Positions 1-64,000 of a stretch of DNA of 64,000 nt are shown here, in pieces. The notes below the pieces were generated by a model that saw only the letters and a list, made by a program, of their open reading frames with translations, ran no database searches and had not been told where the DNA came from. This DNA is from Lactiplantibacillus xiangfangensis. Its GTDB lineage: Bacteria > Bacillota > Bacilli > Lactobacillales > Lactobacillaceae. A program made the position numbers and the translations under genes. Within the stretch, counting starts at the first letter, position 1. The number at the start of each line of letters is the position of its first letter. Location of the stretch: assembly GCF_001438845.1 (NCBI RefSeq), contig NZ_JQCL01000080.1, positions 348,073 to 412,072 on the forward strand, written 5' to 3'.

Positions 1-787
1 CGTCTTTCATGACTTTTTGGATTAACCCTTCCGTATACGACTGAATTTCTTCGGCCGTCAAGAAGGACGTTTCCATATCAATCTGCGTAAATTCAGGTTG
101 ACGGTCTCCACGTAAGTCTTCATCACGAAAACAACGGGCAATCTGGTAGTAACGGTCGAAACCGGCACCCATTAATAACTGCTTAAAGAGTTGTGGTGAT
201 TGTGGTAACGCGTAGAAGTGACCTTGGTAGATCCGTGATGGTACTAAGTAGTCCCGGGCCCCTTCTGGTGTTGATTTTGTCAAAAATGGCGTTTCAATAT
301 CGTAAAATTCGTTATCGTCAAAGTAACGGTGCGCTGCCTTAGTGATTCCATTACGAATCTTCAAGCCGCGTTGCATTTCAGGCCGACGTAAGTCTAAGTA
401 ACGGTACTTCAACCGTAATTCGTCTGAAACGTTGATGTTATCTTGAATGTAAAATGGTGGGGTTTTGGCCTTGTTTAAGATTTTAGCCGAGTGGATTTCA
501 ACTTCCACCTTACCAGTCTTCATCCGATCATTGATTGCATCGGCGTTTCGGTCAACCACTTTTCCTTGAACTTCAATCACGTATTCGCTACGTAATTGAT
601 CCGCAACGTCCAAGGCGTCCTGTGAAAATTCTTGACTAAAAACTAATTGGACGATGCCTTCACGGTCCCGTAAATCAATAAAGATCAGGCTCCCAAGGTC
701 CCGGCGTTTTTGTACCCAGCCTTGTAAAGTGACTTCTTGACCTAAATAATCTTCATTAACTAGGCCCGCATAAGTCGTTCTTTTCAT
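1..787 (-). CDS. aspS: Aspartyl-tRNA synthetase, N-terminal part (truncated by window edge)
   Basis: Charges tRNA-Asp with aspartate in the cytoplasm. About 262 codons are present, beginning [13 protein letters not shown] after a good GGAGG site; the 3' end lies outside the window. The visible part holds the N-terminal OB-fold anticodon-binding domain and the start of the class II catalytic domain, including the motif 2 region ([20 protein letters not shown]). Motif 3 and the bacterial insertion domain are cut off. It starts 13 nt after hisS stops, so the two are co-transcribed from the T-box leader upstream of hisS. The family call is secure; whether the enzyme is discriminating or non-discriminating cannot be judged from this fragment. 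Confidence 0.96.
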
Positions 788-800
788 TAAAAATTCCTCC

Positions 801-2084
801 TTATTTGCTAGTTAAAATTTGATCAACATGGTTAAAAATATCGGCCATGGCAACTTGGCGTTCTTCACCAGTTGCCATTTCCTTCATATTTACGACTTGA
901 TCAGCCATTTCGGTTTCACCAACCGTCATCGTATAGCGCGCATTCAAACGGTCAGCACTCTTGAATTGTGCTTTCGGTTTACGATCCAAGTAATCCCGTT
1001 CAGCCGTAAAACCGGCTCCCCGGACAGCTTGAACCAACTTAAGGGTCGTGGCACTAGCGGTTTCACCAATCCCAACAACGTAAACGTCCAACGAATCATC
1101 CGTTGGGACGGTGACGTTTTCAGCGTCCATCAAGACCAATAGCCGTTCAACCCCAAGACCAAACCCGACACCGGATACTTCGGGGCCACCGAGTTCTTTA
1201 ACTAACCCATTGTAACGGCCACCGGCACAAATCGTCGTGTAGCCTTGACCAAGTGACTTCGAGTTCGTCATGATTTCAAAAATCGTGTGGTTATAATAAT
1301 CCAGCCCACGCACCATCGTCGCGTCAACTTCATAAGGAATATCCAAAGCTTCCAAGTAAGCCTTCGCTTGGTCAAAGTGGTCCTTAGCTTCTGGCGTTAA
1401 GTAATCCAGAATTGAAGGCGCATCCGCCACAAACTTCTGGTCTTCTGGCGCCTTACTATCTAAGACTCGCAATGGGTTCTTGTGTAACCGTTCCTTAGAA
1501 TCATCACTCAATTCTTCAAAGTGTGGTTCCAAGTAATCGATCAGTGCTTGCCGGTAATCATCCCGCGTTTGCTGATCACCCAACGTATTGATGGCCAGTT
1601 TTAAATCGTTCAGGCCAAACTTTTTAAGTAGGTTATAACCCATCGCAATGACTTCAACGTCTAACGCGGCACTTTCACTCCCAAAAGCTTCCACACCTAA
1701 TTGGTGAAATTCACGGAGCCGACCTGATTGGGGCCGTTCGTAACGGAACATTGGTCCCATGTAGTAAACCTTATAAGGTTTTAAAACTTGTGGACCGTAT
1801 AATTTATTTTCCACGAAAGCCCGGACAACGCCAGCCGTACCTTCTGGCCGGAGCGTCACGTGCCGGTCGCCCTTGTCGTGAAAATCGTACATTTCCTTAG
1901 TCACGATATCGGACGTGTCACCAGCCGAACGTGAGAAAACTTCAAAGTTTTCAAACATTGGCGTGCGAATTTCTTTAAATTGATAGGTCTTAAATAAGTC
2001 GCGAGCCGTTTGTTCAACGTACTGCCACTTTTCACTATCACCGGGTAAAATATCTGCGGTGCCCTTTGGCCGTTGGTATCTCAT
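801..2084 (-). CDS. hisS: Histidyl-tRNA synthetase
   Basis: Class II synthetase, 427 aa, the normal bacterial length, that attaches histidine to tRNA-His. Visible landmarks are the TLRPEGTAG motif 2 segment (about residue 77), [11 protein letters not shown], the histidine-specific [14 protein letters not shown]-type loop (about residue 258) and CAGGRYNGL motif 3 region (about residue 287), followed by a C-terminal anticodon-binding domain. The ATG follows AAGGAGGAAG. First gene of a hisS-aspS operon, transcribed through the T-box leader immediately upstream, so expression is expected to rise when the cognate uncharged tRNA accumulates. Confidence 0.98.
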
Positions 2085-2112
2085 TAGTTACTTCCTCCTT
2101 CTAATCAAATCG

Positions 2113-2335
2113 ACAAAAAAAACGCCCCTGAATATAATCAAGGGCGCTTTTAGCGCGGTACCACCTTTATGAGTACTATCTGATAACGTCTGTAATCACA
2201 GGCGGAACGTTCCGTTCACCTCAAAAGCGTCTCCTCATTGCTCGCAATCCGGAATTCTCAGCACTACCGGTCTCTGGTTAACGCGTTGCACAATGCTCTT
2301 ACTTTCTCTGCGGTCGATTTATTAACTTACGATTA
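2113..2335 (-). ncRNA. T-box leader riboswitch of hisS-aspS
   Basis: On the minus strand the conserved T-box sequence AGGTGGTACCGCG lies at 2154-2166. It is followed by a G+C-rich hairpin (GCGCCCT pairing with AGGGGCG, about 2123-2147) and a run of eight T, i.e. antiterminator and terminator in the usual order, then hisS. A stem I with an AGAGAAAGTA segment (AG-bulge/specifier-loop type) and a distal GGTAGTGCTGAGAATTCCGG part is visible at 2236-2310. A GAC triplet (Asp) at 2229-2231 sits where the specifier would be, opposite the AGTA; this assignment is by eye and uncertain. Regulation by uncharged tRNA is established for the family. Confidence 0.93.
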
Positions 2336-2364
2336 AAACTACACGAAAACCGCCGAAATGTCAA
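2336..2364 (-). promoter_or_regulatory. Predicted promoter of the hisS-aspS T-box transcript
   Basis: On the minus strand TTGACA (2359-2364) is separated by 17 nt from TAGTTT (2336-2341), directly upstream of the T-box stem I. The -35 is perfect and the -10 is weak. Confidence 0.6.
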
Positions 2365-2412
2365 CTGATGCTCGTAAAATAATGGCAATTACCGCCGAAA
2401 AATCATTTTTTT

Positions 2413-2420
2413 GGTATACT
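2413..2420 (+). promoter_or_regulatory. Predicted extended -10 promoter of the amidase gene
   Basis: TGGTATACT fits an extended -10 element about 55 nt upstream of the amidase start. No convincing -35 is seen. Confidence 0.4.
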
Positions 2421-2472
2421 GGGTAAAGTATTCTGAAGAACGCAATTACTAAATTTAGTTGGTGACCTATTC

Positions 2473-3321
2473 ATGCAAGTGTTAAAAAAATTTTGGCGCC
2501 AAATAACTGTTTCGGTGGTCTTCATCGGACTCGTGGTTGGCTTCGTTGTCCTACTCGCCACGAACAATACCGCCACGGTGAACATCGCAAACGTTAATAT
2601 TCGCCAAGGTCCCGGAATGAGCTACGCCATTGCGGACGCGACAACCAAAGGGACCAAAGTTCACATTATTAAGCGCAAAAACAACTGGCTATATGTTCGT
2701 TACGCGGATCATAAGTTTGGTTGGATTGCCAGCTGGCTCGTCAACGAACACAATACCCAATTAACGCGGACGACTAAAATTTCCGAAGCCACCATCGTGC
2801 TTGATCCAGGTCACGGGGGTTCCGATTCCGGTGCACTCTCCAGTCAGGGAAAGATGGAAAAGACGTATACGCTGCGCGTCGCTAAGGTCGTTGCTAAACG
2901 GTTACGGGCTGCGGGCGCTCACGTTGTCATGACACGTGACAGTGATGAATACGTCGGTTTAAGTGCCCGGCCCGCAATTGCCAATAAGCTCCATGCGGAC
3001 GCCTTTATCAGTTTCCACTTTGACAGTTCGCCCGAAAAGGACCAGGCTTCTGGTATTACAACTTACTATTACCATAAGGCAACTTCATTGACACTCGCTA
3101 ACGATCTCAGTAAGAACGCCTCGACGTTACCGATTCAAAGTAAGGGCGTTGACTTCGGGGACTTCCTAGTCATTCGCGACAACTCGGTCCCCGCCGTCCT
3201 CATGGAATTAGGCTATATCAATGATAAGTCAGACTTTAAGACGATCAGCTCTAGCCAATACCCTAACGAGGTGGCCCACGCCGTGTATGCTGGTCTCACG
3301 ACTTATTTTGCCAATCAATGA
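2473..3321 (+). CDS. N-acetylmuramoyl-L-alanine amidase with SH3b domain
   Basis: Cell-surface peptidoglycan hydrolase, 282 aa. An N-terminal hydrophobic segment (about residues 12-30) serves as signal or membrane anchor. It is followed by a bacterial SH3 domain (about 36-92, with NIRQGPGMSYAI) and an Amidase_3 domain (about 105-280). The zinc site is visible as DPGHGG, the E of KMEKTY and the H of FISFHFDS; the catalytic glutamate is in VLMELGYI. The domain order resembles B. subtilis YrvJ/CwlC-type enzymes. It is divergent from hisS and ends in its own terminator, so it is a single-gene unit. Substrate class is secure; the physiological role (cell separation or turnover) is inferred. Confidence 0.93.
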   Translation: MQVLKKFWRQITVSVVFIGLVVGFVVLLATNNTATVNIANVNIRQGPGMSYAIADATTKGTKVHIIKRKNNWLYVRYADHKFGWIASWLVNEHNTQLTRTTKISEATIVLDPGHGGSDSGALSSQGKMEKTYTLRVAKVVAKRLRAAGAHVVMTRDSDEYVGLSARPAIANKLHADAFISFHFDSSPEKDQASGITTYYYHKATSLTLANDLSKNASTLPIQSKGVDFGDFLVIRDNSVPAVLMELGYINDKSDFKTISSSQYPNEVAHAVYAGLTTYFANQ

Positions 3322-3338
3322 TTTTTCTCATAGTAGCC

Positions 3339-3382
3339 AAAAAAACACCCCGGAAATTTAAATATTTCCGAGGTGTTTTTTG
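3339..3382 (+). terminator. Rho-independent terminator after the amidase gene
   Basis: AAAAAACACC and CGGAAAT pair with ATTTCCG and GGTGTTTTTT across a short TTAA-type loop, ending in a T run 17-60 nt after the stop codon. Confidence 0.9.
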
Positions 3383-3461
3383 GTCTTTAAAGCTGAATAT
3401 TTAAAGGTTAAAAAGCAAAAATGATTACTAATTAACTGATATAGCAACGTTAGCACCAATA

Positions 3462-3686
3462 AAATTGGTTAAGTTTCCCGCTTCCGGTCATCCATGATTT
3501 CATCTGCCATAGCGACCGGTTCAAGCCAAAAAGCGGTCATGAACCTCACTTGAGAGCCGAAAAACCGCGTCTCTCAAGATGTCGGTGGTGTAAACCGGAA
3601 AATCACCGGTTAACGCCACATTCACGGCAGATTCATCATGGACAACCTTCAGCTATGTTGCAGGTGCTGACAAACTTAACCGGTTT
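3462..3686 (+). ncRNA. Structured element A: candidate non-coding RNA with multi-hairpin junction
   Basis: No ORF of note. A closing stem AAATTGGTTAAGTTT (3462-3476) pairs with AAACTTAACCGGTTT (3672-3686) over 15 bp with two T-G pairs. These are allowed in plus-strand RNA but would be A-C mismatches in minus-strand RNA, so plus is favoured. A second stem inside is TCCATGAT (3491-3498) with ATCATGGA (3635-3642), and ATCTGCC (3502-3508) with GGCAGAT (3626-3632). Three hairpins are enclosed: GGTTCA/TGAACC (3518-3523, 3540-3545), CTTGAGAG/CTCTCAAG (3549-3556, 3571-3578) and GTGGTGTAAACCGG/CCGGTTAACGCCAC (3585-3598, 3606-3619; one wobble, one mismatch). I do not recognise a named RNA family. No clear promoter was found. 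Confidence 0.6.
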
Positions 3687-3711
3687 GTTTTAAAGCAATC
3701 TTAGCGTAGCC

Positions 3712-3865
3712 GGCAGAATCAGTGGGCCATGTCGGCACTGTTAGCTAGCGCTTTTTTGCTAGGTTACAGTGCGGGGCGACTTGAAAGACTCGTCCTTTGG
3801 GCTTTCAAGCGAGGCGGAAGACCGTTCTTTGTCTGCAGCCGACCCCACGGCCCACTGATTCTGCC
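3712..3865. ncRNA. Structured element B: candidate non-coding RNA or MITE-like inverted-repeat element
   Basis: A perfect 17-bp inverted repeat, GGCAGAATCAGTGGGCC (3712-3728) with its complement at 3849-3865, is followed inward by GTCGGC/GCCGAC (3731-3736, 3838-3843). It encloses three hairpins: 3735-3749 with 3758-3772 (GCACTGT...CTAGC), CTTGAAAG/CTTTCAAG (3780-3787, 3802-3809) and a weak AAGA/TCTT hairpin near 3818-3830. The architecture matches element A: a long closing stem around three hairpins, with the central one opened by CTTGA. No transposase and no clear target-site duplication are visible, so RNA is as likely as a MITE. Strand not resolved. Confidence 0.55.
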
Positions 3866-3976
3866 AGCGAAGCGCCGAAGAAAGTAAAAAATTATCATCA
3901 ATCCAACTATTGCTATGCTAAAATTAGTCGCAACGCCTGGTTTTCGTGTTACAACAATCTAAAGGGGGGTATTTAA

Positions 3977-4819
3977 ATGTCATTATCAACAGCTTGGTTA
4001 GCGCAATTACCGTTAACTAATATTAAAACTGTCACACCCGTCAGCGGTGGTGATATTAACGCCGCTTACGCCGTTCAAACGGATCAGACCCGTTACTTTC
4101 TTAAGGTCCAACCCCAGCGTGGCGCAGCCTTTTTCAGTCACGAAGTCACGGGCTTAAAAAAACTGGCAGCTGTCGTAACCACACCTAGGGTAATTGCCAC
4201 TGGGACCATCAACGGTGACGGCTACCTCTTACTAAGCTGGTTAACGAGTGGTCACGGCAGTCAATTTGACCTTGGACGGGCCGTGGCACGGGTGCATCAA
4301 CATCACGCCCCCCGTTTCGGTTTGGACCACGATTTTACAATCGGTAAAATTCCAAAATATAATCAGTGGCAAACGAACTGGGCGACTTTTTATACGCAAC
4401 AACGACTTGATGTATTAGTCAAGTTGGCGAAAGAACAAGGTTTATGGTCAACTAATCGTGACGACCACTATCAGCGTCTCCGGCAACAACTGCTAGTAGA
4501 AAGGCACATGCAGACCGTGCAACCAAGTCTGCTGCATGGCGATCTGTGGTCAGGCAACTATTTATTTACGGCTACTGGTACCCCGGCCTTAATCGATCCC
4601 GACATTTTTTATGGTGACCGCGAAATGGACCTTGCAATGACGACGATCTTTGGCGGCTTTGACGACGACTTTTATGCCGGTTACCAACAAGTTTACCCGT
4701 TTGCACCCGGTTTTGAGGAACGGCTGCCACAGTATCAGCTCTATTATTTATTAGCGCATCTCAACTTATTTGGCGAGACGTACGGCCCCGCCGTCGACCG
4801 AATTTTACAGCGTTACTAA
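3977..4819 (+). CDS. Fructosamine kinase family protein
   Basis: Aminoglycoside-phosphotransferase-like small-molecule kinase, 280 aa, of the fructosamine/ketosamine-3-kinase family. These phosphorylate sugar-amine adducts and so help repair glycated proteins. The catalytic loop HGDLWSGN (about residue 186) and the metal-binding segment LIDPDIFYGDREMDL (about 206) are intact; the N-lobe has SGGDINAAY and FLKVQ. The ATG follows AAAGGGGGG. The gene stands alone and faces the minus-strand HAD gene, ending 8 nt from it. The exact substrate is inferred from family membership. Confidence 0.88.
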   Translation: MSLSTAWLAQLPLTNIKTVTPVSGGDINAAYAVQTDQTRYFLKVQPQRGAAFFSHEVTGLKKLAAVVTTPRVIATGTINGDGYLLLSWLTSGHGSQFDLGRAVARVHQHHAPRFGLDHDFTIGKIPKYNQWQTNWATFYTQQRLDVLVKLAKEQGLWSTNRDDHYQRLRQQLLVERHMQTVQPSLLHGDLWSGNYLFTATGTPALIDPDIFYGDREMDLAMTTIFGGFDDDFYAGYQQVYPFAPGFEERLPQYQLYYLLAHLNLFGETYGPAVDRILQRY

Positions 4820-4827
4820 CCAGTAGC

Positions 4828-5451
4828 TTACTTCACGTATGGTAATAGTGCGGTTAAGCTAGCAACCTGGACTTCTGGCTGACTAGTGACATCAATCAAG
4901 TGGTCTAAATCAAACAAGTAACCCGCGATACCAGCATTATGACCCGCCTCAATGTCTAAATTACGGTCGCCGACCATCACGGCCGTTGTCCGGTCAACGT
5001 GGTGCTTATCGAGTAAATAGTTTAATGCCGCTGGGTCCGGCTTTCGTGGAAAGGGCTGCGCCGCCGTGACTGCATCAGTAAAGTACGTCGCTAACCCCGC
5101 ACGTTGTAAATACCGTTGCGCACTCTGGTCACGGTGCGTCATTAAATAATTATGACCGCCCACCTCTTGGACCCGTTGTAAAACTGCCTTAGCACCATCA
5201 AACGCGGCCGGGGCCACTTGGAGCATCGGTTCATACTTTTGATAACCCGTTTTGAGTTCGGCTTGGTCCCAACCAAACCGGGTTGCAATCTCGGCTTGGG
5301 CGTAACCCACCGAGTGCTGCCGCATCATCGTATAGACTTCCTGCCGATCAACCGTCCCGCCTAGATTAGTGACGGCCCGTTGAAAACCGGCGACCATCGC
5401 CGGGTACGTGTCCAAGAGTGTCCCGTCTAAGTCCCATAAAAATTCTCGCAT
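4828..5451 (-). CDS. HAD-superfamily hydrolase (phosphoglycolate-phosphatase-like)
   Basis: Soluble phosphatase, 207 aa. HAD motif I is WDLDGTLLD near the N-terminus, the motif II threonine is in LMTHRD, the lysine in FPRKPDP, and motif III/IV in VMVGDRNLDIEAG. A helical cap lies between motifs I and II (HAD-IA type). The longest ORF begins five codons earlier, but that ATG overlaps the GGAGG Shine-Dalgarno; the ATG at 5451 is 8 nt after GGAGG and places motif I at the usual distance, so I start there. The substrate cannot be deduced from sequence. It lies upstream of no clear operon partner. Confidence 0.88.
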   Translation of the reverse strand: MREFLWDLDGTLLDTYPAMVAGFQRAVTNLGGTVDRQEVYTMMRQHSVGYAQAEIATRFGWDQAELKTGYQKYEPMLQVAPAAFDGAKAVLQRVQEVGGHNYLMTHRDQSAQRYLQRAGLATYFTDAVTAAQPFPRKPDPAALNYLLDKHHVDRTTAVMVGDRNLDIEAGHNAGIAGYLFDLDHLIDVTSQPEVQVASLTALLPYVK

Positions 5452-5483
5452 TTTAAACGCCTCCAAATTTAATTGTCATAACC

Positions 5484-5520
5484 AAAAAGCTGAAAACTCA
5501 ATTACGAGCTTTCAGCTTTT
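5484..5520 (-). terminator. Terminator of the rel-dtd unit
   Basis: AAAAGCTGAAA pairs with TTTCAGCTTTT just downstream of the dtd stop; read on the minus strand it ends in CTTTTTGG. The stem is symmetric and may work both ways. Confidence 0.85.
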
Positions 5521-5523
5521 AAC

Positions 5524-5970
5524 TTACTTTTGTTCTGTATCGTACACGATCGTCACCGGTCCATCGTTAACCAATTGAACCTGCATATCGGCCCCAAACT
5601 CACCGGTCGCAACTGACACACCACTTTCAGCTAACTGCTGATTAAATGTATCGTACAACTGACTAGCCACATGCGGATCACCCGCATCCGTAAAACTAGG
5701 CCGATTGCCATGCCGCGTGTCGGCGTAGAGCGTAAATTGCGAAATTGACAAAATCGCACCACCGACTTGCTGGACGTTCAAATTCATTCTGCCGGCCTCA
5801 TCACTAAAGACCCGCAAATTGATAATCTTGTGTACCAAATAATCAATCTCAGCCTGACCATCACCATCTTTAAAACCGACTAACAATACCAACCCGTGAT
5901 CGATTTGACCCCGCATTTGGCCGTCAATGGTGACCGTGGCCTGCTGACTACGTTGTACTACGACGCGCAT
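5524..5970 (-). CDS. dtd: D-aminoacyl-tRNA deacylase
   Basis: Removes D-amino acids, and glycine wrongly loaded on tRNA-Ala, from tRNA. The 148-aa length is typical. The two cross-subunit active-site motifs are visible: SQFTLYAD (about residue 79) and the C-terminal [11 protein letters not shown] with the Gly-cisPro pair. The start [13 protein letters not shown] is canonical. It lies 11 nt downstream of rel in the same direction, the usual Firmicute rel-dtd pair, and shares the terminator after it. Confidence 0.97.
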
Positions 5971-5981
5971 CGTTAGTCCTC

Positions 5982-8246
5982 CTAAGATAGTTTCCGTTCA
6001 ACGACGTACAAGTCTTGAACGTTCTTCAAGCTATCAATAATCCGTTGTAAGTGCTCCAAGTTACGAACCCCCAACGAAACACTGATAATCACCATCTTGT
6101 TATGGTCAACTTTCCCATTAACGTTAGTCAAAAACTTCGTATTGTTATTGATGACCTTCAAGACGTCATTTAACATCCCGTTCCGGTTATAACCCTGAAT
6201 TTCTAGGTCAGAATTATAATTAGTACGGTCGCCCTCAACGTCTTCCCATTGCACATCAATGAGCCGTTCGCCTTGCGCTTCAGCACTTCGAACGTTCGGA
6301 CATTCGACCCGGTGGACGGAGACGCCCCGGCCCTTAGTGATGTAACCAACGATCTCATCACCCGGGATTGGTGAACAACAATGACTCAAGCGAACCAACA
6401 AATTATCGACACCTTGAATAATGACCCCACCAGATGATGAAACTTTTTGGCGTTTCTTGTCTTTTTTATCATGATCTTCTGATTTTTCTTTGGTTTTCTT
6501 CTTCGGCGACTGTTCAGTTGGTTCAGCTAAAATCGCTTCTTCACGTTCACGTTGCCGATCGGCTTCACGTTGCTTCCGAACGTCACTCGTTAAGCGATTA
6601 GCAATCCCAACCGGCTGTATGTCACCAAAACCCAACGCAGCGAATAAGTCATCCTCGCCGGCATAGTGCATCTTCTTAGCGACGGCATCGAGTTTGTCTT
6701 TAGTCATGATTGTCTTAGGATTAAATTCGAATTCACGTAACTGCTTTTCTAGCAATTCGTGTCCAGTGACAATGTTTTCTTCCCGATCAGCGTTCCGGAA
6801 AAACTGTTTGATCTTATTGCGTGCACGGCGGGTGTAAACGAGTTTCTGCCAGTCACGACTTGGCCCCGTCGAACTCGTTGACGTCAAAATGTCGACAATG
6901 TCGCCGTTTTTAATCTGGTAATCCAGCGGCACGATTTTTCCGTTGACCTTAGCGCCCGTCGTATGGTTACCGACTTCGGTATGAATAGAGTAAGCCATGT
7001 CAAGCGGGCCGGCGCCCTTTGGCAATTCGGTCACGTCACCCTTAGGGGTAAACGCGTAGACCCGGTCACTAAAGAGGTCACCCTTAACACCTTCCATGAA
7101 GTCCGCGGCGTCTTTACTTTCATCCTGTAACTCAATAATCTCTTTGACTAAGTTCAGCTTATTGCCAGATTGAGTGGCTTGAACTTCATCACGCTTACCT
7201 TCTTTGTAAGCCCAATGCGCAGCAACCCCATATTCAGCGACTCGGTGCATTTCAAACGTCCGAATCTGGATTTCCAGGGGTTTCCCCTCGGGGCCCACAA
7301 CGGTCGTGTGTAGGGACTGGTACATGTTGGCCTTAGGCATCGCAATGTAGTCTTTAAACCGACCAGGCATTGGTTTCCACTGGGTATGGATAGCACCCAA
7401 AACGGCATAACAATCCTTAATGGAGTCAACCACGACCCGAATCGCTAATAAGTCATACATTTGACTAAACTGCTTATGCTTATCACGCATCTTCTTATAA
7501 ATCGAATAGATATGCTTTGGACGGCCATAGATTTCCGCATCCGGTAATTCTAAATCCGTCAAAGCTTCTTTAATATCTTGAATCGCGATTTCAATGTACT
7601 TTTCACGATCTTCACGCCGCGAGTTCATCAAGTGGACGATTCGGTAATACTGTTGTGGATTTAAATACCGCAACGAAATATCTTCCAGTTCCCACTTGAT
7701 CGTACTAATCCCTAAACGATCAGCAATTGGGGCGTAAATTTCCAACGTTTCATTTGCAATTCGACGCTGCTTATCCGGGCGCAAATGCTGCAATGTCCGC
7801 ATATTATGCAACCGGTCCGCCAATTTAACGATCATGACCCGAATATCTTTGGACATCGCTAGCAACAGTTTACGGTGGTTCTCAGCTAACTGTTCCTTAT
7901 TGGACTTGTACCGAATCTTACCCAGTTTCGTCACACCATCCACGATGACCGCGACGTCTTTACCGAATAATTCTTCGACATCTCCGAGCGTCACACCGGT
8001 ATCTTCAACGACATCGTGTAAAAAGCCAGACGCAACGGTCTCCGGATCCATTTTTAACTCGGCTAGGATTCCTGCGACCTGAATCGGATGCATAATATAA
8101 GGTTCACTGGACTGACGGTACTGGTCACGGTGAACATAGGTTGCAAAATCGCACGCCCGCTTTACGAGCGCCACGTGATCTTCATTCATATAATCTTGAA
8201 CCATATTAAGGACGTCTTGAGCCGTCCAAGTAGGTTGTTTTGGCAT
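5982..8246 (-). CDS. rel: Bifunctional (p)ppGpp synthetase/hydrolase (RSH)
   Basis: Long RelA/SpoT-homologue, 754 aa, that makes and degrades (p)ppGpp in the stringent response. The N-terminal HD hydrolase domain has [10 protein letters not shown] and FLHDVVEDT (about residues 51-82). The synthetase domain has [24 protein letters not shown] and [16 protein letters not shown] (about 240-345). A TGS domain begins [11 protein letters not shown] (about 395), and the C-terminal zinc-finger/ACT region includes [10 protein letters not shown]. Both catalytic domains look intact. A charged linker (about 568-605, many K, E and D) separates TGS/helical and C-terminal regions. It is transcribed with dtd. 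Confidence 0.97.
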
Positions 8247-8270
8247 TCATATCACCACGACTTCCACAGA

Positions 8271-8276
8271 ATTATA
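8271..8276 (-). promoter_or_regulatory. Predicted -10 of the rel-dtd promoter
   Basis: A perfect TATAAT on the minus strand lies 25 nt upstream of the rel ATG, immediately beyond the terminator hairpin of the preceding gene. The -35 region would overlap that hairpin and is poor. Confidence 0.45.
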
Positions 8277-8282
8277 ATTGCA

Positions 8283-8317
8283 TAAAAGGCACGTCAGTTA
8301 TTCACCCAACGTGCCTT
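8283..8317 (-). terminator. Terminator after the small membrane-protein gene
   Basis: AAGGCACGT pairs with ACGTGCCTT; on the minus strand the stem is followed by TTTATG. It separates the upstream gene from rel. Confidence 0.75.
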
Positions 8318-8333
8318 AGTGACCGGTTTTACA

Positions 8334-8663
8334 CTAATCTTCGCGAGGTGCGGTCAACCCGTATGCTAAGTAAGAGATGCCTAGATCGACTAATGCCAAG
8401 TAATAGACATAGGTTGGAAAAAATAGGTACAACCCGACAAAACAGAAGACTGGAAATAGCCATACTAGCCATCCCGTCCGTACGGATTTACGAATCAACC
8501 AACCAACGACTGCCGCTAAGACGAAGTCCATCACGAATAACAGCCACACGATCTGATGAAAGCGACTGACACCCACAAGCTTCAATCCCCACGGTAATAC
8601 CACCCCAACGACAAACGCAATGAGCCAATACTGACCACTGTATTTAAGAAACTTCTCCGTCAA
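8334..8663 (-). CDS. Small four-helix membrane protein of unknown function
   Basis: 109 aa, almost wholly hydrophobic, with four predicted membrane spans (about residues 13-31, 37-57, 64-84, 86-104). I do not recognise a conserved motif; the size and four-helix layout recall DUF3397-type proteins of lactobacilli, but this is only a resemblance. The start is TTG at 8663, preceded by GAGGGAG at 5 nt. It follows rsmE after 70 nt in the same direction and ends in a terminator, so it may be the last gene of a prmA-rsmE transcript. Confidence 0.75.
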   Translation of the reverse strand: MTEKFLKYSGQYWLIAFVVGVVLPWGLKLVGVSRFHQIVWLLFVMDFVLAAVVGWLIRKSVRTGWLVWLFPVFCFVGLYLFFPTYVYYLALVDLGISYLAYGLTAPRED

Positions 8664-8733
8664 ACTTACTCCCTCACTTACGCTTAATTGCTAAATGACT
8701 ATGATTATTTATTGTACACCACCAGCCGTTAAA

Positions 8734-9486
8734 TTACACTAGTTCGCACCAAAAAGAAACGCTACTTAACAAGTAGAGTGGCGCGGTTTCAGCCCGCATG
8801 ATCCGTGGTCCCAAACCGACTGCCGTTACGCCAGCAGCCTGTATTTGACTGACTTCATCCGGCGTCAAGCCGCCTTCCGGACCAAAGATTGCCAGCAAGC
8901 GTTGTGGTGGCGTCATTTGTTTTAACGTTTGAACTAACTGACTGCTTTCACCCTGCTTGGCTGATTCTTCCCAAGCAACGACGCCAGCATCGTACGGCAC
9001 GTTCGTGAGCAACTGCGCAAGGCTAGCTTCGTAACTAACCGTTGGAATCATCGTGCGGTGCGACTGTTCCGCCGCACCCTGGGCAATTTTAGCTAGCCGA
9101 GCTAATTTGCGTTCACGTTTGCTAGCTGCCCACTTCGCAACCGCCCACTGGCTATCAAAGAAGACAAAGGCACTCGCGCCTAGCTCGGTCCCACGCTGGA
9201 CGATCTGCTCCGGCTTATCACCCTTGGATAACCCGCACGCAATCGTGACTGGCAAGGGCAATTCAACTTGGGGCTGCTGATTACTGACGACCTGCGCCGT
9301 CGCTTCACGGCCATCCGTCACAACTAGCTTAGCCACTAGCACGGCATGGTCGACCGTCACGAATTCGGCGGCATCTCCGGGTTGCGCGCGCATCACTTTG
9401 ACCCAGTGCTTGACGCTATCCGTCGGCACAGCAAACGTCTGCCCAACGGTCGTCGTCACGGGTTCATTTAAAAAGTATCGTTGCAT
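8734..9486 (-). CDS. rsmE: 16S rRNA (uracil(1498)-N(3))-methyltransferase
   Basis: SPOUT methyltransferase, 250 aa, modifying U1498 of 16S rRNA with S-adenosylmethionine. An N-terminal PUA-like domain (MQRYFLNEP) is followed by the knotted catalytic domain with AIFGPEGGLTPDEV (about residue 198) and LGPRIMRAETAPLYLLS (about 223-239), both diagnostic. It starts 12 nt after prmA stops. Pairing prmA-rsmE is standard in Firmicutes, so the two form a ribosome-modification operon. Confidence 0.96.
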   Translation of the reverse strand: MQRYFLNEPVTTTVGQTFAVPTDSVKHWVKVMRAQPGDAAEFVTVDHAVLVAKLVVTDGREATAQVVSNQQPQVELPLPVTIACGLSKGDKPEQIVQRGTELGASAFVFFDSQWAVAKWAASKRERKLARLAKIAQGAAEQSHRTMIPTVSYEASLAQLLTNVPYDAGVVAWEESAKQGESSQLVQTLKQMTPPQRLLAIFGPEGGLTPDEVSQIQAAGVTAVGLGPRIMRAETAPLYLLSSVSFWCELV

Positions 9487-9498
9487 TGTACGCCCTCA

Positions 9499-10449
9499 CT
9501 AATCTTCATCAGTTGGCAAGTACGCTACGATACTGTGCCAATCGCCCATTTGAGTATGCTGGGTAATTTTAAACCCAGCCGCTAAAATGGCGTCCATGAC
9601 CGTCTGGAACTTGTCATCAATGATCCCCGACGTAATGAAGTAACCACCACGTTTTAAGTTAGCTTTGGCTTGTGGCACAAGTGGAATGATAATTTCTGCC
9701 AAGATGTTGGCCACAATAATGTCAGCTTGGGTATGAATTCCTTTTAACAAGTCGTTTGCTGCAACTTTAATGTCCTTAGCAACCGGGTTCAAATCTAAGT
9801 TGGCCTGTGCGGAACGAACGGCCACGTCATCCAAATCGTAAGCTTCCACGTCGCCAACGCCCATTGCTTTGGCCGCGATGCTTAAAACGCCCGAACCGGT
9901 CCCCACATCAATCATGTGTTCACCGCCGTTGATGACCGTTTCCAATCCTTGAAGTGATAACTTAGTGGTCGGGTGTGTCCCCGTCCCAAAGGCCATCCCG
10001 GGATCTAGTTTGATGACTTCTTCGCCAGGTTGGGTTGCCGTGTAGCTTTCCCAGCTAGGAACGATGGTTAAATACCGTGTGACCCGTACTGGATGGTAAT
10101 ACTTTTTCCAAGCCGTTGCCCAGTTTTCATCTGAAATGGCGGCCATACTGACCGTACCAGGTTCGGGATCCAAGCCGTAATCAGCTAACTTGGCAACCCG
10201 TTGCTTAATGGTTGGTAAGATTTCCGGGACAAAGACCGTTTCTGGAAAATACGCTGAGATTTCGGCACCGCTCGTAATGTGTGGAATCGTATCCAAATCA
10301 ATGATTTCACCGTAACGGTCAGGCTTCAAGTTTTGATAATCTAAGGCATCGTCGATCTTGACACCACTAGCACCAGCCTCCATTAAGATGTTAGAAACAG
10401 CTTCCACAGCCGCGTTCGAGGTACTAACTGTAACTTCAGTCCACTTCAT
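9499..10449 (-). CDS. prmA: Ribosomal protein L11 methyltransferase
   Basis: Trimethylates ribosomal protein L11 using S-adenosylmethionine. 316 aa, start [16 protein letters not shown] after GGAGGAA. An N-terminal substrate-recognition domain (about residues 1-110) leads to a Rossmann methyltransferase domain with [14 protein letters not shown] (about 180) and the [12 protein letters not shown] motif (about 247), equivalent to the family NxL(A) segment. First gene of prmA-rsmE with its own good promoter upstream. Confidence 0.96.
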
Positions 10450-10540
10450 TTAAATTCCTCCATTAATACTGATTAACGATTCACAAGGCTTCCGTTCGCG
10501 CACCCGCAACTAACCAACGGGATGCGCCGCATGCTTAGCC

Positions 10541-10570
10541 ATTATATAATAAGCGTCATGAGCATTTCAA
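10541..10570 (-). promoter_or_regulatory. Predicted promoter of prmA-rsmE
   Basis: On the minus strand TTGAAA (10565-10570), 18-nt spacer and a perfect TATAAT (10541-10546), about 90 nt upstream of prmA. Confidence 0.65.
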
Positions 10571-10597
10571 TTCAAACCAGACGCGGGCCGAACCAAA

Positions 10598-10632
10598 CAA
10601 AAAGCTGACCCAATCTTCAGATCAGGTCAGCT
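10598..10632 (-). terminator. Terminator after the 94-aa gene
   Basis: AGCTGACC (10603-10610) pairs with GGTCAGCT (10625-10632); on the minus strand it ends in TTTTTG. Confidence 0.85.
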
Positions 10633-10654
10633 CCCTAGACGCTTATTAGAAAAC

Positions 10655-10939
10655 CTATTCGAGCGTCCGTTTTGTTAAATGTTTATTTAAATACTTGACC
10701 ATATCCGCTTCGTGCTTAAAAATTCGTGGGTGTTTCTGCTTATGCAATCGCACCGCAATCTCATTGATTTTGACGCGACCTGTCCAAGTATGACTATACT
10801 TCACGACCACGCGATTATTTCGATGGTCTTTACCGAATTTCAACACGTAAACGCTGTCTGGCACCATCAGCGGTCGGATATATGTTTTATCGTATTCATA
10901 ATGCTGCGATCGCAGAAACTGTTTCGTGCGTTTTAACAT
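10655..10939 (-). CDS. Hypothetical basic protein, 94 aa
   Basis: I do not recognise this protein. It is highly basic (many K, R, H), has no signal peptide or membrane span, and contains a beta-rich centre (VYVLKFGKDHRNNRVVVKYS) followed by a helix and a C-terminal lysine-rich helix. The ATG is preceded by AAGGAGAG at 11 nt. It has its own terminator and stands alone between prmA and a plus-strand gene. A nucleic-acid-binding role would fit the charge but is not shown. Confidence 0.7.
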   Translation of the reverse strand: MLKRTKQFLRSQHYEYDKTYIRPLMVPDSVYVLKFGKDHRNNRVVVKYSHTWTGRVKINEIAVRLHKQKHPRIFKHEADMVKYLNKHLTKRTLE

Positions 10940-11189
10940 GTCGGTGATCTCTCCTTCACAACGTGAAATTGATTGAATAATAAATTAATTCTTTTCGAAC
11001 GTTTTATTGATATCTGAATGATATTATAACAGATTTTAAACGACTATTGTACCAATTTGCCACCGGTTTCGCAACAAACCATTATTAATTCTTGAATATT
11101 TACTAAAAAGACACCACCCTTAGCGACGGCTACTAGATGTATGGTAAAATAACGACAACGTATTAGGTTAATACTCAGGGGGAAGCAAC

Positions 11190-11480
11190 ATGATTTTAAT
11201 TGAAAAGATCTACCGGCACGGCCACGACGAACTAACCAGTGTCGACCAAATTGAGAAGTTTCAGACTAACGACGGCTACGTTACACCTAACCGCGTTTTA
11301 GCGCGTGAAATCGGCGCTGATCGTGAAAACTGTTTTTACAAAAACGAAGAAGGCAAGCGTAAAAAAGTGCTTGCAAATAAGGATGACGCCGGCGTCTGGC
11401 ACTTACAGACGATTGGGACTAGCGACCCTACTGCCGACGGTTTACTCAAGCTTCCGCACATGGACCACGTGTGGGGCTAA
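11190..11480 (+). CDS. DUF3892-like small protein
   Basis: Soluble, 96 aa, ATG after CAGGGGGAAG. The opening MILIEKIYRHGHDELTSVDQ, the central EEGKRKKVLAN and the tail with SDPTADGLLKLP resemble DUF3892 proteins, whose hallmark is a C-terminal DGxxxNNLDxLP-like ending; here the asparagines are not conserved. Function unknown. Single gene followed by a terminator. Confidence 0.7.
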   Translation: MILIEKIYRHGHDELTSVDQIEKFQTNDGYVTPNRVLAREIGADRENCFYKNEEGKRKKVLANKDDAGVWHLQTIGTSDPTADGLLKLPHMDHVWG

Positions 11481-11499
11481 TACCATTCAATTGCTTTAC

Positions 11500-11528
11500 G
11501 GCCGGATCAGATCTGATTCGGCTGTTTT
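11500..11528 (+). terminator. Terminator after the DUF3892-like gene
   Basis: GCCGGATCAG pairs with CTGATTCGGC, directly followed by TGTTTTTT. Confidence 0.85.
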
Positions 11529-11621
11529 TTCATTTTCAGAAGCGTTTCGCAAATTTGTTTAACAGGCCATCGCGTCTCTTCAACTGGTTTTGTGTCATAA
11601 TGAGCTGCGGGGGGCTTTAAA

Positions 11622-11819
11622 TTGCTAAACTATATTACACAAGCACTAGATCAAAAATTAGGCGTCACACTCCACCTATCAACGGGCCAATCATTGGATA
11701 TTCGCACCGTTAAATCCACGAGTGCCACTACGATTGAATGTGAATCATCTAGTAGTTCTTCCTTATACTTGGTCCGACTAGATGCCATTATTTTTGTTGA
11801 AACTAATCGAATTATCTAA
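11622..11819 (+). CDS. Small protein with Sm-fold-like pattern, 65 aa
   Basis: Starts with TTG, 7 nt after a GGGGGG ribosome-binding site. The pattern of alternating hydrophobics (LGVTLHLSTGQSLDIRTVKS, then SSLYLVRLDAIIFVE) resembles the five-strand Sm/LSM-like barrel of small RNA- or membrane-associated proteins: a strand with glycine, a turn, and a C-terminal LDAIxxVE strand. This is a fold guess, not a family match. A tract of six serines (about residues 42-47) would be a loop. Two hairpins follow the stop. Single gene. Confidence 0.6.
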   Translation: MLNYITQALDQKLGVTLHLSTGQSLDIRTVKSTSATTIECESSSSSSLYLVRLDAIIFVETNRII

Positions 11820-11820
11820 A

Positions 11821-11846
11821 AATTAAGTGTTTGACTCACTTAATTA
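11821..11846 (+). terminator. Hairpin directly after the 65-aa gene
   Basis: AATTAAGTG pairs with CACTTAATT one base after the stop codon; the following sequence ATTATTGC has no real T run, so it may be a processing or weak termination signal. Confidence 0.45.
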
Positions 11847-11850
11847 TTGC

Positions 11851-11898
11851 AAAATGATGATGGGCCTGGGGGACGTTGCCTCAGCTCATCATTTTTTG
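11851..11898 (+). terminator. Rho-independent terminator
   Basis: AAAATGATGA (11851-11860) pairs with TCATCATTTT (11886-11895) followed by more T; it encloses a G-rich loop with a GGC/GCC inner stem. Confidence 0.75.
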
Positions 11899-12074
11899 TC
11901 CCTATTTTATCCACTTTACCTTTACAATCTTACGATTCGAAAGTATTTATCATTGTTTAATGCTATTCATACGTAATTTCATATATAATGAAAAAGGCGT
12001 CCTGACGCATTTTATTCAAATACATTAACTTAACAAACGATTTTTTATTATTGAACACAGAGAGGAAATTAGCT

Positions 12075-13091
12075 ATGAAGTACCTAACGTTTGCCATTCC
12101 GAGCTACAATTCTGAGGACTATCTTCAACGCTGCGTTGACTCATTACTCAAGGGTGGCGACGGGGTCGAAATCTTAATTGTTGATGATGGGTCAACGGAT
12201 CACTCCCCCGCCATCGCCGACGATTATGCGGCCAAATACCCCAACATTGTCAAAGCGATTCATCAAAAAAACGCCGGCCACGGTGGCGCCGTTAACAACG
12301 GGTTAGCCCACGCAACCGGGAAATACTTTAAGGTAGTCGATTCTGACGATTGGTTGGACGAAAAAGCTCTGAAGTCAGTTCTCGCTCACATTAAAGACTG
12401 GGATAAGCATGGTCAAAACGTCGACATGTTGGTCTGCAATTACGTTTACGAAAATCATTATCAACATAAGAGCTTCGTCGTTAATTACCGCCACGTCTTT
12501 CCCAACGACCAAATTTGCGGATGGGACGACACGAAGCGCTTTGGCGTCACCCAATACTTAATCATGCACTCACTGATCTTTAAAACCGCAATTTTACGAC
12601 GGAGTGGGGTTAAACTACCTGAACATACCTTCTACGTTGACAACCTGTTTGCTGATCAGCCGTTACCGCTGGTCCACAAGATTTGCTACTTAGATTTAGA
12701 CCTCTACCGCTACTTTATCGGTCGTGCCGATCAATCAATTAACGAAGACGTTATGATTAGCCGCATCGACCAACAAATTCGCGTGACTAAGTTAGTTGCG
12801 GATTGTACGCAACATAACGACAATCCGTCATCAAAGTTACGGACGTACCTCGACCGGAGTGTTTCGGTCATGTTGGCCGTCTCATCCGTTCACCTGCTTC
12901 TGATGGGAACGGACGAAGCCCTCGCCAAACGGCACGCCATGTGGCAATACGTTAAAACAGTCGACAAACATCTTTACTGGCGTTTACGCCTGCACTCAGT
13001 CAGTGCTTGGACCTATTTACCAACCAGACTGGGGCGTTTTCTGACTGTCACGGGCTACCGGGCCTCACGCTTACTGGTCAAATTCCAATAA
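12075..13091 (+). CDS. Family 2 glycosyltransferase
   Basis: GT-A fold glycosyltransferase, 338 aa, transferring an activated sugar to a surface glycan or lipid acceptor. Visible are FAIPSYNSEDYLQRCVDSL (residues about 6-24), VDDGSTD, the NAGHGGAVNNGL segment and the metal-binding region KVVDSDDWLD (about 95-104). No membrane anchor is evident. The longest ORF begins with TTG at 12051, but the ATG at 12075 lies 6 nt after GAGAGGAAA and gives the standard MKYLTFAIPSYN start. It sits 42 nt upstream of the P-type ATPase and is probably co-transcribed. Acceptor unknown. Confidence 0.9.
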   Translation: MKYLTFAIPSYNSEDYLQRCVDSLLKGGDGVEILIVDDGSTDHSPAIADDYAAKYPNIVKAIHQKNAGHGGAVNNGLAHATGKYFKVVDSDDWLDEKALKSVLAHIKDWDKHGQNVDMLVCNYVYENHYQHKSFVVNYRHVFPNDQICGWDDTKRFGVTQYLIMHSLIFKTAILRRSGVKLPEHTFYVDNLFADQPLPLVHKICYLDLDLYRYFIGRADQSINEDVMISRIDQQIRVTKLVADCTQHNDNPSSKLRTYLDRSVSVMLAVSSVHLLLMGTDEALAKRHAMWQYVKTVDKHLYWRLRLHSVSAWTYLPTRLGRFLTVTGYRASRLLVKFQ

Positions 13092-13133
13092 GCTGAGCGG
13101 CTAATCGGACTTAACTCGGAGGTGTCAAATACA

Positions 13134-15476
13134 TTGGAAGTGAATTCTCAGCGGCCAATCACGGGGTTAACTACGGCCGAGGTCCAGGCACGGATCGATC
13201 GTGGTCAGGTCAACCGGTACAATAGCCCCGAGACCCCGACGACCGCTGCAATTATTAAACGGAGCCTATTTAGCTGGATCAACTTCTTTTACTTGATCGT
13301 CGCAATTGGCTTAATCGGTGTTCACGCCTACACTAACCTACTGTACTTAGTGATCATTAGTATTAACTTGGTCATTAATATTCACCAAGAACTCCACGCT
13401 AAAAAGTTGATTGACGATTTATCGATTCTTTCAAATAAGACCACCGTCGTTTTACGCGACGCTAAGTTCAGTGACATTCAATTCACGGACGTGGTTTTAG
13501 ATGACGTCATTCAACTCACTGCTGGTAATCAAATTATTGCGGACGCAACGGTCCTATCCGGTGCCGTCGAAGTCAACGAATCCCTGCTGACAGGTGAAGC
13601 TGATCCCATCGTTAAACATCCTGGGGACGACCTATTATCCGGAAGCTTCGTCGTTAGCGGCAAAGCCCTCACCCAGGCCACTAAAGTTGGTAAGGATAGC
13701 TTTGCAGCCGGAATTTCAATTGCCGCTCAAAAAAGTGACGGGGTCGCTTCAGAAATTATGCGGACCATGCGTAAAATCATCCGGCTTACGAGCTACTTGG
13801 TCTTTCCAATTGGCATCCTGCTGATTCTCGAAGCTTTGTTTCTGCGTGACCAGACTACTACTTACACGGTGGTCAGTACCGCAACCGCCTTATTAGGGAT
13901 TTTGCCGATGGGGATGGAACTGCTGATCAGCGTCTCGTTTATTTCTGGTCAGGTCCTATTATCCCAACGCAAAGTCTTAGTTCAAAACTTGTATTCACTG
14001 GAAAATCTTGCCCGTACCGACATTGTTTGTTTGGACAAGACTGGAACGATCACTGAAGGCAAAATCTCCGTTCAATCAATGAACACCGTTGACTCACAGC
14101 CGCTACCCTTTGATTTAAAAACGGGTATCCGGGCCTTTTTAAACGCGACGGAGGATAACAATGCGACCTTTACGGCCCTACAAAACTATTTTGGCCACGC
14201 TGCGGATGCACAGCTGACGGTGACGGCAACCACCCCGTTCTCGTCCGAACGGAAATGGAGCTCAGTTACTTTTGATGGGCAAGGCACGTTGATCTTCGGC
14301 GCCCCGGAAGTCTTAGTGGCACACCACTTGGATCAGCTCCCCACCGTTGTGGCTGACGCTGAACAAGCGGGTAAACGAGTCCTCTGCATGGCGTACAGCA
14401 CGACCACACCGGCTAATAACCAGTTACCGGCTAACCAAATTGTGGCGGCCGTCATCCTCGAAGACGTGATTCGTCAAGACGTGGCGAACACTTTTGCCTA
14501 CTTTGACAGTGAAAACATTGCAGTTAAAATCATTTCAGGTGACAATCCGATTGCGGTGTCCCAAATTGCCAAGCAAGCTGGCATTCAGCAATACCAAGAC
14601 TACGTCGACATGTCACAAATCACGACCCAGTCAGAACTTGAAGCTGTCGCTACTCGGTACGCGATTTTTGGTCGGGCAACCCCGGCTCAGAAAAAGCAGC
14701 TAATTCAAGCCATGCAGTCACAAGGCCATAAGGTGACAATGGTCGGTGACGGGGTCAACGACGTTTTAGCCTTGAAGGAAGCCGCCGGTAGTATCGCAAT
14801 GAACAGTGGTAGTTCCGCGGCCAAACACGTCGCCCAAGTCGTCTTACTCGACTCGAACTTCAAAGTGTTACCACACATCATTAAAGAAGGTCGCCGCGTG
14901 ATCAATAACTTGACCCGGGTCGGCAGTATCTTCTTTGTGAAATGTTTATACTCAATTGCGCTGTCAATTTTCTGTTTGCTGATTAACATGCCGTTTCCAT
15001 TTTTACCGATTCAAATTTCAATGATTGATGCCCTAGTCGAAGGCTACCCGACGTTCTTCCTTCAATTTGAGGTCAACAATCAGAAACTCGGTAACCGTTC
15101 AATCATGTGGGCCTTAAAACGGGCCATTAACTTCGCCATTATGATTACCGTTGGCATCATCGTGACCTATGGCATCGCTCAGTGGCAAGGAATTGGCACC
15201 GGTCAAACGACTAGCCTGATGTTCTTCTACACGGGTTGGGTCACGCTGTACGCGTTAGCCAAGGCCTGCTACCCATTCAACGCCTTTCGCACCGTACTGT
15301 TGGGGTCATCCGTAATTGCCTTTTTCGGTGGCTCCCTGCTCCTGCAAAACATCATCAGTCTCCAATTGACGTCGCTTCCAAACTTCTTTTGGACCATGGG
15401 CGTCACCTTCCTTGCTAGTCAGCTCTTCTACTGGCTGCTCCGCGGGTTAAAGCCGTGGTTACCATGGATGAAATAA
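13134..15476 (+). CDS. P-type cation-transporting ATPase (CtpE/Exp7-like)
   Basis: Membrane cation pump, about 780 aa. Features in order: LTGEADP of the actuator domain; TM region before the phosphorylation site; phosphorylation motif DKTGT with D301; nucleotide-binding domain (about 320-440); hinge TMVGDGVNDVLALK (about 540); six further C-terminal membrane spans. In the fourth-span position where P2 pumps carry PEGL, this protein reads LGILPMGMELL, so the conserved acid is absent. Start: GTG at 13122 lies inside the GGAGGTG site; the TTG at 13134, 9 nt after it, is better placed. Overall layout is closest to CtpE/Exp7 proteins; the ion is not predictable. Follows the GT2 gene. Confidence 0.88.
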   Translation: MEVNSQRPITGLTTAEVQARIDRGQVNRYNSPETPTTAAIIKRSLFSWINFFYLIVAIGLIGVHAYTNLLYLVIISINLVINIHQELHAKKLIDDLSILSNKTTVVLRDAKFSDIQFTDVVLDDVIQLTAGNQIIADATVLSGAVEVNESLLTGEADPIVKHPGDDLLSGSFVVSGKALTQATKVGKDSFAAGISIAAQKSDGVASEIMRTMRKIIRLTSYLVFPIGILLILEALFLRDQTTTYTVVSTATALLGILPMGMELLISVSFISGQVLLSQRKVLVQNLYSLENLARTDIVCLDKTGTITEGKISVQSMNTVDSQPLPFDLKTGIRAFLNATEDNNATFTALQNYFGHAADAQLTVTATTPFSSERKWSSVTFDGQGTLIFGAPEVLVAHHLDQLPTVVADAEQAGKRVLCMAYSTTTPANNQLPANQIVAAVILEDVIRQDVANTFAYFDSENIAVKIISGDNPIAVSQIAKQAGIQQYQDYVDMSQITTQSELEAVATRYAIFGRATPAQKKQLIQAMQSQGHKVTMVGDGVNDVLALKEAAGSIAMNSGSSAAKHVAQVVLLDSNFKVLPHIIKEGRRVINNLTRVGSIFFVKCLYSIALSIFCLLINMPFPFLPIQISMIDALVEGYPTFFLQFEVNNQKLGNRSIMWALKRAINFAIMITVGIIVTYGIAQWQGIGTGQTTSLMFFYTGWVTLYALAKACYPFNAFRTVLLGSSVIAFFGGSLLLQNIISLQLTSLPNFFWTMGVTFLASQLFYWLLRGLKPWLPWMK

Positions 15477-15484
15477 ATCACCTT

Positions 15485-15521
15485 AAAAACCCATTCAGGC
15501 GCCCTGCTTGAATGGGTTTTT
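15485..15521 (+). terminator. Terminator of the GT2-ATPase unit
   Basis: AAAAACCCATTCA pairs with TGAATGGGTTTTT eight bases after the stop codon. Confidence 0.92.
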
Positions 15522-15549
15522 GATATAATTATAGAGTTACATTTATAAT
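15520..15549 (+). promoter_or_regulatory. Predicted promoter of the secreted-protein gene
   Basis: TTGATA (15520-15525), 18-nt spacer, TATAAT (15544-15549), starting in the T tail of the preceding terminator. Confidence 0.6.
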
Positions 15550-15570
15550 TTGTTTTATTGGAGGAGCCTC

Positions 15571-16032
15571 ATGAAAAAACGTTTTTTAGCAATTTTTCTG
15601 TTAGTTGCAACGTTAGGGTTAACGTTGTCCGTGGGAACGACAACGGCTAATGCTAAGCGTCACCACTACACGACCGTGCCGACTTCATTGCGGGGACATT
15701 GGTATCACTATAATAGTCGTCGGCATAAGTACGACCAAGTTAAGGCAACCAAGTATCACTTCTATACTAAGAGTGCGACTAGTTCCCACTGGTACAAGGT
15801 ATCGGGAAAGAAGTTCCCACGGTACGCTTACGGCCATTCTGAACTGGGCGTCAAAAAGTATCACGGCAATTACATCGTGGGCAAGTACGCCACGGATGGC
15901 GGTCCTCTTTGGAAAAAGGTGACGCGTCACCACCACGCTTCTTTACGGGCAAGCCGGCCCGCAACCATGGAAGACGAAGGTGCCCCAACGAAGTACTACT
16001 TCAAGACTAAGGCACTGGCTAAGCGGTTCTAA
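15571..16032 (+). CDS. Secreted basic protein rich in His, Tyr and Lys
   Basis: 153 aa. A clear signal peptide (MKKRFLAIFLLVATLGLTLS, then a TTTANA-type cleavage site about residue 29) is followed by a mature part full of YH, HY and K residues: RGHWYHYNSRRHKYDQ, SSHWYKVSGKKFPRY. Such short secreted H/Y/K-rich proteins are common in lactobacilli and have no assigned function. No LPXTG, lipobox or membrane span is seen. The ATG follows GGAGGAG at 6 nt; the longer ORF upstream is ignored. It has its own promoter and terminator. Confidence 0.8.
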   Translation: MKKRFLAIFLLVATLGLTLSVGTTTANAKRHHYTTVPTSLRGHWYHYNSRRHKYDQVKATKYHFYTKSATSSHWYKVSGKKFPRYAYGHSELGVKKYHGNYIVGKYATDGGPLWKKVTRHHHASLRASRPATMEDEGAPTKYYFKTKALAKRF

Positions 16033-16063
16033 AACCACTCTGGTGAAGATCATTATTTAGAGC

Positions 16064-16114
16064 AAAAGAAGTCTACCCGACTGAAATTTACAGGTGGACT
16101 TCTTTTACTTTTTT
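16064..16114 (+). terminator. Terminator after the secreted-protein gene
   Basis: AAAAGAAGTC-T-ACC pairs with GGT-G-GACTTCTTTT and is followed by ACTTTTTT. Confidence 0.9.
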
Positions 16115-16229
16115 AGACTTAATTATATTTATCGGCCCCAAATACACATCTAAATATTATAATAGTTATATAAATAAATTCATTGACTTTTTCCACGTAC
16201 TTATCACGTCAAACGAAAGGAAAATTAGG

Positions 16230-16328
16230 ATGACTCATATTATTTCAATTAGTGCATTATGTGTTGCTATCATTGGCCTAATATTTTCCATTTACAGCTT
16301 TTTACAAGAAATCAGATTAATCAAATAG
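16230..16328 (+). CDS. Tiny single-span membrane peptide, 32 aa
   Basis: ATG 7 nt after an AAAGGAAAA-type site; the peptide begins MTHIISISALCVAIIGL and ends in the charged QEIRLIK, giving one membrane span (about residues 4-24) and a short C-terminal tail. The TAG stop overlaps the AGGAG site of the next gene, so the two are probably translated together. The size and shape resemble holin-like or type I toxin peptides, but no antisense antitoxin RNA is apparent; a leader peptide is an alternative. Coding status rests on the start context and coupling only. Confidence 0.5.
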   Translation: MTHIISISALCVAIIGLIFSIYSFLQEIRLIK

Positions 16329-16339
16329 GAGATCTTAAT

Positions 16340-16546
16340 ATGGCTGAATACACTGAAGCAAAGAAACGTGCCAATAAAAAATGGGACGCGAAAAACAAGG
16401 AACGCACACAATATATTAATCGGCGTTCCGTAGCCCGTAACTTCATTAAAAAAATGGCCACAGCAGATGACCTGGCCGAACTAACTAACCTAATTGCTGA
16501 AAGATCAAAATCACTGGCTTTAGACGATGAAGACACTTCAAAATAA
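16340..16546 (+). CDS. Small basic/acidic two-part helical protein, 68 aa
   Basis: MAEYTEAKKRANKKWD opening, 8 nt after AGGAG. The N-terminal half is very basic, the C-terminal half acidic (DDEDTSK). The YTEAKKRANKKW pattern with a short strand-like segment (RTQYINRRSVARNFI) recalls the ribbon-helix-helix-like proteins found near mobile or plasmid genes in lactic acid bacteria; this is a resemblance, not an identification. It is the second gene of a small cluster, starting 11 nt after the tiny membrane peptide. The longer ORF starting at 16259 overlaps the preceding gene and is not used. Confidence 0.65.
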   Translation: MAEYTEAKKRANKKWDAKNKERTQYINRRSVARNFIKKMATADDLAELTNLIAERSKSLALDDEDTSK

Positions 16547-16562
16547 TAAAAGCCAGAAAATG

Positions 16563-16609
16563 TGTTAGCTAAAATGTCCTTTCCAGTATCAACGACAGTG
16601 CTAACTTTT
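16563..16609 (+). terminator. Candidate terminator after the 68-aa gene
   Basis: GTTAGC pairs with GCTAAC across a long loop, followed by TTTTTC. The loop is long, so termination may be partial. Confidence 0.45.
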
Positions 16610-16677
16610 TCATGCCAAGCTTCCATCACTACCACCTCCGTTCTTTATGCGATAATCAATTTAAGGAGATGATAATT

Positions 16678-16914
16678 TTGAACCAATTAACCGCTAATGA
16701 TATTGACAAGGCATTTAGCTCTGCCTTGGAAAGAACAGCTAAAGATTCAAATCTTCAAAGTAAATTCGCTGAACATATTGCAAAAGCAACTTCCCATAGT
16801 TCCTCACTTAATGACAATCAGATTCAGGAAATCACGGAGATTGCGCTCGTTGTTTCTGCAACCCAAACCCGACTTGTTAAAGAAGCGCTTAAAGAAATTC
16901 TTTTAAATCATTGA
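16678..16914 (+). CDS. Helical hypothetical protein, 78 aa
   Basis: Starts with TTG 9 nt after AAGGAG; the ATG at 16669 overlaps that site and is rejected. The sequence (MNQLTANDIDKAFSSALERT, later a VVSATQTRLVKEAL helix) is predicted almost entirely alpha-helical, soluble, near-neutral, with no membrane span. I do not recognise the family. It is more A+T-rich than the genes around it, as is the whole 16.1-17.0 kb stretch, and closes a cluster of three tiny genes. Function unknown. Confidence 0.6.
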   Translation: MNQLTANDIDKAFSSALERTAKDSNLQSKFAEHIAKATSHSSSLNDNQIQEITEIALVVSATQTRLVKEALKEILLNH

Positions 16915-16919
16915 GATAA

Positions 16920-16939
16920 ACTTCTGAAATTTCAGAAGT
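16920..16939. repeat. Perfect 20-bp palindrome
   Basis: ACTTCTGAAATTTCAGAAGT starts 3 nt after the stop of the 78-aa gene. No T run follows. It may be a hairpin protecting the mRNA end or a protein-binding site. Confidence 0.7.
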
Positions 16940-16969
16940 AGCTGCATTTAAAATTTTCTTACTTTCACG

Positions 16970-17007
16970 CCCAAGGCTACCTTAAATAGCTTTGAGCGTT
17001 TTTTAAA
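16970..17007 (+). terminator. Terminator of the 78-aa gene
   Basis: GCCCAAGGCTA pairs imperfectly with TAGCTTTGAGC and is followed by GTTTTTT. Confidence 0.7.
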
Positions 17008-17023
17008 CAAAAACTATGTCCAT

Positions 17024-17055
17024 TTTGCCAACATTACAGTTTCAATGTTGGCAAA
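17024..17055. repeat. 12-bp perfect inverted repeat
   Basis: TTTGCCAACATT (17024-17035) and AATGTTGGCAAA (17044-17055) with an 8-nt loop. It lies between the terminators of two convergent genes, with no T run on either side, so it may be an operator-like or remnant site. Confidence 0.65.
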
Positions 17056-17064
17056 TCGCCCAAA

Positions 17065-17089
17065 TAAAAAAGCTCCGCATCAGCGGAAC
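17065..17089 (-). terminator. lepA terminator
   Basis: On the minus strand GTTCCGC pairs with GCGGAGC around TGAT, followed by TTTTTT. Confidence 0.9.
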
Positions 17090-17093
17090 CTTT

Positions 17094-18929
17094 CTATGAC
17101 GGGTTTTCTTCCTCGTCAGTTTTCAAAACTGCCATGAACGCTTCCTGCGGGATTTCTACCCGGCCGACAGCCTTCATTCGTTTCTTACCCGCTTTTTGCT
17201 TTTCAAGTAACTTCATCCGACGAGTTCGGTCACCACCGTATAAGTGGGCCGTAACGTCTTTCCGGTAAGCCTTGATGTTCGTCCGGGCAATGACCTTAGA
17301 ACCAATCGTCGCCTGAACTGGAATTTCAAAGTTTTGCCGTGGAATAATCGTCTTCAACTTCGAAGCGATTTCCCGACCACGCGCCGGCGCAAAGTCCCGG
17401 TGCGCAATGAAACTCAACGCATCAACTTGATCACCGTTCAACAAGATATCAATTTTGACCAAATCACTCGCACGGTATTCGTCAATGTCGTAATCAAGGG
17501 AAGCATATCCCCGCGTATTGGACTTCAACTTATCGAAGAAATCAAAGATAATTTCGGATAACGGAATGTAGTACACCACGTTAACCCGGTTATTATCCAA
17601 GTATTCCATCGTATCGAACTCACCCCGCTTACGTTGGGCTAATTCCATGACGGCCCCAACGTATTCATTTGGCACCATGATCTGTGCCTTGACGTAAGGT
17701 TCCCGAATCTCTTTAATTGACGACGCTTCCGGCATTTCAGCTGGGTTTTCGACGTCCTTTTCAGTCCCATCAGTCATCAAAACGTGGTACGTTACTGATG
17801 GTGCGGTCGTAATCAAGTCTAAGTTGAATTCACGTTCCAGCCGTTCTTGAACGACGTCCATGTGCAATAACCCTAAGAAACCACACCGGAACCCAAACCC
17901 TAACGCCTGTGACGATTCGGCTTCAAATTCCAACGCCGCATCGTTTAACTTCAACTTTTCTAGTGCTTCACGTAAATCGGTAAACTTCGCATTATCGGTT
18001 GGATAAATCCCAGCGTAAACCATTGGGTGCATTTCGCGGTAACCTTCCAATGCCTTTTCAGCTGGGCGTGCGGCGTTGGTCACCGTATCACCCACCCGGG
18101 TATCCTGAATGTCCTTGATGCTAGCTGTGATGTAACCAACATCACCGGCCATTAAGAAATCCCGTGGTAATGGTTTAGGCGAGTTAACCCCGACTTCGGT
18201 TACTTCGTACTCACTACCACTATTCATCAACCGAATGCGGTCACCGGGACGAACAATCCCTTCGTGCACCCGGATACTCAAGACAACCCCACGGTAATCA
18301 TCGTACACTGAATCAAAGACTAACGCCTTTAATGGTGCCTCAATATCACCCTGTGGTGCTGGAACCTTTTTCACGATTTGTTCGAGGAGATCTTCAATCC
18401 CGATTCCGGCCTTAGCAGAGGTCAGTACAGCGTCCTCTGCGTCGATGCCAATATCGTCTTCAATCTCTTTACGGACCTTTTCAGGTTCCGCAGATGGCAA
18501 GTCGATCTTATTGATTACCGGAACGATTTCCAAGTCATCATCAATCGCCAAGTAGACGTTTGCTAATGTCTGGGCTTCAACCCCTTGGGCCGCATCCACA
18601 ACCAATACGGCGCCTTCACAAGCTGCTAAGCTCCGCGAAACTTCGTACGTGAAATCAACGTGTCCCGGGGTATCGATCAAGTGAAAAATATACGTTTCAC
18701 CATCTTTAGCGTGGTAGTGTAGTTCCACCGCGTTTAACTTGATGGTAATCCCACGTTCTCGTTCTAGATCCATTGAATCCAGTACCTGATCCTGCATTTC
18801 TCGTTTCGAAATGGTATCCGTTAATTCAAGAATCCGATCCGCCAATGTTGATTTACCATGGTCAATATGGGCGACGATTGAAAAATTCCGGATGTGCTTT
18901 TGTCGATCCTGCATTGTCGCTTTATCCAT
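17094..18929 (-). CDS. lepA: Elongation factor 4 (LepA)
   Basis: Ribosome-associated GTPase that acts on stalled or mis-translocated ribosomes. 611 aa, the usual size. G motifs are visible: [14 protein letters not shown] (G1, about residue 20), RGITIK (G2), DTPGHVDF (G3), NKIDLP (G4). EF-G-like domains and the LepA-specific C-terminal domain with [19 protein letters not shown] follow. Single gene ended by its own terminator. Confidence 0.97.
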
Positions 18930-19013
18930 TGATTTTCCTACTTTCTTCCTAATTCCTAATCCTTACAATTATACCAACTAAAGCAAGTAATCTCAATTTA
19001 TCCGCAAAACTCA

Positions 19014-19045
19014 AAATCGCACTAACCAATTGGCTAGTGCGATTT
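19014..19045 (-). terminator. Terminator of the dlt operon
   Basis: AAATCGCACTA pairs with TAGTGCGATTT around CCAATTGG, 8 nt after the dltD stop. On the minus strand the trailing T run is short. Confidence 0.75.
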
Positions 19046-19052
19046 GTCATCA

Positions 19053-20339
19053 CTATTTTGTTTCAAACGTGCCCAACTCATCCGGATCCAACTGTTGCCA
19101 CTTGTTCGAATAGAAGTCGTCGTTGATTTTATATTTTGGCTTTTGGGTGTTGTTCTTGCTTAAGAACGGATTGACCTTTTGATCAACCGCTAACCAACCC
19201 CGCCAACCTAAGTGAATTGTATCGGTCATGAAGTAATCCTCGTTACCGTCTTGGGTCAAATCAACAATGTTATTGAACCCTTGGCTGGTTAACTGGTAAC
19301 GAATCTTCTGATCGAATTTTGCAATCATGTCCATCGACAAACCAGTGTAATCCGACCACCGTTGGTTAATTGGTGGAATAATGAATAACACGTTGGTGTG
19401 TGTCTGGGCAAATTGATTCAAGACTAACTGGAAGTCAGCAAATTCTGGCGACTTGGTATAGTTCAAGTGCGTTTGGGACCCCTTCAAGCGTTTATAGTTA
19501 CGCTTCAGCTTGGTCTTCCAGAACCGGTTGCTGATTTCTAAGCTATTAGAAGTTGTTTGAGCCTTCCCAATTTTACCAGCTAACGTATCTAATTTATTGA
19601 AATCGTAAGTTGCTGGTAACTGTTTGGCCTGCTGATTGACGGTATTCAAGTTCTTACCGGCAATCCCAAAGCGGGAGAAGAATTCATCTTCACTACCCAG
19701 CACCCGCGCCTTGTAGTTCACGTAAGCCATCTGCGCACTGGTTGGTTTAAACCCAGCGGCGACCCGCGCTAACGCACCTGCTAACACCTTATCGGAAGAA
19801 CCGGATGGCATCTGTAACAAGCGTTTTGCCGCGTAGCGATCCATCTCAGTATTCTTTTCCGTCTGGAGCCAGTCAATGGTTTGTAGTGGTGAGTAGTAGT
19901 AAGCAAAAGCATCTTTCGCAGTACCTTGTGGAACGAACCACTGTGGCGAAATTACGAAGACGGCCTTCTTATTTGTAATCTGCTTCTTAACCGATTGCAT
20001 CACGAAGTACTGGGTCAAAGATTGAGTTCCCCGTGCACCCAACAAGAACGGGCGGTAATCACGGTGATACTTCTCTGCCAATACGGATGGATGCATCGGG
20101 TCAAACCGAGACCATTCAGATGAACCGAAGAACGGCACATAGCCATCCCCCAACGCTTGGCGCTTAATTTGTCGGCCCTTTAAAACGTTGGCTGACAAAG
20201 ACACCGCTGCGCTACGTTCAGTATCTTTAGAAACGTGGTTTAATCCAAATGAGAATGGTGAAAGCAGAACGGCCAATAATAAGATTGCCGCCAAAATAAT
20301 TGGCCCAAAAATCTTAAAAAGGCGTTTGGAAACACTCAT
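19053..20339 (-). CDS. dltD: Teichoic acid D-alanylation protein DltD
   Basis: Membrane-anchored extracellular SGNH-like enzyme, 428 aa, for the last step of D-alanyl transfer to teichoic acid. One N-terminal span (about residues 9-29) precedes a large outside domain. The catalytic serine is in [16 protein letters not shown] (about residue 72) and the Asp/His pair in [12 protein letters not shown] (about 370). The start overlaps the dltC stop by 4 nt (ATGA type), showing tight coupling. It is the last gene of the dltE-X-A-B-C-D operon, followed by a terminator. Confidence 0.96.
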
Positions 20340-20572
20340 TGCATACTCTCGACCTTAGCAACAATTTTAGCCGGTGTGTCCCATTCTGACCGTTCGAATT
20401 CTGAGACCGGCACTTCAATTCCTAATTGGTTTTGTAATTCCAATAAGAGTTGAACTGAACCCATTGAATCAAGGATACCTTCGTCAAACAAGTTCGTGTC
20501 CATGTTACCAGACACGTCTTCACCAGTTAAATCTTGTAAAATTGATAAGACCGTTGCTTTTGTATCATCCAT
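20336..20572 (-). CDS. dltC: D-alanyl carrier protein DltC
   Basis: Acyl-carrier-like protein, 78 aa, which carries D-alanine on a phosphopantetheine arm from DltA to the membrane steps. The attachment serine is in [11 protein letters not shown] (about residue 36). Length and acidic helical content are typical. Overlaps dltD by 4 nt and lies 25 nt after dltB. Confidence 0.97.
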
Positions 20573-20597
20573 AATAAATTACTCCCTTAAATTAAAT

Positions 20598-21812
20598 TTA
20601 TGGCCGAGCTGTGAAGAATAACGTGTTCAGGAATCCTGAGAAAATCAGGAAACTGAAACAAACCACGTTAAACGTCAGGAAAATCGCAAAGTATTCCGTA
20701 AACTTGTTGGACGGAATCTGCGCCTGATGCTTCTTCTTGTAACGTAGCCAAGCATCGTTGACGACCATTGCCAGACCATGGAACAGCCCATAAACGATGT
20801 AGTACCACGTTTCCCCATGCCAGAACCCCATAATCAGCATGTTGATGACATAACAAACGTTGGCTGTCGTAATCCGACTCTTGAAGACCTTATGCTTCAT
20901 GAAGAAGAAAACTAACCGCATGTAGATAAAGTCACGGAACCAAAATGACAGCGTCATGTGCCAACGATTCCAGAAGTCTTTGATGTTCTTGGACTTGAAA
21001 GGTTGGTTAAAGTTCATTGGTGTTTCCACACCCATCAAGTAACTGATCCCGACGGCAAACAAACTGTAACCAGCGAAGTCAAAGAACAAGTCCATACTGT
21101 AGACGTACATGACACCGACAAGCGCCCACGAAATACCGTGTGCTTGTAACGCGGCGTGTTCAACAACGGGTAACATCCGGGTCCCAAAAATGTAAGCCAG
21201 GATAAACTTGTAAAGGAAGCCTAAGAAAATGTAACGGACCCCTTTTTCAACTAATCCTAAGTACTTACTCCGGGTCGGTACACTATCATAATCCTTAACA
21301 AACCGCCGATAACGGTCGATTGGACCAGATGAGATGGTTGGGAAGAACAGTAAGAACTGCCCAAACAAGACCGGATGGAACTCTTTAATCACGCCATCAC
21401 GCGTTTCCATGATGGTTTGAACCACTTTAAAGGTTAAATAAGAAATTCCCAAGAAACCAATGATCGAACTAGCACCGTGACTGACCGCCGGCGTAATTTT
21501 AACAGCCGCTAACGGTGCAATCGCCAAAATAACACTAACCACAAAGATCCAACCTTTATTGGGTGAATCCGGTCGCTGACGATACTTGGAATACAGCCAC
21601 ACCAGTGCAATCTGGTAAATCAGGTAACAAATTAACGCAATCCCGGTATGCCATTTGACACCACCGAACGTTAATAGTAAGAAAATGAATGAAATGATCG
21701 ATTCGTAAACGTGCGAACGCCGCCCGTAAAGCAGACCAATCATTAACGGTAGCAACGCAATAAAGAGCAATACAAAGTACGTTGGGTTACCGTATGGGTC
21801 AAAAGACATCAT
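20598..21812 (-). CDS. dltB: D-alanyl transfer membrane protein DltB (MBOAT)
   Basis: Multi-span membrane acyltransferase, 404 aa, that moves D-alanine from DltC across the membrane. MBOAT signatures are visible: NRWHMTLSFWFRDFIYMRL (about residue 280) and the catalytic histidine in MGFWHGETWYYIVYG (about 332). Overlaps the dltA stop by 4 nt, so translation is coupled. Confidence 0.97.
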   Translation of the reverse strand: MMSFDPYGNPTYFVLLFIALLPLMIGLLYGRRSHVYESIISFIFLLLTFGGVKWHTGIALICYLIYQIALVWLYSKYRQRPDSPNKGWIFVVSVILAIAPLAAVKITPAVSHGASSIIGFLGISYLTFKVVQTIMETRDGVIKEFHPVLFGQFLLFFPTISSGPIDRYRRFVKDYDSVPTRSKYLGLVEKGVRYIFLGFLYKFILAYIFGTRMLPVVEHAALQAHGISWALVGVMYVYSMDLFFDFAGYSLFAVGISYLMGVETPMNFNQPFKSKNIKDFWNRWHMTLSFWFRDFIYMRLVFFFMKHKVFKSRITTANVCYVINMLIMGFWHGETWYYIVYGLFHGLAMVVNDAWLRYKKKHQAQIPSNKFTEYFAIFLTFNVVCFSFLIFSGFLNTLFFTARP

Positions 21813-23335
21813 TCTGGATTAACCTCTTTAATGATCGACTTGACATCAATTTTACCGTTAGGCGTTAATGGCAAGCTCTCTTTATAAACGAACCGTTGGG
21901 GAATCATGTATTCCATCATCATTCCTTGAAGGTCCTTTTTAATCGCCGTTGTCAACGCGAAGTCCGTTTCAAAATCATTTGACTTCGGCACAACGTAGGC
22001 AATCATCTGTGTGACTTTATGCTCTTTATTATATTTTGGTACCGCAACGGCTTGTTTAATGTGTTGCTGTTGCCCTAAGAAGTGGTCAACTTCTTCCAAT
22101 TCGATTCGGTAACCGTGCATCTTGATTTGGAAATCGACCCGGCCCCGGTAACGGAACAACCCGTCTGCGTCCATCGTCCCGATATCACCGGAATGGTAAG
22201 CGCGTTGACCATCTAAACTGAAGAACGCTTTTTCAGTCTTTTCAGGATTATGCAAGTAACCCTTGGAAACGCTAGGACCAGAAATGATTAATTCACCCTC
22301 CGTACCGTTAGGAACTTCGTGACCGTCTTCATCAACAATCATCATTTTGGTATCAGCTTTAGCGTAACCAATTGGTAACCGGTCAAACTTAGCTAACGCA
22401 TCGTCCGTGACTTCAATTTGGGTCACCGCAACACACGTTTCAGTTGGGCCATAGGTGTTGAAAATCCGCGCAGCTGGGAAACGTTTCTTTAACGTTGCCG
22501 CGGTCTTGTGCGTCAATTCTTCACCACAGAACAAGAAGTGCGTCAAGCTTGGTAAGTGTTCAGCATCAAACTTGGGTTCTAACAAACAGATATCCATGAA
22601 TGATGGTGTTGAGACCCAAACATTGATTGGCAGCGTTGGTAAAGCCGCAAATAATTGCTTAAAGTCATCGGTAACGGCCTTTGGTAACGCGTAGAGCGTC
22701 CCGCCCATTGCAAGGGTTGGGTAAAGGTCCATCACGGATAAATCAAAAGAATACGGTGGTTGTGACAGTGAGTTTGGTTGCTTTGGTAGACCAAAATCAT
22801 CACTGAGCATCCAGTTAACGTAACTTAATAAGTTATCGTGACTAATTTCAACCCCTTTAGGCTTACCAGTGGTCCCGGAAGTAAAGATAATGTAGTAATC
22901 ATCGTCTCCCTCGGCCGCATGATCAGCCTGATAATCAACGGTCGTCTTGAAAATGGCGTCCAATTGATCTGGCGTAATCACTGGCGTCGTGCCGACACCA
23001 GTTGGTAAATCAACAACGGCAATGGCCGCTGCTGGCTTAGCAATTTCATTGATCATCGTCAACCGTTCGTTAGGCGAATGGGTGTCAATCGGGATATAGG
23101 CCCGACCAGACTTAACCACACCTAAGAAGGTGGCAATCATTTCAAAGGTTTGCCCACCAAAGACAATAATTGGTGCTTTGGCTGGTAAATCTAAGGTGTC
23201 TAAATGCGCTGCTAGTGCGTCTGAATAAGCTTTTAATTCAGCATACGTGTGCTGTACGCCTTGGACGTCATACACCACTTTAGTGGGTTGCGTCCGTGCG
23301 TAATCATCGATTGTTTTGATGACATCTTTAATCAT
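21809..23335 (-). CDS. dltA: D-alanine--D-alanyl carrier protein ligase DltA
   Basis: Adenylate-forming enzyme, 508 aa, which activates D-alanine and loads it on DltC. AMP-binding core IIFTSGTTGKPKGVEISHDNL (about residues 148-168), NTYGPTETC (about 293), and the hinge YRGRVDFQIKMHGYRIELEE (about 393) with the catalytic Lys at NGKIDVK are intact. It lies 40 nt downstream of dltX. Confidence 0.97.
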   Translation of the reverse strand: MIKDVIKTIDDYARTQPTKVVYDVQGVQHTYAELKAYSDALAAHLDTLDLPAKAPIIVFGGQTFEMIATFLGVVKSGRAYIPIDTHSPNERLTMINEIAKPAAAIAVVDLPTGVGTTPVITPDQLDAIFKTTVDYQADHAAEGDDDYYIIFTSGTTGKPKGVEISHDNLLSYVNWMLSDDFGLPKQPNSLSQPPYSFDLSVMDLYPTLAMGGTLYALPKAVTDDFKQLFAALPTLPINVWVSTPSFMDICLLEPKFDAEHLPSLTHFLFCGEELTHKTAATLKKRFPAARIFNTYGPTETCVAVTQIEVTDDALAKFDRLPIGYAKADTKMMIVDEDGHEVPNGTEGELIISGPSVSKGYLHNPEKTEKAFFSLDGQRAYHSGDIGTMDADGLFRYRGRVDFQIKMHGYRIELEEVDHFLGQQQHIKQAVAVPKYNKEHKVTQMIAYVVPKSNDFETDFALTTAIKKDLQGMMMEYMIPQRFVYKESLPLTPNGKIDVKSIIKEVNPE

Positions 23336-23375
23336 TAGTAATTTCCCCCAAACAATAAATTAACGCGTCCACTTA

Positions 23376-23525
23376 CTAGAATTCATTGTAAATGAACTTG
23401 GCCTGGTTGATCCCACTGTACCCGTATAGGTAAACCAAAGCCAGCATGACAGCAAAATAAAATACTGTTAGCGCAATGAATTGAACCACCGGACGTTGAA
23501 ACCAGCTTTTCAATTTTGCGAACAT
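23376..23525 (-). CDS. dltX: DltX, small membrane protein of the dlt operon
   Basis: 49 aa: MFAKLKSWFQRPVVQ start, one membrane span (about residues 16-38), and the conserved C-terminal FIYNEF tail, which in DltX proteins carries D-alanine in the transfer relay to DltD. ATG 8 nt after GAGGAGGTGA. It lies between dltE and dltA, the canonical position. Too short for usual length cutoffs. Confidence 0.93.
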   Translation of the reverse strand: MFAKLKSWFQRPVVQFIALTVFYFAVMLALVYLYGYSGINQAKFIYNEF

Positions 23526-23561
23526 GCCTTCACCTCCTCAAATTATTCATCCCAATGGCGT

Positions 23562-24734
23562 TTATAAATCACCAATCATTAATTCACTAAATATTTTGTT
23601 GGCGGCAAATTCGATACTAGCCGAGCGACGCCGGTAATTGCTAAGTAGCACCACGCCACTGCGACCATCCGCCGAAACGTGGACGTCGGACTCATAACCG
23701 TAACCTAATCCGTGTGACCGAATCCCGTTACTGATGTTATAGACTCCACCGCCATATTCGCCAGTTGCGGTCCGCGTATGCAGAATCGCAACGTTAGCCT
23801 TCTTGATCAATTTGCCCTTTAAAATTGCACTTTCAACCTTGAATAGGTCGCCAGTCGACATATAAATTTGACCAGTACCAAGTTCATCATGCATTTGGGC
23901 CTTCGTCTCATGCACTTGGTGTTTATACTTAGGGACGATCTGCTTAGCCGACGCTTTGTACCCCGTCGTCGCATTAATTCCCATCCCGTTGACCACAAAG
24001 CCGGTGTGTTTCAGTCCCAGCTTATGAATAATCTGCTTATTAATAAAGTGTTGGTAAGATTGACCGGACACCTTGCGAATAATCCCAGCGAGTAAGACGT
24101 AGTTCGCCGCGGAATAATTGAAGATACCGACCTTCTGCTTACGATAAACCATGTGATCTAAAACGTAATTGACCGTTTGTGCTTCGGATAACGGCTTTTT
24201 AGATCCTTTTTTTAACCAGTAGCCGGTTGTCATATCTAACATCTGACGAATCGTCGTATCCCGACCATACTTGATGGTTGGGTAATACTTCGTTACCGGA
24301 TCACTTAACTTCATCTTTCCCGCCTGAACCAGTTGCATAATGCCCACCGCGGTAATTGACTTTTGAATCGACAAGATTTGGTACTTAGAAGCTGGCGTAT
24401 TCTTGACTGCCATTGCTTGATCAGCGTACCCAAATCCCTTTTGGTAAATCACCTGATCATTTTTGATCACCAGTGCCGTCCCAACAAAGTGACTCAGTTT
24501 CAGTGTCTTAGTAATTTGTTTTTTCGGCGACTTCGTATTCAAAAACGTTGTCCGGTTAACTTTACGACTCAGTTGCGAATTTTTCTTCGCAACTGCTTTG
24601 GCCGTTTTTTTCTTTTTACGTTGAATTTGCTCGGTCTTTACGGTACGTGCTTGGTGTCGAACAAACCACGTTCCGGCACCACCAAGCACTAACAGCCCAA
24701 GAACGATTACGATTAATCCTTTATTTGACTTCAA
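23562..24734 (-). CDS. dltE: DltE-like serine hydrolase (formerly PbpX2)
   Basis: Membrane-anchored extracellular serine hydrolase of the class C beta-lactamase/PBP fold, 390 aa. In L. plantarum the homologue encoded at this position acts as a D-alanine esterase on lipoteichoic acid rather than a D,D-carboxypeptidase (established for that protein). Visible are an N-terminal span (about residues 6-24), the catalytic SIQK (S122), the second motif FNYSAANY, and a C-terminal region with SHGLGYGYESD. A lysine-rich stretch (about 37-50) follows the anchor. It is the first gene of dltE-dltXABCD. Confidence 0.9.
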   Translation of the reverse strand: MKSNKGLIVIVLGLLVLGGAGTWFVRHQARTVKTEQIQRKKKKTAKAVAKKNSQLSRKVNRTTFLNTKSPKKQITKTLKLSHFVGTALVIKNDQVIYQKGFGYADQAMAVKNTPASKYQILSIQKSITAVGIMQLVQAGKMKLSDPVTKYYPTIKYGRDTTIRQMLDMTTGYWLKKGSKKPLSEAQTVNYVLDHMVYRKQKVGIFNYSAANYVLLAGIIRKVSGQSYQHFINKQIIHKLGLKHTGFVVNGMGINATTGYKASAKQIVPKYKHQVHETKAQMHDELGTGQIYMSTGDLFKVESAILKGKLIKKANVAILHTRTATGEYGGGVYNISNGIRSHGLGYGYESDVHVSADGRSGVVLLSNYRRRSASIEFAANKIFSELMIGDL

Positions 24735-24822
24735 ATTATTAACTTCCCCACTAGTCTAATTTATCACGGACTCTTTTTGATCCGCGTATAGCTTCACTGC
24801 GAGTACGCTAAGTTCAAGGATA

Positions 24823-24852
24823 ATTCTAACAATCATCCTAGCAAATTCACAA
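24823..24852 (-). promoter_or_regulatory. Predicted promoter of dltE-dltXABCD
   Basis: Minus strand: TTGTGA (24847-24852), 18-nt spacer, TAGAAT (24823-24828) preceded by TGT, giving an extended -10. The transcript would start about 80 nt before dltE. Confidence 0.45.
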
Positions 24853-24907
24853 CTCCCATTCGAAAAGGATAAAAACCCTGCACGTCCGTTTTAATCACTG
24901 ACATTAT

Positions 24908-24924
24908 TGTAACGATTTTGTAAC
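24908..24924. promoter_or_regulatory. Perfect WalR-type direct repeat upstream of the dlt promoter
   Basis: TGTAAC-GATTT-TGTAAC on the plus strand fits the WalR consensus TGTWAH-N5-TGTWAH exactly in both halves. It lies about 56 nt upstream of the predicted -35 of the dlt operon and in no gene. The rest of 24735-25091 shows no gene or other feature. Confidence 0.5.
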
Positions 24925-25091
24925 ATAACCGTTAAACCATCCCCCACAAAGATTAGCTTTTCCTTTACCTCCTTGATTAATTCTAGCACTGGACCGCGTC
25001 CCAATTACAGCAGAACGAAACGGTTTGTCCCAAATCAAGCACTCTGAAAGGTTAGTTAATAAACGGTAACGACCACTTTCAGGTCCACACA

Positions 25092-25138
25092 ACAAAAGGG
25101 GCCATTCAGCCGATTGGTGTCGGTTGGACGGTCCCTTT
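25092..25138 (-). terminator. dnaJ terminator
   Basis: AAAGGGACCGTCCAACC on the minus strand pairs with a segment ending in GGCCCCTTTT (several mismatches), followed by TTTTGTTG. Confidence 0.7.
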
Positions 25139-25181
25139 GATCAAATTTCATTTGTACAGTGCTGAAAAGGTTAAGAAAGCC

Positions 25182-26327
25182 TTAAACACCACGTAACTTA
25201 TCGAAAAGTGAGCTCTTCCCATTACCAGCAACGGTTTTACCACTGGCTTTAGCAAAAGTCTTCAAAGCTTCTTTTTGTCCCTTATTCAGATGGGTCGGTG
25301 TTTCAATCGTGACGGTTACCCGCTCATCACCATTACCGTTACCACGTAATCGCGGTGCACCCTTTCCACGTAAGCGGAAAGTCGTGCCCGTTTGGGTACC
25401 GGCTGGAATCTTGAGTTTGACATCACCGTGCACGGTCTTGACCTCAACTTCGTCACCTAACGCAGCTTGCACAAAGTCGATTGGTAACTTGAAGTAGATC
25501 GTTGCGCCATCCCGTTCGAAGTCCTTGCTAGGCTCAACTCGGAAAATAATGAACAAGTCCCCGTAAGGACCCCCATTAGCCCCAGCTTCACCCTGGTTTT
25601 GAAGACGCATCTGCTGGCCTTCTTCAACCCCAGCGGGAACGGTAACCTTAATGGAATGACTCTGTTCAGTATGACCAGAACCACCACAGGTTGCACATTT
25701 TTCTTTGATTTCTTTCCCAGTCCCATGACAAACGTCACAAACTTGCTGACTCATCATGCGACCAAGGGGTGTATTCGTTTGAACTTGAATATACCCGCTC
25801 CCGTGACACTTAGAACACGTTACTGGTGAAGTCCCTGGCTTAGCACCAGAGCCACCACAAGTTTCACATTGTTCTTCACGGTTATAGGTAATATTAGTCT
25901 TCTTACCAAAGATGGCATCTTCGAATTCTAACGTCATCTCATATTGTAAGTCGCGTCCTTGTTGCGGCGCAGTCGGGTTAGGACGTCGGCCACCGCCGCC
26001 TCCGCCACCAAAAAACTGACTGAAGATGTCGTCGAAGCCACCGCCGCCGCCAAAACCACCAAAGTCTTGACCGCCAAAGCCGCCAGCGCCACCACCGAAA
26101 CCTTGCTGCCCGCCAGCGGATCCAAATTGATCGTACTGGCTCCGTTTTTGCGGATCACCTAACGTTTCATACGCTTCATTGACAGCTTTAAACTTTTCTT
26201 CTGCACCGGGTTCGTGGTTCAAATCAGGATGATACTTCTTCGAAAGCTTGCGGTAAGCCTTTTTGATTTCATCCTGACTGGCGTCTTTTTCAACACCCAG
26301 AACCTTATATAAGTCTTGTTCTGCCAT
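25182..26327 (-). CDS. dnaJ: Chaperone protein DnaJ
   Basis: Hsp40 co-chaperone, 381 aa, which stimulates DnaK ATPase. J domain with HPD (about residues 33-35), a glycine/phenylalanine-rich segment (about 69-115, with runs of G), then four CxxCxGxG zinc motifs (about 142-214) and the C-terminal peptide-binding domain. Last gene of the heat-shock cluster; separated from dnaK by a terminator hairpin. Confidence 0.98.
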
Positions 26328-26381
26328 CGTAACCTCCTAATGATCCCTTTAAAGTCTCATTAATATTAGCATATTTAAAAC

Positions 26382-26416
26382 AAAAAGGCCAAGACCGCGC
26401 GGCCCTGGCCTTTTTT
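26382..26416 (-). terminator. Hairpin terminator between dnaK and dnaJ
   Basis: AAAAAGGCCA pairs with TGGCCTTTTTT, T-rich on either strand. It would reduce read-through from dnaK into dnaJ. Confidence 0.85.
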
Positions 26417-26428
26417 GTTTACTCGGTA

Positions 26429-28297
26429 TTACTTCTTATCCTTATCTTTATCTAAGTCTTCGAAGTCACCGTCAACCGTATTGTCATCGTCACTCTTACC
26501 TTGATCAGCAGCACCAGTAGCCTTGCCGTCAGCGCCAGCTTTTGCGCCTTCAGCTTGTTGGGTCTGTTGATAAAGTTTAACTGACAAGTCTTGCACGATC
26601 TTGTTCAAGTCGTCCTTCTTGGCCTTCATTTCGTCAACGTTGTTGTCATCTTGGGCCTTCTTCAAAGCGTCACGGGCATCTTGGGCCTTCTTGACTTCTT
26701 CATCAGAAACCTTACCCTTGAGTTCCTTCAACGTCTTGTCGGTTGTGAAGATCAATTGGTCAACTTCGTTCTTCAAGTCAACTTCTTCTTTACGCTTCTT
26801 GTCGGCGTCTTCGTTTTCTTTAGCTTCCTTGACCATTTGATCAATTTCATCGTCAGAAAGACCCGATGAACTCTTGATGGTAATCTTTTGTTCTTTGTTC
26901 GTGCCCATATCCTTAGCAGAAACGTTCACGATACCGTTCTTATCAATATCGAACTTAACTTCGATTTGAGGAACCCCACGGGGTGCAGCTGGAATGTCCG
27001 TTAATTGGAAACGACCCAGCGTCTTATTATCAGCAGCCATTGGACGTTCACCTTGTAAGACGTGAATATCTACGGCAGGTTGATTGTCCGCAGCAGTACT
27101 GAAGACTTGGGACTTGCTCGTTGGAATCGTCGTGTTCCGATCGATCAACTTAGTGAAGACCCCACCCATGGTTTCAATCCCAAGGGAAAGTGGCGTAACG
27201 TCAAGTAAAACAACGTCCTTAACGTCACCAGTAATGACACCACCTTGAACGGCAGCCCCTAAAGCAACGGCTTCGTCAGGGTTAATGGAGTGGTTTGATT
27301 CTTTGCCAGTCCACTTTTCAACGGCATCTTGAACAGCTGGAATCCGAGTAGACCCACCGTTTAAGATCACAACGTCCAAATCACTAGCAGATAACTTAGC
27401 ATCCTTCAACGCGTTTTCAACAGGAATCCGAGTCTTTTCAACTAAGTCAGCCGTTAATTCATTAAACTTGGCACGAGTTAACGTGGTTTCCAAATGTAAT
27501 GGGCCGTTTGCACCGGCAGAAATAAATGGCAAACTGATTTGAGCTTCAGAAACACCTGAAAGGTCCTTCTTAGCTTTTTCAGCAGCATCCTTTAACCGTT
27601 GTAAGGCCATCTTGTCTTGGGATAAGTCGACCCCGTTGTCAGCCTTGAAGCCAGCAACTAACCAGTCGATAATCTTTTGGTCAAAGTCATCACCACCAAG
27701 TTGCGTATCACCATTGGTTGATAATACTTCGAAGACACCGTCGCCTAATTCAAGGATGGAAACATCAAAGGTCCCACCACCAAGGTCATAGACTAAGATC
27801 TTTTCATCTTTGTCGGTTTTATCCAAACCATAAGCCAATGCAGCGGCAGTTGGTTCGTTGATAATCCGTTCAATGTTTAAGCCGGCAATCTTACCAGCAT
27901 CCTTGGTTGCTTGCCGTTGTGCATCGTTAAAGTATGCTGGAACGGTTACAACAGCCTTTTCAACCGTGTCACCCAAGTAGTCTTCAGCAAAGCCCTTGAT
28001 GTATTGTAAAATCATCGCGGAAATTTGTTGTGGCGTGTAATCCTTGCCATCAACGTTTACTTTGTAGCCCGCTTCACCCATGTGACGCTTAATTGATGAA
28101 ACCGTGTTAGGGTTAGTGATTGCTTGCCGTTTGGCAACTTCACCAACTTGAGTTTCGCCATCTTTAAACGCAACGACTGATGGGACCGTCCGGCCACCTT
28201 CAGGAGTTGTGATAATTTTAGGTTCATTACCTTCGAGAACGGCAACTGCAGAGTTCGTCGTCCCGAGGTCAATACCGATAATTTTATTACTTGCCAT
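26429..28297 (-). CDS. dnaK: Chaperone protein DnaK (Hsp70)
   Basis: ATP-dependent chaperone, 622 aa. [12 protein letters not shown] (residues 8-19), [15 protein letters not shown] (about 170) and [14 protein letters not shown] (about 310) mark the nucleotide-binding domain; a substrate-binding domain and an acidic C-terminal tail ([14 protein letters not shown]-type) follow. In the order hrcA-grpE-dnaK-dnaJ; 43 nt after grpE. Confidence 0.98.
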
Positions 28298-28340
28298 AAA
28301 TCAACAAACCTCTTTTTAATTTATTTTTATTTTTAATCAT

Positions 28341-28940
28341 TTATTGTGCGACAACGACCATCGCTGCACGGAGCGTTCGGTCGTTGAAAAGGTAACCCTT
28401 TTGTAAGACTTGAACAACCGTATCAGCTGGATGATCCTTGTCAGCAGGTACTGTCTGAACAGCTTGGTGAATGTTTGGATCAAACTTCTCACCATCAGCC
28501 GGTACTTCGGTAACACTGTGTTTCTTCAAAGCGTCTTGTAAATGGCCATAGACCATTTCAACGCCCTTCTTCAACTGTTGTGCTGCCTCGTCGTCTGCCT
28601 GCGTCGATAATGCCCGTTCCAAGTTATCCAAAACGGGTAAAACATCTTTAGCTAACGATTGACCGTCATACTTGATCATTGCGGCTTGTTCCTTCTTGTT
28701 GCGGTTTTGCATATTCACAATTTCCGCTTGGGCACGAAGTAACTGGTCATCTTTTTGATCAAGCTGATCTTTCAAGCTTTGGATCTGTTCATCGCGTGGA
28801 TCTTTGGCCGACTGTTTGTCCGCTGCACCTGCTGTTTCACTGGCAGTCGAAGTCGCAGCTTGACTAGCTTCACTAGTCGTACTGGTGGCCGTTGAAGTTG
28901 TATCTTCAGCTGCTTCAGCACTCTTTGTTTCTTTAGCCAA
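28341..28940 (-). CDS. grpE: Nucleotide exchange factor GrpE
   Basis: Dimeric exchange factor for DnaK, about 199 aa. The N-terminal 70 residues are low-complexity (A, T, S, E); the conserved coiled coil and beta domain follow, with [13 protein letters not shown] (about residue 155) and [23 protein letters not shown] at the end. The longest reading starts with GTG at 28964, overlapping the hrcA stop by 4 nt with no Shine-Dalgarno. TTG at 28940, 9 nt after AGGGAG, is better supported, so I start there; this remains uncertain. Confidence 0.93.
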
Positions 28941-28960
28941 TGCTTTCATCTCCCTGTCCG

Positions 28961-30004
28961 TCACTCATCAAAGTACCGGTAATAATCTAATAATTTGCGG
29001 GCAAGCTCCTGTTGGAACGCACCCATCAGTCCAATCATCCGCGAATACGGCATCGCTGTCGGACCCAAGATGGCAATCATCCCTTTACCGTGCTGATCAA
29101 CGTCGTACGTCGCAGTAATTAAACTGTAATCCTTCAACAAATCGTTGGTGATCTCATTACCGATACGAACCTGAATGTGTTGACCAGGTGGCCCAATCAC
29201 ATTCGCTAAGTTGTCCGTTTGGTCAAGCAACGAGTACAATGACTGCAATTCTCGCGGATTCTGCTGGTTCGTATAGTTGAAAAGATTCAACTTACCACCA
29301 ACGTAGAACCGTTCAGAGGCTGCCTTGGACAATACACTGCCAAAAATATCTAAGAACCCCTTAGGATCTTGCAAGTACTTCGCAAGCTTCAGCGGGATTT
29401 CCTTTTGCAATTTTCGCAGGACGTCTTGTAACGGCAGGCCAATCAATTGATCATCGATAAACCGAACAACGGGTTCGAGCTCATCACCAGATAAATCATT
29501 GGGAATCGTAAACGTCTGATTTTCAACGTCACCGTTATTTGTCACCAGGATTGCCATCACTTGATGGTTTCCAAGCGGCACGAGACGGAACCCACTCAAC
29601 CGACTATCTTTTAACTCTGGTCGTAGCGTAAACGTCGTGTAACTAGTCAATTGTGACAAGATGTCGGCAGATTGCGCAACAATTTCGTCGATCTTATGGA
29701 ATTCGCCACCCAACGAATGCTGGATGACTTTCAAATCTTGGCCGTCAACCTTTTCTGGTTTCAAAATATGGTCAACGTAGTACCGATACCCTTTAATAGA
29801 TGGAATCCGACCTGATGATAGGTGCGTCTTAACGATCAACCCAAGGTCTTCAAGTCGTGCCATCTCATTACGGATGGTTGCGGAGCTGACCTTTACTGGC
29901 AACTCTTGCACCAGCGACTTGGATCCAACGGGATTACCGCCTTCGGTATAGTCACGAACAATGGCCTTTAAAATCAGGCTTTGTCGTTCAGTTAACGTGA
30001 TCAT
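28961..30004 (-). CDS. hrcA: Heat-inducible transcription repressor HrcA
   Basis: Repressor that binds CIRCE operators of class I heat-shock genes and is kept active by GroE. About 347 aa with an N-terminal winged helix ([20 protein letters not shown], with [17 protein letters not shown]) and a GAF-like regulatory domain ending [12 protein letters not shown]. Start ATG at 30004 just after AGAGGTG (a GTG one codon before is possible). First gene of the operon, preceded by a strong promoter and two CIRCE sites, hence autoregulated. Confidence 0.97.
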
Positions 30005-30013
30005 CACCTCTTT

Positions 30014-30040
30014 TTAGCACTCTGTTAAGTTAAGTGCTAA
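30014..30040. promoter_or_regulatory. CIRCE operator next to hrcA (one mismatch)
   Basis: TTAGCACTC-N9-AAGTGCTAA, one change from the perfect inverted repeat, in the 5' leader just before hrcA and adjacent to the -10 of the promoter. Confidence 0.93.
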
Positions 30041-30050
30041 CACAGTTACT

Positions 30051-30079
30051 AATATAACAACCCTTCAGGCGAAAGTCAA
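30051..30079 (-). promoter_or_regulatory. Predicted hrcA operon promoter
   Basis: Minus strand: TTGACT (30074-30079), 17-nt spacer, TATATT (30051-30056). Vegetative sigma factor type; the CIRCE lies right downstream. Confidence 0.8.
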
Positions 30080-30242
30080 GGAAGGGCAAAGTATTTTTTA
30101 TATCCGTTGCCAACTACTTGAATCAGGTCTCAATCCCTTGCTAAACGGTGGTCTAGCCATGGTGATTTTGAAACAAGATTTAGCAAAACCAGCTGATACT
30201 TGGCACCTTTACCATGACCTTTTCCCTTTCACAACGTCTATA

Positions 30243-30269
30243 TTAGCACTCTTATTATTAGAGTGCTAA
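30243..30269. promoter_or_regulatory. Second, perfect CIRCE operator
   Basis: TTAGCACTC-N9-GAGTGCTAA, identical to the consensus, about 165 nt upstream of the hrcA promoter. No adjacent promoter is obvious; an upstream promoter or looping with the proximal CIRCE could explain it. Confidence 0.93.
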
Positions 30270-30323
30270 TAATAAACGCAAATCGTGCTAATTTTTTTAC
30301 TCAAAACCGAAATTAAGCCAAAT

Positions 30324-30376
30324 TAAAATAACAGTTCAGAAATCTGTTGAGTAAAATTTCTGAACCGTTATTTTTA
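30324..30376 (-). terminator. Terminator of the truB-ribF-aldB unit
   Basis: AATAAC-A-GTTCAGAAA pairs with TTTCTGAAC-C-GTTATT; T runs on both strands. It lies downstream of the acetolactate decarboxylase gene. Confidence 0.85.
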
Positions 30377-30404
30377 TACTACATATAGTCAAAAGGTCGT
30401 TTGC

Positions 30405-31118
30405 TTAACGTTCTGCCTTGTTAATGGCGTGGTCAATTGTTTCGTTATCAAATTCTTCTTGCAAGTAGGCCTCGTTATCAATTGGCAAATGAACTTGAAA
30501 ATCAGCAAAATGCTGAATCTTCAATTCGGCTTGCTCAATTTCAAAACCTAATAAATGACCGCCTAATTGATGGTCCTGACTCAAAAAGTGTAAGTGGAAC
30601 CCACCAACCGTGGCACCTTGAAAGAGCTGTGGCGCGTAATAGCCGACAATGGTCCCCTGAACGTGTTCACCACTAAATTCAGGCTGGGTCGCTGTTGCTT
30701 GAACCAACGTCTTATAAGGCGGCTGCTGTCTAGGTGCTACCCGCGTCTTAATGGTTTTAAACGTACCGTCGATCCGGATTGCAGCGAAAACGTTTCTTAA
30801 CCGGTAATCACGGACAACTTGGGTCTCAAAGTCCGCCTGGTTCGTCGCTTCAATTGGCGCACTGATATCAGGCTTTTCAAAGTGGACCGATGCAAACGGT
30901 AAAGTCTCATCCGCCGCAATTTCTCGTACCTGACCATCCTCACGTGCTTGGTAGGCATGACCGTTGATGATAATTACTTCCCCGTTCAAACCATCAAGCG
31001 TCCCAATCCCAGTATCTCCATGGGTCAGCAATTCGCCGGCCGTAATCGTTCCGTCGAACAAACCGGGAACTAGCAATCCTAAAGTACCATGTTGAAAGAT
31101 TTTATCCGTCGCTGCCAT
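30405..31118 (-). CDS. aldB: Alpha-acetolactate decarboxylase
   Basis: Converts alpha-acetolactate to acetoin in pyruvate overflow and in control of branched-chain precursors. 237 aa. The opening KIFQHGTLGLLVPGLFDGTI, the middle TIVGYYAPQLF, and the zinc histidines in FHLHFLSQDHQLGGHLLGFE (about residues 177-196) are characteristic. Its ATG overlaps the ribF stop by one base (TAATG), so it is translated as part of the truB-ribF unit, which is an unexpected partner. Ends in a terminator. Confidence 0.93.
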   Translation of the reverse strand: MAATDKIFQHGTLGLLVPGLFDGTITAGELLTHGDTGIGTLDGLNGEVIIINGHAYQAREDGQVREIAADETLPFASVHFEKPDISAPIEATNQADFETQVVRDYRLRNVFAAIRIDGTFKTIKTRVAPRQQPPYKTLVQATATQPEFSGEHVQGTIVGYYAPQLFQGATVGGFHLHFLSQDHQLGGHLLGFEIEQAELKIQHFADFQVHLPIDNEAYLQEEFDNETIDHAINKAER

Positions 31119-32125
31119 TATGCTTCCTCCGTTTTTGATTGCTTTTGTTGCTGCACCGCCGTTAACCGGGGCGTCACTACAAATGGGTGCGCCACGTAAT
31201 AGTCACGCGTCTCCTGTTCGTCACGCTTCAACTGGTCGACCAATTCATCGGCGCTAGCAAACTTAACTTCCCCGCGCATCCGGTGTGCCCAGCGAACTGT
31301 CACCGTCTGGCCATAAATATCACCACTAAAATTAAGTAAGTTGATTTCAACCGTGATGGGCCGGTCATCGCCAAACGTCACGTTGCGCCCAACGGATGCC
31401 ATGCCCATGACCCACTGATCGCCTACTTGGACCATCGTGACGTACGTCCCAATACCTGGTACCCGGGCATTGCTCCCGTGGGCAACGTTAGCCGTTGGAA
31501 AACCGAGGGTCCGGCCCCGAGCTTCCCCGTGAACCACTTCACCAGCCGTTTCGTACTGGTAACCGAGCAAGTCATTGGCTAAGTCAATGTCCCCCGCATC
31601 CAACGCCTTTCGAATCCGCGTTGAACTAATTTTTTGATCATCAAAAACCGCTTTTGGCACCTCGATGATGTCAAACCGGCCCTGCGCGTATTCACCCAAG
31701 TGTTGCATATTTGCAACATTCTTAGGGCCATACGTGTAGTCAAAACCGGCGACCACCGTCTGGACATGTAAGCCCACAATCAGTTGGTCAACAAACGTTT
31801 GGGGTGGTAACGCCCCAACGACACGGTCAAAGTGCAACACATAAAGGATATCAACGCCCATTTCGGCCATTAACGTCGCTTTTTGATCCACTGTTGTCAA
31901 ATACCGCACGTGTTGCGGATCCGCATTTCCAAAGACGACGGACGGGTGTTGATCAAACGTCATCACGGCCAGTTGCGCCCGCTTTGCACGTGCTGCTCTT
32001 CTAGCAGTCGCGACGACTTGTTGATGGCCCTGGTGTACCCCGTCAAAAAAGCCAAGGGCAAGTACGCTTGGACCAGCGGGGATTTGATTGAAATCCACCG
32101 GGTACTGTAAATTAATCACTTGCAT
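31118..32125 (-). CDS. ribF: Bifunctional riboflavin kinase/FAD synthetase
   Basis: Makes FMN and FAD from riboflavin, 335 aa. The N-terminal FAD synthetase domain has LALGFFDGVHQGHQ (about residue 23) and VAGFDYTYGPKN (about 126); the C-terminal kinase domain has GRTLGFPTANV (about 205). A glutamine/lysine tail ends the protein. It lies 14 nt after truB, the usual truB-ribF pair, and overlaps aldB by one base. Confidence 0.96.
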   Translation of the reverse strand: MQVINLQYPVDFNQIPAGPSVLALGFFDGVHQGHQQVVATARRAARAKRAQLAVMTFDQHPSVVFGNADPQHVRYLTTVDQKATLMAEMGVDILYVLHFDRVVGALPPQTFVDQLIVGLHVQTVVAGFDYTYGPKNVANMQHLGEYAQGRFDIIEVPKAVFDDQKISSTRIRKALDAGDIDLANDLLGYQYETAGEVVHGEARGRTLGFPTANVAHGSNARVPGIGTYVTMVQVGDQWVMGMASVGRNVTFGDDRPITVEINLLNFSGDIYGQTVTVRWAHRMRGEVKFASADELVDQLKRDEQETRDYYVAHPFVVTPRLTAVQQQKQSKTEEA

Positions 32126-32139
32126 GAAAAAAGGACTCC

Positions 32140-33063
32140 TTAATTGACCGCAAACATTTTAAACGGCTTGTACCGCTGTTCATCTGGTCGATAACTATAT
32201 AGACATTTTAGGCTGTCTTGATAAATCAACGCAACCATTGGGCTCGCATCTGGCGCTGTTATTTGTAAATCTTGCGCCGTCAGCCACACCCCGTTTTTCA
32301 CTTTAGACCACAGCTCATCTTCAATGATGATCCGAGGATACTGACTGAGTGCCTTATCGATTGGTGATAGCAACTCGTCTTCCGTTCCTTCGGCGACCCG
32401 CTCAGCGATTTGTTCAAAGGTCACCGTTTCGTCCAGCGTAAAGCCACCACTCTTCAGACGCGTCAGATCACTCATGACGGCTGGGACGCCTAAAGCTTTC
32501 CCAGCGTCAACGGCGAGCGTCCGCACATAGGTCCCCTTGCTACAAGCGACCGTAAAGTAGATGGTCTGGGTCTGCTTTTCCGCATCGTACGTTGCTGGTT
32601 GCCGTTGTTCAAAACTCGTGATGGTAATGTGGCGAACGGGCCGTTCCACGGTTTCACCATGACGTGCGTAATCGTAGAGCCGCCGACCGTTGACCTTCAC
32701 CGCTGAAAACATGGGTGGGATCTGGGTCAGTTCACCGGTCATCTGCTGGAGCACGGCGTCGATCTGTTCAGTCGTAAACGGCGTTGTAATGGCTTTACGG
32801 TCAATCTCATCACCATCAAGATCCTCGGTCGTCGTTGCGAATCCAAGGGTAATGCTTCCTTGATATTGTTTTCCTGAAGCCACTAAGAACTGCACGGCCT
32901 TGGTAGCGTTGCCAATACAAATTGGTAAAACACCATCGACATTAGGATCCAAGGTACCCGAATGACCAACCTTACGCGTTTGGTATAATTTTCTGATTTT
33001 AGCCACGCAGTCAAAACTAGTTAGACCACGAGGCTTATATAGCGGTAAAATTCCGTTTGGCAT
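32140..33063 (-). CDS. truB: tRNA pseudouridine(55) synthase
   Basis: Isomerises U55 in the T loop of tRNAs. 307 aa, opening MPNGILPLYKPRGLTS. The catalytic aspartate is in VGHSGTLDPNVDGVLPIC (about residue 38); the downstream VACSKGTYVRTLAVDAG motif is also intact. Upstream neighbour of ribF in the same direction. Confidence 0.97.
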   Translation of the reverse strand: MPNGILPLYKPRGLTSFDCVAKIRKLYQTRKVGHSGTLDPNVDGVLPICIGNATKAVQFLVASGKQYQGSITLGFATTTEDLDGDEIDRKAITTPFTTEQIDAVLQQMTGELTQIPPMFSAVKVNGRRLYDYARHGETVERPVRHITITSFEQRQPATYDAEKQTQTIYFTVACSKGTYVRTLAVDAGKALGVPAVMSDLTRLKSGGFTLDETVTFEQIAERVAEGTEDELLSPIDKALSQYPRIIIEDELWSKVKNGVWLTAQDLQITAPDASPMVALIYQDSLKCLYSYRPDEQRYKPFKMFAVN

Positions 33064-33124
33064 AATTTTGACTGCTCCTCATTTTAAAATAACTTTTCTC
33101 AGTATACCACACTGCGAAAACGCA

Positions 33125-33157
33125 CAAAAAGCCATCACCGTAAATGATGACAGCTTT
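33125..33157 (-). terminator. Terminator after the Rrf2-type gene
   Basis: AAAGC-C-ATCA pairs with TGAT-GACA-GCTTT; on the minus strand it ends in TTTTTG. Confidence 0.75.
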
Positions 33158-33161
33158 CTGA

Positions 33162-33593
33162 CTAACTAATTTGCGCCCGCCGAGTCTGAATACCTTCAAT
33201 CACATCAGCCAACGTTTGGTGCGCCATTTCTGCTTCCGCTGCGGCCTGAATCCGGTCGTAAAGACTATCCAACGTTTGCTGAATGTTGGCACCAACCGGA
33301 CAGTCCATGTTCGTCCGTGGGTCTACGTGTAACAGATCATGATTAGTTTCAACGGCTTTAAAGACGTCTTGTACGGTAATTTCATCGGCAGGTTTAGCTA
33401 ACCGTGGGCGGGCCGATCCAGTTTGACTGATCAACAATCCCGCACGTTTCAAATCGGCCATTAGTCGCCGAACAACGCTAGCATTGGCTTCAATACTAGC
33501 TGCAATATCATTACTAGTGATCTTTTGATCATCAATAATTGCAACGTACGCCAAAACGTGAATGGCATCGCTCAATTTATAAGAATACTTCAT
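33162..33593 (-). CDS. Rrf2 family transcriptional regulator
   Basis: Winged-helix regulator, 143 aa, of the Rrf2 family, with MKYSYKLSDAIHVLAYV start and a recognition helix around TSNDIAASIEANASVVRRLMADLKRAG. Only one cysteine is seen (NMDCPVGANI), so it lacks the three-cysteine Fe-S cluster of IscR/NsrR and resembles YwnA-type members. The ATG at 33593 is 8 nt after AAGGGGGG; the longer ORF is not used. It lies 81 nt downstream of the NmrA-like gene in the same direction and is a likely regulator of it, which is inference. Confidence 0.9.
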   Translation of the reverse strand: MKYSYKLSDAIHVLAYVAIIDDQKITSNDIAASIEANASVVRRLMADLKRAGLLISQTGSARPRLAKPADEITVQDVFKAVETNHDLLHVDPRTNMDCPVGANIQQTLDSLYDRIQAAAEAEMAHQTLADVIEGIQTRRAQIS

Positions 33594-33674
33594 GCAACTA
33601 GCCCCCCTTGTATACCATACCATCTTAATCTTTATTCATTGTACCCGAAGATGCCGTTGACAGCTAATCATAAG

Positions 33675-34535
33675 TTACCGCGCTAAGATTTCCTTAATTG
33701 CCGTTTCGATTGGGGTTAATGGGTGGCCCAAGACCGTTGCTAAGTCGTCAGAGCTGACATTTAGTTCATTATCGGCCATCATCGTTTGCATACCACCTAG
33801 CACTGACGCCAAGTTAGCATCCATGCCACCAGCAATCAGGGCTTGTTGATACTCAGCAGGACTCACTGCTTTGAACTGGAAGTCGTCGCGTCCCGTTGCC
33901 CGCTTGATTGCTTGGGCTAAGTCCGCGTAAGAGCGTGGTTGCCCACCAAATTCGTAGACCGCCTTTGGATCTGCCAACAATAGGACCTTAGCCGCAGCAA
34001 CGGCGTATTCCCGTTCCAATGCAAAGCTGATTTTGCCATCGCCAGCTGCGTAAATGGCATCTTTTCCAGCGGCACCAGCTTGTAAGTAAGACGTTTCATT
34101 TTCCAAGTACCAAGCGTTACGCAAGAATGAGTAGGCCATCCCACTATCCTTGATCAGCTTCTCAGTAAAAACATGATCCGTGGATAACGCAGACTTGGCC
34201 GTATCCGCTTTGGCAAAACTCGTATACGCAATGTAACCAACGCCAGCTGCCTTGGCAGCCGTAACGACGTTTTGATGCTGCTGTTCCCGTGAAACGGCGC
34301 CACCTGGTACCGAAGAAATAAATAGGAAGCGGTCGACCCCGGCCAGTGCCTGTTCTAAGGCAGGTTCATCCGTGTAATCGGCTTGGCGAACCGTGATCGT
34401 GGTTGGGAGAACTTTTGCTGCTTTTTCAGGGTTCCGAACAATTGCAATGACGTCGGACGGTGCGACCGTCTTCAAAAGTTCTTTGATGACGATTTGACCA
34501 AAATGACCAGTTGCTGCTGAAATTGCGTATTTCAT
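33675..34535 (-). CDS. NmrA-like NAD(P)-binding oxidoreductase
   Basis: Atypical SDR, 286 aa. The Rossmann motif is ISAATGHFGQ (residues about 4-13); the family resembles QorB/NmrA proteins that bind NAD(P)H and may reduce quinones. Conserved stretches include FLFISSVPGG and YSFLRNAWYLEN. Start MKYAISAATG at 34535; the longer N-terminal extension is not used. A strong promoter precedes it. Rrf2 gene follows. The substrate is unknown. Confidence 0.88.
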   Translation of the reverse strand: MKYAISAATGHFGQIVIKELLKTVAPSDVIAIVRNPEKAAKVLPTTITVRQADYTDEPALEQALAGVDRFLFISSVPGGAVSREQQHQNVVTAAKAAGVGYIAYTSFAKADTAKSALSTDHVFTEKLIKDSGMAYSFLRNAWYLENETSYLQAGAAGKDAIYAAGDGKISFALEREYAVAAAKVLLLADPKAVYEFGGQPRSYADLAQAIKRATGRDDFQFKAVSPAEYQQALIAGGMDANLASVLGGMQTMMADNELNVSSDDLATVLGHPLTPIETAIKEILAR

Positions 34536-34593
34536 AATTAAATGTCTTCTTTCTTTTAAACCGTTATTTGTTGTTTTATTAAGCACAGGTATT

Positions 34594-34622
34594 ATCATAA
34601 CCAGTTGTTACTTTATTGTCAA
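34594..34622 (-). promoter_or_regulatory. Strong predicted promoter of the NmrA-like gene
   Basis: Minus strand: perfect TTGACA (34617-34622), 17 nt, TATGAT (34594-34599). The -10 sits inside an imperfect palindrome GGTTAT-GAT-AATACC, a possible operator. Confidence 0.75.
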
Positions 34623-34652
34623 CAGTTAAGTCTGCCAACTGCCACTAGAATC

Positions 34653-34685
34653 TAAAAAAAGCCGCCACGAAATTCGTGGCGGCTT
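34653..34685 (-). terminator. Terminator of the rimP-rbfA operon
   Basis: AAGCCGCCACGAA pairs with TTCGTGGCGGCTT; on the minus strand it ends in TTTTTTT. Confidence 0.95.
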
Positions 34686-34697
34686 AAGATCATCAGG

Positions 34698-35051
34698 CTA
34701 ATCCTGACGTTTTAAATTATTGATTAGTTCGTCGATTCGACTCCCATATTGAACAGAATGGTCCCGTTCAAAAATGAGTTCTGGTGTTTTATAGATGCTC
34801 AGCCGGGAACCTAATTCACTCCGAATTAGGCCCTTTGCCTTTTCCAGGCCAGCTGCCGTCTTTTCACCATCCGACGCTTTGTCAGATAAAATACTGTAGT
34901 AAATGGTGGCTTGCTGTAAATCACCCGTTACGGTCACACCAGTAATGGTGAGTCCCGCAACCCGGGGATCACGGACACGCTTTAACAAAATATCATCGAC
35001 TTCGCGTTGAATTTCTTGTTCTAGCCGACCAACTCGATAATGTTGTGCCAT
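34698..35051 (-). CDS. rbfA: Ribosome-binding factor A
   Basis: Cold-shock related maturation factor of the 30S subunit, 117 aa. KH-like domain with LEQEIQREVDDILLKRVRDPRVAGLTITGV and the ending EDLINNLKRQD-type helix. Last gene of the rimP-nusA-infB operon, 25 nt after infB. Confidence 0.96.
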   Translation of the reverse strand: MAQHYRVGRLEQEIQREVDDILLKRVRDPRVAGLTITGVTVTGDLQQATIYYSILSDKASDGEKTAAGLEKAKGLIRSELGSRLSIYKTPELIFERDHSVQYGSRIDELINNLKRQD

Positions 35052-35076
35052 CTAGTTTACCTCCCAATTAAGGTGC

Positions 35077-37713
35077 TTATTCAATCGGAACTTCCTTCAT
35101 GACATAAGCTTCAATTACATCGTTCACTTTAATGTCGTTGTAGTCTTCAATCCGTAATCCAAGTTCAAAGCCTTGTTTAACTTCTTTAACGTCATCCTTG
35201 AAACGACGTAGACTAGCTAACTTACCATCGTAGATAACGACGCCGTCACGGATAACCCGAACACCAGATTCGCGGTGGATGACACCATCAGTGACCATCC
35301 CACCACCGATCGTACCAATCTTCGAAACCTTGTAGATTTCACGAATTTCGGCTTGACCAGTAATCTTTTCTTCGTATTTAGGTTCAAGCATCCCCTTCAT
35401 CGCGCTTTCGATTTCATCGATTGCGTTGTAGATGACTTGATGCAAACGAATGTCCACGTCATCAGTGTCAGCTTGTGACTTAGCCTGTGGCGTCGGTCGA
35501 ACGTTAAACCCGATGATAATGGCATTACTTGCTTCTGCCAAGGCAACATCACTTTCGTTAATGGCCCCAACGGCAGTATGGATAATGTTAACCCGAACGC
35601 CCTTAACTTCGATCTTACGTAAACTCCCAGCTAACGCTTCAACGGAACCTTGAACGTCGGCCTTGATGATAACGTCGACTTCCTTCAATTCACCCTGTTT
35701 CATTGAATCAAACAGGTTATCAAGCGTCACGTGGTTCGTCTGTTTCCGTTCATCCATTAAGGCTTGCTTAGCACGTTGTTCACCAGCATCACGAGCGGTC
35801 TTTTCGTCGTCAAAGACTACGAACCGATCCCCAGCATCTGGCACATCACTTAACCCAGTAATTTCAATTGGGGTTGATGGAACGGCTTCCTTAATTCGTT
35901 TTCCATGATCATTAGTCATGGTCCGAACTTTACCGTAAGTATTCCCAACAACAATTGGGTCACCAACGTGCATCGTTCCTTGTTGAACTAACAAGGTTGC
36001 CGTTGAACCCTTACCACGATCCAAACTAGCTTCCAGGACAGACCCAGCAGCGTTTTGCTTAGGGTTAGCCTTTAATTCCAGCACTTCGGCTTGTAATAGG
36101 ATCATATCCAATAATTCATCTAAGTTCTTACCAAACTTAGCCGAAATCTGGACGAAGATCGTATCGCCACCCCAGTCTTCAGGAATTAAACCGTATTCGG
36201 TTAATTGTTCCATCACATGGTTCGGGTTAGCACCTGGCTTATCAATCTTGTTAACAGCGACGATAATTGGTACCTTAGCCGCCTTCGCATGGTTGATAGC
36301 TTCGATTGTTTGTGGCATCACACCGTCATCAGCCGCAACAACTAACACGGTAATATCAGTGATATCAGCACCACGCGCCCGCATTTCAGTGAAGGCCGCA
36401 TGTCCTGGTGTATCCAAGAAAGTAATCGTCTTGCCATCGTGCTTAACTTGGTAAGCACCGATTGCTTGCGTGATCCCACCGGCTTCGCCCGCAGTTACGT
36501 GCGTATGACGTAACTTATCAAGCAGCGTCGTCTTACCATGGTCAACGTGACCCATGACGGTAACAACTGGTGCCCGGGTTTCCAAGTTTTCAGTGTTCTT
36601 GTTTTCATCATCGAAAAACTTATCCAAGTCGGTAACGTCAACTTGAACCTTTTCTTGGGCATCGATACCATAATCAGCCGCTAAGACTTCAATGGTTTCT
36701 TTATCCAATGATTGGTTTTGGTTAACAGCAACGCCTAACATGAACAACTTCTTGATAATTTCAGCTGGTTCACGGTGCAAAATCTTACCCAGATCCTGCG
36801 CGTTCATACCAACCGTGTAAACCAACGTTTCTGGTAACGGCTTATCCTTACGAACAGAAACGGGCTTGTTGCTAACTTGGCGAATCCGTTGGTTCTTATT
36901 GTTACGACCACGATTATTGCGGTTATTACGCCGACGATTATTGTTGTTACCACGGTAACGACTACCGCCACCGTTGTTATTGTTGCTGCCTAAACCGCCA
37001 CCAAACCGGCCGCTTCCGTTACGTGAACTGTTCGTTGTCGAACTGCTCCGGTTATTACTGTTACCGTTGCTTGAACGATTTTGTGAACTATTCGAACGGT
37101 TTTGACCATTGTTAGAATGGTTCTGACTGTTGTTGGACCGATTTTGACCATTGTTGGAATGGTTCTGGCTATTATTAGACCGATTTTGGCCATTGTTTGA
37201 CCGATTCTGACTGTTGTTAGAACGGTTCTGGCTGTTATTGGACCGGTTGCTGTTATTACTATTTGGTCGGCTCGTATTGCTACTCCGGTTTGTGTTGTTA
37301 CTAGTACTCCGGGTGCTATTGGTCGTCCGGCTACTACCGTTACTAGAACGATTCGTATTGTTGGAACGACTTTGACTATTGTTCGACCGACTCTGATTAT
37401 TGTTATTATTACGATTATTATTCAAAGAATCACCACTCTGTTGATGACGCGAGTTGGATTGCTGCTGATTAGCAGTTCGTGTCACAGTTTTCGCTGCGCT
37501 AGGCGCAACGCGGCCAGTGTTACTAGCCGTTGTAGCTTTAGGATTAGGATGGGTGGCGCCCGAAGTAGCACCCTTTAATTGGCTTGCTTCGGTGTCACCG
37601 AGTGTCGACATATGATTTTTGACGGAGAATCCCAACTGTTGCGCTTGCGCGATCAACTGTTTACTCGGGACGTTGAGCTCCTTCGCTAATTCATAAATTC
37701 GCTTTTTCCCCAT
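35077..37713 (-). CDS. infB: Translation initiation factor IF-2
   Basis: GTPase that brings initiator tRNA to the 30S subunit, 878 aa. Small N-terminal IF2_N domain ([15 protein letters not shown]), then a long low-complexity N/S/R tract (about residues 97-277) with repeated QNRSNN(S/G) units, a second IF2_N domain, and the G domain with [14 protein letters not shown] (about 387), DTPGHAAFT and NKID, followed by domains II-IV. Same operon as ylxQ, which ends 14 nt before it. Confidence 0.98.
37070..37250. repeat. 21-bp tandem repeat array inside infB
   Basis: The QNRSNN(S/G) heptapeptides (about residues 155-215) correspond to degenerate 21-bp repeats reading, on the plus strand, like GAATGGTTCTGACTGTTGTT. 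Third positions vary, so the array has diverged at DNA level while the peptide pattern is kept. Confidence 0.85.
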
Positions 37714-37727
37714 ATCTTCACCCTCCT

Positions 37728-38033
37728 TTACTTTGTCATGATCGCGACCATTTTTCTGGCGAATCCCCGATCGGTAATTGCAATTACCGTCCGTTGATTG
37801 CCTGATGCGGCACTTAATTCCGCTTTAGTAAAGGTATCGATCACTGGAACATCATAAGATTGGGCCTTATCATGGAACTTCTTGGCAGTCGTGGGACCGG
37901 CATCACTCGCGATGAACACGAGTTTGGCCGATTGGTTACGGATTGCGGCCAAGGTCAGCCCTTCACCGGCAATCTGTTTTCTGGCACGCCGCGATAGGCC
38001 CAGCAGGTTTAAACAAGCTTGATTAGGCGTCAT
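37728..38033 (-). CDS. ylxQ: YlxQ-type L7Ae-family ribosomal protein
   Basis: L7Ae/L30e-like RNA-binding protein, 101 aa, opening [17 protein letters not shown]. Conserved pattern [15 protein letters not shown], then [16 protein letters not shown] and [10 protein letters not shown]. The ATG at 38033 overlaps the end of ylxR by 11 nt; the longer ORF lies inside ylxR. Function in vivo is not well defined; proposed kink-turn binder. Confidence 0.9.
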
Positions 38034-38322
38034 TACCGAAGAGTTCCTTTCGGGCTTGTTGATGATCAACGTAAGCCACTAACTCGTCGTAAAAGTCCGC
38101 GCCAACCTTAATTCCAAAGGCCTTATCAAAGGTCTTCTCTTTTTGGGCACGCTTGGCAACTTTCACGTCAAGGGCAATGTAGGCACCCCGTCCCGGCTTC
38201 TTACCGGTAGCGTCAACGGATACCTCATCTTGCTTGTTCTTAACAACCCGGACTAAGTCTTTCTTGGGATGCATCTCACCCGTTACGATGTCCTTGCGTA
38301 ACGGCACTTTTCTTTTTTTCAT
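38023..38322 (-). CDS. ylxR: YlxR (DUF448, RnpM) nucleic-acid-binding protein
   Basis: 99 aa, opening MKKRKVPLRKDIVTGEMHPKKDL, the typical DUF448 signature, with PGRGAYI in the centre (about residue 44). The usual first cysteine of C(I/V)VTG is replaced by D here. In B. subtilis the homologue RnpM modulates RNase P. Between nusA and ylxQ in the conserved operon order. Confidence 0.93.
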   Translation of the reverse strand: MKKRKVPLRKDIVTGEMHPKKDLVRVVKNKQDEVSVDATGKKPGRGAYIALDVKVAKRAQKEKTFDKAFGIKVGADFYDELVAYVDHQQARKELFGNDA

Positions 38323-38353
38323 ATCCCAGACCTCCTTTAGTTACTTTGCTTAC

Positions 38354-39562
38354 TTATTCGGCGTCATCTGCAGAAGTTGGTTCGTCTGCTTCAGACGTTG
38401 CTTCAGCATCAGCCACGTCACTATCAACGTCGTCGCTGACTTCTGAGTCCGTTGTTTCATCATCGACGGGGGCTTCATTTCCCGTTTCAGCTTGTGCGAC
38501 GTTCTCAGGGTTTGCTTCCATTATATCAGATGCTTCGGTTTCAGATTTAATATCAATCTTAAAACCAGTCAATTTCGCAGCTAAACGCGCATTTTGTCCC
38601 CGCTTACCAATCGCTAATGATAATTGGTAATCTGGCACAACCACGGTACAACCGCGTTCGTTTTCAGGATCAAAGATAACATCCAAAACTTCAGCTGGGT
38701 TTAACGCGTTAGCGATAAAGACGGCCGTGTCATCAGTCCATTCCACGATGTCCATATTTTCGCCGTGTAATTCGTTAACGATCGTTTGGACCCGTTGTCC
38801 CTTAGGACCCACACAGGTTCCGACTGGGTCAACGTTAGGGTTATTTGAACGAACAGCTACCTTAGCACGGTCCCCAGCCTCACGAGCAATCGATACAATT
38901 TCAACGATGCCATCGAAGATTTCAGGAACTTCTTGTTCAAATAATCGTTTCAATAAGTCTGGTGCGGTCCGTGAGACAAATACTTGGGGTCCCTTAGTCG
39001 CATTTTCAACTTTAGAAACGTAAACCTTGATTTTGTCGTGAATTCGGTAAGTTTCACCGGGTAATTGGTCAGAACGACCCATAACCGCTTCAACTTTTCC
39101 TAAACTAACGTAAACAAACCGGTTATCTTGACGTTCAACTTCACCCGTGACGATTTCATTTTCGTACTGGCTGTATTCGTCATAGATGATGCCACGTTCC
39201 GCTTCACGAACCCGTTGCATAATAACTTGTTTAGCTGTTTGAGCTGCAATCCGACCGAAATTTTTAGGTGTGACTTCAAAACGAATGTCGTCGCCAATTT
39301 CGTAAGCCTTGTTAATGGCTAATGCATCTTGCAAACTAACTTCTAGACGGGAGTCAAAGACGTCTTCAACAACTTCTTTAACTGCATAAACATGAATATT
39401 ACCCTTAACTTGATCAAAGTCAACTTCAACGTTTTGCGCTTGGCCATAGTTACGCTTGTAGGCAGAAACTAACGCTGCTTCCAAAGCATCGATAACAACT
39501 TCTTTTTTGATGCCTTTTTCTGATTCAAGGGTGTCTAAAGCCCCTAATAATTCCTTACTCAT
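38354..39562 (-). CDS. nusA: Transcription termination/antitermination factor NusA
   Basis: RNA polymerase-binding factor, 402 aa, for pausing and termination. N-terminal domain (MSKELLGALDTLESEKG), S1 domain (about 130-200), KH domains with CVGPKGQRVQTIVNEL and LAIGKRGQNARLAAKLTG (about 310). The acidic tail (about 355-402, runs of D, E, A, S) is a Lactobacillus-type extension. 20 nt after rimP. Confidence 0.97.
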   Translation of the reverse strand: MSKELLGALDTLESEKGIKKEVVIDALEAALVSAYKRNYGQAQNVEVDFDQVKGNIHVYAVKEVVEDVFDSRLEVSLQDALAINKAYEIGDDIRFEVTPKNFGRIAAQTAKQVIMQRVREAERGIIYDEYSQYENEIVTGEVERQDNRFVYVSLGKVEAVMGRSDQLPGETYRIHDKIKVYVSKVENATKGPQVFVSRTAPDLLKRLFEQEVPEIFDGIVEIVSIAREAGDRAKVAVRSNNPNVDPVGTCVGPKGQRVQTIVNELHGENMDIVEWTDDTAVFIANALNPAEVLDVIFDPENERGCTVVVPDYQLSLAIGKRGQNARLAAKLTGFKIDIKSETEASDIMEANPENVAQAETGNEAPVDDETTDSEVSDDVDSDVADAEATSEADEPTSADDAE

Positions 39563-39582
39563 AAGTAAACTCCTTCATCAAT

Positions 39583-40059
39583 TTAGAACTTCACCGCTAA
39601 GCGAGCTTGTGAGATCTGCTTCCGGTCAATCGTAACAGTCTTGTGACGCGTCTTATCCAAATAGTCCAACGTCAAGGTATCCGGGGTAACTTCTTTTAAG
39701 TCACCTTCGAACACTTTTTTACCGTCTTGTTTTTGATACAAGCCGATGTGGACGTACTTGCCGACAGCATTTTGATAGTCGGCTTCTTTTTTTAATGGCC
39801 GTTCCGCGCCAGGTGACGACACTTCTAAGAAGTAGGCTTGGGGGATTGGGTCCGGATCCATCGTATCTAACTTTTCACTTAATTCATCACTAACCATCGC
39901 ACATTCTTCAATATTAATGCCGCCTGGTTTATCGATATAAATCCGCAGGTACCAGCTCTGGCCCTCCCGGACAAATTCTACATCAACGAGTTCAAATTGA
40001 TGAGCAGTGACGATCGTATTTGCGATCGGCTGAATCGTCTCAACAACATTATTGCTCAC
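39583..40059 (-). CDS. rimP: Ribosome maturation factor RimP
   Basis: 158 aa, needed for 30S assembly. Conserved elements are [19 protein letters not shown]-like N-domain, [12 protein letters not shown] (about residue 51) and [13 protein letters not shown] (about 83). GTG start 7 nt after AGGAGG. First gene of the operon, behind a leader that contains a terminator hairpin. Confidence 0.95.
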
Positions 40060-40087
40060 GATTGCGCCTCCTATTCAGATTAGTCCA

Positions 40088-40126
40088 ATAAAAAGAGTGA
40101 GCATCGCTGCTCACTCGTTAACGAGT
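40088..40126 (-). promoter_or_regulatory. Leader terminator/antiterminator upstream of rimP-nusA
   Basis: On the minus strand GAGTGAGCA (40108-40116) pairs with TGCTCACTC (40095-40103), directly followed by TTTTTATT: an intrinsic terminator between the promoter and rimP. The palindrome ACTCGTTAACGAGT (40113-40126) shares its last four bases (GAGT) with the 5' arm, so the two hairpins cannot both form. This looks like an attenuator, perhaps NusA-sensitive as reported for the nusA leader of B. subtilis. Confidence 0.65.
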
Positions 40127-40142
40127 TTTAAATTACACTCAT

Positions 40143-40171
40143 ATACTATCATAATTATGATGAAACCGCAA
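40143..40171 (-). promoter_or_regulatory. Predicted promoter of the rimP-rbfA operon
   Basis: Minus strand: TTGCGG (40166-40171), 17 nt, TAGTAT (40143-40148). It places the start about 7-10 nt before the leader palindrome. Confidence 0.65.
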
Positions 40172-40259
40172 CTCTACGCCGTTTATACGCAATATTTTAG
40201 CGACTATTGGGGCTTAAACACCACCCTGATACTGGCATTTTAATGAGAATTATCCGCAA

Positions 40260-40300
40260 AAAATTAGGCTTTTTTTATTTAATAAGCCCCTTTTAAGCCT
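40260..40300 (-). terminator. polC terminator
   Basis: Minus strand AGGCTT (40300-40295) pairs with AAGCCT (40271-40266) followed by AATTTTTT, 20-60 nt after the polC stop. Confidence 0.65.
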
Positions 40301-40319
40301 TAAATAACCCGCATTCATG

Positions 40320-43300
40320 CTAGAACAACGACAATTGGTTTTCATCCGGTAAGTCACTTAAAACACCGTTTTCCGTCATAAAGTCGATTAACGTTTGAGA
40401 AACCTTGCCCCGTTTTGACAAGTCTTCCTTAGATAGGAACGGCTTGTCAGCCCGCGCCGCAACAATTTGCTTGGCAACGTTTAGCCCTAAGCCAGGCACT
40501 GCCCGGAACGGCGCAATCAATGTATCGCCGTCAATTAACCAGTCCGACGCATCCGACTTATAAAGATCAACCATCTTAAACTTAAAGCCCCGTTCCAACA
40601 TTTCGTTTGCAAGCTCCAACACAGTCAAGAGGTTCTTTTCCTTAGCGGAAGCGTCCATCCCCTTGTCGGTAATCACTTTCATGGCGTCCTTGGTGGCGTC
40701 CTTACCATTGGCCATTGCAACCAGGTCAAAATCGTCGGCCCGAACGGAGAAGTAAGCAGAGTAGTAAACCAGTGGGAAGTAGACCTTGAAGTAAGCCACC
40801 CGCAGCGCCATTAAAATGTAAGCCGCAGCATGCGCCCGTGGGAACATGTACTTGATTTTCAAACACGACTCGATGTACCAGTCGGGCACGTCGGCATCCT
40901 TCATGGCCTGTTGCCACTCATCAGGAATCCCCCGGCCCTTCCGCACGTGTTCCATAATTTGGAAGGACATATCAGATTCCATTCCGTAGTGAATCAAGTC
41001 GGTCATGATGTTATCACGACACCCAATAACTTCAGCCAACGTAACCGTCCCGTCTTTAATCAGTTCTTCGGCGTTTCCTAACCACACGTCGGTACCATGG
41101 GAAAGTCCCGAAATTTGTAGCAGTTCGTTAAAGGTCGACGGGTGCGTTTCTTCCAACATTCCCCGGACGAACCGGGTCCCGAATTCAGGAATCCCAAGGG
41201 TCCCCGTCTTCGAGAAAATCTGGTCTTCCGTTACGCCTAAAACCTCAGGGCTCGAGAAAATCTTCATAACATTAGGATCAACCGGTGGGATACTTTCTGG
41301 CTTGATTCCCGATAAATCTTGCAACATCCGGATCATCGTCGGGTCATCATGCCCTAAAATATCGATCTTCAAAATGTTGTCATGAATCGAATGGAAATCA
41401 AAGTGGGTCGTTTGCCAAGCAGCCGATTGATCATCGGCTGGGTATTGGACCGGCGTAAAATCGTAAATGTCCATATAGTCAGGCACAACGATAATTCCGG
41501 CCGGATGTTGTCCGGTCGTCCGTTTAACGCCGGTCATTCCCTTAGCTAAACGGTCGATTTCAGCCGTTCGAATATTTTGTTCCGTATCCCGTTCGTAGCC
41601 TTTGACATAACCATACCCGGTCTTGTCAGCCACCGTTCCAATCGTCCCCGCACGGTACACGTTCTTTTCACCGAACAAGACTTTGGTGTAGTTATGGGCG
41701 ATCGGTTGGTAGTCCCCAGAGAAGTTCAAATCAATATCGGGCACCTTATTCCCATAAAACCCTAAGAAAGTTTCGAAAGGAATGTTTTGACCATCCCGCA
41801 CCATGTTCGTGCCACACTTAGGGCAGTCCTTTGGCGGTAAATCGTAACCCGAACCGAATTCATTATTTGTATAAAATTTTGAATACTGGCAATTTGGACA
41901 CCGGTAATGGGGCGGCATCGGGTTAACTTCAGTAATCCCAGACAACGTTGCCACTATACTGGAACCAACGGACCCACGAGAACCAACTAAGTACCCGTCC
42001 TTATTACTCTTAAACACAAGGCGTTGAGCAATCAGGTAAATAACCGAGAACCCGTTGCCGATGATACTCTTTAACTCTTTATCCACCCGCGCCTGAACAA
42101 TTTCTGGTAACGGATCGCCGTACCACGCGTGGGCCCGGTCCATCGTCAATTGCTTGATTTCGGCTTCGGCACCTTTCATTCGTGGCGTATATAACTTATC
42201 CTTCACGGGACGAACGTATTCGAACCGGTCCGCAATCGCTCTAGGCGTATCCACCACAATTTCATGGGCGGTCTCCTCGCCTAAGAACCGGAAATCATTC
42301 AGCATTTCATCGGTCGTCCGGAAGTGCGCGTCGGGCCACTCAGTCCGCTTACGTCCTAACGCGATCTTTGGTTGTGATTTAATCAATACTGTCCGGTAGA
42401 TCTTGTCCTCTTTATTCAAGTAGTGGACGTCGCCAGTTGCAGCAACCGGAATATTGAGTTCGTGGCCTAAGTCAACCATGTTCTTAATAATTTCTTCTAA
42501 GTGCTTGTTATCTGCAATCAAGCCACTTTCAATCAAGTCAGCGTAGATACCCTTAGGTTGGACTTCCAAAAAGTCGTAGTAACTGGCCTTTTGTTTTGCT
42601 TCAGCCCGCCCCTTTTGCATCATCGCCGTGAAGACTTCACCGTTATGACAAGCAGAACCCACTAGAATGCCATCCCGATACTTATTCAAAACACTACGTG
42701 GTACCCGCGGCACGCCCGCAAAATACTGAACGTTGGATAGTGAGATGATTTTAAACAGGTTCTTTAACCCCGCTTGCGTCGTTGCGTACAGGGTCGCGTG
42801 GAATGGTCGGGCGTGTTTATACGCGCCGTTTTCACTCATGTGGTCATTTAACTGATTATGCCGTTGTACGCCGTAACGCTCCTCCGCATCCTTTAAAAAG
42901 ATGTGATTCAAATGTCCCGTCGATTCCGCATCGTAGATCGCCCGGTGATGGTGTTCTAAGTTAACGTTGAATTTCTTAGACAGTGAGTCCAAAGTGTAGC
43001 GACGAAAATCCGGGTATAACCAGCGGGCTAACGTTAACGTATCAATGATTGGATTGGTAATAGCTTCCATGTGGTGCCGGGCGTAACCGGTATTCATGAA
43101 GCCCATATCAAACGTGACGTTATGCCCAACGATGATTGCGTCGCCGTAAAATTCACGAAACAGGCGGAAGACTTCTTCTTCTGATTTCGATCCCCGCACC
43201 ATTTCATCGGTGATACTAGTCAAATTAGTGGTTTGCGCGGATAAATGGAACCCGGGATCAATAAATTCTTCGAACTGATCGATCACGTTTCCTTTTTCCA

Positions 43301-44639
43301 TCTTCACCGCTGAAAGTTCGATGACCCGGTCATAAATCGCGGACAGTCCCGTCGTTTCAGTATCAAAGATCACGTACGTTGATTCTTTTAAGTCGTCCGG
43401 TGCATCGTTATAAGCAATCGGCACACCGTCGTCAACCATGTTGGCTTCAACGCCATATAAAATCTTGACGTGATTCTTTTCACCCGCGGCAAAAGCTTCG
43501 GGAAAGGCTTGGGCGCCAGAATGGTCGGTGATGGCAATCGCCGGCATCCCCCATTTCCCCGCTTGCTTGACGTAGTCGCTGACACTGTTCGTCGCGTCCA
43601 TCGTACTCATGTTGGAATGCACGTGGAGTTCGACCCGCTTTTCGTCGGCTGGGGCCTTGTCCTGACGACTCGCATGGCTCGTCTCGTTAATATCGTAAGC
43701 GTTGATCGTCAAATCCCGCATGAAGCTATCTTCTTGTACGGAACCACGCACACGAACCCACATCCCGGTACTGAGCGCCGCGAACTGGGCCTCATCATCG
43801 GCATTACGGGAGAACTTCTTAACGACCATTGATGAACTGTAATCCGTAATTTTTAAAATTAACAGCTGTCGTTGTGAGCGTAACGTCCGGACTTCCATGT
43901 CAAAAACGTAACCTTCAACAATCACTGAACGTTCTTCTTCGGTAATTTGAACCAGCTGTTTAGCCGGTTCTTGCGGGTTAATCTGTTTTCCTAATTGAAC
44001 TGGACCATCCACTGGCGCCGGTGCATCGGCTTGCTTAGCCCGCTTTTCATTCGCCTTTTTAATGGCTGCTTCCGCCTTTTGGGCCAACGCTTGATCCGAT
44101 TTGGCCTTCTGGGCATGGAATTCTTGTATTTTAGCCTGCGACGCGGTTTCGTCAATCATCGTATGGATTGAAAACTTTGGAAAACCGAGTCGTTGATAGG
44201 TACTTTCAATTGGACCGAGGGCCTGATTGGTCAAAAAATTCTGAATGACTTCATTTTCGGCTAATAGGATGACCCGGCCATCGTCTAACGATGGCACGTT
44301 GCTATTGCAGAGCGACTGGACTAACGGAGAGGCAATTCCGCTATTTTGTACGATCCATTCCCAATAGTCGGCCAACGCCCGCGAATTGATTTCCTGGTCA
44401 TCGGTTTGAACCGCCATGGTGACCTGGGCAATGTCTTTAAACGCCATCTGCAATTTATTTTGGAACGTCATAAATTGCGTATATGGCAATACGTGTTGGA
44501 AATGCAGGTGAAACTCCCAAACCTTGGACGCCTGATGAACCGTTAACTTCGTGACGGCTGCGTCTTCAAAATCTGGCCCCGTTGGCATCTCAATTTGTTC
44601 GAGGAGTTTCTCAAACATTTCTTGCTGATTTAAGCTCAC
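40320..44639 (-). CDS. polC: DNA polymerase III PolC-type alpha subunit
   Basis: Replicative polymerase of low-GC Gram-positives, 1439 aa. N-terminal OB/RNA-binding part, split PHP domain ([17 protein letters not shown], about residue 335), embedded 3'-5' exonuclease ([21 protein letters not shown], about 421), palm with [12 protein letters not shown] (about 970), and zinc-finger-type cysteines CPNCQYSK...CPKCGTN (about 920). Last gene of the rpsB...polC group, 136 nt after proS, with a terminator hairpin between the two. Confidence 0.98.
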
Positions 44640-44671
44640 ACGTGCTCCTCCTTTGATTCAATACCTAACTA

Positions 44672-44710
44672 AAATCACCTAGTTTCTAAGTTGCCGAAAC
44701 TAGGTGATTT
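44672..44710 (-). terminator. Hairpin between proS and polC
   Basis: AAATCACCTAGTTTC pairs perfectly with GAAACTAGGTGATTT. On the minus strand the T run is short (TTTTAG), so read-through into polC is likely. Confidence 0.75.
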
Positions 44711-44775
44711 CCGCATCCACTAATGATTAAGTGTACGCATTTTTTAGTCAACATGCAACGATTGAACCGTTACGA

Positions 44776-46485
<1,710 letters not shown>

Positions 46486-46531
46486 CTACTAAACGTCTCC
46501 TTATAGTTCCAATTTAATCAATAGCAATAAC

Positions 46532-47809
46532 TTAGAAGAAATAACGTTGAATATCATTCCAAGTTACTAAAATCATTAACAACATTAATAGGCCAAACCC
46601 AATTAGGGTGATGACACTTTCCGTTTCGACCCGCAACGGTTTCCCGCGCACGCCTTCCACGATGTTCAATAACAGTTTACCACCATCGAGGGCTGGAATT
46701 GGTAAGAGGTTCACAATTCCCAAGTTGATCGATAACACAGCCAACAGGTAAATCACTTGACGTAGGCCCGATTTAGCCGCTTGTGAAGTCGTGGCAAAAA
46801 TTGCGACCGGCCCGCCCAAATCGTTCAAGCTAAACCCATGGGTCACCATTCGACCCAATACTTGGAAGATCTGTTTCGTGATTCCCCAGGACCCGGTAAA
46901 CCCGTACGCTAACTTGGCACCCAAGCTCTTATTCGTCGTGGTGTCCCATACGACCCCGATTTGACCGATCCGGTTACCGGACACGGTCTTCGCTGCCGGT
47001 GTCACCGCAACGGTCTTACTATGGCCATTACGGTTAACGGTGAGGTTTAACTTTTGTTTAGGACTGTCTTGAATCAAAATCGAGATGGATTGGGCACTGG
47101 TCATCTTCTTACCGTTCACCGCGGTAATTTGATCACCGGCCTTAATTCCGGCTTGCCGCGCCACCGAATTGCTCGTGGTGCTAGCAACGTTCGTTGTCAC
47201 CGTCGTAACGCCACCCTGCATAAAAGCCAGGATGGCAAAGGTAATGATGGCTAAAATGAAATTATTCATTGGCCCAGCAAAGTTGGTCAGCATCCGTTGC
47301 CATAACTTGGCAGATTGGAACTGAACGTCGACCGGCGCAATCTGAACTTCGGTCCCGTCGCTTTCAACAATGGTTGCGTCATGATGAACAGCGTAACGCT
47401 TAACCGCACTTTCGTCACCATTTTCGTAGCCTTCGATCCAGAGTCCTTTTTCAAGGTCACTCCCCGTTACAGAAAGTGGAATACCATTGAACAGGGTCGT
47501 CTTTTTGCTGGCATTGATTGAATGAACGAGCCCGTCTTCACCAATCATCAAACTGACCGGGGTACCGGGTTTAAGTTCTTCATCTTCATCATCAGCGACA
47601 CCGGCCATCCGGACATACCCACCAATTGGTAGGAACCGTAACGTATAAGTCGTGGCGTTCCGTCGAAAAGCAACCGCCTTAGGCCCCATTCCAACTGAAA
47701 ACTCGCGAACTAAAATACCGGCGCGTTTCGCAAAGTAAAAGTGGCCAAACTCGTGAACAATCACGAGGATTCCAAAAACGATGATGAACGTAATGATTGT
47801 AACTATCAA
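46532..47809 (-). CDS. rseP: Site-2 metalloprotease RseP (Eep-like)
   Basis: Intramembrane zinc protease, 425 aa, that cleaves membrane-spanning regulators and signal peptides. Zinc motif HEFGH (about residues 18-22) in the first span; one PDZ domain (about 205-290); third-span motif NLLPIPALDGGKL (about 368). Downstream of cdsA, as in most Firmicutes. Confidence 0.96.
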   Translation of the reverse strand: MIVTIITFIIVFGILVIVHEFGHFYFAKRAGILVREFSVGMGPKAVAFRRNATTYTLRFLPIGGYVRMAGVADDEDEELKPGTPVSLMIGEDGLVHSINASKKTTLFNGIPLSVTGSDLEKGLWIEGYENGDESAVKRYAVHHDATIVESDGTEVQIAPVDVQFQSAKLWQRMLTNFAGPMNNFILAIITFAILAFMQGGVTTVTTNVASTTSNSVARQAGIKAGDQITAVNGKKMTSAQSISILIQDSPKQKLNLTVNRNGHSKTVAVTPAAKTVSGNRIGQIGVVWDTTTNKSLGAKLAYGFTGSWGITKQIFQVLGRMVTHGFSLNDLGGPVAIFATTSQAAKSGLRQVIYLLAVLSINLGIVNLLPIPALDGGKLLLNIVEGVRGKPLRVETESVITLIGFGLLMLLMILVTWNDIQRYFF

Positions 47810-47851
47810 ATATACGCTCCTTTCTCCCAGGCTTGCTGGGGGCCATCAGCG

Positions 47852-48637
47852 TTAAAAGAGGCCAAATAAGTGTGCAATTGGGAAAACTAACAACATACTA
47901 TCAAACCGGTCGAGGATACCACCATGACCAGGTAAGATCTTACCAGAATCCTTCACGCCGTAGTAGCGCTTCAAAGCGGATTCAACTAAGTCGCCAAATT
48001 GACCGACTACGGAAAGGATAATCGTAATGACGATCAGCCACAATGCGTTGGCAGGACCAACATGGAAGCCAATGGCAAACGCAGCGGCAATGATCACACC
48101 AATGATACTACCACCAATGCAGCCTTCCCACGTCTTATTAGGACTAATGGGCGTCACTTTATGCTTGCCAAGCTTACGACCAACCATGTAAGCGCCACTG
48201 TCAGTTGCCCAAACGATAAACATTAGGAACAGTAACATTTCCACGCTTACACCACGAGCAGCCGTGAAATAATTGAAGCCCATCCCGATGTATAACACGC
48301 CTAGCGTTAAGACCCCGGCATCGTCAAAGGAGAACCTGTTCCGTGACCAGACCGTGTGCAACAATAATAAAATAACTAAGAAGTAAACGACGTACGACTT
48401 GTTAAGTTGATCTGGTAAGCCGTTAAACCACTTGTTAGGGGCAATCTGAATCATGACCGCCAACATACTAACAATCGCTTCAAACGAAATTAATAACTTT
48501 TTTCGCATAATCAGTAGTTCACTCATCGCAACCGCGCCTAAAAGCATGGCCACAATGTCTAGCGTGATGCCCCCGATAAAGATCACCGGGATAAATAAGA
48601 TTAAGGCGACTACCGCTGTAATGACCCGTTGTTTCAT
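47852..48637 (-). CDS. cdsA: Phosphatidate cytidylyltransferase
   Basis: Makes CDP-diacylglycerol from phosphatidic acid and CTP for phospholipid synthesis. 261 aa, multiple membrane spans; the signature region near DSGAYMVGRKLGKH and SPNKTWEGCIGG (about residues 145-175) is intact, and DRFDSMLLVFP lies near the C-terminus. 15 nt after uppS. Confidence 0.96.
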   Translation of the reverse strand: MKQRVITAVVALILFIPVIFIGGITLDIVAMLLGAVAMSELLIMRKKLLISFEAIVSMLAVMIQIAPNKWFNGLPDQLNKSYVVYFLVILLLLHTVWSRNRFSFDDAGVLTLGVLYIGMGFNYFTAARGVSVEMLLFLMFIVWATDSGAYMVGRKLGKHKVTPISPNKTWEGCIGGSIIGVIIAAAFAIGFHVGPANALWLIVITIILSVVGQFGDLVESALKRYYGVKDSGKILPGHGGILDRFDSMLLVFPIAHLFGLF

Positions 48638-48652
48638 CCTACAAAACTCCCT

Positions 48653-49432
48653 CTATTTTTTATCCGTCAACCCGCCAAACCGGCGATCACGACTTTGAAA
48701 GTCCGCGATGCACGCTTGCAATGTTGCCGCTGTAAAATCTGGCCACTTAACATCAGTGAAAACGAGTTCGCTGTACGCAATTTGCCAAAGTAAAAAGTTG
48801 GAAATCCGTTCCTCGCCACTGGTCCGAATCAAAAGATCTGGATCGTTATACGGGGCTAACGGCGCCGTCATCAAAGCTTGATCAACCGTTTTATCCGTAA
48901 TCTCTTCCGGTTTTAACCGACCATCCAAAACGGCCTGCGCAATCGACTGAACACCAGTCACCATTTCTGCACGTGACCCATAATTCAGCGCAAAGTTTAA
49001 CACCATGCCATTACAATCTTTCGTATCTTCGATGGCATCGTGCACCGCTTTTTGCGTCGCTGCGGGCAACCGGTCCGTGTAGCCCATGACTGCGACCCGA
49101 ACGTTATTCTTGATCAAGTCTGGGACAAAGGTATCAAAAAAATTAACTGGTAGTTGCATCAAGTAGTTAACTTCATCACTCGGGCGCTTCCAATTTTCCG
49201 TCGAAAAGGCGTAAAGCGTCAGCACCTTCACACCGAGATCACTCGCTGCCACCGTAATTTTTTTGACGGTATTCATACCTTCCTTGTGACCGGCGATCCG
49301 TGGTAAATGTCGCGCCTTGGCCCAACGACCATTCCCGTCCATGATGATGGCGACGTGCGCTGGAATCCGATTGGGATCAAGTTGCACGTCCGTTTCATCT
49401 GCGGGATCATTTTTATTAAAAAAAGCGAACAA
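48653..49432 (-). CDS. uppS: Undecaprenyl diphosphate synthase
   Basis: Cis-prenyltransferase, 259 aa, which makes the C55 lipid carrier for peptidoglycan and teichoic acid. IIMDGNGRWAKARHL (about residue 30), STENWKRP (about 77) and RTSGEERISNFLLWQIAYSE (about 204) are intact. The longest ORF starts in the GGAGGTG site; TTG at 49432, 6 nt after GGAGG, gives MFAFFNKNDPAD and is preferred. 121 nt after frr, beyond a terminator. Confidence 0.95.
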   Translation of the reverse strand: MFAFFNKNDPADETDVQLDPNRIPAHVAIIMDGNGRWAKARHLPRIAGHKEGMNTVKKITVAASDLGVKVLTLYAFSTENWKRPSDEVNYLMQLPVNFFDTFVPDLIKNNVRVAVMGYTDRLPAATQKAVHDAIEDTKDCNGMVLNFALNYGSRAEMVTGVQSIAQAVLDGRLKPEEITDKTVDQALMTAPLAPYNDPDLLIRTSGEERISNFLLWQIAYSELVFTDVKWPDFTAATLQACIADFQSRDRRFGGLTDKK

Positions 49433-49505
49433 ATCGCACCTCCACAAAAATAGCTTAACTAAGCACTATTTTACCAAAAAACGGCCCATTTAACTATTAG
49501 TCAAC

Positions 49506-49534
49506 AAAAAAAGGCTTGAATTTCTTCAAGCCTT
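49506..49534 (-). terminator. frr terminator
   Basis: AAGGCTTGAA pairs with TTCAAGCCTT around TTTC; on the minus strand it ends in TTTTTTT. Confidence 0.95.
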
Positions 49535-49553
49535 AACGAATTAGTAAGCTTTA

Positions 49554-50117
49554 CTAGCCTGCTAAAACTTCTTTTTCTTTATCTGCGACGATGCCATCAA
49601 CGTCTTTACCAGCTTGATCAGTAATCTTTTGCGTCTGATCTTCTAGTTGATGTAACTGGTCATCGGTAAAATTGCCGTCTTTGTGACCCTTTTTCAAGGC
49701 TTCCATTGCGTCACGCCGAACATTCCGAACGGCAACCTTAGCACGTTCACCTTCAGCCTTAACGTCCTTGGCAAGTTCCTTACGCCGTTCTTCCGTTAAT
49801 TGTGGAATAACTAAGCGAATGGCGGAACCGTCGTTCGCTGGGCTGATTCCTAAGTCGGACGCCAAGATAGCCTTTTCGATTTCCTTCAAAGCGCTCTTGT
49901 CGAATGGTGTCACCATCAAAACCCGTGGTTCTGGCACGGTAATTGACGCCATCTGGTTCAAAGGCGTTTGTGTGCCGTAATAGTCCGCGGAGATCCGGTT
50001 CAATAATGAAGCGTTCGCACGTCCAGCCCGAATATTACCGAGTTCCCGTTGAAGGGCTTCTTCTGCCTTTTTCATCCGTTGTTGTGCATCTTTTAAGATT
50101 GGTTCTGTCACTGCCAT
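49554..50117 (-). CDS. frr: Ribosome recycling factor
   Basis: With EF-G, splits post-termination ribosomes. 187 aa with the RRF signature [19 protein letters not shown] (about residue 21). ATG at 50117, 8 nt after AGGGGG; the longer ORF lies inside pyrH. One base after the pyrH stop, so co-translated. Confidence 0.97.
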
Positions 50118-50118
50118 G

Positions 50119-50883
<765 letters not shown>

Positions 50884-50941
50884 TTATCAATAGCCGTTAT
50901 AGCATCGCACGGATTCACGGATAAAAAATAGTTTGTTTTAC

Positions 50942-50983
50942 AAAAAAAGAGATTATGGCAAAAACTAAATCTGCCATAATCTC
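50942..50983 (-). terminator. tsf terminator
   Basis: GAGATTATGGCA pairs perfectly with TGCCATAATCTC; on the minus strand it ends in TTTTTTT. Confidence 0.95.
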
Positions 50984-50998
50984 CCCTCTGAATGTTAA

Positions 50999-51877
50999 TT
51001 AGTCTTTGATTTGACCCATAACTTCATCAACGAAGTTGTCAGTCTTCTTTTCGATTCCTTCACCAACTTCGAAACGAACGAAGGTGTTGACCTTACCACC
51101 CTTTGATTCAACAAAGTGTGAAACGGTTTGGTCAGAATCCTTAACGAATTCTTGGTCGTCTAAGCTAATTTCTGAGAGCCATTTGTTCAAACGGCCTTCA
51201 ACCATCTTTTCAACGATTTTTTCAGGCTTGCCTTCGTTTAAGGCTTCCTTAACCAAGACTTCTTTTTCATGTGCTAACGTTTCAGCAGGCACTTGTGAAC
51301 GGTTAACGTATTCTGGGTTAATCGCAGCAACGTGCATGGCAACGTCTTTAGCAGTTGCTTCATCAGCGCCGTCCAAGACAACTAAAACACCGATTAAACC
51401 ACCGTTATGCAAGTATGAACCAAAGTTTTGGTCGTCGCCCTTTTCAATCACTTGGAAGCGACGTAAGCTGATCTTTTCACCAGTAACTTGAGTCGTTTCG
51501 ATAACGTCATCTTTAACAGTCCCATTGGCCGTCTTCAATGCTAAAGCATCGTCAACCGTCTTTGGTTCTTCGGTAGCAATCTTGTCGGCAAGTTCAGCAA
51601 CTAATGCCTTGAATTTGTCAGTTGAAGCAACGGAGTCAGTTTCGCAGTTAACTTCCACGATAGCAGCTTTATTGCCTTTAACAGCAATGGCAGCCATCCC
51701 TTCAGCAGCAACGCGGCCACTCTTCTTTTCAGCTTTAGCAACGCCCTTTTCACGTAAAACGTCAACGGCTTTTTCCATGTCGCCTTCAGTTTCAACTAAC
51801 GCCTTCTTAGCGTCCATCATACCAACACCGGTTTTGTCACGGAGTTCTTTAACTTGTGCTGCAGAAATCTTTGCCAT
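50999..51877 (-). CDS. tsf: Elongation factor Ts
   Basis: Nucleotide exchange factor of EF-Tu, 292 aa. The UBA-like N-terminus [22 protein letters not shown] and the core [11 protein letters not shown] (about residue 75) are diagnostic. It follows rpsB after 104 nt, with a terminator-like hairpin between. Confidence 0.98.
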
Positions 51878-51911
51878 AGTTTACTCTCCTTTGAGTAGGT
51901 AGATTTTAGAT

Positions 51912-51965
51912 AAAAGGCTGCCCTCAAAATCAGGCCGATGAGGTCCGCGATTTTTTAGACAGCCT
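51912..51965 (-). terminator. Hairpin between rpsB and tsf
   Basis: AGGCTG (51915-51920) pairs with CAGCCT (51960-51965) with an inner AAAATC/GATTTT stem; on the minus strand TTTTATC follows. Probably a partial terminator setting the rpsB:tsf ratio. Confidence 0.7.
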
Positions 51966-51981
51966 AATTATTTCGAATTAA

Positions 51982-52782
51982 TTATTTGTCAGACTTTTTA
52001 TCATTGTCGCCTTCAACGGCTTCAACGATATCTTCCAATGAGTCAGCAGACTTTGCGTCTTTGGCACCCTTGAATGAGTCTTCAGTAACGTCTTCGTCTT
52101 CACCTTGACGACCTTCAATGACAGCGTCAGCCATCTTAGAAGTGATCAAACGTACGGCACGAATAGCGTCGTCGTTTGATGGGATGATAACGTCGATGTC
52201 ATCTGGATCAGTGTTGGTATCAACCATCGCTACGATCGGAATGTTCAACTTTTGAGCTTCCTTAACCGCAATTTGTTCCTTGCGAGGGTCAACGATAAAG
52301 ATAACGTCTGGAATCCGAGGCATATCTTCGATACCGCCAAGGAATTTTTCAAGCTTAGCACGTTGCTTGATCAATAATGAAACTTCCTTCTTAGGTAAAC
52401 GTTCGAAAGTTCCGTCTTCTTCCATCTTCTTTAAATCTTTAAGACGCTTGATCCGAGTTTGGATGGTGTTCCAGTTAGTCAAAGTCCCACCTAACCAACG
52501 ATGGTTAACGTAGTATTGACCAGCACGGGTAGCTTCTTCTTCGATTGAGTCTTGGGCTTGTTTCTTAGTCCCAACAAACAAAATAACACCATCGTCAGCT
52601 GCAGCATCCTTAACGAAGTTGTAAGCTGAATCGATCATCTTAACCGTCTTTTGTAAGTCAATGATGTAGATCCCGTTACGTTCCGTAAAGATGTATGGTT
52701 TCATCTTTGGGTTCCAGCGACGAGTTTGGTGACCAAAGTGGACACCGGCTTCAAGCAATTGTTTCATAGAAATAACAGCCAT
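51982..52782 (-). CDS. rpsB: 30S ribosomal protein S2
   Basis: 266 aa. [21 protein letters not shown] opening and [42 protein letters not shown] are classic S2 motifs. An acidic C-terminal tail (about residues 225-266) is typical for lactobacilli. ATG at 52782 is 10 nt after GGAGG; the longer ORF is rejected. Leader of about 115 nt upstream may fold. Confidence 0.97.
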
Positions 52783-52789
52783 GATAAAT

Positions 52790-52898
52790 GTTCCTCCAAA
52801 AAATTTGTTTTGCTCATCCCCATGCCTCACTTGATTACGGAACCCTCCCGGGCACTACCATAACCATCACCATGGGTGTGAAATTGGTTTTAACACCG
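52790..52898 (-). promoter_or_regulatory. rpsB leader, possible structured 5' UTR
   Basis: Between the predicted start site and the rpsB Shine-Dalgarno. On the minus strand GGTGT pairs with ACACC (52872-52895) and AGTGCC with GGCAT further down. Ribosomal-protein leaders often bind the protein; whether this one does is unknown. Confidence 0.35.
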
Positions 52899-52904
52899 AA
52901 AATT

Positions 52905-52933
52905 AGTATAACGAAAATTAACGCCCCATGCAA
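52905..52933 (-). promoter_or_regulatory. Strong predicted rpsB promoter
   Basis: Minus strand: TTGCAT (52928-52933), 17 nt, TATACT (52905-52910). Confidence 0.8.
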
Positions 52934-53007
52934 GCTATTTTACCGGTAATTTGTGATTTGCCCGAAGTGTGTTAGAATACTATCTCGCATAGGAGGCTCA
53001 ATTCAAC

Positions 53008-53730
53008 ATGATAAAAGCCATCATTTTTGATCTCGATGATACGTTGTACGATCAAAAATCTCCCTTCGTCACTGCATTGTCCGAAACTTTTTCACGGCCC
53101 TTGTCGGCTGACGAAGCGGCTCAAGTTTTCAAACGGTTCCATGATTTTAATGATCAAACTTTTGACCAAGTTAAAGACCAAACACTGAGTCTTGAAGCTT
53201 GGCAAACCGCGCGGATTCGCCACGCGCTGTCCCAGTTGACCACGGAACCCATTAGTACGGATTGGGCAATCCAATTTGAAATGGCGTATGAAAATGCGCT
53301 ATCTAACATTCAGTTGTTTGCTGGCTTACCAGCGACGTTGACCCGTCTCAGTCATTGTTTTGAAATCGGCATCATTACTAACGGTCCCGCTCAAATTCAA
53401 CACAATAAGTTACATCAATTGCAAATTGAGCACTACGTCCATCCCGACCACATCTTCATCTCTGAAGAACTCGGAATTGCTAAACCGGATCCGTCGATTT
53501 TCACAACCTGGGCGCACCAGGTCGGTATTAAAGCTAACGAGGCCGTCTACGTGGGCGATAACGCCTCCCTCGACATGACTAGCGCCAAACATGCTGGTTG
53601 GCAAACGTTTTGGTTCAACCACCGTCAAAATGACCAAGTTAAGCCGACGGTGATTCCCGACCAGATTATTCAGAGTCCTGAAGAACTCAACGAATTATTA
53701 CTCGCGCTACTCCAAGCAGCAACGCTGTAA
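53008..53730 (+). CDS. HAD family hydrolase (YjjG-like)
   Basis: Phosphatase, 240 aa, of the HAD-IA class, similar to 5'-nucleotidase YjjG and haloacid dehalogenase proteins. Motif I IFDLDDTLYDQ (residues 6-16), motif II IITNGPAQIQ (about 118), Lys in IAKPDPSIF (about 157), motif IV VYVGDNASLDMTSA (about 179). ATG after AGGAGG. Single gene divergent from rpsB. Substrate not predictable. Confidence 0.9.
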   Translation: MIKAIIFDLDDTLYDQKSPFVTALSETFSRPLSADEAAQVFKRFHDFNDQTFDQVKDQTLSLEAWQTARIRHALSQLTTEPISTDWAIQFEMAYENALSNIQLFAGLPATLTRLSHCFEIGIITNGPAQIQHNKLHQLQIEHYVHPDHIFISEELGIAKPDPSIFTTWAHQVGIKANEAVYVGDNASLDMTSAKHAGWQTFWFNHRQNDQVKPTVIPDQIIQSPEELNELLLALLQAATL

Positions 53731-53779
53731 TCCATAAAATATTTACCCATCTGTATTTATTTTTAGGCATTCACGCCGC

Positions 53780-53823
53780 ATTCCCTAATCCACCACATTT
53801 GGTGTGATTGGGGAATTTTTTTG
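53780..53823 (+). terminator. Terminator after the HAD gene
   Basis: TTCCCTAATC pairs with GATTGGGGAA (one wobble) around an inner CACC/GGTG stem, followed by TTTTTTT. Confidence 0.9.
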
Positions 53824-53850
53824 TGCCCATTGTTCCACTTTTAGCGCACA

Positions 53851-53892
53851 CAAAAAAACGACACCACCCGTGACTAATGTCCTGAGTCGTGC
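53851..53892 (-). terminator. Candidate ldhD terminator
   Basis: ACGAC (53858-53862) pairs with GTCGT (53886-53890) across a long loop; on the minus strand TTTTTTTG follows. The stem is short. Confidence 0.5.
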
Positions 53893-53916
53893 CGTTCAAT
53901 TAAATCTCAATCAAAA

Positions 53917-54915
53917 TTAGTCAAACTTAACTTGCGTGTCAGCTTTACCAGTTTCGATGAATTGTTTGTTGTTATCCATTGAGATGTGCACCATGTTGTG
54001 AACAGCTGGTTCCGTGTAGAACGCAGTATGTGGTGTAATCAAAACGTTGTCGCGGTTGAACAAGTTCATGAAGACCTTGTCATCAATCGTTTGACCTTCA
54101 AGATCCTTGTTGAAGATCTTAGTTTCGTATTCATAAGTGTCAAGGGCGGCACCGGCAATTTTGCCACTGTCTAAGGCCTTGATCAAGTCTTCTGAATCAA
54201 CGAGCGTACCACGAGCAAAGTTCAAGATGTATGAACCATCTTTCATCTTGCTGAATGCGTCAGCATTTAACATGTGGTAGTTATCCTTCAAAGCAGGAAC
54301 GTGTAAAGTAATAACGTCAGCTTGGGCGTATAATTCGTCCAAGGTGTCAACGTACATACCTTCTTTGTCAAGTTCAGCGTTACGGTAAACATCGTAACCG
54401 ATAACTTTAGCACCGAAGCCCTTGAAGATGTCGATAGCGGCACGGCCGATACGACCAGTACCAACAACACCAACAGTCATCGTGTTTAATTCTTTAGCGA
54501 TGTCTGGTGCCCAACGGAAGTCTTGTTTAGCCAACTTCTTGTTGAACTTAGGGGTTTGGCGTAATAATTGCATCAATTGTGTAACTGATAATTCAGCAAT
54601 CGCATTTGGTGAGTATGCAGGCACGTTAGAAATGTTTAAGCCACGGGCCTTAACAGTAGGAACGTCCACGTTGTCAACACCAACGTTACGAAGAGAAATG
54701 TTCTTAACACCTTCGTCAGCTAACTTGTTTAAAACAGCAGCGGTGTAATCCTTTTGTTGGTATACATCGGCACCGTCAAAGCCTTTAGCTAATTCGGCAG
54801 TTTCTTCAGTAAGTAAATCTGGAACTAATTTAACTTCAACGTCTGGGTTTTCTTTCATCCATGTGTCGAAGAAAGGACGTTCGTCATCACGTACAGCATA
54901 TGCAATAATTTTCAT
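53917..54915 (-). CDS. ldhD: D-lactate dehydrogenase
   Basis: NAD-dependent D-2-hydroxyacid dehydrogenase, 332 aa, that reduces pyruvate to D-lactate. Start MKIIAYAVRDDERPFF after TAGGAGGA; the upstream-extended ORF is rejected. Catalytic and cofactor motifs: NVGVDNVDV (about residue 74), Rossmann VGVVGTGRIGRAAI (about 147), NFARGTLVDSEDLI with Arg (about 231), Glu in DTYEYE (about 262), and His in LITPHTAFYTE (about 293). In L. plantarum one of the two main lactate-forming enzymes. Single gene. Confidence 0.96.
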   Translation of the reverse strand: MKIIAYAVRDDERPFFDTWMKENPDVEVKLVPDLLTEETAELAKGFDGADVYQQKDYTAAVLNKLADEGVKNISLRNVGVDNVDVPTVKARGLNISNVPAYSPNAIAELSVTQLMQLLRQTPKFNKKLAKQDFRWAPDIAKELNTMTVGVVGTGRIGRAAIDIFKGFGAKVIGYDVYRNAELDKEGMYVDTLDELYAQADVITLHVPALKDNYHMLNADAFSKMKDGSYILNFARGTLVDSEDLIKALDSGKIAGAALDTYEYETKIFNKDLEGQTIDDKVFMNLFNRDNVLITPHTAFYTEPAVHNMVHISMDNNKQFIETGKADTQVKFD

Positions 54916-54950
54916 TACAAAAATTCCTCCTATATATTGATACATTAAAT

Positions 54951-54983
54951 ATTATAACAGTAAATGTCAGAAAAAGTATGACA
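54951..54983 (-). promoter_or_regulatory. ldhD promoter with overlapping inverted repeat
   Basis: Minus strand: TGTTATAAT extended -10 with TATAAT at 54951-54956. The inverted repeat TGTCA-N9-TGACA (54965-54983) covers the -35 position, where the -35 itself is poor. Candidate operator; no regulator assigned. Confidence 0.5.
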
Positions 54984-54999
54984 AATTATGAAAACTTTG

Positions 55000-55281
55000 C
55001 TAAATATTCACATTGTGAAGTGCCAAGTATTTTAACTTGGCAGCTCTCGACTGATGTTTGAAGGCATATTCAGCTTTCAAGGCAGATGACTTGTCATTGA
55101 AAACTTCATGATAAATTAATTGTAAAGGTCGCCGAGTACGGGGCCGAGTATACTTGGCGCCCTTCCCCGCATTATGAGTCGCGAGTCGGCGCTGCAAGTT
55201 ATCCGTAAAGCCGCCGTAAAGGGTCTGATCGGCACATAGCAGGACGTAGAAATAGTAGTTTTTAGTTGTTTTAGTTACCAT
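55000..55281 (-). CDS. GIY-YIG nuclease superfamily protein (YazA-like)
   Basis: 93 aa. Start [20 protein letters not shown]. The GIY-YIG core appears as [28 protein letters not shown]; the second motif is YGG. UPF0213/URI type, DNA-processing role unknown. The start overlaps the end of the methyltransferase gene by 11 nt, the classic yabB-yazA arrangement. Confidence 0.92.
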
Positions 55282-56023
55282 AGAGGAGCTGGTGCACCTC
55301 TTTTCCATACGTGCCATCCGCTTGATAGACAATGACTGGTGGTACCACCCGGACACCATTGGCCTTACCGTCCTTGATCATTTCAATCAGTACCATGTTA
55401 GCTTCCCGATCTGCTTTTGGGTGTACAAACCGCAACCGTTTAGGCGCCAACCGGTGGGCAGCCATCGTTGCAAATAAGTCGTCTAACCGTTCCGGACGGT
55501 GCACAAAGTACGCTTTACCGTTCATTTTCAGTAAGTCACTCGTCACCGCCATGATCTGGTCTAAGTTAGCGGTCAGTTCATGACGGGCAATGGCTAAGTG
55601 TGGATTAGGATTTTTGACACTGCTTGGCTGGTTTTTAAAATATGGCGGGTTACACAAGACGGTATCAATCGAATCCTTCGCCAATTGCGTCGTCACGTTC
55701 AATAAGTCTTCATTTAACACCGTGACCTGTTGATCTAAATCGTTGAGCGTCACACTCCGTTGTGCCATGTCGGCCAAGCGCGGCTGTAATTCAACCGCGG
55801 TAATGTGGCCATGCGTTCGTTCGCTAACAAACAAACCGACTGCCCCGTTGCCCGCGCACAAATCAACAATCTGACTCTTGGCAGTTTTGGCAACCTGTGC
55901 AAACGCGCCTAACAAGACAGCGTCAAGTGAAAAGGCAAACACTTGAGAACTCTGAATAATTTGAATGTTTTTACTATATAGTTGGTCAATCCGCTCGCCA
56001 GCGTTTAACGCTACTTGGGTCAT
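55271..56023 (-). CDS. tRNA1(Val) N6-adenine methyltransferase-like (YabB/TrmN6)
   Basis: Class I methyltransferase, 250 aa, of the YabB/TrmN6 type that modifies A37 of tRNA1-Val. SAM-binding [14 protein letters not shown] (about residue 47) and the catalytic NPPYFKN motif (about 123) are intact. Overlapped by the GIY-YIG gene at its end. The exact target is by analogy. Confidence 0.9.
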
Positions 56024-56136
56024 AACGTGACCCCCTTCTCTAAAAATATCATTGCAAGCATACCATATAATCTACTTGCAGAATTTCAAAAATTTCGTCA
56101 TACTGTGAGCAGTTATTTAACGAAAGGAAGATCGTG

Positions 56137-56772
56137 ATGTTTTATTCATTTATGCGTGGCCTCGTTCGGCTGATCGTCACCCTCATTAACGGTCGTCCCC
56201 GTTTTCAGGGACGCGAAAATTTGCCAAAGGGCACTTATATTTTAGTGGGCCCGCACCGGACTTGGTTCGACCCGCTGTACTACGCACTTGCTGGCAGTCC
56301 CATGAAGTTCAGTTTTATGGCCAAAGAAGAACTCTTTAAAAACCCCGTATTACGCTACATTTTAAAGCACGCTAACGCTTTTCCAGTTGATCGTAATCAT
56401 CCTGGTCCGTCCGCAATTAAGACGCCCGTTAAGTTTTTACGCAAGGGCAGCCTTTCCTTGATCATGTTCCCATCCGGGACTCGTCATTCACAGGAACTAA
56501 AGGGTGGCGCAACGGTCATTGCTAAAATGGCTGGTGTACCGCTAGTCCCAACGGTTTATCAAGGTCCGCTTACTTTCAAGCGCTTATTCAGCCGTCAAAA
56601 AGTTACCGTTCGCTTTGGCGAGCCGATTTACGTTGACCGTAAATTAAAGCTCGATGACGCCGGCCAAAAAACGATTGAACAGCAGATGCTGGCCGCTTTC
56701 GATAGTCTCGATCAACAAATTGATCCTGACTTCAAATACGTCGATCCAGCGACTCAAAAGCACGCCCAATAA
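56137..56772 (+). CDS. plsC: 1-acyl-sn-glycerol-3-phosphate acyltransferase
   Basis: Adds the second acyl chain to lysophosphatidate in phospholipid synthesis. 211 aa, HX4D motif GPHRTWFDPLYYA (about residue 44) and PSGTRH (about 114) visible. One N-terminal hydrophobic segment. ATG 6 nt after GGAAG; GTG at 56134 also in frame. Single gene with terminator overlapping its 3' end. Confidence 0.92.
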   Translation: MFYSFMRGLVRLIVTLINGRPRFQGRENLPKGTYILVGPHRTWFDPLYYALAGSPMKFSFMAKEELFKNPVLRYILKHANAFPVDRNHPGPSAIKTPVKFLRKGSLSLIMFPSGTRHSQELKGGATVIAKMAGVPLVPTVYQGPLTFKRLFSRQKVTVRFGEPIYVDRKLKLDDAGQKTIEQQMLAAFDSLDQQIDPDFKYVDPATQKHAQ

Positions 56773-56786
56773 GGACGTGCTTTTTT
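56756..56786 (+). terminator. plsC terminator
   Basis: AAAAGCACG pairs with CGTGCTTTT, followed by TT; the 5' arm lies inside the coding end of plsC. Confidence 0.88.
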
Positions 56787-56848
56787 ATAAACTTTAGAAA
56801 AGTGTGTGCTTATTTATAGAAGCAATCGCACTTTTTTTACGCTGAATC

Positions 56849-56880
56849 AAAAAAAGTACCGGAAATTTTCCAGCACTTTA
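56849..56880 (-). terminator. yneF terminator
   Basis: AAAGTACCGGAAA pairs with TTTCCAGCACTTT (two mismatches); on the minus strand it ends in TTTTTTTG. Confidence 0.8.
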
Positions 56881-56899
56881 TGGCCTAAACATAGCGACA

Positions 56900-57136
56900 C
56901 TATTTGCTATCGTTACGTGAGGCAGCCTTCATTGAGTTCAACATCTGGTGCAACTTCTTCTCGGATGGGCGCTGACCCATTTGCATCATCATGCTGCGTA
57001 GCATTTCTTCACTGATCGGTGGGTTTTGTTTCAAGTAGTTTTGCATGTAGTGCCGCGCACCAAAGAAACCACCAGTCAACCCAACTAAAATGCCAAGGAC
57101 CACAATTAAGATCCAAACACCTGTAGATAAAGTCAT
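56900..57136 (-). CDS. yneF: YneF family (UPF0154) small membrane protein
   Basis: 78 aa, one N-terminal span (about residues 6-24), then the conserved FGARHYMQNYLKQNPPISEEMLRSMMMQMGQRPSEKK stretch that defines UPF0154. Function unknown, membrane. Beyond ynzC in the same direction. Confidence 0.93.
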   Translation of the reverse strand: MTLSTGVWILIVVLGILVGLTGGFFGARHYMQNYLKQNPPISEEMLRSMMMQMGQRPSEKKLHQMLNSMKAASRNDSK

Positions 57137-57201
57137 TCCCTGTTCCCTCCCTTATTACAGTCTTCAATAAACTAGTCTACACAAATTAATAATAAAAGAA
57201 A

Positions 57202-57231
57202 AGGAAAATTTGTTATTCGACAAATTTTCCT
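57202..57231 (-). terminator. ynzC terminator
   Basis: AGGAAAATTTG pairs perfectly with CAAATTTTCCT; on the minus strand TTTTCTTTT follows. Confidence 0.9.
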
Positions 57232-57239
57232 GAAAACGG

Positions 57240-57479
57240 TTAATCATTCCGCAAGCCCCGTTCGCGTTGAATATTGCGAACTTTTTCTGGTGTAACTTCT
57301 TTACCCTGCTTGTCAAAAACTTGTAGCGATTCAACTTGTTGCCGAAAACCGGCCCGAAATTCCTTTAAGTACTTCTGACGTAAATCCTTACGTTCAACTT
57401 CTTCTAATTCGGTTAAGCCCTCAGCCTTCGCTTTGTGGGCTAACTCGTTGATCCGATTTAATAATTCTTTTGAAATCAA
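57240..57479 (-). CDS. ynzC: DUF896 (YnzC) protein
   Basis: 79 aa soluble helical protein with the family signature ISKELLNRINELAHKAKAEG, LTELE, RQKYLKEFR. TTG start at 57479, 8 nt after AAAGGAG; the longer ORF extends into the lexA promoter. Divergent from lexA, which in B. subtilis places it in the SOS yneA-yneB-ynzC unit. Here no yneA is seen. Confidence 0.92.
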   Translation of the reverse strand: MISKELLNRINELAHKAKAEGLTELEEVERKDLRQKYLKEFRAGFRQQVESLQVFDKQGKEVTPEKVRNIQRERGLRND

Positions 57480-57553
57480 TGTAAGTGCTCCTTTCAAAAC
57501 AAGAATAGAATACACGAGAACTGACCCTAAATCAATTAAAAGCATTTGTCAAC

Positions 57554-57567
57554 CGAACATTTGTTTG
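57554..57567. promoter_or_regulatory. LexA (SOS) box between ynzC and lexA
   Basis: CGAACATTTGTTTG fits the Gram-positive LexA box CGAACRNRYGTTYG closely. It overlaps the -35 of the lexA promoter, so lexA is predicted to be autoregulated. Confidence 0.88.
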
Positions 57568-57593
57568 AAAGCGTCAAAAAGCTATGCTACAAT
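57565..57593 (+). promoter_or_regulatory. Predicted lexA promoter
   Basis: TTGAAA (57565-57570), 17 nt, TACAAT (57588-57593). The -35 overlaps the LexA box by three bases. Confidence 0.8.
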
Positions 57594-57634
57594 TGGGATA
57601 AATCATAAAAGAAAATATTAAATGAGGTGCCAAG

Positions 57635-58264
57635 ATGAGTAAAACATCGGAAAGCAAACAAATGGCCGTTCTTCGTTTTATTTATGAACGCGTCAATGAA
57701 AAAGGATATCCGCCAACCGTACGTGAAATTGGCGAAGCCGTTGACTTATCTTCGACTTCAACCGTTCACGGCCACATTGCACGACTAGAAAAGAAAGGGT
57801 TCATTGAAAAGGACCCAACGAAGCCCCGGGCAATTGAAGTCACAGCTGCTGGTTTTGAAGCCCTCGGCGTTGAAACGACGCCCCATCAGATTCCCGTACT
57901 TGGAACGGTTACCGCCGGCCAACCAATCTTAGCCGTTCAAGACGCCACCGACTACTTCCCAATTCCAAAGGACTTGGAATCTTTTGGCGGGGACCTCTTC
58001 ATGCTGACCATTCGTGGTGAAAGTATGATCAACATTGGAATCTTAAACGGCGACCAAGTCATTGTTCGCCGTCAGAGTTCCGCTGATAACGGCGACATCG
58101 TCATTGCAATGACCGACGAAAATGAAGCCACGTGTAAACGGTTCTTCAAAGAGGCTGACCATTACCGGTTGCAACCAGAAAACGACACGATGGCCCCAAT
58201 CATTTTAAATGATGTTTCAATTTTAGGTAAAGTTGTCGGCTTATACCGCGATATGCTCTATTAG
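57635..58264 (+). CDS. lexA: LexA repressor
   Basis: SOS repressor/autoprotease, 209 aa. Winged helix with [26 protein letters not shown] (about residues 29-54). Self-cleavage site AG in TVTAGQPI (about 93), serine in [10 protein letters not shown] (about 130), and lysine in FFKEADH-type region (about 168) are visible; RecA stimulates cleavage after DNA damage. Own terminator. Confidence 0.97.
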
Positions 58265-58277
58265 CCCGACGATTCAG

Positions 58278-58309
58278 AGTCAACCCATTTACGGGTTGGC
58301 TATTTTTTT
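58278..58309 (+). terminator. lexA terminator
   Basis: AGTCAACCC pairs with GGGTTGGCT (one wobble), followed by ATTTTTTTA. Confidence 0.9.
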
Positions 58310-58941
58310 AGGCGTTTTTGGGCTTCTCGCTGGGCTAGTTTCGATAAAGGCACCGTGGCTAAGGTCGCTTTGACCCATGCCGGATCCGTTTTCGCATAGT
58401 CTCTAAGTGCCCAACCAATCGCCTTTTGAATAAAAAAAGCGTTGTCGGCGTGATTTAGCTCGATTGCGCGTCGTAAATAATCTTTATCAGTGGCACCCTT
58501 CCGACCTAACTGGAGCGTTATTCCAACCCGACGTAGCCATAAGTCATCCGCCGTCAGGAATTGTGAACCCAAGTCAGCTAGCACTGATTGCTGAAAGATC
58601 CATGTCGCTATAACTTTGCGCCAGGCGTCCACACTATCCCACCACGGTTTAACAGTCACTTGCTGCACACACCATTGGATCTGTTCAGGCGTTAGTCGCC
58701 GAACATTCGCCAGCGCAAGGTCAATTGCAACGTACTGATATTCACGGTACGGTTGTTGATAGTAAAACGCCAACCACTGGCTCAGCTCTTCTGAAGAGCG
58801 TTGTTTGCTTAGCCGTTGGATTGGTGCGGTCAGTTGACGACGTTCAGGGCTTTTGACTCCCAAAAAATCGAACTGATCACGCATATAGGCGGCCATTGCC
58901 GGTTGGTTTTCTGGATGACTTGGTAAAAATAAGCTTGGCAC
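58300..58941 (-). CDS. AlkD-like DNA alkylation repair protein
   Basis: HEAT-repeat glycosylase-like protein, 213 aa. Motifs: GVKSPERRQL (about residue 28), WWDSVDAW (about 98, the conserved Trp/Asp segment) and NAFFIQKAIGWALRDYAKTDP (about 171), which match AlkD/AlkC-type enzymes that excise alkylated bases. Next to lexA in the opposite direction; a link with DNA-damage response is plausible but no LexA box is seen. Confidence 0.92.
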   Translation of the reverse strand: MPSLFLPSHPENQPAMAAYMRDQFDFLGVKSPERRQLTAPIQRLSKQRSSEELSQWLAFYYQQPYREYQYVAIDLALANVRRLTPEQIQWCVQQVTVKPWWDSVDAWRKVIATWIFQQSVLADLGSQFLTADDLWLRRVGITLQLGRKGATDKDYLRRAIELNHADNAFFIQKAIGWALRDYAKTDPAWVKATLATVPLSKLAQREAQKRLKK

Positions 58942-59062
58942 CCTACCACTTCCATTCTGCTATTTTTAGGACTTTTACACATTATTTTCCAATTCTATAC
59001 CGGAGAGCGAACAGTTCAATGGTATAATAGTTATACTATTTCAAATGTCGGGAGTTGGTCTC

Positions 59063-59692
59063 ATGTTATTCTTAGCCATTATTGGCTTACTTGTTTTTTT
59101 ATTAGCTCTATTTTCGGTCATTTCTGCTCGTCAAAGTGGCGGGGGCTGGAAGTTTTTAGCCGGAGTTGCAATTTTAAGTGCCTTGGTGACCGGCTACGCA
59201 ATCGTTAAGTTACCTTATTGGCCATACAACCAAAAATCGTCGACTACGGCCAAAAAGAAAGCCGCTTCTTCTTCATCAGTCACCAATAAAAGTAGTCGGG
59301 CTAAGTTAGGCTCCTCACAAGTCATCTTCAATGAGGAAAGCCAAAAACGGGCCGCTGCCACCACAAAATTGAAGGAAGAAAACATCCTTAAACAGTTACA
59401 AAGCAACTATAAGGGTGTTGGCACGGTTGCGTTTAACAAAGCTTCTAAAACCTTCACGATTACCCCAACTGGAAAAAAGTACGTTAAATCACTAAAAATC
59501 ATTAAAGCGCACCCCACGGATAATCAAAAGGCCATTACAACCATTACCACTAACTTCAAATCATTATCGAAATCCTTGAAAAAGAACCTGACTTCTGGCT
59601 ATACCATTCGGTTACTCGAACCCGATAAAACCGACGCCACGCTAGTTAGCGTTAAGGACGGTCAAGTCATTACAAACAATTTAAACAAATAA
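59063..59692 (+). CDS. Membrane-anchored protein of unknown function
   Basis: 209 aa. Two spans near the N-terminus (about residues 2-22 and 34-54), then a serine/lysine-rich linker and an extracytoplasmic domain with KGVGTVAFNKASKTFTITPTG. I do not recognise the family. The ATG at 59063 is 8 nt after GGGAG; the longer ORF is not used. Single gene with a bidirectional terminator. Confidence 0.78.
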   Translation: MLFLAIIGLLVFLLALFSVISARQSGGGWKFLAGVAILSALVTGYAIVKLPYWPYNQKSSTTAKKKAASSSSVTNKSSRAKLGSSQVIFNEESQKRAAATTKLKEENILKQLQSNYKGVGTVAFNKASKTFTITPTGKKYVKSLKIIKAHPTDNQKAITTITTNFKSLSKSLKKNLTSGYTIRLLEPDKTDATLVSVKDGQVITNNLNK

Positions 59693-59694
59693 GT

Positions 59695-59738
59695 AAAAGC
59701 TTGTCAGACCAAATCATTGGTACTGGCAAGCTTTTTAT
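59695..59738. terminator. Bidirectional terminator between convergent genes
   Basis: AAAAGCTTG pairs with CAAGCTTTT, with a CAG/CTG inner stem; serves the membrane-protein gene and mvaS. Confidence 0.88.
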
Positions 59739-60908
59739 TTACGCCCATTGATCCAAATACTGACGCTGTTCATCACGTTGTCCGATTAACACGAACCGGT
59801 GTGGGTCCGTATGATAGTCAATCGTTTGATCCGTTGCCTCCCAGGCAAGTTGCTGATTGAAACATTTTTCGTAGGTCGCAACGTCTACCCGCCGGCGCCT
59901 TGCCAGTCGTTGTGGTAATCCTAAGTCGATACCTTTTAAGTAGTCAGGCTGGATGATGCCAGTGTAAAATTCTCCTTCAGCCCCAGAACCATAACTAAAG
60001 AGTCCTAGTTCGTTGCCCGCTTGAAGTTCTGGGTCAGTAAGCAGTTGTGACAATAAACTCAAGTATAACGACCCAGTATACAGATTACCGACCTGTCGAT
60101 TCAATTTTCGGGCACATTCAAAGTGTGCCACCCAGGCTTCTTGCTTGGTTTCACTGACCATTGGTAAAGCACTACGCAAGGCTTTAAGTCCCATTTTTGT
60201 ATATGGCAAGTGAAAAACTAAGGCGGTCAAATCTTCAGCCCGGGTTTTGGTTCCCGACAAGTAGCCCTTGAACACGTCTTGAAAATAATCGACATAAATA
60301 TTCGAAGAATACTTACCATCGACTAACGCTTCACTGCGGTATAGCGGTCGCCAAAAATCCATAACATCTTGGCTAAGCAAGGTCGAATCCGTCCCCAATG
60401 CTAGAACTTGCGGATCAGCACTGATCAGCATCGCAACTGCCCCGCCACCCTGGGTTGGTTCCCCGGGAGTGTTGAGCCCATAGCGTGCAATGTCAGCGCC
60501 AATAACTAACGCTTTCTTATCCGGATGAACCCGGACGTGCTCTTGTGCGAGTTGAACGCCAGCCGTGCCAGCGTAGCACGCCTCTTTCATTTCAATCGTC
60601 CGGCAACGCCGATTTAAGCCTAATAAGTGGGCAACGTAAATCGCGCTGGCTTTCGAATTATCGATTCCAGATTCAGTCCCAACAATTAGCAAATCGATAG
60701 CGTCAATGTCGGCCTGCGTTAACATCGGATAAGCCGCGTTGGCTGCTAAGGTCACAATATCTTGACTTGGCGGAATAACAGCCATTTGGGCTTGGCCAAT
60801 CCCAATCAAATACTTATCCGGTTCAGCGCCCCGCGCACGCGCCAGTTCCGTCATGTCGACGTACAAATGTGACGATGCAAAATGCATCTTATCGATTCCA
60901 ACCTTCAC
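59739..60908 (-). CDS. mvaS: Hydroxymethylglutaryl-CoA synthase
   Basis: Condenses acetyl-CoA and acetoacetyl-CoA in the mevalonate route of isoprenoids. 389 aa, GTG start 7 nt after GGAGG, MKVGIDKMHF opening. Catalytic cysteine in MKEACYAGTAGV (about residue 111), histidine in VFHLPYTKMGLKAL (about 233). Provides precursors used by UppS encoded elsewhere in the window. Confidence 0.96.
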   Translation of the reverse strand: MKVGIDKMHFASSHLYVDMTELARARGAEPDKYLIGIGQAQMAVIPPSQDIVTLAANAAYPMLTQADIDAIDLLIVGTESGIDNSKASAIYVAHLLGLNRRCRTIEMKEACYAGTAGVQLAQEHVRVHPDKKALVIGADIARYGLNTPGEPTQGGGAVAMLISADPQVLALGTDSTLLSQDVMDFWRPLYRSEALVDGKYSSNIYVDYFQDVFKGYLSGTKTRAEDLTALVFHLPYTKMGLKALRSALPMVSETKQEAWVAHFECARKLNRQVGNLYTGSLYLSLLSQLLTDPELQAGNELGLFSYGSGAEGEFYTGIIQPDYLKGIDLGLPQRLARRRRVDVATYEKCFNQQLAWEATDQTIDYHTDPHRFVLIGQRDEQRQYLDQWA

Positions 60909-60944
60909 GTCAATTCCTCCAATTTGTTAATACCAATTTCTTGA

Positions 60945-61337
60945 TTAATCAGCTTCTCCAAGCGAGCCCAAATAATGAAAGTCAGGATCACACCCCGCAG
61001 CAAAGCAACTGAATGCTTGCGTACTTTCATTATGAAACGTTACTAAAATCGCCGGGGTTGCCCACGTTGAAGCCGCCCAAAAGACAGCCCCATCAAATTC
61101 ACGGTTATCATTGGGATAACGGTGATAACCCAATTGATCATCCCAGATAGTGCCATGCGTATTTAACCAATCTTCAGCTAAACCGGCCTCCAACTGACTA
61201 ATCACGTCCGCATTATCACGAATCAAAGCGGCGACTCTGGGCCAGTCAAGCTGACGGTCGTGTAACTTGGGCAACTGCTGGCGTGTTCCTAAAGGTGTAT
61301 GTTGCAACGCGATTGGCGTTAAGTCAATAAAATCCAA
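60945..61337 (-). CDS. Hypothetical soluble protein, 130 aa
   Basis: Starts with TTG at 61337, 7 nt after GGAGG (the longer ORF begins before that site). The sequence is acidic, with MDFIDLTPIALQHTPLG opening, a DGAVFWAASTWATPAIL middle and a tail CDPDFHYLGSLGE. No signal or membrane span. I do not recognise it. It lies 36 nt upstream of mvaS and may be co-transcribed. Confidence 0.72.
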   Translation of the reverse strand: MDFIDLTPIALQHTPLGTRQQLPKLHDRQLDWPRVAALIRDNADVISQLEAGLAEDWLNTHGTIWDDQLGYHRYPNDNREFDGAVFWAASTWATPAILVTFHNESTQAFSCFAAGCDPDFHYLGSLGEAD

Positions 61338-61497
61338 ACGATCACCTCCCAAAAACACACTAATCATTACTTAAATTATAGCATGGGTCATCTAAAATTT
61401 ATTGCTGAGAATTGCTTGACATGGGACGCGTTTCATAACGTACATTAAGGGTGCAGTTAGAAAAGAGTTACAATCATTTATCCGGGAGGTTAATATT

Positions 61498-61881
61498 ATG
61501 TGGTTTTGGCATCGAAAAGCAGTGTTTAAATTATCTGCACCCGTGCGTGGACACCACGTCACGTTATCCAATGATTCCGCACTTTTGTTAGCAATCCATC
61601 CCACTGATTTAGCCATTTACGCCCCGTTAAATGGTGAAATTGTTGCTTTAACAAGCAACAGTGCCCGAATCATCGGACTAGATGGTCAGTTGTATCGACT
61701 AGCGTTAACCGACCCAAACGGTAACTTCGAATGGCAAGTTCGCATTGGCGATAGCGTCTCACCAATTAGTTTGCTAGGGACGTTGAGGCAGAACCTGTCG
61801 AAGGCGGCCATAGTGACTTGTGAACAAATTAGTGTCCAAGCGACAAAAGTTGAACATCAATCCTATGCATTTAACTATTAA
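61498..61881 (+). CDS. EIIA(Glc)-like domain protein without obvious active-site histidines
   Basis: 127 aa, ATG 7 nt after GGGAGG. The pattern AIHPTDLAIYAPLNGEIVALTSNSARIIGLDGQLYRLAL, then a RIGDSV and SLLGTL segment, matches the barrel of PTS EIIA(Glc/Crr) domains, in which APVDGxVxxL and GDxVxxGxxL occur. The two histidines expected in HAIGI and LIHIG contexts are not present, so PTS phosphotransfer is unlikely; a regulatory or ligand role is possible. Strong terminator follows. Confidence 0.65.
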   Translation: MWFWHRKAVFKLSAPVRGHHVTLSNDSALLLAIHPTDLAIYAPLNGEIVALTSNSARIIGLDGQLYRLALTDPNGNFEWQVRIGDSVSPISLLGTLRQNLSKAAIVTCEQISVQATKVEHQSYAFNY

Positions 61882-61895
61882 ATATTATTAAGCCC

Positions 61896-61942
61896 AAGAT
61901 GCTATTCACTCAAAAAGTTATGGAGTGAATAGCATCTTTTTT
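61896..61942 (+). terminator. Terminator after the EIIA-like gene
   Basis: AAGATGCTATTCACTC pairs perfectly with GAGTGAATAGCATCTT, followed by TTTT. Confidence 0.96.
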
Positions 61943-62133
61943 GATCCATCTTATAAATGAAAACTTTCGCGTTAACGTAATTATTAAATAATGGAACGTT
62001 CAATTTTTTAAATCATCCATGACCAAAAATCTCAAGTCATTAAAAGGCGTCGATAGAAAGGAATAGCCAGCTTTATTGCATGATGGAAAACATTGAACAT
62101 AACATTACCACTAATTACTTTGGGGGAATCATT

Positions 62134-62679
62134 ATGAAAAAAACTATCGTTCTAGGAATTGCAGTATTAGCAAGCTTGTCATTAGCAGCATGTGAAAGTT
62201 CCTCGGCAGCTGAAGCGGAAACGCCTAGTCAGTCAACTGAAGCTCACACAAGCAATGATAATCAGAAAGTAGCTTCAAAAAAAGAAAGCAAAACTAGCGA
62301 TAATACTCACCCACTTGACTATTTATCTTCAGAAAAACTAGCAAGCTATAACAAAGGCCTTGCAGATAGCCTTATTGAAGATCAAAAGTTTGCTAAGGGT
62401 GGCAATAAAAATTATAGCTGGTCCACCTATATAGACTCAGTCTCATACAGTTCGCGAGGCCTAATAGCTAACGTAAATCCTAATTTTGTCAATTTAAACA
62501 ATACGGACAAGACCAAAATCGGCAAATCATTACAAGGACTTGCGGGTGCTCAAATTGTTATGATGAATATAGAATTAGCCCCGGATGCACCATCAGTTTA
62601 TACAAACATTCATTACAATGGTCGCCGAATTGGCCACTCTAAGATATTAAATCCATCTAGTTTTAAATGGTCCAAATAA
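62134..62679 (+). CDS. Lipoprotein of unknown function
   Basis: 181 aa. ATG at 62134 after GGGGGAA; signal with lipobox LAAC (Cys about residue 21), then a Ser/Glu/Lys-rich linker (about 22-60) and a domain with YSWSTYIDSVSYSSRG and VNLNNTDKTKIGKSL. I do not recognise the domain. A+T-richer than the core. Long intergenic spaces on both sides. Confidence 0.82.
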   Translation: MKKTIVLGIAVLASLSLAACESSSAAEAETPSQSTEAHTSNDNQKVASKKESKTSDNTHPLDYLSSEKLASYNKGLADSLIEDQKFAKGGNKNYSWSTYIDSVSYSSRGLIANVNPNFVNLNNTDKTKIGKSLQGLAGAQIVMMNIELAPDAPSVYTNIHYNGRRIGHSKILNPSSFKWSK

Positions 62680-62814
62680 TGTAACGATAAACACTGCTAT
62701 AACCAAGACCTTGGCTAAACTAATTGACTACTAAAATATGAACTAGTATTACAATTAGCAAAGAAAGAACGGTTCGACCATTCGCTGACCTAAGCCAGTT
62801 ACTAGTTTATATTG

Positions 62815-62853
62815 AAGAGCAACTAGTTTAAAGGCTAGTTGCTCTTTTATTTT
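62815..62853 (+). terminator. Terminator
   Basis: AAGAGCAACTAG pairs perfectly with CTAGTTGCTCTT, followed by TTATTTT. The 62680-62814 stretch before it holds nothing else recognised. Confidence 0.9.
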
Positions 62854-62954
62854 ATGACGGAAAATTGGCAACGTAGTTCATTTTTGAACAGTGGCTTTTA
62901 TGAATATTTATTTGTTCTTATCGGAAATTATGCTATACTATTCAAGTACCATAT

Positions 62955-63042
62955 GGAGAGTTGGCAGAGTGGTAATGCACCGGACTCGAAATCCGGCGAA
63001 CCGGCTAATACCGGCGCGCAGGTTCAAATCCTGTACTCTCCT
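62955..63042 (+). tRNA. tRNA-Ser(CGA)
   Basis: Acceptor GGAGAGT pairs with ACTCTCC; anticodon stem CCGGA/TCCGG holds loop CTCGAAA with anticodon CGA (62987-62989), reading UCG serine codons. A long variable arm (ACCGG/CCGGC type) and the T loop TTCAAAT are present. CCA is not encoded. The base after the acceptor is T rather than the usual G. Confidence 0.95.
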
Positions 63043-63074
63043 TATTAGGTTGCACTACGTTAATTTTAAAAATC

Positions 63075-63119
63075 AGGAACCCTGCTAAATCAATGTTTAG
63101 CGAGGCTTCTGTTTTTTTA
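63075..63119 (+). terminator. Terminator after tRNA-Ser
   Basis: CAGGAACCCTGCTAAA pairs with TTTAGCGAGGCTTCTG (some mismatches), followed by TTTTTTT. Confidence 0.8.
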
Positions 63120-63280
63120 TTTGCACTGCAAAACACTGGGATTTGAAACTCTAGTATGTAGATACTCTTCAAATCTATTAATTTGGACATTTATTTCACG
63201 AGTAAACCAGTTATCAAATAATTGTGCTTGCTAATAGCAGCAGGTTATAATTATATGAATAAGGAAATGAGGTGCTTATT

Positions 63281-63502
63281 TTGAATAAAAAATATGGAAT
63301 TCATATTTATGAAAAAGATAATACCCCGGGCTTTAAAGACAGTTACGCATATGATGAATGGTTCTCTTCAAAGGAAGAACGTGATAAGCAGTACACGTAT
63401 TACAACAAACCAAGTAATCCTTCTCCTAAAGATATAGTGACTGAAATAGATCACCCAAACTATGAGACAACCTCATATTCTTTAATCGAAAAGGAAATAT
63501 AA
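63281..63502 (+). CDS. Hypothetical protein, 73 aa
   Basis: TTG start 6 nt after GAGGTG. Sequence rich in Tyr, Lys and Asp with YDEWFSSKEERDKQYTYY in the middle; soluble, no signal. I do not recognise the family. Single gene with a weak terminator after it. Confidence 0.65.
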   Translation: MNKKYGIHIYEKDNTPGFKDSYAYDEWFSSKEERDKQYTYYNKPSNPSPKDIVTEIDHPNYETTSYSLIEKEI

Positions 63503-63508
63503 GTATTC

Positions 63509-63547
63509 AGCCCTCAATGGTTAATTGATAACTATCGGGGGCTTCTA
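63509..63547 (+). terminator. Weak terminator
   Basis: AGCCCTC pairs with GGGGGCT (one wobble) plus an inner GTTA/TAAC stem; the T run is poor. Confidence 0.4.
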
Positions 63548-63621
63548 TCAATTAAAAATTTTGCTCACATTTTTAATTTTCAACAACCGTTACCACCATA
63601 TAGCAATCCTTAGCATAAATG

Positions 63622-63650
63622 TTGCACATGCTTTTTAGCGGACTTATGCT
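63622..63650 (+). promoter_or_regulatory. Predicted promoter of the YbjQ-family gene
   Basis: TTGCAC (63622-63627), 17 nt, TATGCT (63645-63650), about 36 nt upstream of the start. Confidence 0.65.
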
Positions 63651-63685
63651 ATGCTTGCGTTACCCAATACTAGGAGGATAATTTT

Positions 63686-64000
63686 ATGGACAAAATGTTA
63701 GTCACAACTACCGAAAATATTCCCGGACAACCCTACACCGTCATTGGTGAAGTCTTCGGTCTGACCACCCAATCTAAAAACTTGGTACGTAACATTGGCG
63801 CTGGCTTGAAAGGCCTCGTTGGTGGTGAAATCAAAGACTACACCAAGATGCTCGACGAATCACGCAACGTTGCCGTTGAACGGTTACGCGAAAACGCCGC
63901 AGCACTTGGTGCGGATGCCGTCGTCATGATGCGTTTTGATACCGGCTCCATCAGTCAAGATATGCAATCGGTCGCCGCATACGGTACCGCCGTTAAATTC
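63686..64000 (+). CDS. YbjQ family (UPF0145) protein, C-terminal end at window edge
   Basis: 105 codons to the last base. ATG 7 nt after [36 protein letters not shown] and [16 protein letters not shown] are typical of the UPF0145 heavy-metal-binding-like fold, which forms a pentamer. At this length the protein is nearly complete. Function unknown. Confidence 0.93.

Follow-up and report, generated by a model that had tools for sequence, protein, structure and literature searches.

Does the 225-nt stretch at positions 3462-3686 of the window encode an RNA of its own, or is it part of something larger? The window is a 64,000-nt stretch of the Lactiplantibacillus xiangfangensis genome (contig NZ_JQCL01000080.1, positions 348,073-412,072), and all positions below are counted along it unless a locus is named. 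A first-pass annotation had read the stretch as a self-contained plus-strand RNA of about 230 nt. We designate the genome itself G000 (2.99 Mb, 103 contigs), that of a sister species G012, and two congeners G001 and G004.

Results

Folding of the 225-nt stretch

The plus strand of 3462-3686 has a predicted folding energy of -88.8 kcal/mol, compared with -54.77 kcal/mol (sd 4.55) for dinucleotide shuffles, none of 200 of which folded as well (z -7.48). Folding thus confirmed the proposed architecture of a closing stem, an inner stem and three hairpins. The two 15-nt arms of the outer stem, 3462-3476 and 3672-3686, are 87% complementary (13 Watson-Crick and two T-G pairs), and all 15 pairs are formed in the predicted fold. 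That the structure is an artefact of chance or composition is practically negligible as an explanation: we found no support for it, and both the shuffles above and the covariation described below, which lies above every shuffle and slid control, argue against it.

The minus strand of the same 225 nt, however, folds to -96.0 kcal/mol (z -7.09, 0 of 200 shuffles as good). Since both strands fold equally well, the two T-G pairs, which had been taken to work only in plus-strand RNA, do not identify the strand. Two other parts of the annotation were borne out. Between 3321 and 3977 there is no ORF that reaches 60 aa, in keeping with the reported lack of protein-coding content. Likewise, no named RNA family was recognized: neither the window repeat nor any of 12 further loci matched an Rfam 15 family at gathering score, and the six matches at E<=1 all fall at 3330-3433, outside the modules. 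A tRNA at 62955-63042 is the only Rfam gathering-level match in the window.

A dispersed repeat built of two facing modules

Blastn of 3400-3976 against its own genome returned 88 matches at E<=10, including weak and self-inverted ones. The homology spans 3402 to about 3882, past the folded stretch on both sides, and full copies (for example L029) run about 65-70 bp further to the right and finish with the left end in inverted orientation. Positions 3462-3686 are the left half of this larger repeat; they hold as a fold but not as a natural unit, the conserved units being the module at 3478-3654 and the repeat from 3401/3402 to about 3882. Indeed, L021, the best-matching other copy in G000, lacks the right arm of the outer 15-bp stem. 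The features of the locus are:

2473..3321, plus strand: upstream gene, a 282-aa ORF, amidase-like by eye; the repeat sits 3' of it
3335..3386, plus strand: intrinsic-terminator-like hairpin (an inverted repeat) and T-run of the upstream gene; by eye, some 25 nt separate the beginning of the T-run from the element edge
3401..3414, plus strand: left terminal inverted repeat, degenerate, differing from CTAAAGGTTGAAAG at 3 of 14 positions (counted by eye)
3462..3476, plus strand: left arm of the outer stem from the inverted-repeat search, partner 3672-3686
3478..3654, plus strand: module A, a closing stem and three hairpins; R1 match, 179.1 bits
about 3518-3545, 3550-3577 and 3585-3619: hairpins H1, H2 and H3 of module A
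3672..3686, plus strand: right arm of the outer stem from the inverted-repeat search, the arm missing from L021
3708..3870, minus strand: module B, homologue of A; nhmmer E 3.3e-31, R1 match of 78 bits
3871..3882, plus strand: last bases common to other copies; full copies go on to a right terminal repeat that is absent here
3977..4819, plus strand: downstream gene, a 280-aa ORF, kinase-like by eye, used for the synteny test

Module B emerged from iterated nhmmer searches, in which 3859-3694 on the minus strand was homologous to the left half of the repeat (E 3.3e-31). Modules A and B are related structures that face each other (convergent). Both have a long closing stem with three hairpins, and the same kind of apical motif, AGCC..GTC, tops two of the three (by eye). 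G000 contains at least 139 modules that match the model R1 at E<=1e-4, a count for which 150 of 1007 candidates were scored; further modules lie, for example, in L229 and L230. Neighbouring modules within 300 bp make up 30 convergent pairs and 1 tandem, and 78 modules are unpaired. Some single-module copies (L228, L229) retain, by eye, only the base of a collapsed second module. At L045 (2021-2350) an unrelated hairpin replaces the inner part of module A.

A phage or plasmid origin was rejected: blastn matched the window repeat to no plasmid or phage. One complete copy, compared with plasmids by blastn, also gave no match, and nor did one module motif in an exact search of viral contigs (one scan).

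The locus in related genomes

Orthologues of the upstream amidase-like and downstream kinase-like genes lie together at loci of 12 genomes. The gap between the two genes is 655 bp in G000 versus about 184 bp in G012, where the kinase-like protein is 94% identical, the repeat is absent and a hairpin similar to the terminator-like one occurs in the unoccupied site. The same gap measures about 70-298 bp in eight other genomes, about 670 bp in G017 and about 1140 bp in G013, the last two being genomes without any R1 match; the gap sequences inspected were that of G012 and those of six other genomes. In G001 (L134/L135) the downstream kinase-like orthologue is broken into two reading frames.

Terminal inverted repeats and target duplications

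Full copies are bounded by 14-bp terminal inverted repeats (TIRs), CTAAAGRTTGAAAG. With at most one mismatch this 14-mer occurs at 73 sites in G000, compared with 1 for the reversed pattern. The 29 TIR-bounded intervals measure 251-668 bp, and 10 of them have identical 7-bp flanks, where reshuffling gives an expectation of 0.6 and a maximum of 5 in 2000. The remaining 19 lack an exact 7-bp duplication; identical flanks at other lengths were found twice at 8 bp and once at 4 bp, and never at 5, 6, 9, 10 or 11 bp. L047 occurs in G000 and in G012 with the same TIRs and is flanked in each by CTCAGAC; the G012 copy has an internal deletion.

The window copy has a degenerate left TIR and neither a right TIR nor a target duplication of its own. 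A clean unoccupied site was not obtained for a full copy with a duplication: both species carry L047, and in G012 another subfamily sits at the insertion site of L039. There, a different module-bearing element (L142, about 2085-2640) lies beside the same TAACAAG at the L039 point, reflecting a hot spot or a replacement. Among 100 loci of other genomes, four were candidates for inverted repeats with 7-bp duplications, and only L199 and L200, which both carry the known TIR, were convincing; none was in 28 loci of other genera. As the main reading, a stand-alone RNA gene is rejected on account of the TIRs, the duplications and the unoccupied site. What had been annotated as a self-contained RNA is instead one module of a dispersed DNA element.

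A candidate parent insertion sequence

A genus-wide search for the TIR revealed TIR pairs about 1.57 kb apart in two congeners. One, L309 627-2193 in G001, is a complete insertion sequence (IS) of 1567 bp with ATAGGAG on both sides; the other, L308 735-2299 in G004, is a complete IS of 1565 bp without a matching duplication. The ends of both, CTAAAGGTTGAAA, are those of full copies of the repeat. Each IS has one long ORF, of 457 aa in L309 and 451 aa in L308. The L309 ORF, the one covered by the scan, matches NCBIfam NF049925 (IS4 family) at 5.9e-138, and the Y(2)R(3)E(6)K signature is present in both transposases, which are of the DDE type. Modules matching R1 were found in neither L308 nor L309, and no parent IS was found in G000 among the 100 TIR sites listed out of 166. 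Relatives of the two IS, at about 50% identity, occur on plasmids of Limosilactobacillus, Loigolactobacillus, Levilactobacillus and Lactiplantibacillus.

Table 1 of PMC2266710 gives the ISPepr1 subgroup a size of 1500-1600 bp, ends of the form YT-AA-YTT---A and direct repeats of 7-8 bp. The IS sharing our TIR resemble the subgroup, as that source presents it, in size, CT-starting ends, 7-8 bp repeats, YREK motif and AT-rich targets, and our end differs from the consensus tabulated there at position 7. By these sequence features the putative parent fits the ISPepr1 subgroup of IS4. Our element differs from such an IS in having no transposase and in carrying two structured modules that the IS lacks.

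The ends are shared with IS4-family IS of congeners, and we therefore regard the element as a MITE, a non-autonomous transposable element, of an IS4/ISPepr1-type element. The 225-nt stretch is very probably the left structured module of such a MITE, moved in trans by an IS4-family, ISPepr1-type transposase. The IS would move the MITE, and the window copy would have lost its right end after insertion; it is a 3'-truncated member of the MITE family, and as such a known kind of element.

The inverted pairs of extragenic palindromic units might also suggest that a Y1 (RAYT) transposase moves the element as a palindrome of the REP/BIME kind. This is very improbable: PF01797 was not found in the module-rich genomes G000, G012, G001, G004, G007 and G010, it was found in the module-free G013, G017, G019 and G020, and TIRs and target duplications would not be expected. 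The lack of PF01797 matches (0 in G000, none in the six module-rich genomes) led us to reject a RAYT/REP origin. REP palindromes, as PMC3733652 characterizes them, are palindromic extragenic units like ours, but of 20-40 bp; our units, likewise found in inverted pairs, have about 175 nt and three hairpins, with TIRs and duplications. The Y1 HUH transposase family has 8 matches in G008 and 7 in G020, genomes with 6 and 0 module matches, respectively.

Modules without terminal repeats in other genomes

R1 matched 15 of 21 genomes of the genus at E<=1e-6, and, with 8 candidates scored per genome, at least 57 of 301 genomes and at least 10 of 40 genera of the family. In G005 all 127 scored candidates matched R1, and the TIR count there was no higher than the control. 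Loci retrieved from other genera yielded no TIR. In 27 loci of G005, conservation beyond the module is reduced to TTG on its left side and A.aTTG on its right, so that the module itself is the repeat in that genome; a search for target duplications around the TIR-less modules of these 27 loci found none. Modules are thus missing from the IS and occur without TIRs elsewhere, and therefore the IS4 account covers this element and not the whole module family.

Compensatory changes in the module stems

We measured covariation in two alignments, A1 and the model-based A3, because aligning all module types jointly with MAFFT gave a poor result. In A1 (32 A-type modules), two-sided changes occur at 28 of 53 pairs, and the covariation score is 0.407 versus 0.142 for shuffled alignments, with 0 of 500 shuffles reaching it; 18 of 500 shuffles did reach one weaker measure, further pair types. 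In A3 (91 rows, five genus labels), 51 of 53 pairs show two-sided changes, and the score is 0.612 versus 0.167 when shuffled and at most 0.114 for slid partners, again with 0 of 500 shuffles reaching it. A3 was fitted to the model and is therefore biased towards it; some of its rows are partial, and one (L155 +) is another row read on the opposite strand.

With increasing divergence, one-sided differences remain roughly level and double Watson-Crick changes accumulate, which indicates that the structure has been kept over long times. The single mismatches, judged by this pattern, look like decay of recent copies. The first-pass annotation had asked for homologues with compensatory changes, and very many were found; it had also counted hits only to a repeat that moves as a DNA unit, with no transcript, against an RNA. 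The repeat does move in that way, yet the compensatory changes exist as well, and its RNA interpretation is partly supported.

Position of the modules relative to genes and terminators

In G000, 37 clusters had gene calls on both sides or an enclosing call; elements near contig ends that were not flanked by genes on both sides were left out. These clusters comprise 18 between co-directional genes, 18 between convergent genes, none between divergent genes and 1 inside a predicted ORF. For comparison, window gaps of at least 60 bp comprise 20 co-directional, 5 convergent and 7 divergent. Gene neighbours were taken from a simple ORF script, which is crude where flanks are short. In G010, where flanks are long, 17 of 20 higher-scoring modules follow the 3' end of a gene in the gene's own sense, as do 20 of 22 A/D modules of G000 (1 more was uncalled). 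A cruder set of 75 modules gave 54 versus 15 in the sense 3' of a gene, with 6 uncalled. The B/C partner modules are less oriented (17 of 26 with a call).

TIR-bounded elements of G000 also lie close to terminators: 16 of 26 are 8-20 nt from a terminator T-run, compared with about 5-12% of window intergenic positions, in a distance range that was chosen after seeing the distances. Within 90 nt the figures are 19 of 26 and 42-65%. These 26 are drawn from the 29 intervals, L027, the second L033 interval and L059 having been left out beforehand. For 15 elements in other genomes, the distance to a terminator T-run is 8-20 nt in only 4 and no more than 90 nt in 10. Among 55 solo modules (G005 and other genera), 18 have a sense terminator at most 45 nt to the left, and 6 have one that faces them from the right.

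A folded single strand or a DNA structure

A fold selected as RNA tolerates wobble pairs in one sense, and we counted G.T against A.C. Single copies have 28 G.T versus 22 A.C without one fixed-T.G pair, and 46 versus 22 with that pair. Across genera, in the best 60 of the 91 A3 rows, the count is 67 versus 44, with 26 of the 67 at the fixed-T.G pair. An RNase P control from 20 congeners (19 distinct) gave 323 versus 4. The consensuses of 11 subfamily clusters, however, have 12 G.T versus 1 A.C, or 8 distinct positions versus 1; these are clusters of at least three, 5 of the 12 G.T come from a single recurring pair, and some subfamilies are represented in clusters of both A1 and A3. The consensuses favour, on small numbers, a single-stranded sense fold (RNA or ssDNA) in propagating lineages.

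Could the element then be a functional structured RNA, regulatory or acting at 3' ends, with genes that are merely repeated and mobility that is secondary? The compensatory changes at 51 of 53 pairs, the 12 to 1 consensus count and the sense placement of higher-scoring modules 3' of genes all point that way. We nevertheless consider it unlikely, because folding is equally good on the minus strand, single copies lack the wobble bias that RNase P displays (28 to 22 versus 323 to 4), G.T makes up only about 2% even in the consensuses, the partner module is antisense, and target duplications are a mark of DNA transposition.

Alternatively, the module might act only as DNA, as a cruciform or ssDNA hairpins that serve mobility or are bound by protein, with the arms matched by arm-to-arm correction and not by selection on a transcript. 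The near-equality of G.T and A.C in single copies, the equal folding of both strands, the inverted pairing of modules and the large excess of double Watson-Crick over one-sided changes at high divergence speak for this explanation; the preference of the consensuses for G.T, 12 to 1, and the gene-directed orientation, unexpected for a strand-symmetric element, speak against it. We regard it as a credible rival, if on balance a doubtful one. Near-equal G.T and A.C counts do not in themselves establish a DNA-only function: that argument is undercut by one-sided differences that look like decay, and the consensuses point in the opposite direction.

Discussion

The above results identify the structured stretch as half of a mobile repeat, very probably a MITE dependent on an IS4/ISPepr1-type transposase. 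What the module does within the MITE is a weaker part of our account. The acting form would be its sense strand, folded on its own, either in read-through RNA at gene 3' ends or as ssDNA in transposition or replication. We prefer the sense strand because the subfamily consensuses keep G.T and almost no A.C, and because higher-scoring modules lie mostly downstream of a gene in its sense. Tentatively, the likeliest single function may be a role at RNA 3' ends that keeps insertions harmless to neighbouring transcription; use of ssDNA or a cruciform in mobility is about as likely.

The element can be compared with several described repeats. QMITE2 of Coxiella, as PMC10969869 describes it, is likewise short and non-coding, with TIRs, direct repeats of 7-9 bp and a stable predicted fold; ours has two separate multi-branched modules inside its ends, with covariation between genera. 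The BOX element of Streptococcus (PMC3049150) is also a modular interspersed repeat with structured units and IS-like terminal repeats. In that account of BOX, boxA and boxC surround a tandem boxB array, whereas ours consists of two homologous facing modules. Large structured non-coding sequence in Lactobacillales is represented, in the accounts of PMC12286853 and PMC5643018, by the GOLLD and ROOL RNAs and a long L. salivarius RNA; our repeat and the 12 further loci differ in having no Rfam match at gathering score. The matches listed in open-licence PMC text include no description of this module family. The conserved covarying module, which has no Rfam 15 match, is thus the part that was found in none of the sources searched.

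The module family may have a history of its own. Conceivably, although we would not call it probable, it is an independent, old mobile structure of Lactobacillaceae and more than the by-product of a single MITE. In some genomes (G005, other genera) it would spread by itself, with edges defined by its own sequence and a placement oriented to genes. In others it would have been captured in convergent pairs by IS4-type MITEs, and it would be recognized as a folded single strand by a host or element protein via the repeated AGCC..GTC motif of its hairpins.

An uncatalogued structure recurs more than 100 times within single Lactobacillaceae genomes, for the most part at the 3' side of genes, and will confuse RNA discovery, terminator prediction and assembly. 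A covarying structure of riboswitch-like quality that is tied to a DNA transposon also calls for caution in RNA discovery based on covariation only. If the module does work as a single-stranded fold, its natural variants would make both the choice between RNA and DNA function and the effects on 3' ends directly testable.
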